From positions 1-34,441 of the forward strand of contig JAILZY010000031.1 in NCBI GenBank assembly GCA_023512255.1: DNA of 34,441 bases. Reading direction: 5' to 3'. The notes under the pieces are model-generated. The model saw only the letters and a program-made list of their open reading frames with translations, had not been told where the DNA came from and searched no databases. Of the stretch, positions 1 to 34,441 are shown piece after piece. Every line of letters begins with the position of its first letter. Positions within the stretch are counted from its first letter, which is position 1. Source of the stretch: a bacterium. GTDB lineage: Bacteria > SZUA-182 > DTGQ01. Made by a program: the position numbers and the translations under genes.

Positions 1-181
1 ATACTATTATCTTTTACCTCAATACCCTTACCCTGCGGCTTATCTCCTCCTCCTAATTTAAACATGGGGAACATCTGCCCTTCAAGCTTTAATCTTGACT
101 CTCAAAGCATAATGCGAGTAAACTAAAAGGGTGCGCTTCTCGGGGGATCCATAGCGTTATAGGGTAGGCATAGCGTTATTT

Positions 182-331
182 AGTAATTTTCCCGCTAAGT
201 AGTTTTTTCGCCAAGCTTCGAGAGCAGATCTAATTGCCCGATCAATTGGAGGGTAATTATCCAACCAATTGGAGGGGCAGACACAAGGTGAGCCGCCCGA
301 ATTGCGCAGCTTTGTTGACGAGAGGACCATT
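182..331 (+). repeat. decayed copy of inverted-repeat element (copy A)
   Basis: The right half aligns by eye with copies at 8146-8262 and 33632-33771: CAATTGGAGGGGCAGAC against CAATTGTAGGTGCGGAC, then TTTGTTGACGAGAGGACCAT against TTTGTTAGCTAGAGGACCAC. The left half keeps only a CCGCTAAGT block and contains an internal CAATTGGAGG duplication. It looks like an old, diverged insertion. Confidence 0.55.
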
Positions 332-399
332 CAGTCAGCCAGTGTTAGTCAAGAAGGCTACTATTTCCGAAAAAATCTTAGAAAAGAGCATCTGCCGTC

Positions 400-425
400 A
401 ATTTAACTCAAGAATTTAACTCAAG
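400..425. repeat. exact 13-bp tandem duplication
   Basis: AATTTAACTCAAG occurs twice with no spacer (400-412 and 413-425). It is one of many short two-copy duplications in the noncoding DNA of this window. Confidence 0.9.
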
Positions 426-490
426 GTTTTTTGCCGGTAAGATACGAAAAACCGGTAAGATAACATGATCACCTGAGTGAGGATAAAGCT

Positions 491-799
491 ATGCACATAG
501 TCCATGTGTTTGCCCACATTAAGCCTGATCAGGTTGAGGCCTTTCGGGCGGCTACCATTGAAAATGCCCGCAGCAGCCTGAAAGAGCCTGGTGTTGCCCG
601 ATTCGATCTTATTCAACAACAGGATGACCCGACGCGGTTTGTCCTGCTTGAGGTATACCGCACTGTGGATGACGCGGCCCGACATAAGGAAACCGCCCAT
701 TATAAAAACTGGCGCGACCGGGTAGCCGAGATGATGGCCGAGCCGCGCACCAGCGTGAAATACTGGAATGCATTTCCTGATGATCAGGGCTGGGGCTAA
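491..799 (+). CDS. antibiotic biosynthesis monooxygenase (ABM)-family protein, quinol monooxygenase-like
   Basis: This 102-residue protein has the size and pattern of the small dimeric ABM ferredoxin-like fold (LsrG/YgiN-like): an initial beta strand ([18 protein letters not shown]), a central [19 protein letters not shown] strand-helix and the typical tail in which HYKNWRD is followed by [16 protein letters not shown]. Members oxidise or rearrange small quinol or carbonyl substrates without a cofactor, and the substrate cannot be told here. A GTGAGGA stretch lies 8-14 bases before the ATG and is a modest ribosome site. The stop is 4 bases before the start of the alcohol dehydrogenase, so the two are almost certainly cotranscribed and may act on the same small carbonyl or aromatic compound (inference). 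Confidence 0.8.
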
Positions 800-803
800 A
801 AAC

Positions 804-1958
804 ATGCGGTTTGAGTTTGCCACAGCCACCCGGATTATTTTTGGCCAAGGCAGCATCAATGAGGTAGCTCCACTGGCAGCCAAGCTTGGCCAGCGTGCCC
901 TGCTAGTTACGGGTAAAAACCCAGAGCGAGGCCAGAGGCTCTTTTCTCAATTAAGAGAGCAGCGCATTGATGTTCACCTCTTTCAGGTGCCTGGCGAGCC
1001 AACCACATCCCTGGCGCTTGAGGGCGTGCAGGTTGCCCGCAGAATAGGATGCGATCTGGTGATCGGCCTTGGCGGAGGCAGTGTCCTGGATACGGGCAAG
1101 GTAATCGCTGCCCTCTTGACTAACAGCGGCGAGCTGATGGATTATCTTGAGATTATTGGCCGTGGCCAGCCGCTCACCCGGCCAGCAGCTCCCTATATTG
1201 CCATTCCAACCACTGCCGGAACAGGTGCCGAGGTTGCCTGTAATGCTGTCTTGATCTCACCCGAGCACCGGGTTAAGATCAGTATGCGAAGCCCGCTGAT
1301 GATGGCCAGGCTAGCTGTGGTTGATCCAACCTTAACCTACAGCCTGCCTCCGGCTATTACCGCAAGCAGTGGACTTGATGCCCTGACCCAGCTCATCGAA
1401 CCCTTTGTCTCCTGCCAGGCGAACCCGCTGACAGACAGCCTGTGCCGCGAGGGAATGCAAAGGGTCGCCCGCTCACTGCGCCGAGCCTGTGAGGATGGAA
1501 GTTCACAGGAGAGTCGGGAGGATATGGCCCTGGCCAGTCTCTTTAGCGGCCTAGCTCTGGCTAACGCTAGGCTTGGAGCTGTGCATGGCCTAGCAGGCCC
1601 CCTGGGAGGCATGATCGCGGCTCCCCACGGGATGATTTGCGCCAGGCTGCTGCCTCTGGTCATGGAAGCCAACGTGGCTGCCTGTAAGAGCCGAGCGCCG
1701 AGCGCCACGGCCTTGGCCCGGTACGATGAGGTGGCCAAAATTCTAACCGGAAAGGCTGCGGCCAAAGCCGCTGACGGCATCCTCTGGGTAAGTGAGCTTT
1801 GTACAGCCCTTGGGCTGCCGCGGCTTGGCGAATTTGGCCTAACCGAAGATAACTTGCCAGAAGCAGTAGATAAAGCCCAGCGGGCCAGCAGTATGAAAGG
1901 AAACCCGATTACCTTGACTGCAAAAGAGCTGACCGCGATCTTAAGAAAAGCTCTCTAG
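804..1958 (+). CDS. iron-containing (group III) alcohol dehydrogenase
   Basis: This is an NAD(P)-dependent dehydrogenase of the Fe-ADH / maleylacetate-reductase superfamily, 384 residues, the usual length. The nucleotide-binding GGGSVLDTGK is at residues 90-99 and PTTAGTGAE at 135-143. Of the four usual metal ligands, Asp192, His261 (in VHGLAGPLGG) and His275 (in AAPHGM) are present, but the second position, normally His in GxDAxxHxxE, is Gln196. This may mean a different metal site, loss of metal dependence or a subfamily trait. I chose ATG 804, four bases after the upstream stop, because residues 1-13 then match the family N-terminus (MRFEFATATRIIFG); an in-frame ATG at 768 would lie inside the upstream gene. 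The stop codon lies in a small imperfect tandem duplication. The substrate is unknown. Confidence 0.9.
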   Translation: MRFEFATATRIIFGQGSINEVAPLAAKLGQRALLVTGKNPERGQRLFSQLREQRIDVHLFQVPGEPTTSLALEGVQVARRIGCDLVIGLGGGSVLDTGKVIAALLTNSGELMDYLEIIGRGQPLTRPAAPYIAIPTTAGTGAEVACNAVLISPEHRVKISMRSPLMMARLAVVDPTLTYSLPPAITASSGLDALTQLIEPFVSCQANPLTDSLCREGMQRVARSLRRACEDGSSQESREDMALASLFSGLALANARLGAVHGLAGPLGGMIAAPHGMICARLLPLVMEANVAACKSRAPSATALARYDEVAKILTGKAAAKAADGILWVSELCTALGLPRLGEFGLTEDNLPEAVDKAQRASSMKGNPITLTAKELTAILRKAL

Positions 1959-2020
1959 GAAGAGCTCTCTAAGAAAAACCCTCTACTTCTGAAGCAAGAA
2001 AAACCCTCTACTTCTGAAGG
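1947..2020. repeat. two consecutive tandem duplications across and after the ADH stop codon
   Basis: A near-exact unit containing AGCTCTCTAG is doubled around the stop codon (about 1947-1973). It is followed by a 25-bp unit beginning AAGAAAAACCCTCTAC that is present twice head to tail (1971-1995 and 1996-2020, identical except for the last base). Confidence 0.9.
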
Positions 2021-2193
2021 CCCATATATTCTTTCCCGGATTATTTCCTGCCCTTCTATCCCTTCCTGCTTTTTCCGAAACTGCTTTTGTCTTTATTCTT
2101 CCGCCCCTTACCCCTTCAGTCCGACTCGCCTCTTACCTCTTTTCAGTCTGAATCGCTGGGTGTAGATATGCCCTAAAGCCGTGGATAATTTTT

Positions 2194-2247
2194 CGCTCTT
2201 ATATATCAGACACCATAAACCCTATATCAGAACAACCATAAACCCTC
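2194..2247 (+). repeat. repeat family 2, copy 1 (inverted relative to 13510-13566)
   Basis: The segment starts CGCTCTTATATATCAG and ends ACAACCATAAACCCTC. Its reverse complement recurs at 13510-13566 with only a few substitutions and a 3-base indel. The unit contains an internal direct repeat, CCATAAACCCT twice, separated by an ATATCAGA-type spacer. It has no coding capacity. Confidence 0.85.
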
Positions 2248-2322
2248 AAGCGTAATTTTTTACAAGATTGACTTATCTACATGGGAATTGTTAAGTTTCA
2301 AAAATCGTGTCACAGATTTTAT

Positions 2323-2438
2323 AGTGGTTCTTTCGCTAACAAAGTGCGCAAGCTGGGCGGCCCCAAGGGCCGCCCCTACAATTGATAGCGTAATTGATCC
2401 GCTGCCCACTTGTGTTACCCACTTAGCGAAAAGATCAT
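2323..2438 (-). repeat. inverted-repeat (MITE-like) element, copy B
   Basis: A 116-bp element whose reverse complement matches copies C and D almost base for base, including the core ATTACGCTATCAATTGTAGG. Terminal inverted repeats are AGTGGTTCTTTCGCTAA and, on the other strand at the right end, ATGATCTTTTCGCTAA. Inside it, GGGCGGCCC-CAA-GGGCCGCCC forms a perfect 9-bp hairpin. No open frame, so it would be a non-autonomous element. Confidence 0.85.
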
Positions 2439-2516
2439 TTAGGTTACGATAAATCCTTGACAGATAAGGGAGGTGATGCTATATTTCTAGCACTTAAAGG
2501 GATCGAGGGTAAATTT

Positions 2517-3305
2517 ATGGTGAAAAGTAAAAGTCTGAAGTCCCTGGAGAAGGAATTTCATCACTACTGCCAGACGAGATATTTTTTCCCCTTGGCTAAT
2601 GCCTATCGGCATAATAATAATCTGGACAAATGTATTGAAGTACTTCGGCAAGGTCTGGTGTTTTTCCCTCGCTATTGGGCTGCTCGAGTGGCTCTTGGAC
2701 GCGCCCTTTTTGAGAAGGGCGATTTTGATCAGGCACTAGCAGAGCTAGAAATGGCGGCTGATCATGTTCCGGAAAACCTTCTCCTTCACCGACTGCTGGC
2801 TACCATATATTTTAATCGGGGAGAGTTTCAAAAGGCTGCCCGATACTGCTGGCTGGTTTTATTTGTCAGTCCACAGGATCAGGAATGCTTAAATATTATG
2901 AATAAGATCTTGGAAATTCAAGGCCAGTCCTCGATCCAGGACCAGGACCAAGACCAAGATAAACCTTTCCACCAGGATAAGCCCCTCTTATATCAAGAAG
3001 AGAATTTGGCAGAAGCTCGGAAAGAGAAGAGCGATTCTCCTTCCCCTCCTCCAGAAGAGGAAATCATCACCCCGACAATTGCCGAACTGTATTTGTCGCA
3101 AGGGTTTCGGGACAAGGCGATAGAGATCTATCAACGGCTGCTGGCTGAGCAGCCAGACCGGGACGAGTGGCGAGAGCGGCTCTATGCTATTCAGGGCGAG
3201 GTTGCTCCGGCGCCGAGAGCAAAAATGCAGTCTCAACAAAGTGACAAAATAGTCCAGCAGCTTGAAACCTGGTTGAAGAATATTGAGACCTTAACCATGA
3301 ATTGA
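2517..3305 (+). CDS. tetratricopeptide repeat protein
   Basis: This 262-residue protein has about three N-terminal TPR units (roughly residues 20-125; for example ARVALGRALFEKGDFDQALA and LLATIYFNRGEFQKAARY). A charged low-complexity linker follows (about 133-185, including a QDQDQDQDK run and a proline/glutamate stretch). Then come one further TPR (TIAELYLSQGFRDKAIEIYQ) and a C-terminal helix (VQQLETWLKNIETL). No signal peptide or membrane segment is seen, so it is probably a cytoplasmic scaffold; its partner is unknown. I start it at ATG 2517, preceded by GAGGG with a 7-base spacer, rather than at the TTG at 2457. It lies 39 bases before the M24 peptidase and may head that transcript. Confidence 0.75.
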   Translation: MVKSKSLKSLEKEFHHYCQTRYFFPLANAYRHNNNLDKCIEVLRQGLVFFPRYWAARVALGRALFEKGDFDQALAELEMAADHVPENLLLHRLLATIYFNRGEFQKAARYCWLVLFVSPQDQECLNIMNKILEIQGQSSIQDQDQDQDKPFHQDKPLLYQEENLAEARKEKSDSPSPPPEEEIITPTIAELYLSQGFRDKAIEIYQRLLAEQPDRDEWRERLYAIQGEVAPAPRAKMQSQQSDKIVQQLETWLKNIETLTMN

Positions 3306-3344
3306 TTCTACAGTAGTTGACTGCATTGGGAAAGTGCGGTTTCC

Positions 3345-4448
3345 ATGATTGATTATGCAATTGATTATACATCGAGATATCAACAAGTTATAGCTCAATT
3401 TCCTGGCCAGGATATAGATGCTCTTATGGTAACTAACCCGGTCAACCAAAGATACCTGACCGGCCTGGTGATGAGCGACGCAGAGCTTATTGTGACTCCT
3501 TCAGGGAGCGCCCTGTTTGTCGATTCTCGATATTTCCTTGAGGTTCAAGAGAGCAGACTTCCCTTTGCGCTTGAGGTTGTGCAGTTTGCGGATAAATATC
3601 AATTAATCCCTGGCTGGCTCAGCGATCATAACCTGCATCGGGTTGGGGTTGAAGCCGATTTTGTTGCTTACCATAATTTTGTCTCCTGGCAAGAGAAGAT
3701 TTCTGGTAAGCTTTTCCCTTGCCGGAATATCATTGAAAATATCAGAATGCGCAAAGATGAGACCGAAGTTAAGCTTATCCGCAAGTCAATCGCTATAGTG
3801 GCCGAGATCATCAAAAAAATTCCCGATCTGCTCAACAATTTTTCACAAATTACCGAAAGAGATCTTAGTGTGGAAATTGATTATTTAATGAAAAAAACAG
3901 GAGCAGAGCGGACAGCTTTTGACACTATTGTTGCCTCAGGAGAGCGGGCAGCTATGCCACATGCGCTGCCAACTGGGCGAAAATTGCGAGCTGGCGAGGT
4001 GGTGCTTATTGACCTAGGAGCTGTTTTCGAGGGATATCATTCTGATTTAACCCGCACCTTTTCTCTAGGAGAGGAGTCAGAAGAGGTAAAAGGGCTATTT
4101 CAGATTTTGAAATCAGCTCAACAGGCAGCCATTGATCACATTCGGCCAGGGGTTATGGCCAAAGAGGTCGATGCCGCGGCCAGGCAGGTCATTGAGCAGG
4201 CAGGATATGGTCAGTTTTTTGGGCATGGCACTGGACATGGCGTTGGCCTTGAGATTCATGAGCTACCACGGCTATCTCCTCCCAGTGAGACGGTGCTTGA
4301 GGAAGGTATGATCTTTACCATAGAGCCAGGGATATACTTACCTGGACGGCTGGGCTTGAGGCTTGAAGATATGGTGCTGGTGAGCCAGCAAGGCAGTCAG
4401 ATCCTTACCCAGGCCATACCGAGAGAAATGGGCCTGATTTTAGGCTAA
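3345..4448 (+). CDS. pepP: M24-family Xaa-Pro aminopeptidase
   Basis: A cytoplasmic dinuclear-metal peptidase that removes residues N-terminal to proline; 367 residues, normal for the short PepP/PepQ type. The N-terminal creatinase-like domain (about 1-135) has the ALMVTNPVNQRYLTG strand-turn. The pita-bread domain carries all five expected metal ligands: Asp223 and Asp234 (LIDLGAVFEGYHSDLTRTF), His298 (GHGTGHGVGLEIHE), Glu327 (FTIEPGIY) and Glu341 (LRLEDMVLV). Only a weak ribosome site is seen before ATG 3345. In many deltaproteobacteria this gene is followed by efp and then accB-accC; here only a 64-base gap separates it from accB, so efp has been lost or moved. The gene symbol is by family resemblance. 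Confidence 0.88.
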   Translation: MIDYAIDYTSRYQQVIAQFPGQDIDALMVTNPVNQRYLTGLVMSDAELIVTPSGSALFVDSRYFLEVQESRLPFALEVVQFADKYQLIPGWLSDHNLHRVGVEADFVAYHNFVSWQEKISGKLFPCRNIIENIRMRKDETEVKLIRKSIAIVAEIIKKIPDLLNNFSQITERDLSVEIDYLMKKTGAERTAFDTIVASGERAAMPHALPTGRKLRAGEVVLIDLGAVFEGYHSDLTRTFSLGEESEEVKGLFQILKSAQQAAIDHIRPGVMAKEVDAAARQVIEQAGYGQFFGHGTGHGVGLEIHELPRLSPPSETVLEEGMIFTIEPGIYLPGRLGLRLEDMVLVSQQGSQILTQAIPREMGLILG

Positions 4449-4512
4449 GGCAAGATAGGGGAGCAAGGGTTTTTAAAAAAATTCTTTGAGCATTTGAGCA
4501 AAAGAGAAACAG

Positions 4513-4944
4513 ATGGACATTCAGAAAATTGAACAGATTTTGAATCTTATTGAGAAAACAAATTTTGTCGAGGTTGAGATAGAAGAAGCCGGCTTTCGGA
4601 TTAAAGCTCGTCGGGCTAACGGCCTGGCCGCGCCTAGGTCAGAGATTAAACCGGAATCTGGGGCTAAGGTGGCTGCAAAAGATATAGTCAGCGAAACTGA
4701 CAATTGTTTCATTACCCGATCGCCCCTAGTTGGAACCTTTTATCGGGCTCCCTCACCCAATGCTACCCCTTTTGTTGAGGTAGGAGATGTGGTTAAAAAA
4801 GGGCAGGTGCTGTGTATTATCGAGGCCATGAAACTGATGAACGAGGTTGAAGCTGAGGTAGATGGGAAGATTGTTTCTATATTTGTTGAAAATGCCCAGC
4901 CGGTCGAATACGGCGAGCCACTATTTCTGATTCAAAAAAGTTGA
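4513..4944 (+). CDS. accB: acetyl-CoA carboxylase biotin carboxyl carrier protein
   Basis: The 143-residue carrier subunit of acetyl-CoA carboxylase, which shuttles carboxylated biotin between biotin carboxylase and carboxyltransferase in the first step of fatty acid synthesis. It has a helical N-terminal segment (MDIQKIEQILNLIEKTNF), a linker (about 38-65) and a biotinyl domain (about 66-143) with SPLVGTFYRAPSP, the AccB 'thumb' loop, and EAMKLMNEVEAE, where Lys107 is the biotinylation site. It ends 34 bases before accC, so the pair is cotranscribed. The ribosome site is weak (AAAAGAGAAAC). Confidence 0.95.
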   Translation: MDIQKIEQILNLIEKTNFVEVEIEEAGFRIKARRANGLAAPRSEIKPESGAKVAAKDIVSETDNCFITRSPLVGTFYRAPSPNATPFVEVGDVVKKGQVLCIIEAMKLMNEVEAEVDGKIVSIFVENAQPVEYGEPLFLIQKS

Positions 4945-4978
4945 ATTCCTGCTGTGTAAGTGAGGACCTTGACTATTC

Positions 4979-6319
4979 ATGTTTTCAAAGATCCTAATTG
5001 CTAACCGGGGAGAGATTGCCCTGAGGATTATCCGAGCGTGCAAGGAACTCGGCATTCAAACCGTAGCTATCTATTCTGAAACCGATGCTAACTCCTTGCA
5101 TGTTAAATTCGCTGATGAAGCTATCTGCATCGGCCCGGCGGAAGCATACAAGAGCTATTTGAATATTCCATCTATTATCAGCGCGGCTGAAATTACCGAT
5201 GCGGAGGCTATTCACCCAGGGTATGGATTTTTATCCGAGAATCATCGGTTTGTAGAAATATGCGAAACCTGCAAAATCAAGTTTATTGGTCCCAGCCTAG
5301 AGAGCATCAAGCAGATGGGAGATAAGGCCCGAGCCAGGCAGATTATGGAAGCAGCCGGAATTCCGGTTATTCCAGGCAGTGGGAAGGCGGTCGAAACCGA
5401 TGTCGAGGCCTTTGAAATTGCTAATCAAATTGGATTTCCAGTGATTATTAAAGCGGCTGGTGGAGGAGGAGGCCGAGGGATGCGGGTGGTCCACACTGAG
5501 GCCAGTTTTTTAAACGCCTTTATGACCGCCCAGGCTGAAGCCATCAGCTCTTTTGATAATCCCAAGCTTTATATAGAAAAGCTCATTGAGCGGCCAAGGC
5601 ATATCGAGTTCCAAGTACTCGGTGATCATTATGGAAACATTGTTCATCTCGGAGAGAGGGAGTGCTCCATTCAGAGGCGGTATCAAAAACTGATTGAAGA
5701 ATCTCCCTCAGTCTGTTTGACCCCTAGGTTGCGGGGGAAAATGGGCGAAGCCGCGATCAATGCTGCCAAGGCGGTAAATTATTACAGCAGCGGCACGATA
5801 GAATTTCTTCTCGACAAGAATGATAATTTTTATTTCATGGAGATGAACACCAGAATCCAAGTTGAACATCCGGTCACTGAGATGGTTACTGGAGTTGACC
5901 TCATCAAAGAACAGATAAAGGTGGCTGCGGGAGAAAAGCTGTCCTTTTCCCAGGAGGATATCAAGATCAGAGGCCATGCTATCGAATGTCGGATTAATGC
6001 TGAAAATCCTCGCTCATTTATCCCCTGCCCGGGGACGATCACCAGCTTCCATTTGCCAGGGGGGCCAGGGATAAGGGTAGATACGGCTGCTTATCTCAAT
6101 TGTAAAATATCTTCCTATTATGACTCTTTGATTGCTAAATTGATCGCTTACGGCAATAGCCGGCAGGAGGCGATCTGCAGGATGCAAAGGGCTCTTGAGG
6201 AATTTATTATCGAGGGAATTGAGACCACAATTCCTTTCCACATCGAAATGATGAAGAATAAGGATTTTATTGATGGAAATATAGATACAGATTTTTTGCG
6301 TCGATTAAATGTCAATTAA
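4979..6319 (+). CDS. accC: acetyl-CoA carboxylase, biotin carboxylase subunit
   Basis: An ATP-grasp enzyme that carboxylates the biotin on AccB; 446 residues, the family norm. Visible landmarks are the N-terminal [20 protein letters not shown], Lys116 (in MGDKARAR), the glycine-rich ATP loop [13 protein letters not shown] (about 159-171), [16 protein letters not shown] and the catalytic segment [15 protein letters not shown] (Glu288, Arg292 and Glu296, the same numbering as E. coli AccC). The final codons and stop lie inside a perfect 26-bp tandem duplication (6302-6353), so the second unit is a copy of the gene's own 3' end outside the reading frame. The carboxyltransferase genes (accA, accD) are not in the window. 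Confidence 0.96.
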
Positions 6320-6353
6320 AAACCTATCGATTAAATGTCAATTAAAAACCTAT
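6302..6353. repeat. exact 26-bp tandem duplication spanning the accC stop codon
   Basis: The unit beginning CGATTAAATGTCAATTAAAA occurs at 6302-6327 and again at 6328-6353 without a mismatch. The accC stop (TAA, 6317-6319) is inside the first unit. Confidence 0.95.
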
Positions 6354-6383
6354 AAGTAGAATAAGCAGGAGGAATTATTAGGT

Positions 6384-6746
6384 ATGATTAGTGCAGAGGA
6401 CCTGGCGGCTATTAAAAAAGAGCTACTGAAGGAACGAGCTCGAATTCTTGCTGCCGGAGATAAAACCATTGAAGATGGTTTGCAGCAAAACCCTGAAGAT
6501 TTGCCGGATTTTGCTGACCAATCTTCATTTGAATCAGATCGAAATTTTATGCTGAGAATGCGGGATAGGGAGCGAAAGCTCTTGGCTAAAATTGACCAGG
6601 CTCTAGAGCGCATTGAAGATGGAACGTTCGGAATATGTGATAATTGTGGAGAAGAGATAGGATTAAAACGTCTTATCGCTCGACCAGTAGTAACGCTCTG
6701 TGTTCATTGCAAGGAGCTGCAGGAGAAGCAGGAAAAATTTCTTTGA
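6384..6746 (+). CDS. DksA/TraR-type C4 zinc-finger regulator
   Basis: A 120-residue RNA-polymerase secondary-channel type protein: a coiled-coil N-terminal half (about 1-75) with the tip segment PDFADQSSFESDRN, a TFGICDNCGEEIG zinc knuckle, and a second pair in LCVHCK; the zinc ligands are Cys85, Cys88, Cys106 and Cys109. The family (with ppGpp in DksA) adjusts transcription of ribosomal and amino-acid genes. The tip carries acidic residues but not an obvious textbook DxxDxA, so I do not call it DksA proper. An AGGAGG lies 11 bases before ATG 6384. It follows accC by 64 bases and is probably on the same transcript. Confidence 0.88.
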   Translation: MISAEDLAAIKKELLKERARILAAGDKTIEDGLQQNPEDLPDFADQSSFESDRNFMLRMRDRERKLLAKIDQALERIEDGTFGICDNCGEEIGLKRLIARPVVTLCVHCKELQEKQEKFL

Positions 6747-6808
6747 TCCCTTGCCAATCTTTATCTTACTTTATCTTAATCTTAGGTGATCTTAAGCGCG
6801 AAAAAGCG

Positions 6809-7045
6809 CTACCTGCAACTGCTGCAATTTCTGCTGGTGCAGGTGCCACAGCCACTTGAGGAAGATGGCCTCATCTGAGGATTAGAATCCTTCCCCCGCG
6901 AAAATTTCGTGCCAAAGGTTGACAGTTGTTTGTTCAAATGACAGCTCTTACAGTAAGGACAGACAACTGCCTCCTTTTGGCTTATGCTCACAAGCTGTTC
7001 AAAATTTTGATGGCAATCCAGGCATTCGTATTCATAAATCGGCAT
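6809..7045 (-). CDS. FmdB-family zinc-ribbon protein
   Basis: A 78-residue small protein with the characteristic opening MPIYEYECLDCHQNFEQL and a CxxC...CxxC knuckle (CLDC and CPYC), followed by a flexible serine/glycine/cysteine-rich tail ending in several CxxC-like pairs. The family is annotated as putative regulators (FmdB, formamidase operon), with no established biochemical role. It is convergent with the DksA/TraR gene, 62 bases apart. A GGAAA run 7 bases before the ATG is a weak ribosome site. Confidence 0.85.
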   Translation of the reverse strand: MPIYEYECLDCHQNFEQLVSISQKEAVVCPYCKSCHLNKQLSTFGTKFSRGKDSNPQMRPSSSSGCGTCTSRNCSSCR

Positions 7046-7387
7046 CGGACTATTTCCTTTTTTCTAGGTGAATCTCTTCAATTAAGTGGCCAAAAACTTA
7101 CACCAGTGGCCACATCGCGGCTCATCGCTATTTCGGCGATCCCTAAAACAATCAAGCGAAAACAATCATCGGCCTTCAAACCCCGAGGCCTCTGCTTTTG
7201 CTCTCTAGAGCTGTTTTCTAGCCTTCTATATTATACGAATTCGACCGCAATAGCAAGACGCAAGATAGCGAGCAGAGCGGATGTTTCCGCCCTTTTCCCT
7301 CCCTCAGAAGTTGGCCAGCCCGCAGGGCTTTGTGATTATTCTTAGTGATTATTAGATTTGGTGATTATTAGATAGCGAGAGGACCAG
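7046..7387. other. 342-bp intergenic region
   Basis: No gene is seen; the 139-codon plus-strand frame (6926-7345) begins antisense to the FmdB gene and resembles nothing. It holds a duplicated GTGATTATTAGAT (7345-7357 and 7361-7373) and a lone block TAGCGAGAGGACCA (about 7373-7386) that matches the right end of the inverted-repeat element, possibly a solo remnant. Confidence 0.5.
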
Positions 7388-7813
7388 TTAGATAAACTCG
7401 ACAGCCAAGTCAAGTGAGCCGGCCCACTTTTGAGCGTAGCTCTTAATAATTTGCCTTTGAAATTGTTTCCACTTTTGGCAACATTCATCATACTGTTCGA
7501 TAATCTCAGCAAACTTTCTGATTGGTCCCCGATGCATTAGAGCCTCTTCCAGTCTGTCGCGAATGCCTTCATCTTCAACTGATTTCAAAAAATTTTCTCG
7601 TATTTTAAGCACTTCTTCCGGAGGCAGTGGATCAATTTTCACGAAACGTTCAGGATCGTTATAATCTATCTGTGAAATTGTCTCATCAGCACAATAGTCC
7701 TCAGAGACTTTTATGACCTCGCCGTTTAATCTATCTAGGTAATAGAAGATACCTTCAGCCTCGCTCTCAAAGGCTTCGATCAAATCGGCGAGCTCGACGC
7801 ACAGCTTTCTCAT
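7388..7813 (-). CDS. UPF0158-like protein of unknown function
   Basis: A cytoplasmic protein of 141 residues. The layout resembles UPF0158: an N-terminal helix (LADLIEAFE), then FYYLDRLNGEVIKVSED, an acidic/proline segment ending in PERFVKIDPLPPEE, then helices with IRDRLEEALMHRGPIRKFAE and a C-terminal helix with conserved tryptophan (KWKQFQRQIIKSYAQKW). No enzymatic function is known for the family. The longer frame to 7870 starts at TTG with no ribosome site; I prefer ATG 7813, which has G-rich sequence (GGGGGCTGGAG) just upstream, although the spacing is not ideal. Confidence 0.75.
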   Translation of the reverse strand: MRKLCVELADLIEAFESEAEGIFYYLDRLNGEVIKVSEDYCADETISQIDYNDPERFVKIDPLPPEEVLKIRENFLKSVEDEGIRDRLEEALMHRGPIRKFAEIIEQYDECCQKWKQFQRQIIKSYAQKWAGSLDLAVEFI

Positions 7814-7914
7814 AACTCCAGCCCCCTTTTTTATTCCCTTCCCTGATAAGCAGTGAGATAGATTATCCAAGATAGAAAATTATGATGAAGGAGAAATATT
7901 TCACACTATATCCC

Positions 7915-8016
7915 TTACGAGATTCCCTCTTTAATAAGTTTCGGAATAATACCCCAGAGCTCATCATTAAAATAAGGCTTATTGGAGGAGAAATTCCTTA
8001 TGCAATTTGTAACTCC
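7915..8016 (-). pseudogene. unidentified 3'-end coding remnant
   Basis: A 33-codon minus-strand frame with no start codon and an in-frame stop immediately upstream. It reads like a genuine protein C-terminus: NKPYFNDELWGIIPKLIKEG then IS and a stop. The KP(Y/F)xxxELWxII pattern recalls the final helix of a response-regulator receiver domain, which would fit the histidine kinase gene nearby, but the match is loose. An overlapping plus-strand frame of 49 codons (7882-8031) looks less protein-like. Confidence 0.3.
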
Positions 8017-8145
8017 TTAAAATATCAATAACAGCCCAGAAATATCAATAAGCATACATATTGCATAAACCGTTCCGAGCAAAGAGCTAAAAATGACAGA
8101 AAGTGCGGCCCAGTAATCAATCAAAAAATATATTCCGATTAGCTA

Positions 8146-8262
8146 AGTGGTTTTCTCGCTAAGTGCGTAACACAAGTGCACAACGGATAAATTACGCTAT
8201 CAATTGTAGGTGCGGACCTTGTGCCGCCGCAGCTTGCGCACTTTGTTAGCTAGAGGACCACT
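8146..8262 (+). repeat. inverted-repeat (MITE-like) element, copy C
   Basis: The best-preserved copy, 117 bp. Left end AGTGGTTTTCTCGCTAAGTG; reverse complement of the right end AGTGGTCCTCTAGCTAACAA. The core ATTACGCTATCAATTGTAGG is shared exactly with copies B (reversed) and D. No coding content. Confidence 0.88.
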
Positions 8263-8456
8263 AAGTAAGTCACTGATATTTTTACTAATGTATGAGAATT
8301 CGATATTTTTTAATCTGAGGTTAAAGTTTTATGATGCAAATTTTATTCTAATGATGTATGCTAACATGACTATATGCTAAGCTGACTAATAGGTGGCGAA
8401 ATTGAAGGTTTTTTATATCAAAATTCATATGGTAAATAAAGATAGAAATTAGAATA

Positions 8457-9173
8457 ATGAGAGATTTTGAGGAAAAAAAATCCCCTGCTAACAAGGGGCC
8501 ATCTACTGACATTTACGAGGAAAAACTCAGGATTTTGGATCGAGTTACTTCTTTTGTTGCTCATGAACTAAAAAATCCCTTTACTACGATCAATAATGTG
8601 CTTTATTTTCTCCAGAAAAAAATTCCCGATCAGGCTGATCCCATTTTCCAAAAATATCTTCACATCATCGAACATGAAATCAACAATGCAAACAGATTCC
8701 TGTCAACTCTGTTGTCTATTACGAGAAAATCGCCACTTAATCCGGTGCCCTCACAGATTAATGAGATTTTAAAGGAAACCATCCACCAGATTCCAATTTC
8801 TCAAAAAGTTAAAGTTACTCTAAACTTGGATCCGCTTATTCCGATCAGCTTGATCGATCCGGAACAAATTCAAATCGCTTTCTCCCAGGTCATTCGAAAT
8901 GCCATCCAGGCTATGCCCGAAGGTGGAGAGCTCACTATTCAGACCTCTTGGGTTCAAAAAAAGATCGAAATCACCATCACCGATCAAGGAGAAGGGATTG
9001 ATCCAAACAATTTACCCCATATTACTGAGGCTTTTTTCACTACCAAACCTAGAAATATTGGCCTAGGGCTGACCATTACTCAAAGGATAATTGAGGCCCA
9101 TAGTGGGCAGATTCTCTTTGACAGTGTTCTTGGTCAGGGGACGAAGTGTACCATAGTATTGCCGCATTCATGA
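8457..9173 (+). CDS. soluble histidine kinase without sensor domain
   Basis: A 238-residue HisKA plus HATPase_c protein. The phospho-acceptor box is SFVAHELKNPFTTINN with His37; the N box is VIRNAIQAMPEGGEL (Asn148); the G1 box is TDQGEGI (about 175-181); an F-type box FFTTKP and the G2 box GLGL (about 202-205) follow. All catalytic elements look intact. Only about 20 residues precede the dimerisation helices, with no transmembrane segment, PAS or GAF domain, so it must receive its signal through a partner. No intact response regulator is in the window; the minus-strand remnant at 7915 might be one. The ribosome site is weak, so the start is less certain than the domain call. Confidence 0.88.
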   Translation: MRDFEEKKSPANKGPSTDIYEEKLRILDRVTSFVAHELKNPFTTINNVLYFLQKKIPDQADPIFQKYLHIIEHEINNANRFLSTLLSITRKSPLNPVPSQINEILKETIHQIPISQKVKVTLNLDPLIPISLIDPEQIQIAFSQVIRNAIQAMPEGGELTIQTSWVQKKIEITITDQGEGIDPNNLPHITEAFFTTKPRNIGLGLTITQRIIEAHSGQILFDSVLGQGTKCTIVLPHS

Positions 9174-9240
9174 TGGCCTAACACCAGGTAATTAAAAGTA
9201 GAAACCCGGATAGAAGGGAAAGATAACTCCTGACGATAGT

Positions 9241-9360
9241 TCAGTATGACAGCACTGAAATATTCAGGATGACAGTATTTATGGGTATGATACTGATATG
9301 ATATATGGTAATGATACTGGTTATGATGTATGAAGGGTATACCTTTTTAAGGTATGATTT
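9241..9360 (+). repeat. AT-rich degenerate direct repeats upstream of the radical SAM gene
   Basis: Several imperfect repeats of a TATGATACTG / AATGATACTG motif with TTATGATG variants lie between the kinase and radical SAM genes, together with two CAGxATGACAG units near 9243-9277. Low complexity; no conserved structure recognised. Confidence 0.5.
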
Positions 9361-9377
9361 TATAAAGAGGAAAAGCA

Positions 9378-11171
9378 ATGACAAATGATCTAAAAAAAGA
9401 TAAAAAGAGCCAGCGTAAAGATACCTTTTCGAAAAGAAGGGTCTTGCTTGTTTATCCAGAAATTCCCCCAACTTATTGGAGTTTTCGATATGCTTTGCCG
9501 TTCGTTGGCAAGAAGGCGGCTATTCCGCCGCTTGGGCTTCTGACCGTAGCCGCCATGCTCCCACCCTCCTATGAGGTGAAATTTGTTGATATGAATGTTA
9601 CCCCGCTGGAAAATGAGATGATTGCTCAGGCAGATCTTGTGCTTGCCTCAGCTATGATCGTCCAGAAGGAATCGCTGGCCAGACTGGCTGATCAGTGTAG
9701 GCAATTGGCTGTGCCGCTGGCAGCAGGGGGGCCATATCCTACCTCTTCTTATGAAAAAATAGAAAATGTGGATTACTTTATTTTAAATGAGGCTGAAGTA
9801 ACTCTGCCACCCTTTCTGGCCGATTTTGAGCAGGGACAAGCCAGGCGCGTTTATACTGACCAGCGGCGAGCAGACATTACCATGACGCCCCAGCCGCGGT
9901 TTGACCTTCTCTCCTCCCTTCATGATTATGGCAGCATGGCCTTACAGTACTCCCGAGGCTGTCCCTTTAATTGTGAATTCTGTGATATCATCGAAATGTT
10001 TGGCCGCAAACCGCGCACGAAAACGAATCAGCAGTTTATGAGTGAGCTTGAACTCTTGTATTCCCTTGGCTGGCGGGGATCTGTTTTTATCGTCGATGAT
10101 AACTTTGTCGGCAATAAGCAGCAGGTCAAGCAACTGCTGCCCTTGATTGCTGCCTGGCAGAAGCAGCGAGGCTATCCATTTGATTTATTTACTGAAGCCT
10201 CGGTTGATATGGCGGCTGATGAAGAGTTGATGGAGATGATGAGCGCGGCTGGATTCAATATGGTGTTTTTGGGAATTGAAACTCCGGTTGAGGAAACGCT
10301 CCTCAGCACGGGCAAAAAGCAAAATGTGAGGCAGGATCTGCTCGAGAGCGTATGCAAGATCCAGAACAAGGGAATTGAAGTAGCCGGCGGTTTTATTGTT
10401 GGTTTTGATACCGATCCTCCAGATATCTTTGATCGTCAGATCAAATTCATTCAAGAGTCAGGAATAGTGCTGGCCATGGTCGGTCTGCTGACTGCTTTGC
10501 CAGGCACTCAGCTGTATCGTCGGCTGCAAGCAGAAGGCCGGCTAGTGCAGGATTCTACGGGTAACAATACCCATGATTTTCAGTTGAATTTTGTGCCTAA
10601 AATGGATCTTTCAACTCTTCTACATGGATATAAGCGGCTCATTGCCCAAATCTATCACCCCAGATCGTACTTTAACCGCTGCCTGAATTTCCTGCGGAAC
10701 ATAAATCCTCATCAGAATTCCTCCCGCAAGATAGGGGCTGAAGAGCTCTACGCCTTATTTATGTCCCTCACCAAGCAGACCTTTTCTAACTATGGGCACC
10801 ACTATCTAAAATATCTCGTCAAGTCATTCTTCATTAAGCCCCGGATGTTTCCCGAGGCGGTCCGACAGGCGATCATGGGGTATCATTTCTTTAAAATTAC
10901 CCGCGAGATTCTGGCCGTGGATGATTTCAAGACCCGGGTCAGGCTGATGATAGAAGCTTATCGGGAAAAAATTCTCGATGCCTATTCTCTTGAGTTTGAT
11001 AAGGCGGCCAAGGAGCTCAAGATCATCAAAGATAATCTCTTAAAAGAGCTCCGCAAGGAATACCTTAAAATTGATAAGGACTTCCGGCATCTGGTCGAAG
11101 AGTCTTTTAGGACACTTGAGAGTGCTTTAAATACTTACTATGGCCAGTTGATAGAGGCCACAAATGGTTAA
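9378..11171 (+). CDS. B12-binding radical SAM protein with DUF4070-type C-terminus
   Basis: A 597-residue enzyme. An N-terminal cobalamin-binding-like Rossmann domain (about 20-165: VLLVYPEIPPTYWSF, AAIPPLGLLTVAAMLPP, VKFVDMN) precedes a radical SAM barrel whose [4Fe-4S] ligands are Cys195, Cys199 and Cys202 (SRGCPFNCEFCD). The later GGFIVGFDTDPPDIFDRQI and LTALPGTQLYRRL segments are typical of the B12-radical SAM group with a DUF4070 tail, the group that includes the hopanoid C-2 methylase HpnP. A C-terminal charged coiled-coil-like extension (about 525-590) follows. Members often methylate unactivated carbons of lipids or tetrapyrroles; the substrate cannot be assigned. It is preceded by AGAGGAAAAG close to ATG 9378. 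A metF-like stub with its own good ribosome site follows 15 bases later. Confidence 0.88.
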   Translation: MTNDLKKDKKSQRKDTFSKRRVLLVYPEIPPTYWSFRYALPFVGKKAAIPPLGLLTVAAMLPPSYEVKFVDMNVTPLENEMIAQADLVLASAMIVQKESLARLADQCRQLAVPLAAGGPYPTSSYEKIENVDYFILNEAEVTLPPFLADFEQGQARRVYTDQRRADITMTPQPRFDLLSSLHDYGSMALQYSRGCPFNCEFCDIIEMFGRKPRTKTNQQFMSELELLYSLGWRGSVFIVDDNFVGNKQQVKQLLPLIAAWQKQRGYPFDLFTEASVDMAADEELMEMMSAAGFNMVFLGIETPVEETLLSTGKKQNVRQDLLESVCKIQNKGIEVAGGFIVGFDTDPPDIFDRQIKFIQESGIVLAMVGLLTALPGTQLYRRLQAEGRLVQDSTGNNTHDFQLNFVPKMDLSTLLHGYKRLIAQIYHPRSYFNRCLNFLRNINPHQNSSRKIGAEELYALFMSLTKQTFSNYGHHYLKYLVKSFFIKPRMFPEAVRQAIMGYHFFKITREILAVDDFKTRVRLMIEAYREKILDAYSLEFDKAAKELKIIKDNLLKELRKEYLKIDKDFRHLVEESFRTLESALNTYYGQLIEATNG

Positions 11172-11186
11172 AGGAGTAGTTTAATC

Positions 11187-11255
11187 ATGAGCCTAAAAGA
11201 GAAGCTGGGAAAGCAGTTTGTCATCACCACTGAACTTGGCCCTAACACCATTTAG
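11187..11255 (+). pseudogene. truncated 5' stub resembling methylenetetrahydrofolate reductase
   Basis: A 22-codon frame directly after the radical SAM gene with an excellent ribosome site (AAAGGAG, 10 bases from ATG). It encodes MSLKEKLGKQFVITTELGPN then TI and a stop. The pattern MSLKEKL...FVxTxExGP is the usual start of the MetF/methylenetetrahydrofolate reductase family, which reduces methylene-THF with a flavin. The resemblance stops exactly where the sequence enters the convergent AICAR transformylase gene, whose stop lies 9 bases away, so this looks like a deletion or inversion breakpoint. Based on about 18 residues, so tentative. Confidence 0.5.
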
Positions 11256-11263
11256 GTATTTAC

Positions 11264-12550
11264 CTAGTGCTTAAAGGCCCTCTGACCAGTGTAAACCATA
11301 GTTACCTGAGGTCTGGCCTCATTACAGGCCTGGATAGATTCAAAATCCCGCACCGAGCCCCCAGGCTGAATAATGCCCGATATCCCCTCACGAATAGCTA
11401 CATCGACAGCATCCCTGAAGGGGAAGAAAGCATCGGAGACCATCACTGATCCGATCAGATTCCCTTTTTTCTCCCTCACCTGCTGATCGATCTCTTCCTT
11501 GTCGCTTAAAGGCCGCTTTCCCTTGGCAATTTCCATCTCCAAGCTCTTGTAAGGAAGGCCGTGCTTTTGGAAGCAGAGGGCATCGGCATATTTAGTGTAG
11601 GCCTTAAAGATAGCGATTTCAGCGACCCCCACCCGGTCCTGCTCGCCGGTGCCGATGCCTACAGTAACCCCATCCTTGACATAGATGACCGAGTTTGAGG
11701 TAATCCCCTGCTCTACTCCCCAGCCAAAGAGCATGTCCTCGTATTCACGTTCCGTCGGCAGACGCTCAATCCGATACTCTTTTCCCTGATACTTGGCCGT
11801 AGCTGGCTTCAGGTCATCTTTGGAATTGATGATATTCAAGGGAGATTGCTGGACAATAATCCCACCATCGATCAGACTCTTGAAATCAACAAACCGCAAA
11901 TTCCGGTACTTTTCCAACTGGTCGATCCGATCAAGCCTGATGATCCGTAAATTTTTCCACTGTCTGAGGATATCCACGCTCCCCTCTTCATATTCAGGGG
12001 CTATCACCACCTCAAGATAATTGCGGCCAATTTCCTCGGCTAATGATTTATCCACTGGCCGGTTAAAAGCAGCGCATCCGCCAAAGGCTGCAATTCGATC
12101 AGCCATGTTAGCCTTTCTATAAGCCTCGGCAATCGTCTCCCCATAAGCTGCACCGCTTGGGTTATTATGCTTCATGATGCAAGCGGCGGGTTTGCGATTA
12201 ATATATCGGAGGATATTCAGGGCATTGTCAACATCGGTCAGATTGATTTTACCCGGATGTTTGCCAAATTGCAGCAGATTTTCCTCACTCAGGGCACTGA
12301 CCAGTCCCTTATTGGGTTCAATAAACTTGCACTCCCCAAGCACCAGGTTCCCGTTGACCAATTCATATAAAGCCGCTTCCTGACCAGGGTTTTCCCCGTA
12401 GCGCAGCCCCTTTTCAATCAACTCTCCCTCATCGAGAATCTTCCATGTCCGCTTCCGATAGACTAGGGTCTGGTGGCCGAAGGTGATAGTCATGGTTTCG
12501 GGAAAATGGTCATCCATGATAGTTTTATAAGCTTGCCGATAATCTGTCAT
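11264..12550 (-). CDS. purH: AICAR transformylase (stand-alone PurH C-terminal domain)
   Basis: A 428-residue enzyme that transfers the formyl group of 10-formyl-THF to AICAR, the penultimate step of purine synthesis. Diagnostic segments are LRYGENPGQEA (about 49-59), the catalytic Lys127-His128 in MKHNNPSG, AFGGCAAFNRPV, SDAFFPFRD and the C-terminal QPGGSVRD (395-402). The IMP cyclohydrolase (MGS-like) N-terminal domain of ordinary bifunctional PurH is absent; the protein begins just before the transformylase core, so cyclohydrolase must be encoded elsewhere. An upstream ATG at 12643 exists, but I choose ATG 12550 because AAGGAG lies 9 bases before it and the extension is partly a translated tandem duplication. 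It is convergent with the metF-like stub. Confidence 0.88.
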   Translation of the reverse strand: MTDYRQAYKTIMDDHFPETMTITFGHQTLVYRKRTWKILDEGELIEKGLRYGENPGQEAALYELVNGNLVLGECKFIEPNKGLVSALSEENLLQFGKHPGKINLTDVDNALNILRYINRKPAACIMKHNNPSGAAYGETIAEAYRKANMADRIAAFGGCAAFNRPVDKSLAEEIGRNYLEVVIAPEYEEGSVDILRQWKNLRIIRLDRIDQLEKYRNLRFVDFKSLIDGGIIVQQSPLNIINSKDDLKPATAKYQGKEYRIERLPTEREYEDMLFGWGVEQGITSNSVIYVKDGVTVGIGTGEQDRVGVAEIAIFKAYTKYADALCFQKHGLPYKSLEMEIAKGKRPLSDKEEIDQQVREKKGNLIGSVMVSDAFFPFRDAVDVAIREGISGIIQPGGSVRDFESIQACNEARPQVTMVYTGQRAFKH

Positions 12551-12795
12551 TGGTATATATATCTCCTTAAAGTTAGGGTACATCTGCAAGTTAGGGTACA
12601 TCTGCCTCGCCTTCAAGATAACAAAATGGTAATCTAGAGTCAATAAAAAATGGCTCCCGGGAAAATATGAATTATTGCCAGAAAGTTATTGCCAGGAAAA
12701 GGATTATTGGAAGAGTGTTAATGCATTCCCCAAAAATTTATCCAAAAGCAAAAATAATTAACCTGCTTAACTTAAAGTTATGGTAAACTTTTCGC
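12551..12795. other. divergent promoter region between purH-type gene and LysE-type gene
   Basis: No gene. It includes the 18-bp tandem duplication (12570-12605) in the purH leader and a second near-duplication of TTATTGCCAG (12672 and 12686). No clear ribosome site precedes the ATG at 12796. Confidence 0.5.
12570..12605. repeat. exact 18-bp tandem duplication in purH leader
   Basis: AAGTTAGGGTACATCTGC is present twice with no spacer (12570-12587 and 12588-12605), immediately upstream of the AAGGAG ribosome site of the minus-strand transformylase gene. Confidence 0.93.
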
Positions 12796-13449
12796 ATGAA
12801 TTCACTTAGCGGAATATTTATTACCTCATTTCTACTTGCCTTTTCTGGAGCAGTGGCTCCTGGCCCGGTTCTTACTATGACCATTGGGGAGTCCACCCGG
12901 CGGGGATTTTGGACCGGCCCGCTGATCATTCTCGGGCATGGAATCCTGGAGCTTATCCTGTTTGGGGCTGTTGTCCTAGGTGCAAGCCGGTTTCTGACCT
13001 TAGCTGCGGTCAAAGAGAGCACCAGTATCCTGGGGGGTGGCATCCTACTTTGGCTTGGAAGCAGCATGATTCGACAATCAAGCCGGGCCGGCGGCTCTCT
13101 CAGCGTCGCTGATTCTGGCTGCACTTCTTCGAAGAACCTAGTTATGGCTGGATTTCTGATTAGCCTCTCTAATCCCTATTGGACCATCTGGTGGGCGACC
13201 ATAGGATTGAACTATATTGCCCTGTCCATCCCTTTTGGCAGGCTGGGATTGGCTAGCTTCTACTGCGGTCATATCCTGGCTGACCTATGCTGGTATAGCT
13301 TTGTTTCTGGAGTCGTTGCCTTGGGAAAGAGGGGCATCTCACCCAAAATCTACCACTTTATTATCCTGCTGTGCGGAATATTTCTTCTGATCTTTGGCCT
13401 CTATTTTTTATATTCCGGGCTCCGCTCTCTCATCCTCATAGGAGCTTAA
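12796..13449 (+). CDS. LysE/RhtB-family exporter
   Basis: A 217-residue integral membrane protein with six predicted hydrophobic segments. The opening FITSFLLAFSGAVAPGPVLT, with the conserved APGP motif, is diagnostic of the LysE superfamily, and SLSNPYWTIWWATIG is the typical mid-protein signature. The family exports amino acids or other small metabolites by proton antiport; the substrate is not predictable. No Shine-Dalgarno is seen upstream of ATG 12796. It is divergent from the AICAR transformylase and followed by a 300-base gap. Confidence 0.87.
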   Translation: MNSLSGIFITSFLLAFSGAVAPGPVLTMTIGESTRRGFWTGPLIILGHGILELILFGAVVLGASRFLTLAAVKESTSILGGGILLWLGSSMIRQSSRAGGSLSVADSGCTSSKNLVMAGFLISLSNPYWTIWWATIGLNYIALSIPFGRLGLASFYCGHILADLCWYSFVSGVVALGKRGISPKIYHFIILLCGIFLLIFGLYFLYSGLRSLILIGA

Positions 13450-13509
13450 ACGCTCTTATTTATTAGCTACCATTGAGAGACATAACCCTAATAAGAGCTA
13501 AGCCCCTTC

Positions 13510-13566
13510 GAGGGTTTATGGTTGTTTTGATATAGGGTTTATGGTGCCTGATATATAAGAAGAGCG
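13510..13566 (-). repeat. repeat family 2, copy 2
   Basis: The reverse complement of this segment matches 2194-2247: CGCTCTT, then TATATATCAGGCACC, CATAAACCCTATATC and ACAACCATAAACCCTCG. The two copies lie about 11.3 kb apart in opposite orientation, each in an intergenic region. Confidence 0.85.
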
Positions 13567-13652
13567 AGCTTAAATTACTCTCATCGCACTCCTGAGCTTA
13601 AATTAAAATAAATCTATAAATTAGCTAAAAAACAATAAAGATTTATTTTATT

Positions 13653-13676
13653 AATGTACGAAAAGAGATTAAAAAA
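13653..13676 (+). promoter_or_regulatory. conserved upstream box of propeller gene 1
   Basis: The block AATGTACGAAAAGAGATTA followed by AAAA is identical to one at 16840-16862 before propeller gene 3, and the preceding TAAAGATT region is also similar. It lies 97 bases before the ATG here and 66 bases before it there. A shared promoter or regulator site is likely (inference); simple descent by gene duplication would also explain it, but the surrounding bases have diverged more. Confidence 0.5.
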
Positions 13677-13749
13677 ATTACTCCACATTTTTCATCAACA
13701 ACTCAGCCTGTAAGTTTTTAGGAAGTAGAAGAAACAAGGAGAGAATTCC

Positions 13750-15114
13750 ATGAAAAGAACTATTAAATTATTTATCATAGTAAACCTCTTCGTTCTTTTT
13801 CTTCATAGCTCCTCTAGGGCGGATTATTGGGAAAAGGTTGTCAGCCAGGGGTTTGGTGATCCTGCTAATGATTATGCCTGGAGCATGGAAACCTTCCGGG
13901 GAAAGTTATATGTCGGAACATTGAATCCTATTCGGGGAGCGGAAATCTGGTGCAGTAGCAGCGGAGAGCCTGGTAGCTGGAAAAGAACATACAATGCCCG
14001 CTCCCCACTCTCCAATCTCGGTATCCGCAGCCTCTATGCGGATGCTAATCATGCTCTTTATGCCTGCACCTTTAATATCACCGGCGCTGAAATTCTAAGG
14101 TCTTTGGATGGGCGATCATGGACTATGGTTGAAAAAGGCCGTGGCTTGCTAAGAAAACAGAAGGACGACACTATCCGATGCATGATCCGTTTTGGAAAAT
14201 ATCTCTATGGGGGAGCTGGCGGCAAAAGCGCTCAGTTGTATCGAAGCAAGAATGGCTCAAACTGGACCCTGGTCAAAACAAACCCAAGCTTTGAATCAAC
14301 TAAGGTATTAGATCCGAATACTGGAGCCGTGATTACTAACAATATCCTGATCGGAGAAATGGAAATATTCAAGGGGCAGCTCTATGCCTTCACCTGGACC
14401 AGAGATATGGACCTTGGAAATCTGATCGGCCAGGAGATCAAGGATATATCGACTCTCATTCCCAAGTCGCCGGGCGCTTTCGAGGTATGGCGAAGCAGTG
14501 ATGGGGTAAATTGGGAAAAAGTGGTCGGCAAAGATGACCCCTATGGCAACGGAATGGGCTTCTGCCTCCATAATCCTGAAAATCTGGCCAACGACGTAGT
14601 TACCTCAGTGGCAGTGTACAAGGGGAAACTATACCTAGGAACCCAAAACGACAATGGGAATAGCAGTATCTGGAGGACAGAAAACGGAGAAGAATGGGAA
14701 AAGGTGCTGGATTTTTTCAGCCTTGGAGAGAGGTTCAACTTCTATGTCTGGCGCATGATCCCCTTTAAAGACAGGCTGTTTATCGGCACCTTAAATTTGG
14801 CTCTAAACTACAATGGCGGGTTGACAACAGCCGACAAAGCAACGGGCGCTCAGATCTGGGCCACTGAGTCTGGTGATCCTGGCACTTTTTATAACCTTGT
14901 CCATAATGGATTTGATGGCGAAACCATAGTTTATAAAGGCCTTGAAATCCCTAAAAATTATGGCGTCCGCTCCTTCGGCATTCTCCATGATACCCTGTTT
15001 GCGGGTACGGCAACCATAGCCAGTGTTCCAGTACCCAAAGAGGATGATCCTGACCAGAAGACCATTGCTGGCAAAAATATTGGCTGCGAAGTCTGGAAAC
15101 TGATTGAGGAGTAG
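13750..15114 (+). CDS. secreted beta-propeller protein, paralog 1
   Basis: A 454-residue exported protein with a Sec signal peptide (positively charged start, hydrophobic IIVNLFVLFLH, probable cleavage after SSRA before DYWE). The mature part is a chain of blade-like repeats: a turn motif such as GAEIWCSSSGEPGSW, EILRSLDGRSW, QLYRSKNGSNW, FEVWRSSDGVNWEKV, SIWRTENGEEWEKV or AQIWATESGDPGTF alternates with strands like GKLYVGTLN, KYLYGGAGG, KLYLGTQN and RLFIGTLN. The SxDGxxW turns resemble Asp-box/Kelch-like turns, giving about six or seven blades. No catalytic residues are recognisable; binding or structural roles are possible. A strong AAGGAG precedes the ATG. Paralog 2 follows after 104 bases and probably shares its transcript. 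Confidence 0.75.
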   Translation: MKRTIKLFIIVNLFVLFLHSSSRADYWEKVVSQGFGDPANDYAWSMETFRGKLYVGTLNPIRGAEIWCSSSGEPGSWKRTYNARSPLSNLGIRSLYADANHALYACTFNITGAEILRSLDGRSWTMVEKGRGLLRKQKDDTIRCMIRFGKYLYGGAGGKSAQLYRSKNGSNWTLVKTNPSFESTKVLDPNTGAVITNNILIGEMEIFKGQLYAFTWTRDMDLGNLIGQEIKDISTLIPKSPGAFEVWRSSDGVNWEKVVGKDDPYGNGMGFCLHNPENLANDVVTSVAVYKGKLYLGTQNDNGNSSIWRTENGEEWEKVLDFFSLGERFNFYVWRMIPFKDRLFIGTLNLALNYNGGLTTADKATGAQIWATESGDPGTFYNLVHNGFDGETIVYKGLEIPKNYGVRSFGILHDTLFAGTATIASVPVPKEDDPDQKTIAGKNIGCEVWKLIEE

Positions 15115-15218
15115 TGGCAAGATCATAATATTGTGAGCAAGCAGACAGCGACCGATCAAAGTTTGTTGTGCGCAGGTATTCTCACAATCTCAACAAATCC
15201 TTAAAGGGGAGGGGCAAC

Positions 15219-16595
15219 ATGAAAAGGGTTATTCTGCTACTTGTTATGGCTGTTCTTTTGATTTTCTCATTGAGCTTCGGCTGTGAGGCTGAATACTGGG
15301 AACAGGTGGCTAGTAATGGATTCGGCAATCCATCTAATGACTATGCCTGGTGTATGGCCACGTTTCAGGGGAAATTATATGTAGGGACGCTCAATACTCT
15401 CCAGGGGGGCGAGATTTGGAGAAGCGCTAGCGGAGAGCCTGGTAGCTGGGAGATGGTATATAAATCCCGCTCTTCGGTTTTCTCCAATGCCGGGGTGCGA
15501 TACTTATATGCTGACGCAAATCAGGCCCTTTATGCCTGCACCTTAAACTCCCTTGGAGCTGAAATTTTAAGAACAACGGATGGCAAAGAGTGGACCGTGG
15601 TAAAAAAAGTGATCGGCAGACGATGGAATACCACCATTCGGTGCATGGTCCGCTTTGGAGAATATCTCTACGCCGGTGCCGGAGGCTATGGAGCCGAACT
15701 GTATCGGAGCAAAGATGGCCTGAGCTGGAGATTGGTCAAGACCAAGCCAAGCTTTCAGTCAAGTAAGGTTTATGATCCGCAAGCCCGAGCAGCCGTAGTC
15801 AATAACACTATGATCGGCGAGCTGGCGGTTTTTCATGATCAACTCTATGCCTTCACCTGGACTAAGGAGGCCAGATATCGGGATCTAGCCGAACATGTAT
15901 TCGGTTACGAAGTGGACAGACCAACCTATATGTCAAACTCTCCTGGTGCCTTTGAGGTGTGGCGAAGCAGTGACGGAGTGGAGTGGGAGAAGGTAATTGG
16001 CCTGGATGACAAGTACGGCAACGGCATGGGGCTTTCTCTGCTAGATCCTGCCGGCTTAGCCAATGATGTAGTTACCTCGGCTTTGGTTTTCCATGATCAG
16101 TTATATATGGGAACCCAAAACACCAATGGAAACAGCACTATCTGGAGGACCTCAGATGGGACAAGCTGGAGCAAGGTGCTGGACTTTTCTGAGCTCGGTG
16201 AGCGGGCTAACTATTATATTTGGCGCATGATTTCCTTCCAAGATAAGCTGTTTGTCGGCACAATGAACGTAGGACCGATAACCGCCCCTGGTGTGACCGG
16301 AGCCCAAATTTGGGTTTCTCCATCTGGGGATTATGGATCTTTCACCAATCTTGTCCACAATGGATTCGACGGGGAAAGCTGGACCAATGGGGCAGGTCTT
16401 GAGATCCCCAAAAATATCGGAGTGCGCAGTTTCGGCATCTTGAATGACACCCTCTATGCAGGCACGGCAGTCATCCCAAGCGTGATAATTCCAAGAGAGT
16501 GCAGCCCATACGGCATATATAGTTTCTTTAGTCATCAGCAGAAGGTTATCGCTGGAAGAGATGTCGGATGTGAAATCTGGAGGCTGGTGCAGTAA
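15219..16595 (+). CDS. secreted beta-propeller protein, paralog 2
   Basis: A 458-residue paralog of its two neighbours with the same blade order: GGEIWRSASGEPGSW, EILRTTDGKEW, ELYRSKDGLSW, FEVWRSSDGVEWEKV, TIWRTSDGTSWSKV, AQIWVSPSGDYGSF and the closing GCEIWRLVQ. I start at ATG 15219 because AAAGGGGAGGGG lies just before it and it begins a proper signal peptide (MKRVILLLVMAVLLIFSLSF) cleaved after CEA before EYWE; the frame's ATG at 15168 would put charged residues ahead of it. The cysteine near the cleavage site does not form a canonical lipobox. Compared with paralogs 1 and 3 it has a longer insertion before the last strand (about residues 425-445). No separate upstream box is seen. Confidence 0.75.
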   Translation: MKRVILLLVMAVLLIFSLSFGCEAEYWEQVASNGFGNPSNDYAWCMATFQGKLYVGTLNTLQGGEIWRSASGEPGSWEMVYKSRSSVFSNAGVRYLYADANQALYACTLNSLGAEILRTTDGKEWTVVKKVIGRRWNTTIRCMVRFGEYLYAGAGGYGAELYRSKDGLSWRLVKTKPSFQSSKVYDPQARAAVVNNTMIGELAVFHDQLYAFTWTKEARYRDLAEHVFGYEVDRPTYMSNSPGAFEVWRSSDGVEWEKVIGLDDKYGNGMGLSLLDPAGLANDVVTSALVFHDQLYMGTQNTNGNSTIWRTSDGTSWSKVLDFSELGERANYYIWRMISFQDKLFVGTMNVGPITAPGVTGAQIWVSPSGDYGSFTNLVHNGFDGESWTNGAGLEIPKNIGVRSFGILNDTLYAGTAVIPSVIIPRECSPYGIYSFFSHQQKVIAGRDVGCEIWRLVQ

Positions 16596-16620
16596 ATTAC
16601 CCTCCTAATTACCCCCCAGT

Positions 16621-16769
16621 AGCAGGGTAATTGCATGAAAATCTACCAATACCAAAAAGTTATCAAATACTTAAAAGTTATCAAATACTTATCTAGATTA
16701 ACCATAATTAGCTACCTATGTAACATATTGATATTATTGGCCAATCAATTCTCATGCAATCGCCCTGCT
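16621..16769. repeat. inverted-repeat-bounded segment, possible small mobile element
   Basis: The left arm AGCAGGGTAATTGCATGAAA (16621-16640) is matched by the reverse complement of the right arm, AGCAGGGCGATTGCATGAGA, ending at 16769: two substitutions over the first 18 bases, three over 20. The interior is AT-rich and noncoding. A single copy only in this window, so mobility is a guess. Confidence 0.55.
16655..16690. repeat. exact 18-bp tandem duplication
   Basis: AAAAGTTATCAAATACTT occurs at 16655-16672 and 16673-16690 with no spacer or mismatch. Confidence 0.93.
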
Positions 16770-16839
16770 CCCAGTAATATTCGATAATGCAGCAATAAAT
16801 CAAAAAAATAAATTAAAAACGCTAAAGATTAACTTAACC

Positions 16840-16862
16840 AATGTACGAAAAGAGATTAAAAA
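16840..16862 (+). promoter_or_regulatory. conserved upstream box of propeller gene 3
   Basis: The same 23-base block as at 13653 (AATGTACGAAAAGAGATTA plus AAAA), 66 bases before the ATG of paralog 3. The downstream leaders differ in length and sequence, apart from a shared ATAACTCA/ACAACTCA segment. Confidence 0.5.
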
Positions 16863-16905
16863 TATCTTTATTTCTGTTAATAACTCAACTTCAAGGAGGA
16901 AAAAA

Positions 16906-18258
16906 ATGAAAAAAACCTCTCGATTACTCGCACTAGCCATTCTGGTGGTTTTATCTCTCCACCCTGGTATTTGCAGTGCAGAATACTGGGTAAAGGTTGC
17001 CAGCAAGGGTTTTGGTGATCCAAGCAACGATTATGCCTGGAGTATGGCTACCTTTCAGGGAAGACTCTATGTTGGGACCCTGAATATACTGAAGGGAGCG
17101 GAAATTTGGAGAAGCAGCAGTGGAGAGCCCGGCACCTGGGAGCGAGTGTACAATGCTCTGCCTGGCCCTATTCGCTCCAATGAAGGAATACGCTATCTTT
17201 ATGCTGATAATGACCAGTTTCTGTATGCCTGCGCATCAAATCTTAGCGGAGCTGAAATCTTGCGCACCAAGAATGGGGAAGATTGGAAAGTGGTCGGAAA
17301 AAGAGGATTGGGAAATATAAAAAATACTAGCATTCGCTGCCTGATTCGCTTTGGAAATTATCTCTATGCTGGCGCGGGAAATAATGGTGCCCAACTGTGT
17401 CGAAGCAAGAATGGCCTCGATTGGGAGGTGGTCAAGACTAAACCAGGCTTTGATTCCACCAAGGTCTTTGACCCTAATACCGGTGTTTGGACCATCAATA
17501 ACACTTTGATTGGAGAGATGGTTATCTTTAAAGACAAACTCTATGCCATTACCTGGACCAAGGACTTAAAACCCACGGTTATCATCAATACGATGAAGAA
17601 AGAGCCCAGCACGGATTTAAAACTCCCTCAGTCTCCTGGTGCCTTCGAGGTCTGGAGGAGCGGCGATGGGGTAAGCTGGGAAAAGGTAGTGGGTAAGGAT
17701 GACCCCTATGGTAACGGTATGGGGTTTTGCCTCCGTGACCCTGGGGGGCTTGAGAACGATATTGTTACTGCCTCGGTTGTTTTTCGGGATCAGCTGTATA
17801 TTGGAACCCAAAATAGCGATGGAAACACTTCCATCTGGCGAACACCAGACGGAACCCAGTGGACAAAGGTGTTAGCTTTTCATGACCTGGGGGAAAAATA
17901 TAATTATTATATCTGGCGTATGATTTCCTTCAGGGACAAGCTGTTTATAGGCACCTTGAATGAGGGAGCAGTCGAAGATCCTGGGGTAACCGGGGCTCAA
18001 ATTTGGGTATCTGATTCTGGCGATCCTGGCACATTCTATAACCTTGTCCACAATGGTTTTGATGGAGAAACCATAACTTTGGCCGATATAACCATGCCGA
18101 AAAACTATGGCATCCGCTGCTTTGGCATTCTAAATAACACCCTGTTTGCGGGCACAGCTACGGTGATAAGTGTTCCGGTGCCCAAGTATGACCGAGACGA
18201 TAAGGTAACCATCGCGGGAAAGGATGTTGGTTGTGAAATCTGGAAAATGATTCCCTAG
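16906..18258 (+). CDS. secreted beta-propeller protein, paralog 3
   Basis: A 450-residue protein, closest by eye to paralog 1. Signal peptide MKKTSRLLALAILVVLSLHP, with probable cleavage after CSA before EYWV. Blade turns run GAEIWRSSSGEPGTW, EILRTKNGEDW, QLCRSKNGLDW, FEVWRSGDGVSWEKV, SIWRTPDGTQWTKV, AQIWVSDSGDPGTF and a terminal GCEIWKMIP. Three cysteines (in LYAC, IRC and GCEIW) are kept in all three paralogs and could form disulfides in an oxidising compartment. A strong AAGGAGG precedes ATG 16906. It has its own leader and upstream box, so it may be transcribed apart from paralogs 1 and 2. Function unknown. Confidence 0.75.
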   Translation: MKKTSRLLALAILVVLSLHPGICSAEYWVKVASKGFGDPSNDYAWSMATFQGRLYVGTLNILKGAEIWRSSSGEPGTWERVYNALPGPIRSNEGIRYLYADNDQFLYACASNLSGAEILRTKNGEDWKVVGKRGLGNIKNTSIRCLIRFGNYLYAGAGNNGAQLCRSKNGLDWEVVKTKPGFDSTKVFDPNTGVWTINNTLIGEMVIFKDKLYAITWTKDLKPTVIINTMKKEPSTDLKLPQSPGAFEVWRSGDGVSWEKVVGKDDPYGNGMGFCLRDPGGLENDIVTASVVFRDQLYIGTQNSDGNTSIWRTPDGTQWTKVLAFHDLGEKYNYYIWRMISFRDKLFIGTLNEGAVEDPGVTGAQIWVSDSGDPGTFYNLVHNGFDGETITLADITMPKNYGIRCFGILNNTLFAGTATVISVPVPKYDRDDKVTIAGKDVGCEIWKMIP

Positions 18259-18365
18259 GGGGGCTTGTCGTCACTCATGGCAATAGGTTAAGTGCGGTCA
18301 GCTAAGCAAGTGATTCTGATTCTCTAAGGGGAGAGTTTCCTCACCTTATATTTTATATTTAATTT

Positions 18366-18399
18366 TGAGGGAACTCATCAAGTGAGGGAACTCATCAAG
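18366..18399. repeat. exact 17-bp tandem duplication
   Basis: TGAGGGAACTCATCAAG is present at 18366-18382 and 18383-18399 with no spacer, between the convergent propeller 3 and YGQ/chagasin genes. Confidence 0.93.
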
Positions 18400-18428
18400 G
18401 GGTTTTCCCTTCAAAATTCTTTTTGTTT

Positions 18429-18467
18429 GTCGACTTCCCACAAGGGAGGCCTTGTTGGGAAGTCGAC
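18429..18467. terminator. strong hairpin between convergent genes
   Basis: GTCGACTTCCCA then CAAGG pairs with CCTTG then TTGGGAAGTCGAC around a GAGG loop, giving a stem of about 17 pairs with one bulge. It sits between the ends of the plus-strand propeller 3 and the minus-strand gene ending at 18499. There is no T-run directly after the stem on either strand, so it is a possible bidirectional terminator or transcript-end stabiliser, not a textbook one. Confidence 0.45.
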
Positions 18468-18498
18468 AGCGCCCACCGAACAGGTAATTTTCTTGCCT

Positions 18499-19497
18499 CT
18501 AATCCTCAACCTCTACCGTAATTTCAAAGATCTTATTAACGGTTCCAGAGGAGTTTACGTATTTCAATCTGATAGTAGTCGTGCCGGGGCCTTTGGCCTT
18601 GAATATCCACTGCTGTACCGTTCCTATCCCATTGGCAGAGGAGATAAGGTAGTATTGACTACTTACCTTTTCAACTACATCGGTATCTAATTCAACTGTA
18701 TCCAGCATCCATTGGTAGCCAGTGGATTGGTTAGCAGCCAAGACCACACTCAGAGTCTTATCCTCGCTCAGAGTAACCTGATCGCCATTATCATTTTCAG
18801 TAAGGGACTTGTCCGCGGTTTTTAATTGCTGAGTACCTGCAGACTGGCTATAAGGATTCTGAGCGTAGTAGGGAGATTGACCGTAGGAATATGATGCATA
18901 GGCATATTGGCCATAAGGGTTTTGAGCATAGGGGGTTTGCCCGTAAGCATATTGGCCATAAGGATTTTGCCCATAGGCATACTGCCCATACGGCTGGCCA
19001 TAGGGGGGGTGAGCATATCCATACTGGCCATAGGGGGTTTGCCCATAGGCATACTGGCCGTAAGGGTTTTGCCCATAAGCATACTGGCCATACGGCTGGC
19101 CATAGGGGTTTTGACCATAAGCATACTGGCCGTACGGCTGACCATAGGGGTTTTGAGCATAGGGGGGTTGCCCGTAAGCATATTGGCCATACGGATTTTG
19201 CCCATAAGCATACTGACGACCGTAGGGGTTTTGGCCATAAGAGTACGGACTCTGATAGGCAGATCCGCCAAATCCGAAATACTGAGCTGAGATCGGATTT
19301 ATTCCTAAACCATAGGGAGAGAAAGCCCCAGCATAAGGAGAAGAAAAAGCAGCTCCTGCAGGCAGGCTGCCTCCGGCAGCAAGCAATGGTGAGCCAAAGG
19401 GTGGGAGCTGAGCATAAGATGTCATAGGGAAAATGACTGGTAGGGTAAAAATCATGATCAACAAACCGAACCTACAACTGCCTTTCGATAACAACAT
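18499..19497 (-). CDS. secreted YGQ-rich low-complexity protein with C-terminal chagasin-like (I42) inhibitor domain
   Basis: A 332-residue exported protein. A signal peptide ([19 protein letters not shown], cleaved near SYA) leads into a Pro/Ala/Ser segment, then about 125 residues (roughly 80-215) built from tandem units such as [13 protein letters not shown], almost only Y, G, Q, A, P and N. A roughly 95-residue C-terminal domain (about 230-332) has the features of the chagasin / I42 cysteine-protease inhibitor family: an [10 protein letters not shown] loop (family NPTTGYxW), then [19 protein letters not shown] and [10 protein letters not shown]. Chagasin domains plug papain-like protease active sites with three loops; the third, usually RPW-like, is not obvious here. 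GGAGG is 7 bases from the ATG. Convergent with the propeller genes. Confidence 0.8.
18840..19260 (-). repeat. coding tandem repeat (YGQ units)
   Basis: Imperfect 15- to 45-base units (plus-strand sense like CATACTGGCCATA and GGGTTTTGCCCATA) encode the YGQ-rich region. Unit order varies, with TPYGQ, PPYGQ and NPYGQ versions and local duplications of longer blocks, as expected for repeat expansion by slippage. Because the repeat is GC-periodic, long shadow frames exist in all other frames. Confidence 0.85.
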
Positions 19498-19537
19498 GAT
19501 AAAACCTCCGCTGTTTTAAATCACGAGGCGTAAACTG

Positions 19538-19753
19538 CTAAATCAACACTTTATGCACTATCCTTATTGCAGGATACTTTTTGTAGATACGCCGTTTCCG
19601 TGAGATGAGAACTTTTTCCTTCCTGGGAAAGAGCTGCAAGTTTGCTGCCTGCTCTTTTATTTCTTCATGGGAATAAGAAAGAGTCGCCGCCTTTAAATCA
19701 CCTTGACAAGTCAGGATAATAGAATATATAATGACTCCTGTATTTTCTTTCAT
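19538..19753 (-). CDS. small hypothetical protein
   Basis: A 71-residue frame beginning MKENTGVIIYSIILTCQGD and ending in a basic stretch (ISRKRRIYKKYPAIRIVHKV). No family recognised and no clear ribosome site before ATG 19753. It fills the space between the YGQ/chagasin gene and lipA and has a plausible composition, but it may be spurious. Confidence 0.35.
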   Translation of the reverse strand: MKENTGVIIYSIILTCQGDLKAATLSYSHEEIKEQAANLQLFPRKEKVLISRKRRIYKKYPAIRIVHKVLI

Positions 19754-19869
19754 GTTGAATTACATCTTGAATTTACGGTGATTCCTGCACACCTCGAAGA
19801 GAGCCAATCAACCGAACAAGGTCCAAGAAATTCACCGAAATCCCCGAACTAGAGAGCGGAAGAAGTTTC

Positions 19870-20721
19870 ATGCAAAATAAGTTCCCAGGCTGGTTGCAGA
19901 AAAAACCAATCAATGTTGAGCAGGTTCATACTATAAAATCGCTGTTGCGAAAACTAAAGGTTCGCACAGTTTGTGAATTGGCCCGCTGCCCGAATATCGG
20001 CGAATGTTTTTCAAAACCCACAGCCACCTTTATGATTCTAGGAGACCGATGCACGCGAGGCTGCAAGTTCTGCAACATCCAAAGCCAATCTCCTGCTCGC
20101 CCTGACTTTGAAGAGCCAGTCAATATAGCTGAGGCTACTCGTGCTCTTGGACTTAAACATGTGGTTGTTACCTCAGTAACCAGAGATGATCTGGCTGATG
20201 GTGGAGCCTACCACTTTGCAGCTACCCTATTCCAGATAAAGAAATATAACAAGAACATAACCACCGAGGTGTTGATTCCGGATTTTATGGGCTCTACCAA
20301 GGCTATTCGAACCGTAGTGGAGATGGGCCCTGATATTTTGAATCATAATATGGAAACCGTCCCCCGGCTCTATCAACAAATTCGGCACAAAGCCAATTAT
20401 GAGCGCTCTCTGAAGGTGCTGCGCACCGCCAAGCGAATTAATAACAAGCTTATGACCAAATCAGGTCTGATGCTTGGCCTAGGCGAGAGGGAAGATGAGG
20501 TCATCGCTGTGATGAAAGACCTTAAAGCAGCGCAGTGTGATATCTTGACTATTGGACAATACCTACAGCCTAGCAAAGATAACATTTGTGTTCAAGAGTA
20601 TGTCAAACCGGAGGATTTCCTAAAATATAAGGAGATTGCCCTAGAATTAGGCTTTTTGCATGTTGAATCAGCACCTTTTGTACGCAGCTCATATAATGCG
20701 GAGGTTGTTTGCCGAAAATAG
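19870..20721 (+). CDS. lipA: lipoyl synthase
   Basis: A radical SAM enzyme inserting two sulfurs into the octanoyl chain on lipoyl domains. 283 residues, slightly short but complete. The auxiliary cluster motif CELARCPNIGEC supplies Cys35, Cys40 and Cys46; the radical SAM motif CTRGCKFC supplies Cys61, Cys65 and Cys68; the C-terminal RSSYNAE contains the serine ligand typical of LipA. Other landmarks are TATFMILGDR, VTSVTRDDLADGGA, LNHNMETVPRLY and KSGLMLGLGE. AAGAAG near ATG 19870 is the likely ribosome site. No lipB partner is adjacent. A short duplicated GCCGAAA(A) spans its stop codon. Confidence 0.96.
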   Translation: MQNKFPGWLQKKPINVEQVHTIKSLLRKLKVRTVCELARCPNIGECFSKPTATFMILGDRCTRGCKFCNIQSQSPARPDFEEPVNIAEATRALGLKHVVVTSVTRDDLADGGAYHFAATLFQIKKYNKNITTEVLIPDFMGSTKAIRTVVEMGPDILNHNMETVPRLYQQIRHKANYERSLKVLRTAKRINNKLMTKSGLMLGLGEREDEVIAVMKDLKAAQCDILTIGQYLQPSKDNICVQEYVKPEDFLKYKEIALELGFLHVESAPFVRSSYNAEVVCRK

Positions 20722-20729
20722 CCGAAAGA

Positions 20730-20759
20730 GTTTGCTGTCATCTGACAGCCATAGCAAAC
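20730..20759 (+). terminator. composite hairpin after lipA
   Basis: GTTTG CTGTCA TC TGACAG CCAT AGCAAAC: an inner CTGTCA/TGACAG stem inside an outer GTTTGCT/AGCAAAC stem. It starts 9 bases after the lipA stop. A T-rich tract (TTTATTCTTTTTTTCTT) comes about 20 bases later, just before hom, so partial termination or processing is possible. Confidence 0.4.
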
Positions 20760-20812
20760 AGAGAGGCAGGGCCGAGGGGGCTTTATTCTTTTTTTCTTGA
20801 TTTGATGAGGGA

Positions 20813-22129
20813 ATGAAAAGAGGCATGGATATCAAGGTTGGACTGATTGGACTTGGTACGGTTGGCCGAGGAGTGGTCAAAATTCTGATGGAGGATTCGC
20901 AGCTCATAACTGCTCATCTTGGGGCTTCTGTGCACCTAGTGAAGATTGCCGAAATAAACCTAAAGAGAGCCGAAGGGCTGAATTTGCCTTCAACTCTGCT
21001 AACTACCCGGGCAGAGGATATCCTCCATGATCCTGAGATTCAGATTGTCATTGAACTGATTGGCGGCTATGAGCCTGCCAAAACCTTTATTCTCCAGGCG
21101 ATTGGACAAGGGAAACATGTCGTTACGGCCAATAAGGCGCTTTTAGCCAAACACGGGCAGGAGATTTTCGAGGCTGCTGCGGCCAGACAGGTAGATATCG
21201 GCTTTGAAGCCAGCGTGGGAGGAGGAATCCCGATTATTCGCGCTATCAGGGAGGGGCTTGCAGCTAACCGTATCAGGTCAGTGTATGGAATCATCAACGG
21301 CACAGCCAATTATATTCTAACCGAGATGGAAAAACAAGGGAGCTCCTTTGAGAGTGTTCTAAGTGAGGCTCAAGCTCACGGATTTGCCGAGGCTGACCCT
21401 ACCTTTGATATCAAGGGCATTGATACAGCTCACAAGCTGGCTATCCTTGCCTCGCTCTCCTTTGGCACCCCGATCCGTTTGGATAGGATTTTCACCGAGG
21501 GCATTGATCGAATCGGTCCCCTTGATTTGCAGTTTGCCAAGGAACTAGGCTATAAGATCAAGCTCCTGGCTCTGGCCAAGGATATAGATGGTGAAATTGA
21601 GGCTAGGGTCCACCCAACCCTCATCTCACAGGACTACCTTTTGGCAACTGTGGATGGGGTGTACAATGCCATCTATGTAGTTGGCGAGCGGGTGGGCTCA
21701 ACTATGTTTTACGGTATGGGGGCTGGCCAGCAGCCGACAGCTACTGCCGTAGTCGGGGATGTCATGGAAATTGCTCGAAATATCCGAAAGGGTATTAGTC
21801 GGAGAATCAGCCCAACCTCGTTCTGTGAAGAGTACATCCGGGAGAAAAAAATTCGGGATATCAATCAGATTGTTTCGGCTTACTACCTTCGATTTACTGC
21901 TCTGGACAAACCAGGTGTCTTGTCAAGAATCTCCGGAATCCTGAGTCAGCATAACATCAGCCTTGCTTCAGTCATTCAGAAAGAGCGGCGAGTGGGAGAG
22001 GCGGTTCCGATCGTCATGATGACCCACGAAGCCCTGGAGCATGATATCCAAAATGCCCTCAGCGAGATTGACAGCCTTCCCTTTGTCATTGAAAAAACAA
22101 ACCTGATCCGGGTAGCAAAGCTTGATTAA
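20813..22129 (+). CDS. hom: homoserine dehydrogenase
   Basis: Reduces aspartate semialdehyde to homoserine on the way to threonine and methionine. 438 residues. An N-terminal NAD(P)-binding VGLIGLGTVGRGVVKIL (about 9-25), VTANKALLAKHG (about 104-115), the substrate segment GFAEADPTFDIKGIDTAHKL (190-209, with catalytic Lys208), and a C-terminal ACT domain (about 358-430; LDKPGVLSRISGILSQHNI), the usual allosteric site for threonine. Two possible starts, ATG 20813 and ATG 20825, both have GAGG very close upstream; the second would match the family N-terminus equally well. It forms a tight run with nadA and alaS. Confidence 0.95.
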   Translation: MKRGMDIKVGLIGLGTVGRGVVKILMEDSQLITAHLGASVHLVKIAEINLKRAEGLNLPSTLLTTRAEDILHDPEIQIVIELIGGYEPAKTFILQAIGQGKHVVTANKALLAKHGQEIFEAAAARQVDIGFEASVGGGIPIIRAIREGLAANRIRSVYGIINGTANYILTEMEKQGSSFESVLSEAQAHGFAEADPTFDIKGIDTAHKLAILASLSFGTPIRLDRIFTEGIDRIGPLDLQFAKELGYKIKLLALAKDIDGEIEARVHPTLISQDYLLATVDGVYNAIYVVGERVGSTMFYGMGAGQQPTATAVVGDVMEIARNIRKGISRRISPTSFCEEYIREKKIRDINQIVSAYYLRFTALDKPGVLSRISGILSQHNISLASVIQKERRVGEAVPIVMMTHEALEHDIQNALSEIDSLPFVIEKTNLIRVAKLD

Positions 22130-22148
22130 AAGAGGCGAAAAAACAACT

Positions 22149-23087
22149 ATGGAACATTCGGTAATGTTGTCAAAAAAGGAAAATGAATACCTTATCGAGC
22201 AAATCACCAGATTGAAACAGGAGAAAAAGGCTGTCATTCTGGCGCATAATTATCAGCGACCCGAAGTTCTGGATATTGCTGATATCCAGGGGGATTCTCT
22301 GGAGCTGAGCCGAGCAGCAGCCAAAACCGAAGCCAGGGTCATTGTCTTTTGCGGTGTGCGATTCATGGCTGAAACCGCCTCTATCCTCTGTCCAGACAAG
22401 GTGGTTTTACTGCCCCGCGCTGATGCTGCCTGTCCCCTGGCTAACCATATAACCGTGAGCCAACTGAATGATCTGCGACAAAAATACCCGCAGGCAGTCA
22501 TAGTCTGTTATGTAAACTCATCGGCTGAGGTCAAGGCGGCCAGTGATATCTGCTGCACCTCGGCCAATGCCATCCGGGTGGTGAATTCACTAAATGGAAC
22601 CAAACAAGTGGTGATGCTGCCTGACCAGAATCTGGCCCTCCATGTGGCTGCCCATACTGATAAAGAGATCATTGCCTGGGAAGGTGGATGCCCTGCTCAT
22701 TGCCAGTTGCAGGCCGAAGAGGTCCGGCAGATGAAAGCTGCTTATCCGCGGGCCAAATTTATGGCCCACCCTGAATGTGATCAAAAGGTCTTGGAGCTGG
22801 CCGATTGTGTTACCAGCACCTCTGGCATGCTAAGGTATGTAGATCAATCTGGGGCTGAGGAATTCATCGTCGGGACTGAGGAAGGAATGATCCATGTCCT
22901 GCAGGTTGCTTTTCCTGAGAAAAAGTTTTACCATTTTCCCCGGCCAATGATCTGTCAGGATATGAAAAAGATTACCTTGGCTTCGATCGTGGAGAGTCTG
23001 ACTAAGATGCAGCATGTGGTGAGTGTTCCTGATGAAATTCGAAAACCAGCTCTGGAGTGTCTATCCAGAATGATGAAACTTGGGTAA
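22149..23087 (+). CDS. nadA: quinolinate synthase
   Basis: A [4Fe-4S] enzyme that condenses iminoaspartate with dihydroxyacetone phosphate in NAD synthesis. 312 residues. The three expected cluster ligands are Cys95 (ADAACPLAN), Cys181 (WEGGCPAHC) and Cys269 (MICQDMKKITL); spacings of 86 and 88 fit the A-type NadA family. VILAHNYQRPEV, GVRFMAETASIL and TSTSGMLRY are signature segments. The open frame reaches back to a TTG overlapping the hom stop; ATG 22149, with AGAGG about 13 bases upstream, is preferred. nadB and nadC are not in the window, so quinolinate metabolism is split. Confidence 0.95.
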   Translation: MEHSVMLSKKENEYLIEQITRLKQEKKAVILAHNYQRPEVLDIADIQGDSLELSRAAAKTEARVIVFCGVRFMAETASILCPDKVVLLPRADAACPLANHITVSQLNDLRQKYPQAVIVCYVNSSAEVKAASDICCTSANAIRVVNSLNGTKQVVMLPDQNLALHVAAHTDKEIIAWEGGCPAHCQLQAEEVRQMKAAYPRAKFMAHPECDQKVLELADCVTSTSGMLRYVDQSGAEEFIVGTEEGMIHVLQVAFPEKKFYHFPRPMICQDMKKITLASIVESLTKMQHVVSVPDEIRKPALECLSRMMKLG

Positions 23088-23101
23088 AATTAGGAATTGG
23101 T

Positions 23102-25786
23102 ATGGAATCAAGAGAGATACGATCATCATTTTTGCGTTTTTTTGAGCAAAAGGGACATAAGATCCTGCCAGGCTCATCTCTAGTGCCTCATGGAGATCCA
23201 ACCCTGCTTTTTACCAATGCTGGCATGGTTCAGTTTAAGGATATTTTCACCGGCAAAGCGCAGCGGCTCTACCCCAAAGCAGCCACCTGCCAAAAGTGCG
23301 TGCGGGCTGGAGGAAAACACAACGATCTTGAGAACGTAGGCTACACAGCCCGACATCATACCTTTTTCGAGATGCTGGGGAATTTCTCCTTTGGGGATTA
23401 TTTTAAACAGCAGGCTATTGAGCTGGCCTGGGAGTTTCTGATCAAATGGTTGAATCTGCCCGCGGAGAAACTCTGGGTAACCATATTTCGGGAGGATGAT
23501 GAGGCGGGGCGGATCTGGACCGAAACGGTCGGCCAGCCGGAAGAGAGAATCATTCGGCTGGGGGAAAAAGACAATTTCTGGGCTATGGGAGATACCGGCC
23601 CCTGTGGCCCATGCTCGGAGATTTTGATTGATCAGGGACCTGAGTTTAGCTGCGGACGGCCTGAGTGTGCACCCGGCTGTGACTGTGACCGCTACCTAGA
23701 GCTATGGAACTTAGTCTTTATGCAGTATGAGCGCTCAAAAGAAGGTAAGCTTTCTCCCCTGCCAAAGCCAAGCATTGATACCGGCATGGGCTTAGAGCGT
23801 GTTTCGGCTGTTTTGCAGGGAGCCAAATCAAATTACGAAACCGATCTTTTCTGGCCCATCATCCAGATGATCGAAGAGCTTTGCGGTCGCCAATATCAGA
23901 GCGGCTATTTCAAAGCCAAAGATAATGTCTCCATTCGGGTTATCGCTGACCATGCCCGCTCCTGCACCTTTCTGATTGCCGATGGGGTTTTGCCCTCAAA
24001 TGAAGGCCGGGGATATGTACTGCGGCGAATCATCCGCCGGGCTGCCCGGCATGGCAAGATGCTGGGCATCGAGCGGCCTTTCCTGTTTCAGACTATTGAG
24101 CGGGTAGTTTCAGTCATGAAAGAAGCTTATCCTGAGCTTGAGGATCGACAGAACCTGATCGCTTCGGTAATCAAGCAGGAGGAGGAGCGCTTTTCCCATA
24201 CCCTGGAGCGTGGGATGGCTGTGCTAGATGAGATCATAGCCAAGGCTAGACAGCAGGCGACGGCTGATCTAGTAGACCAGACAGCAGCGGGGAAAGAAGG
24301 GCGGATTGTGCCAGGTGAGGAAATCTTCAAGCTGTACGATACCTTTGGCTTTCCAGTTGACCTTGCTCAGGATATTTTAAAAGAAAACGGCCTAGAATTT
24401 GATCAGGCTGGATTTGAGGCCAGTCTTGAGCAGCAGCGCAAGATGGCCCGCCAGGCCTGGGTGCAAGGGGCAGAGAGCCGACAGCTTTCCCCTGCCCTTT
24501 TGCCACTTGCCCGTGAGCTTCCCCCTACCCGCTTTCTCGGATACACCGAAAATCAATGCCAGGCTAGGGTTTTGGCTATCCTACAAAATGGCCAGCGAAT
24601 AGAGAAGGCAAACCAGGGCGATGAGGTTGAGATTATCCTTGATCAAACTCCCTTCTACGGAGAGAAGGGTGGCCAGGTCGGTGATCAGGGTATCCTGAAA
24701 AAAGAGAGGATGCGAGCCGAAGTATTTGACACCAAGTGGCTGACCCCATCCCTTGTTATCCACCGGAGCCGGATCAAAAAAGGCTCTCTCCAAGAAGGAG
24801 ACGACGTTCAGGCCATGATCAATCAGGAGCGCCGAAATAGCATTGCCCGCAATCATACGGCTACGCACCTTCTGCATGCCGCCTTGCGGCAGATCCTAGG
24901 CGATCATGTCAAACAGGCAGGCTCTTTGGTCGAGCCCGACCGCCTGCGGTTTGATTTTACCCATTTTACCGCTGTCCTACCAGAAGAGCTAGCCAAGATT
25001 GAGCTTTTGGTCAATGAAAAGGTGCTTGAAAATCTAGCCGTAATCACCAAAGTCATGAGCCGTGAGGAAGCGGTCAAGGTGGCTGTGGCCCTCTTTGGCG
25101 AAAAATATGACCAGCAGGTCAGAGTGGTCCAGGCAGGTGATTTCAGCTCTGAGGTATGTGGCGGAACTCACACCAAGAGCACAGGAGAAATCGGCCTGTT
25201 TAAGATCATCAATGAATCGAGCATTGCCGCTGGTGTGCGCAGGATTGAGGCTGTAGCCGGGCTGGGTGCCTATCAGTATGTGCGCCAGATCGAGCAGGAA
25301 ATTAAGAGTGCAGCCAAACTCCTAAAATCAGACCTGGCTATAAGTCGCCGGATCGAACAACTGTTGGCTACAAACCGCCAGCAAGAGAAGGATATCCAGC
25401 GGCTAAAGGATAAACTGGCAGCCAGCATCACCTCGGCTATCCTGGAGAAGCGGCAAAAGGTGGATGATGTTACTGTCCTGGCCCATCATGTCCGAGAGCT
25501 CGATCTTGATGCAGCAGGATTGCGCGATATGGCCGATCTTCTCAAAGACCGTCTCCGCTCAGGAATCATTGTCCTTGGCAGCACCCAGGACGGCAAGGTA
25601 AACCTGGTGGCAGTGGTAACCAATGATCTTATTAGCCGATTCCATGCGGGAAATATCATCAAGAAGGTTTCGGCTATTGTCGGAGGCAGTGGGGGAGGGC
25701 GCCCGGCCATGGCCCAGGCAGGCGGTAACAGGCCGGAGAAACTAGATGAGGCCCTGCTTCAGGTGGTTGAGATTATTAAAGAATAG
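23102..25786 (+). CDS. alaS: alanyl-tRNA synthetase
   Basis: Charges tRNA-Ala and edits mischarged serine and glycine. 894 residues. I choose ATG 23102 (family start MESREIRSSFLRFFEQKGH), preceded by TAGGAAT; the frame's earlier ATG at 23057 lies inside nadA. Domains: class II catalytic core (motif 2 region HHTFFEMLGNFSFGDYF; GDTGPCGPCSEI), a cysteine insertion CGRPECAPGCDC, an RNA-binding helical domain, an editing domain with the HTATHLLH zinc motif (about residue 585) and CGGTHT (about 685), and a C-Ala tail with GSGGGRPAMAQAGG. All zinc-site residues are present. The stop lies within a 16-bp repeated unit. Confidence 0.97.
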   Translation: MESREIRSSFLRFFEQKGHKILPGSSLVPHGDPTLLFTNAGMVQFKDIFTGKAQRLYPKAATCQKCVRAGGKHNDLENVGYTARHHTFFEMLGNFSFGDYFKQQAIELAWEFLIKWLNLPAEKLWVTIFREDDEAGRIWTETVGQPEERIIRLGEKDNFWAMGDTGPCGPCSEILIDQGPEFSCGRPECAPGCDCDRYLELWNLVFMQYERSKEGKLSPLPKPSIDTGMGLERVSAVLQGAKSNYETDLFWPIIQMIEELCGRQYQSGYFKAKDNVSIRVIADHARSCTFLIADGVLPSNEGRGYVLRRIIRRAARHGKMLGIERPFLFQTIERVVSVMKEAYPELEDRQNLIASVIKQEEERFSHTLERGMAVLDEIIAKARQQATADLVDQTAAGKEGRIVPGEEIFKLYDTFGFPVDLAQDILKENGLEFDQAGFEASLEQQRKMARQAWVQGAESRQLSPALLPLARELPPTRFLGYTENQCQARVLAILQNGQRIEKANQGDEVEIILDQTPFYGEKGGQVGDQGILKKERMRAEVFDTKWLTPSLVIHRSRIKKGSLQEGDDVQAMINQERRNSIARNHTATHLLHAALRQILGDHVKQAGSLVEPDRLRFDFTHFTAVLPEELAKIELLVNEKVLENLAVITKVMSREEAVKVAVALFGEKYDQQVRVVQAGDFSSEVCGGTHTKSTGEIGLFKIINESSIAAGVRRIEAVAGLGAYQYVRQIEQEIKSAAKLLKSDLAISRRIEQLLATNRQQEKDIQRLKDKLAASITSAILEKRQKVDDVTVLAHHVRELDLDAAGLRDMADLLKDRLRSGIIVLGSTQDGKVNLVAVVTNDLISRFHAGNIIKKVSAIVGGSGGGRPAMAQAGGNRPEKLDEALLQVVEIIKE

Positions 25787-25815
25787 GATCTATACTTTTA
25801 AGAATAGGATCTATA
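25779..25815. repeat. 16-bp duplication spanning the alaS stop codon
   Basis: AAGAATAGGATCTATA occurs at 25779-25794 (containing the alaS TAG) and again at 25800-25815, separated by CTTTT. The repeat extends imperfectly into the spacer. Confidence 0.9.
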
Positions 25816-25999
25816 GTTTGGCATTTTTTTCTCCGTCGATTTTACTTAGGGTTGGTATGAAAGATAACTTTTCAAGAATTTCAAGGCATGGAAAGAGATT
25901 CTTGCAAAAGTGTAGGATCTATGCTTTTGCCTTTTCCGCCGCTCCTGCAAAAACAGGAATGACGCGAGGCTTTGATGTTACGAATAAGGAGAGAAAATA
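25787..25999. other. gap between alaS and the phasin-like gene
   Basis: No gene accepted. An 84-codon frame (25746-26000) overlaps the alaS end and repeats its own phrase because of the duplication, so it is spurious. A strong AAGGAGAG ribosome site precedes ATG 26000. Confidence 0.55.
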
Positions 26000-26392
26000 A
26001 TGAGTGAGGAGAGCAAATTCAGTGAGTTTTTTCAAAAGTTGTTCGCTGCTGGATGGGGATTTATCACCTTTTCCGAGGAAAAAGCCAAAAATTTCATCGA
26101 TGAAATGATTCGCCGTGGAGAGATCAGCCAGAAAGAGGGCGAAGGGCTGATGAAGAATATCATGGAAAAAATCCAAACCGGAAGCCGCGAGACCGAGCAG
26201 AAGGTCAAAGAATTAATTCGCAAATACTCAAAGGCCGCTAAAGCCCCCTTGGAGGGTGGAGAGGAGTTGGCCGCAGCTAAGGCTCAGATTGAGGATTTGC
26301 GAGCCAAAATCGCCGAGCTGGAAAAAAGGCTAGCCGAAGTCGAGAGAAAGAGCGGGGCAGAGACTGGAGAGGAGCCGACGTCGCAATCTTGA
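26000..26392 (+). CDS. phasin-like coiled-coil protein
   Basis: A 130-residue, highly charged helical protein. The N-terminal FQKLFAAGWGFITFSEEKAK and the GEISQKEGEGLMKNIMEK region follow the pattern of the PhaF/phasin-related proteins (COG3937 type) often found next to AarF/UbiB-type kinase genes. A C-terminal heptad segment (QIEDLRAKIAELEKRLAEVE) should form a coiled coil. The family is linked to polyhydroxyalkanoate granule surfaces or to regulation, but no PHA synthase is in the window, so a granule role is unproven. It ends 16 bases before the kinase gene; strong ribosome site. Confidence 0.75.
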   Translation: MSEESKFSEFFQKLFAAGWGFITFSEEKAKNFIDEMIRRGEISQKEGEGLMKNIMEKIQTGSRETEQKVKELIRKYSKAAKAPLEGGEELAAAKAQIEDLRAKIAELEKRLAEVERKSGAETGEEPTSQS

Positions 26393-26408
26393 TCTTGTCG
26401 GCTCAGGT

Positions 26409-28100
26409 ATGGCCCTCTCCGGTCTTAATCAGACATATAAAAATATCCGTCGCCTCAGGACCATTCTGAATGTCCTTTTTAAAAATGGTTTTGGACACCT
26501 GATTGAGCGACTAAAACTCCAACACCTCATCAGCGCAGGCCAGCGGGTTTTTGGGCACAAGAGGTATCCGCCGCTTGAAGCGGACCGTATTTCTATGCCC
26601 ATTCGGGTTCGGATGGTGTTTGAAGAGCTTGGCCCCACCTTTATTAAACTTGGGCAATTGCTGAGCATCCGAACCGATCTTATCCCCGAGGAGTTTGCCA
26701 CTGAATTCCGCAAACTCCAAGACAGGGTGCCGCCGGTCCCTTTTCCCGAAATTAGGGCGCAAATCGAATCGGAGCTGAAGGCTCCGTTAGAGTCCGTCTT
26801 TTCTTATGTAGACCCAATCCCCTATGGCGCGGCCTCTATTGCCCAGGTCCATGAAGCCACTCTGCTCGATGGCCGACAGGTGGTAGTAAAGGTACAGCGG
26901 CCTAAGATAGAGGAAATTATCGACACTGATATCAACATCCTCTTTCACCTGGCCGCTCTGCTTGACCGCTATGTCCCGGAAAGCAAGGTCTACTCGCCTT
27001 CTGATATTGTCGATGAATTTTCCAAGTCAATCAAACGGGAACTAGACTTTACTATTGAGGCCGGCAATACCCAGCGCTTTTACGATAACTTTGCCAAAGA
27101 TCGGCATGTGGTGATTCCCAAAGTCTTCTGGGAGCTTACTACCAAAAAGGTTCTAGTCCTTGAGCGGCTCCGCGGCTTGCGCATTGATCAGATTGAGGCT
27201 ATGAAGGAGCGGGGATGGGACACGGCTAAGATCGCCCTCCTGGGATGCAAGATTTTCCTGAGGCAGATTCTAGAGCATGGGTTTTTCCATGCTGATCCCC
27301 ACCCGGGAAATCTCCTGGTTATGGCTGAGGATGTACTGGCGATGATTGATTTTGGAATTGTCGGGCGACTGGATAGAGAACTTAAGGAAAGCTGCTCGGT
27401 TATTTTCTTCTCCCTGCTAAATAAAGATTACGACCGACTGGTTCAGGAGTATATAAAAATTGGATTCACCAGCCCCGAGACTAATATAAGACATTTTCGG
27501 CAAGATTTTATTGAATTTCTGGAGACCTATCTCGATCGGCCTCTAAAACTTCTCAATATCGGAGAGATCATCACCCATACCGTGGAAATCTCCTTACGGC
27601 ATCGTATCAGAACCCCCAAAGACCTTATCCTCCTTGGCAAAACCCTGCTGTTTATTGAAAGTATCGGCACCAAGCTCGATCCTAATATCAGTCTTCTGGC
27701 TATATCCCGGCCCTATGCCCGCAGACTTCTCAGCCGAAGGTTTCACCCCCAGAGACTGCTCAGCGAGGCCAGGGCCAACCTGCTTGACCTCTCCGACCTC
27801 ATCAGGCCGCTTCCACGGCAACTTCGCACCCTGATCCAAAAGCTCATCGACGGCCAACTGGAGATTGAATTTGTCCATCTTGGTCTGGAAAATCTGATTA
27901 ATGAGATCGACCGCTCCAGCAACCGGATTGCTTTCGGGCTGATCATCTCCTCCCTGATTATCGGATCGTCCATTGTTATGCATACTCAAATCGGTCCAGC
28001 ATTTTTGGGATTGCCGCTTATTGGAATTATCGGCTATATGTCTGCTGGAATCATGGGGTTGTGGCTGGTAATTTCTATCCTAAGATCAGGAAAGCTCTAA
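26409..28100 (+). CDS. AarF/UbiB-family (ABC1) atypical kinase
   Basis: A 563-residue protein-kinase-like ATPase required in other bacteria for ubiquinone or other isoprenoid-quinone synthesis. Family signatures: FIKLGQLLSIRTDLIPEEF (KxGQ at about 80-83), the Ala-rich nucleotide loop GAASIAQVHEA, the ATP lysine in VVVKVQRP (Lys161), HADPHPGN (about 294-301) and MIDFGIVGRL with DFG (about 313). Two C-terminal hydrophobic segments (about 505-560) anchor it in the membrane, as usual. The stop is 1 base before the next ATG, giving translational coupling with the permease. Organisms of this type usually make menaquinone, so the quinone link is inference. Confidence 0.92.
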   Translation: MALSGLNQTYKNIRRLRTILNVLFKNGFGHLIERLKLQHLISAGQRVFGHKRYPPLEADRISMPIRVRMVFEELGPTFIKLGQLLSIRTDLIPEEFATEFRKLQDRVPPVPFPEIRAQIESELKAPLESVFSYVDPIPYGAASIAQVHEATLLDGRQVVVKVQRPKIEEIIDTDINILFHLAALLDRYVPESKVYSPSDIVDEFSKSIKRELDFTIEAGNTQRFYDNFAKDRHVVIPKVFWELTTKKVLVLERLRGLRIDQIEAMKERGWDTAKIALLGCKIFLRQILEHGFFHADPHPGNLLVMAEDVLAMIDFGIVGRLDRELKESCSVIFFSLLNKDYDRLVQEYIKIGFTSPETNIRHFRQDFIEFLETYLDRPLKLLNIGEIITHTVEISLRHRIRTPKDLILLGKTLLFIESIGTKLDPNISLLAISRPYARRLLSRRFHPQRLLSEARANLLDLSDLIRPLPRQLRTLIQKLIDGQLEIEFVHLGLENLINEIDRSSNRIAFGLIISSLIIGSSIVMHTQIGPAFLGLPLIGIIGYMSAGIMGLWLVISILRSGKL

Positions 28101-28101
28101 C

Positions 28102-29484
28102 ATGATGGCTAAACTATCCGTTCATACCATATTCATTATAAGCTGCCTTTTGACTATTTATCTAATTCTCAGAAGACCATATCTTTATATCAGAATGGGC
28201 AAGCGGCACCTGCGACTTGAAAGTTATTTCCTCGGGGCCCTCCTTGGACCGATACTGATCATGATTTTCGGCATCCTCGACTATACCCAGATCATCAATG
28301 GGCTCAAAGGAGGCCGAGGTCTCAATCCGTTCGGTATCCTGATCCTGTTTCTGTCTATGGTCTTCATGAGCATATTTTTGGATATCACAGGCTTTTTTGA
28401 ATGCTGTGCCCGATTTGCTCTCAAATGGGCTGGATCAGATGGTATACGCCTTTTTTTCTCTCTCTATCTTATGGTTTCAGTGCTTACCATATTCACCTCA
28501 AACGATATCATTATTCTTACCTTTACCCCGTTTATATACTACTTTGCCAAAAATGCCCACATAGATCCCAAGCCGTATCTGATTGCTGAATTTTTTGCCG
28601 CCAATACCTGGAGTATGATGCTCTACATAGGCAATCCGACCAATATTCTGCTGGCCGCAGCCTTTGGCCTCCACTTTGATAAATATTTCAAATGGATGTT
28701 TCTGCCAACACTGGCTGCGGGCCTGGTTAGCATCGTGGGGCTGTTTGTCGTTTTCCGAAAGAGTATCTCTAAACCAATTAAGGTCAGACAAGTTGATAAT
28801 CCCTTTGATGCCCTGACCGACAAGACCGGAGCCGCCCTTGGGCTCTTGCTGCTCGGCGGCTGTATTGTGGCCCTGGCTGTTGCTCCCTACCTTGGGGTTG
28901 AAATGTGGATCATTTCGCTGGTCTTTGCCCTGGCTCTGCTCTTTATTCTAATTTTCCGTGATTCGTCAGTGGCCCTGCTTCGGCAGAGGATAAGGGATAA
29001 GAAGCGATTTATGGTAGGCGAGACCTTGCGCAAAATGCCCTGGACAGTTGTCCCCTTTGTCCTGTCATTGTTCATCACGGTTGAGGCTCTTCATCTCTAT
29101 GGAGTTACTCGTGAGATTGGACTTTGGTTCAGAAGCATCTGCGGCCAGTCGGCTACTGCCTATGGCCTTGTCTATGGAGCGGTCTCAGCCCTCTCAGCCA
29201 ATGTTCTCAATAACATCCCGATGACAGTGGCTTCGGTGTCAGTTATTCGTGGCCTTAGTGGGAAAAACCTCTTGGCTGCTGCCCTGGCTACGGCTGCCGG
29301 ATCAAACCTTGGAGCCAATATAACCCCAATCGGGGCGCTAGCTGGAATCATGTGGATGAGCATTCTGCATACTAAGGATTTTCACCTTTCTTTTAAAGAA
29401 TTTGTACGCTATGGTCTGATGATCACTCCCTTCACCATCCTGGCCTGCCTTGGGGTCCTAGCCCTGGAATTGGCTATCTTTTGA
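28102..29484 (+). CDS. ion-transporter-superfamily permease (ArsB/NhaD/CitM type)
   Basis: A 460-residue integral membrane protein with about ten to twelve hydrophobic segments. Two opposed re-entrant regions carry the superfamily signatures: TSNDIIILTFTPFI followed by IGNPTNILLA, and NNIPMTVASV followed by GSNLGANITPIGALAGIMW. These fit the ArsB/NhaD/SLC13-like group that moves arsenite, sodium or organic anions; no arsenic genes are nearby, so I do not call it ArsB. It is coupled to the AarF/UbiB gene with one base between, and is the last gene of the phasin-kinase-permease cluster. Confidence 0.82.
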   Translation: MMAKLSVHTIFIISCLLTIYLILRRPYLYIRMGKRHLRLESYFLGALLGPILIMIFGILDYTQIINGLKGGRGLNPFGILILFLSMVFMSIFLDITGFFECCARFALKWAGSDGIRLFFSLYLMVSVLTIFTSNDIIILTFTPFIYYFAKNAHIDPKPYLIAEFFAANTWSMMLYIGNPTNILLAAAFGLHFDKYFKWMFLPTLAAGLVSIVGLFVVFRKSISKPIKVRQVDNPFDALTDKTGAALGLLLLGGCIVALAVAPYLGVEMWIISLVFALALLFILIFRDSSVALLRQRIRDKKRFMVGETLRKMPWTVVPFVLSLFITVEALHLYGVTREIGLWFRSICGQSATAYGLVYGAVSALSANVLNNIPMTVASVSVIRGLSGKNLLAAALATAAGSNLGANITPIGALAGIMWMSILHTKDFHLSFKEFVRYGLMITPFTILACLGVLALELAIF

Positions 29485-29507
29485 GATCTTGAGCTGCGTG
29501 GGAGAGC

Positions 29508-29590
29508 CGTCTACGTGGGAAAGCCAGATGCATGGGAAAGCCGGCTGGAAGCAAGCTGTGTGGGAAAGCCGGCTGGAAGCCGGCTCTACA
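29508..29590. repeat. GC-rich repeat cluster (AAGCCGGCT units)
   Basis: Four imperfect units with the phrase TGGGAAAGCC in about 80 bases; the last two are almost identical and palindromic. Similar short palindromic intergenic repeats occur in many bacterial genomes; no function assigned. Confidence 0.65.
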
Positions 29591-29750
29591 TCCCGCTCCC
29601 CAAGAGAGGCTATAGGGTAGCCGCTCTCTTCTGGGCAGGTACCAGACTTCTCGGTGTATTCCACGCATGAAAAAGCTGCCTTTAGAAGCTTGTCTGAAAA
29701 AAGGGAGAGAGACTGAAAGAGAGAGGAGCCACCGAAGATAAGGCTCGTGG

Positions 29751-29839
29751 CTCCTCTCACGGGGGTAGGAGGGATAGTGGCAAGCCAAATTGGCTTACCT
29801 CAGGATAGTTGACTCCTCTCACGGGGGTGAGGAGGGATA
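29751..29839. repeat. pair of hairpin-forming direct repeats
   Basis: CTCCTCTCACGGGGGT followed by (GA)GGAGGGATA occurs at 29751-29776 and 29813-29839. Each unit pairs within itself (CTCCTC/GAGGAG). The pair lies just downstream of the 3' end of the minus-strand gene and of the plus-strand permease, so may mark transcript ends. Confidence 0.6.
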
Positions 29840-29879
29840 AGGAAAAGGGTTTTGCTCTGCTGTGTTTTTGAAGGATAGG

Positions 29880-32800
29880 TTATTTTAGATATTTGAGATA
29901 ATGTCGAAAGATGAGCAGAGCATCCATCGGGGTTATCTCACCGTCGCGATTGAGATCGAAATAATCAGCACACGGCCCAGATGACAGGTAACAGTGTAAA
30001 ACCATGGTTACATCCGCTGGAGTTACCTCTCCATCGCCATCGGCATCCTCGGGACAAAGATATACAAAACAGCCTCCGGATGAAGAAAAACTAGCCAGAT
30101 GATCCTTCAACTCTTTAAGCTGTATGGGGTAGCGCTCACCCTTAAGACCGCCCCTAACCATAAATTTCAACCAGAGGAGATAGCCGCTCGCCCCTTGCGG
30201 AATGGCACCCAAGGCGGTCAATCCTCCTGCTTTAAGAGTGCCTGGTGGCTCAATCTGATTGACCTCTAAGAAGGGAAAGGATGCGGCCATATCACCGGCC
30301 TCAAAACCTGTGTACTCCAAAATAGTGGCATCATAGCTAACCTTGAATCCGAGTGAAGAGACCTGATTGGGCGAATTTTGAATCTTGACCCCAATCCGGA
30401 TCTCTTGCCCCATCCTACCAGATGCTCCTTCGATATCCAAATTTCCAAAGCTGCTCTCATCACATTCTGCTACTGCTGTCTGGCCCGCGCTGACCTCACC
30501 GCCGCCCTCGCTGCTAGCAGCTTCGACACCGCTTTCCGATCCATGCGCTTCGCTTTCAAGCCCTGGGCCGAAAGTCTCAAGCTTCGGCTCTGCCCCTTGC
30601 GCTTCGGTTTCTAATTCAGAGCCAGATATTCCGCTTTCTGGCTCTGAGCCGGACGCTTCGATCTCCAATTCCGGGCTAGCTGGTGTTTCGCTTTCAAGCC
30701 CTGGGCCGGAGGTCTCAAGCTTCGGCTTTTCAAGCTTCGGCTCTGCCCCTTGCGCTTCGGTTTCTAATTCAGAGCCAGATATTCCGCTTTCTGACTCTGA
30801 GCCGGACGCTTCGATCTCCAATTCCGGGCTAGCTGGTGTTTCGCTTTCTGGCCCTGGGCCGGAGGTCTCAAGCTTCGGCTTTTCAAGCTTCGGCTCTGCC
30901 CCTTGCGCTTCGGTTTCTGGAGCAGCAACTTCTGGGCATCCCTCATCTATTTCTCCATTACAGTCATTGTCCCGGCCATCGCAGCTTTCTGTTGCCTTGG
31001 GATTGACATTCGGGTCGCGGTCATCGCAATCCTGATGGTTCAAGACATACCCTGGCGGCATCTGGCAAGTTATAAACTCAGTATCCGCATTACCACAGCC
31101 ATCAGCATCAGCATCTTGAAAAAAGGAGTGGAGAGGATAGACAGTAAAGGTAGTGGCCGAGCTGGCCGCGCCAATGGCTGAGGAGGCGGCTACAGTTACG
31201 ATGTAGGTACCTGCCGAAGCGTAAATATCAAGATAGCAGGTCGCCTGATAGAATAGCTGGCCGCTGCTGTTATCAGTGGCTGGAGAAATATCAAGGGGAA
31301 TGATTTTCCCTACCGGATTAATAATTCGGACCTGCAAGCCGGTGAGCTCACTGCCAGCTAGAACCTTGACTACAACCTGATCGGTGGGGCAGTAAGTTGT
31401 CTGATCCAGGCTGATCTGAAGCTCCATCCCAGGGGCATAGTCTGCTGCCACGGACAATGCCCATATAGCCTGGGCAGTGCTAATCGTGTTGCTAGAATAA
31501 ACTCCGGCTATGTTATCCCATCCTCCATCTTGGTTTTGGGTAGCCATCAGCCAGGCAGCACCCCGGGCCAAAGAGTCATTCCCCCTGCCACATTCGGCCA
31601 GGGCGATCATGGCCATAGCCGTGCTAGAAACATTGCTGATCTCACCCTTTTGAATACCCCAGCCGCCATCATCATTCTGGCTGTCAATCAGCCATTGGGC
31701 GGCTCTGTCCACAAGCTGATAGTCATACTGGGCTTTTTTGAGAATAATTGTGGACATGGCTGTCTGGCCCACGGTTTCCCAGTGGCCATCTAGGCTATTG
31801 GCTATAAGATACTGAATTCCACGGCTGAGTGAGGTATTTGACCTATCATACCCTGCACCCAGCAAGGCGATCAAAGCAAAATCGGTAGAAAAAACACTGC
31901 TCTCTCCCTTGGCCTCTCTCCACAGACTGCCCCAGCCGCCGTCGCTATTCTGCCCGAGAGTGAGCGCCGCGGCTGCCTGTGAGATAGCTGACTGAGCGAC
32001 CTTTTTGCCACTCTGAGCTAAAGACCAAACGCATAGTCCGCTAGTATCCGTTTCAACCCCAACAATTGATGGATAATAGATGCTCCACCAGGCCCATCCG
32101 CCACTTTGAGAGTGCAGGAGAAGATCGATCGCCTGATCAATGCTCGATGAGGGTATAGCCGAGGGAAAAGCGTTCACAGCCGCAGATAATCCTAAAATAG
32201 CCCAGGCTGTCGATGCCGGGATGAGATAATCACCCAGATAGTCTCCTGTCTCAGAAATATGGCTATCCATCCAAGCCAAAGCGCTCTTGAGCTGCTGGCC
32301 ACGATAGCCGCTTTGAGCCAAAGCCAGGACAGCTTTGGCGGTTTCAGCATTATGGCTAGGCCAGCCTGGGAATCTTCCCCATCCAAAATCTTTATTCTGC
32401 CCGGCCAAAACCTTGCTCTGGCCGGTCTGAATATCAGAGGCCTCGCCGGCATAGGCAAAAACTTCAAGCCCATCGATAGCCTCACTTATGCTATATTCTG
32501 AATAGTGGCTACGCAGATACTCAATCGCCCTCTGAACCTGCGGACTGGATGCCGACTCAGCTAAAATCAGGGCCAAAGCCGCCTCTTGCACCCCAGCTAC
32601 ACTCGACTCACCGGCAAAAGCCCCCCAAAACCCATCAGGATTCTGGTTAGCCTTGAGCCAAGCTATACCATCAGCCACCACCTGAGAGCTACCGCCCGTT
32701 CTGCCCGCTTTCAGGAAAGCGATAACCGTCAGAGCAACGATCTTTGTATTGCCTACGCTTGGATCGGCAAAATTGCTCTGCACCTTTGACTCTAACCACG

Positions 32801-33209
32801 ACATAGCATTTTGTATGGTCAGGGAGTTTTTCTCTTCTCCAGCCTCAGCCAAAGCCCAGATTGCGTAAGCAGTGCTGATGATATTTTCATCCCAGCTTCC
32901 ATCAGGGGCTTGGAGCCTTTTAAGTCTGCTAACAAGGCGAGGCAGCGGCGACAGATAGCCTCCGTAGGCAGCAGCCACATAGGCCCTTATGGCCAGTGAA
33001 TTGCCTATGACTACAGAGTAAGGCTCCCAGCCTCCTTCTTTTGTCTGGCGGTCAAGCAGCCAGGAGGCTCCTTTTTGTATAGACTGATTACGGGCGAGGT
33101 TTTGAATTTCAATTTCAGCCCAGGAAATACAAGGTCTTAATAATACTCCTTCTCCAGCTATCAAACTAAGGATTAACAAAAGAGTTGATAATATAAGATT
33201 TTTTTTCAC
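29880..33209 (-). CDS. secreted multidomain protein: terpene-cyclase-like toroid, Ig-like, MopE motif, cohesin-like and dockerin
   Basis: An 1109-residue exported protein. Signal peptide (KKNLILSTLLLILSLIAGEG). Residues about 35-595 are prenyltransferase/squalene-oxidase repeats with some nine QW-like turns (EGGWEP, DGSWDE, DGFWGA, SGGWAWW, SDGGWGS, DDGGWGI, QDGGWDN and others), predicting an alpha/alpha toroid; I see no DxDD-type catalytic motif, so probably not a cyclase. About 600-690 is an Ig-like segment. At 695-760 is a MopE-type metal-binding motif (DCDDRDPNVNPKATESCDG then DNDCNGEIDEGC). Then an acidic Ser/Glu/Pro linker with 51-residue repeats (about 765-905), a cohesin-like domain (about 915-1045; KVSYDATILEYTGFEAGDM) and a dockerin with two calcium loops (DADGDGEVTPADV and DLNRDGEITPMDA). 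Start is GTG 33209 with AAGGAGG 6 bases upstream. Confidence 0.85.
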   Translation of the reverse strand: MKKNLILSTLLLILSLIAGEGVLLRPCISWAEIEIQNLARNQSIQKGASWLLDRQTKEGGWEPYSVVIGNSLAIRAYVAAAYGGYLSPLPRLVSRLKRLQAPDGSWDENIISTAYAIWALAEAGEEKNSLTIQNAMSWLESKVQSNFADPSVGNTKIVALTVIAFLKAGRTGGSSQVVADGIAWLKANQNPDGFWGAFAGESSVAGVQEAALALILAESASSPQVQRAIEYLRSHYSEYSISEAIDGLEVFAYAGEASDIQTGQSKVLAGQNKDFGWGRFPGWPSHNAETAKAVLALAQSGYRGQQLKSALAWMDSHISETGDYLGDYLIPASTAWAILGLSAAVNAFPSAIPSSSIDQAIDLLLHSQSGGWAWWSIYYPSIVGVETDTSGLCVWSLAQSGKKVAQSAISQAAAALTLGQNSDGGWGSLWREAKGESSVFSTDFALIALLGAGYDRSNTSLSRGIQYLIANSLDGHWETVGQTAMSTIILKKAQYDYQLVDRAAQWLIDSQNDDGGWGIQKGEISNVSSTAMAMIALAECGRGNDSLARGAAWLMATQNQDGGWDNIAGVYSSNTISTAQAIWALSVAADYAPGMELQISLDQTTYCPTDQVVVKVLAGSELTGLQVRIINPVGKIIPLDISPATDNSSGQLFYQATCYLDIYASAGTYIVTVAASSAIGAASSATTFTVYPLHSFFQDADADGCGNADTEFITCQMPPGYVLNHQDCDDRDPNVNPKATESCDGRDNDCNGEIDEGCPEVAAPETEAQGAEPKLEKPKLETSGPGPESETPASPELEIEASGSESESGISGSELETEAQGAEPKLEKPKLETSGPGLESETPASPELEIEASGSEPESGISGSELETEAQGAEPKLETFGPGLESEAHGSESGVEAASSEGGGEVSAGQTAVAECDESSFGNLDIEGASGRMGQEIRIGVKIQNSPNQVSSLGFKVSYDATILEYTGFEAGDMAASFPFLEVNQIEPPGTLKAGGLTALGAIPQGASGYLLWLKFMVRGGLKGERYPIQLKELKDHLASFSSSGGCFVYLCPEDADGDGEVTPADVTMVLHCYLSSGPCADYFDLNRDGEITPMDALLIFRHYLKYLK
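30550..30920 (-). repeat. 153-bp in-frame tandem repeat in linker
   Basis: Two nearly identical 153-bp units (offset for instance CTAATTCAGA at 30611 and 30764) and a partial third encode a 51-residue Glu/Ser/Pro-rich unit (AEPKLEKPKLETSGPG, SPELEIEASGSE). The length is a multiple of three, so the frame is kept. Near-identity suggests recent expansion. Confidence 0.9.
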
Positions 33210-33514
33210 GATTTCCTCCTTACTTTTTATGATACGGTTATATGATATGGTTACGGTTTGATGTTGATAAAAACCCTCTAATAATAATTAAATAATATAA
33301 TTTAAAATTTATTATCTAAAATAGATATTTGTTTAAAATCTATATTATTGACTATAGTAATAGTATACTAAACTTAAGCTTTCTTTGTCAAACATAAAAA
33401 TAAATGATAAAAGAGTTATATATATAAAATGTTGAATAATATTAAATTTTTTAAACTTAGATAAAATTGATATTATGAATATAAAGATAATTAAGAAATG
33501 AAAGAAAAAGGAAT

Positions 33515-33540
33515 GATGGTAGGATATGATGGTAGGATAT
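33515..33540. repeat. exact 13-bp tandem duplication
   Basis: GATGGTAGGATAT occurs at 33515-33527 and 33528-33540 with no spacer. Confidence 0.9.
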
Positions 33541-33631
33541 AAAGATAAAACAAAATCTTAACCGAAAAGACAATAGCATGAGGATAATAGGCTTATAAGC
33601 TCGCGAGAGTTATTTTTTTTCAGTGAGCCTG

Positions 33632-33771
33632 AGTGGTTCTCTCGCTAAGTGCATAACACGAGTTGCGCAGCGGATCAATTACGCTATCAATTGTAGGTGT
33701 GGACCTTTTGTGCCCACCCTCAGCGCTTGGTGCCCGCCCAGCGTGCGCATTTTGTTAGCGAAAGAATCGCT
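33632..33771 (+). repeat. inverted-repeat (MITE-like) element, copy D
   Basis: 140 bp; left end AGTGGTTCTCTCGCTAAGTG, core ATTACGCTATCAATTGTAGG, right end TTTTGTTAGCGAAAGAATCG, whose reverse complement resembles the left end. It is longer than copies B and C because the GTGCCCACC.../GTGCCCGCCC block is partly duplicated before the right end. Confidence 0.87.
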
Positions 33772-33798
33772 TAATATTAGAGAATCGCTTAGTATTAG
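33763..33798. repeat. 18-bp tandem duplication at the right edge of element copy D
   Basis: AGAATCGCTTAATATTAG is followed directly by the same 18 bases with one substitution. The unit overlaps the last bases of the element, so duplication happened after insertion. Confidence 0.88.
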
Positions 33799-33850
33799 AA
33801 GGAAACCGAGTTGTTATCATCAATAATTTGCTATCATAAGGAGAAATAGC

Positions 33851-34264
33851 ATGGCTTCAGATAAGCTTAAGGAAATGTTAAACCAAGCCATTGCCAGGGA
33901 ACTGGCGGTGAGTATTCAGTATATGTGGCAGCATGTTCAGGCAAAAGGCATAAGTGGCGAGACGCTCAAAGATGAGCTGCGAAAAATCTCCATCGTGGAA
34001 ATGAAGCATGCTGAGGCAATTGCTGATCGGCTAAACTATCTGGGAGGAATTCCTACTACTCAACCGTATACGATCCAGGTCGGCACAAGTGTTCATGAAA
34101 TGATTCAACTAGATAGAAAACTGGAAGAAGAGGCCATCCAGCATTACCGGGCCATTATTGATCTGGCTGATCACGAACACGATCCAACTACACGCCATTT
34201 ATTCGAATTAATTCTGGCCCAAGAAGAAGAGCATCATGACTTCTTCAGTCGGGTATTAGAGTAA
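33851..34264 (+). CDS. ferritin-like (bacterioferritin-type) protein
   Basis: A 137-residue four-helix protein. Diiron-type ligands are in place: Glu17 (IARELAVSIQY), Glu50 and His53 (VEMKHAE), a Glu around 92-94 (RKLEEEAIQHYR), and Glu126 with His129 (AQEEEHHDFF). It is shorter than classical bacterioferritin (about 155-160) and lacks the usual N-terminal MxG start, so it may be a bacterioferritin-like oxidase rather than a storage cage. It probably handles iron or peroxide in the cytoplasm. A strong AAGGAG lies before ATG 33851. Monocistronic as far as seen. Confidence 0.85.
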   Translation: MASDKLKEMLNQAIARELAVSIQYMWQHVQAKGISGETLKDELRKISIVEMKHAEAIADRLNYLGGIPTTQPYTIQVGTSVHEMIQLDRKLEEEAIQHYRAIIDLADHEHDPTTRHLFELILAQEEEHHDFFSRVLE

Positions 34265-34302
34265 TATACCGGCGTCGGGCCTTGTGAAGTGATGTCTAAA
34301 GA

Positions 34303-34339
34303 TGAGGAGATCAAAAAAGAAGAATTCCTGATCTCCTCA
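34303..34339 (+). terminator. hairpin downstream of ferritin-like gene
   Basis: TGAGGAGATCA and TGATCTCCTCA form an 11-bp perfect stem with a 15-base A-rich loop, 38 bases after the stop. It is followed by CTGCTTTTCTCC, a weak T tract, so a likely though imperfect intrinsic terminator. Confidence 0.5.
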
Positions 34340-34441
34340 CTGCTTTTCTCCCAGCCCCACAATTTAAGCAACCGACCATAAATATTTATAACTCATCATT
34401 AATGGCCAGGCTATGGACAATGGTGATGATTATCTCACCCC

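Follow-up and report, generated by a model that had tools for sequence, protein, structure and literature searches.

Inhibitors of the chagasin family (MEROPS I42, PF09394), among them chagasin and EhICP2/amoebiasin, are domains directed against cysteine peptidases. Chagasin contacts its target peptidases through three loops, L2 (NPTTG), L4 (GxGG) and L6 (RPW/F) (PMC2607524). Single loop substitutions weaken chagasin without abolishing it, and the W93A variant retains affinities of 31 pM for cruzipain and 825 pM for cathepsin L (PMC2607524), so that loss of L6 alone does not end inhibition. The cyspins of Clostridium cellulovorans are cellulosomal protease inhibitors with measured activity (as cited in PMC3444338) and, being held in an extracellular assembly, are the nearest known parallel to a tethered inhibitor. 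A different group of secreted proteins, the Tyr-rich extracellular proteins of eukaryotes, comprises wall or matrix proteins such as those of mussel foot, resilin, the Eimeria oocyst wall and the diatom protein AC3362, which takes part in the biosynthesis or stability of the cell wall (PMC4220933).

We report a bacterial gene whose product joins an I42 domain homologous to chagasin with a long Tyr-rich tail. Compared with the chagasin family, this copy keeps the TGY of L2, has an altered L4, lacks the RPW of L6 and adds a tail of 138 amino acids. Unlike the cyspins it has no dockerin match, and any tethering would be via the Tyr-rich tail. It resembles the eukaryotic wall and matrix proteins in Tyr richness and predicted secretion, but is bacterial and carries a folded I42 domain. 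In the open-access literature on I42 and on bacterial Tyr-rich matrix proteins we found no such protein. The domain is known, the architecture is new and lineage-specific, and a change of function is probable. The gene lies in the window, by which we mean the whole stretch of 34,441 nucleotides analysed, and its features and those of its surroundings are as follows.

18499..19497, minus strand: ORF of 332 aa with ATG start, comprising signal peptide (predicted), linker, Tyr-rich region and I42 domain; an orthologue is present in the sister species
19505..19509, minus strand: ribosome-binding site GGAGG, 7 nt upstream of the ATG, as read from the sequence
19411..19497, minus strand: signal-peptide-like N-terminus with a hydrophobic core, residues 1-29, judged by hydropathy only
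19258..19410, minus strand: Gly/Ala/Pro/Ser-rich linker, residues 30-80
18844..19257, minus strand: Tyr-rich low-complexity region, residues 81-218, 29% Tyr, 24 Y-x-Q units
18514..18771, minus strand: chagasin-family I42 domain, residues 243-328, by Pfam profile and predicted fold
18715..18732, minus strand: loop L2, NQSTGY (chagasin NPTTGF), retained with P replaced by Q
18619..18630, minus strand: loop L4, GIGT (chagasin GxGG), partly altered
18544..18561, minus strand: region of loop L6, YVNSSG (chagasin RPW), lost
16906..18258, plus strand: secreted beta-propeller protein, encoded convergently with the tail-I42 gene, an arrangement also present in the sister species
18428..18468, no strand assigned: nearly perfect inverted repeat between the convergent genes (z = -3.6)

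The extent and strand of the ORF agree with those of the first-pass annotation, and its proposal that the protein is secreted is supported by the signal-peptide-like start. Cleavage would likely occur after SYA, before Q30, and a comparable A-Q boundary is present in most family members. Two plus-strand ORFs across the repeat (18891-19427 and 18907-19290) were rejected as antisense coding because it is the minus frame that holds the ribosome-binding site, the I42 domain and the orthologue. Plasmid, phage or viral origin was also rejected: tblastn searches gave no match in plasmids or phages and none that was confirmed in viral contigs. NCBIfam contains no model for the 332-aa protein.

The C-terminal domain matches Pfam Inhibitor_I42 (PF09394) at 54.8 bits (cut-off 27.2) over profile positions 2-91 of 91, and a profile of the family detects chagasin among PDB sequences at 1.3e-13. 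An AF2 model of the domain (pLDDT 87.8, pTM 0.80), used as a Foldseek query, returned EhICP2 (8.6e-10) and chagasin (3e-7) as top matches, and the ten best PDB structure matches are EhICP2, amebosin or chagasin with query TM of 0.62-0.75. The model and these matches point to a chagasin-type Ig-like beta-sandwich. The I42 identity assigned on first pass is upheld by both profile and fold, and the two motifs then described, NQSTGYQW and WIFKAKGPG, are present.

The 138 residues of the tail comprise 40 Tyr, 26 Gln, 22 Gly, 19 Pro, 13 Ala and 8 Asn, with essentially no charge (Gln 19%, Gly 16%, Pro 14%). At a background Tyr frequency of 3.1%, that of the other long ORFs of the window, the probability of at least 40 Tyr in 138 residues is approximately 3e-27; the richest 138-aa stretch in those ORFs has 11 Tyr. 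The tail has a period of 5 aa (15 bp) with higher-order periods of 30, 42 and 102 bp, and the diversity of its third codon positions (1.86 bits) is an argument that the amino acids are under selection and that recent DNA copying is not the sole cause. The Tyr-rich stretch seen on first pass is real, although 138 rather than about 125 residues long. Its description there as FUS-like applies to composition only: in common with the low-complexity domains of FUS and EWS, the tail has Tyr at regular intervals amid Gly and Gln and carries very little charge, but it is proline-rich, bacterial and predicted to be secreted, has 2 FUS-type [G/S]Y[G/S]Q tetrads against 18 [P/A]YGQ, and showed no significant match when its sequence was compared with PDB chains. 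The resemblance is one of composition, not homology.

Relatives were sought by protein and by profile in 60 related or background genomes and in nine genomes of the class, including the genome of the window (G000), a sister species (G001), a member of the same family (G003) and a member of another family of the order (G004). Four genomes of the order hold 14 I42 proteins of this kind (two in G000, four in G001, six in G002 and two in G004); none turned up in the four genomes that represent other orders of the class, and G003 has short I42 proteins only, the one that was read being without a tail. Twelve of the 14 are Tyr-rich, defined by 11 or more Tyr within a 60-residue stretch, and the fusion therefore recurs in homologues. 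Unit sequences vary across the paralogues (NPYGQ, NPYQYQ, GYPTYP, YNPYGQQQ), and Tyr richness persists in all four genomes. Among the 39 I42 domains of a phylogenetic tree, the 13 of the order that lack BsuPI form one clade (98/98), a lineage-specific expansion in which one member, G002_C34b, is only mildly Tyr-rich. A separate observation concerns a secreted protein of the sister species (L056:8078-10099, contig C30) in which a full-motif, cysteine-peptidase-type I42 domain is combined with two BsuPI (intracellular proteinase inhibitor) domains; it is possibly a two-class protease inhibitor.

A scan of 386 genomes for PF09394 detected it in 29. Most other bacterial I42 proteins that were read are short or carry other sequence; none of the 23 read outside the order has a Tyr-rich region, and none exceeds 5 Tyr in 60 residues. 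Because the order's copies form one clade and these outside proteins lack the Tyr-rich region, the fusion looks like a single lineage-specific invention. A 4-row profile scan of genome contigs returned two loci only, one in a MAG record whose contig is G004:C99 itself, the other a plain, tail-less I42 ORF of 140 aa from a Nitrospinota MAG. A DNA search for the pattern PYxQxPY found little besides the window gene, its orthologue and an island in G002, because the pattern is too specific to one unit type.

The loops through which chagasin binds peptidases are eroded in this family. The first-pass annotation regarded the domain as a protease inhibitor and passed over two motifs of the window copy, the changed GxGG (GIGT) and the missing RPW (VNS); strict GxGG occurs in 14 of 27 other I42 domains, so that its loss is only weakly diagnostic. 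In the orthologue of the sister species, which has a longer tail with 53 Tyr, L2 is lost as well, VDTASAYQW standing in place of NxxTGYxW. L2 is kept in 5 of 12 Tyr-rich copies against 24 of 27 others (Fisher 0.004) and L6 in the same proportions (Fisher 0.004; the L6 call for G002_C176b is by eye a chance RxF and the true count 4 of 12), the difference in L4 is not significant (0.17), and neither is that in copies keeping all three motifs (2 of 12 against 13 of 27, 0.08), all of these p-values being too small since the family members are related and the Fisher test overstates their independence. None of the three motifs remains in 5 of 12 Tyr-rich copies, as against 1 of 27 others, and on the I42 tree the loss of L2 requires at least 3 changes. 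The I42 domain has a dN/dS of approximately 0.34 (0.10 for the neighbouring propeller), a purifying constraint which indicates more than a relic in decay. Loop erosion in a constrained domain fits a fold that has been kept for some purpose other than peptidase binding.

Similar tails are shared by other secreted proteins, and it is mainly for this reason that we view the tail as the unit of function. Several of the I42 genes of G002 and G001 sit among genes for other secreted proteins with Tyr-rich stretches, namely divergent LVIVD-like proteins with Tyr-rich ends (Pfam matches sub-threshold), standalone proteins of the YNPYGYQQ type and proteins without a known domain; a search of the genome of the window for relatives of the LVIVD-like proteins gave none. 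Secreted Tyr-rich clusters without I42, with LVIVD-like proteins, standalone YNPYGYQQ repeats and neighbours of unknown domain, were also noted at L050 (G002:C34), L049 (G002:C189) and L046 (G001:C30).

The reading that we favour, and which we consider to have somewhat better than even chances, is that of a Sec-exported surface or matrix protein in which the tail provides multivalent contact and a co-opted I42 domain serves as cap or dock. The protein would be exported by Sec to the cell surface or an extracellular matrix, and its Tyr/Gln/Gly/Pro-rich repeat tail would be a selected, expandable module. Through pi stacking, and possibly dityrosine links, the tail most likely makes multivalent Tyr-mediated contacts, which could lead to assembly and cross-linking. 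The I42 domain, derived from a cysteine-peptidase inhibitor, would now act chiefly as a folded cap, docking or anchoring the tail to a putative partner, and less as a dedicated inhibitor. Since the parts that would block proteases are worn away in most copies, the domain probably now helps to build a surface matrix or serves as a docking point within it; some copies may still inhibit. More tentatively, and with less than even chances, the order may possess a Tyr-rich biomaterial of its own, built from interchangeable folded domains (I42, propeller-like and others) on co-assembling, perhaps cross-linking tails, with I42 exapted as an assembly cap.

A rival reading, put forward in the first-pass annotation and weakened by the erosion of the loops, is that the protein is an active cysteine-peptidase inhibitor tethered in the matrix, shielding surface proteins from papain-like peptidases of the cell itself or of competitors. 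The window copy has the I42 fold and an intact L2, two Tyr-rich relatives (G004_C86 and G001_C18) keep all three motifs, and both the cyspins and the tolerance of chagasin for single loop substitutions are in keeping with such a role. Papain-family (C1) matches number two in G001, four in G002 and three in G003; the two enzymes that were read (G001, G002) have signal-peptide-like starts, and the C-terminus of the sister-species enzyme matches dockerin weakly, below threshold. However, searches for papain-family peptidases gave none in G000, a genome 96.6% complete, or in G004, and loop intactness is out of step with the presence of targets, the copies of G002 (four C1 matches) being mostly eroded and those of G004 (none) mostly intact. 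Together with the two altered loops of the window copy and the additional loss of L2 in its nearest orthologue, these results make the tethered inhibitor unlikely, and they do not support the claim that the protein is primarily a working protease inhibitor.

Two further explanations concern the tail. A prion-like or amyloid tail that polymerises into fibres and displays the I42 domain on their surface would suit 25% Gln plus Asn, 29% aromatic residues, near absence of charge and regular repeats. The 14% proline is spread through the units, however, and proline throughout repeat units disfavours cross-beta stacking; we regard this explanation as improbable. Still less probable, to the point of being very doubtful, is a neutral spacer of little function generated by slippage on an ordinary secreted I42 protein. 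The nested tandem periods are a mark of recent duplication and unit sequence varies freely between paralogues, but synonymous diversity among the units, the persistence of Tyr richness in four genomes despite unrelated units, and its presence on proteins without I42 all stand against neutrality. If the reading of a surface or matrix protein with a co-opted I42 domain is true, a protease-inhibitor fold has been recruited for a structural role in a surface matrix, and paralogues in present-day relatives still record the steps between, from copies with all loops intact to copies with none. Tyr-rich repeat materials, a class described mainly in silk, resilin, the mussel foot, the diatom wall and the oocyst wall of parasites, would then gain a genetically encoded bacterial member. 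Labels of 'chagasin family inhibitor' in this lineage may mark proteins that inhibit nothing.

Three tandem secreted propeller paralogues (13750-18258, plus strand) precede the gene, the first two sharing 61-62% identity with the third. The structure modelled for this third protein resembles a propeller (pLDDT 72), and no Pfam model exceeds its cut-off in this family. The convergent pair of tail-I42 gene and propeller gene is kept in the sister species, where the propeller is 82% identical. Within the class the propeller family is confined to G000-G003, with 6-10 matches each, a count that includes fragments and weak partial matches; tandem propeller sets were also seen in G001:C23 and G002:C42. 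The fusion occurs without propellers in G004, and the reverse, propellers and no fusion, is seen in G003. Because the two distributions do not coincide, the link is suggestive only, and an obligatory association with the propellers is not supported.

The inverted repeat between the convergent genes (18428-18468) is likely a bidirectional terminator, and an unrelated hairpin occupies the equivalent intergenic place in the sister species. A dispersed element was rejected, the hairpin being single-copy in the genome. Between the propeller gene and the hairpin lies an exact 17-base tandem copy (TGAGGGAACTCATCAAG, 18366-18399). Elsewhere in the window, the 1109-aa product of a minus-strand gene (29880-33209) matches squalene-hopene-cyclase/TED-like toroids and combines them with a MopE metal-binding motif, a cohesin and a dockerin in one chain. 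The C-terminal part of this cohesin/dockerin protein is resembled by that of a secreted papain-family peptidase of the sister species (L040:358-2541, contig C61; BLAST 2e-19). The gene at 29880-33209 also holds a 153-bp tandem repeat with 98% matches (30577-30918).
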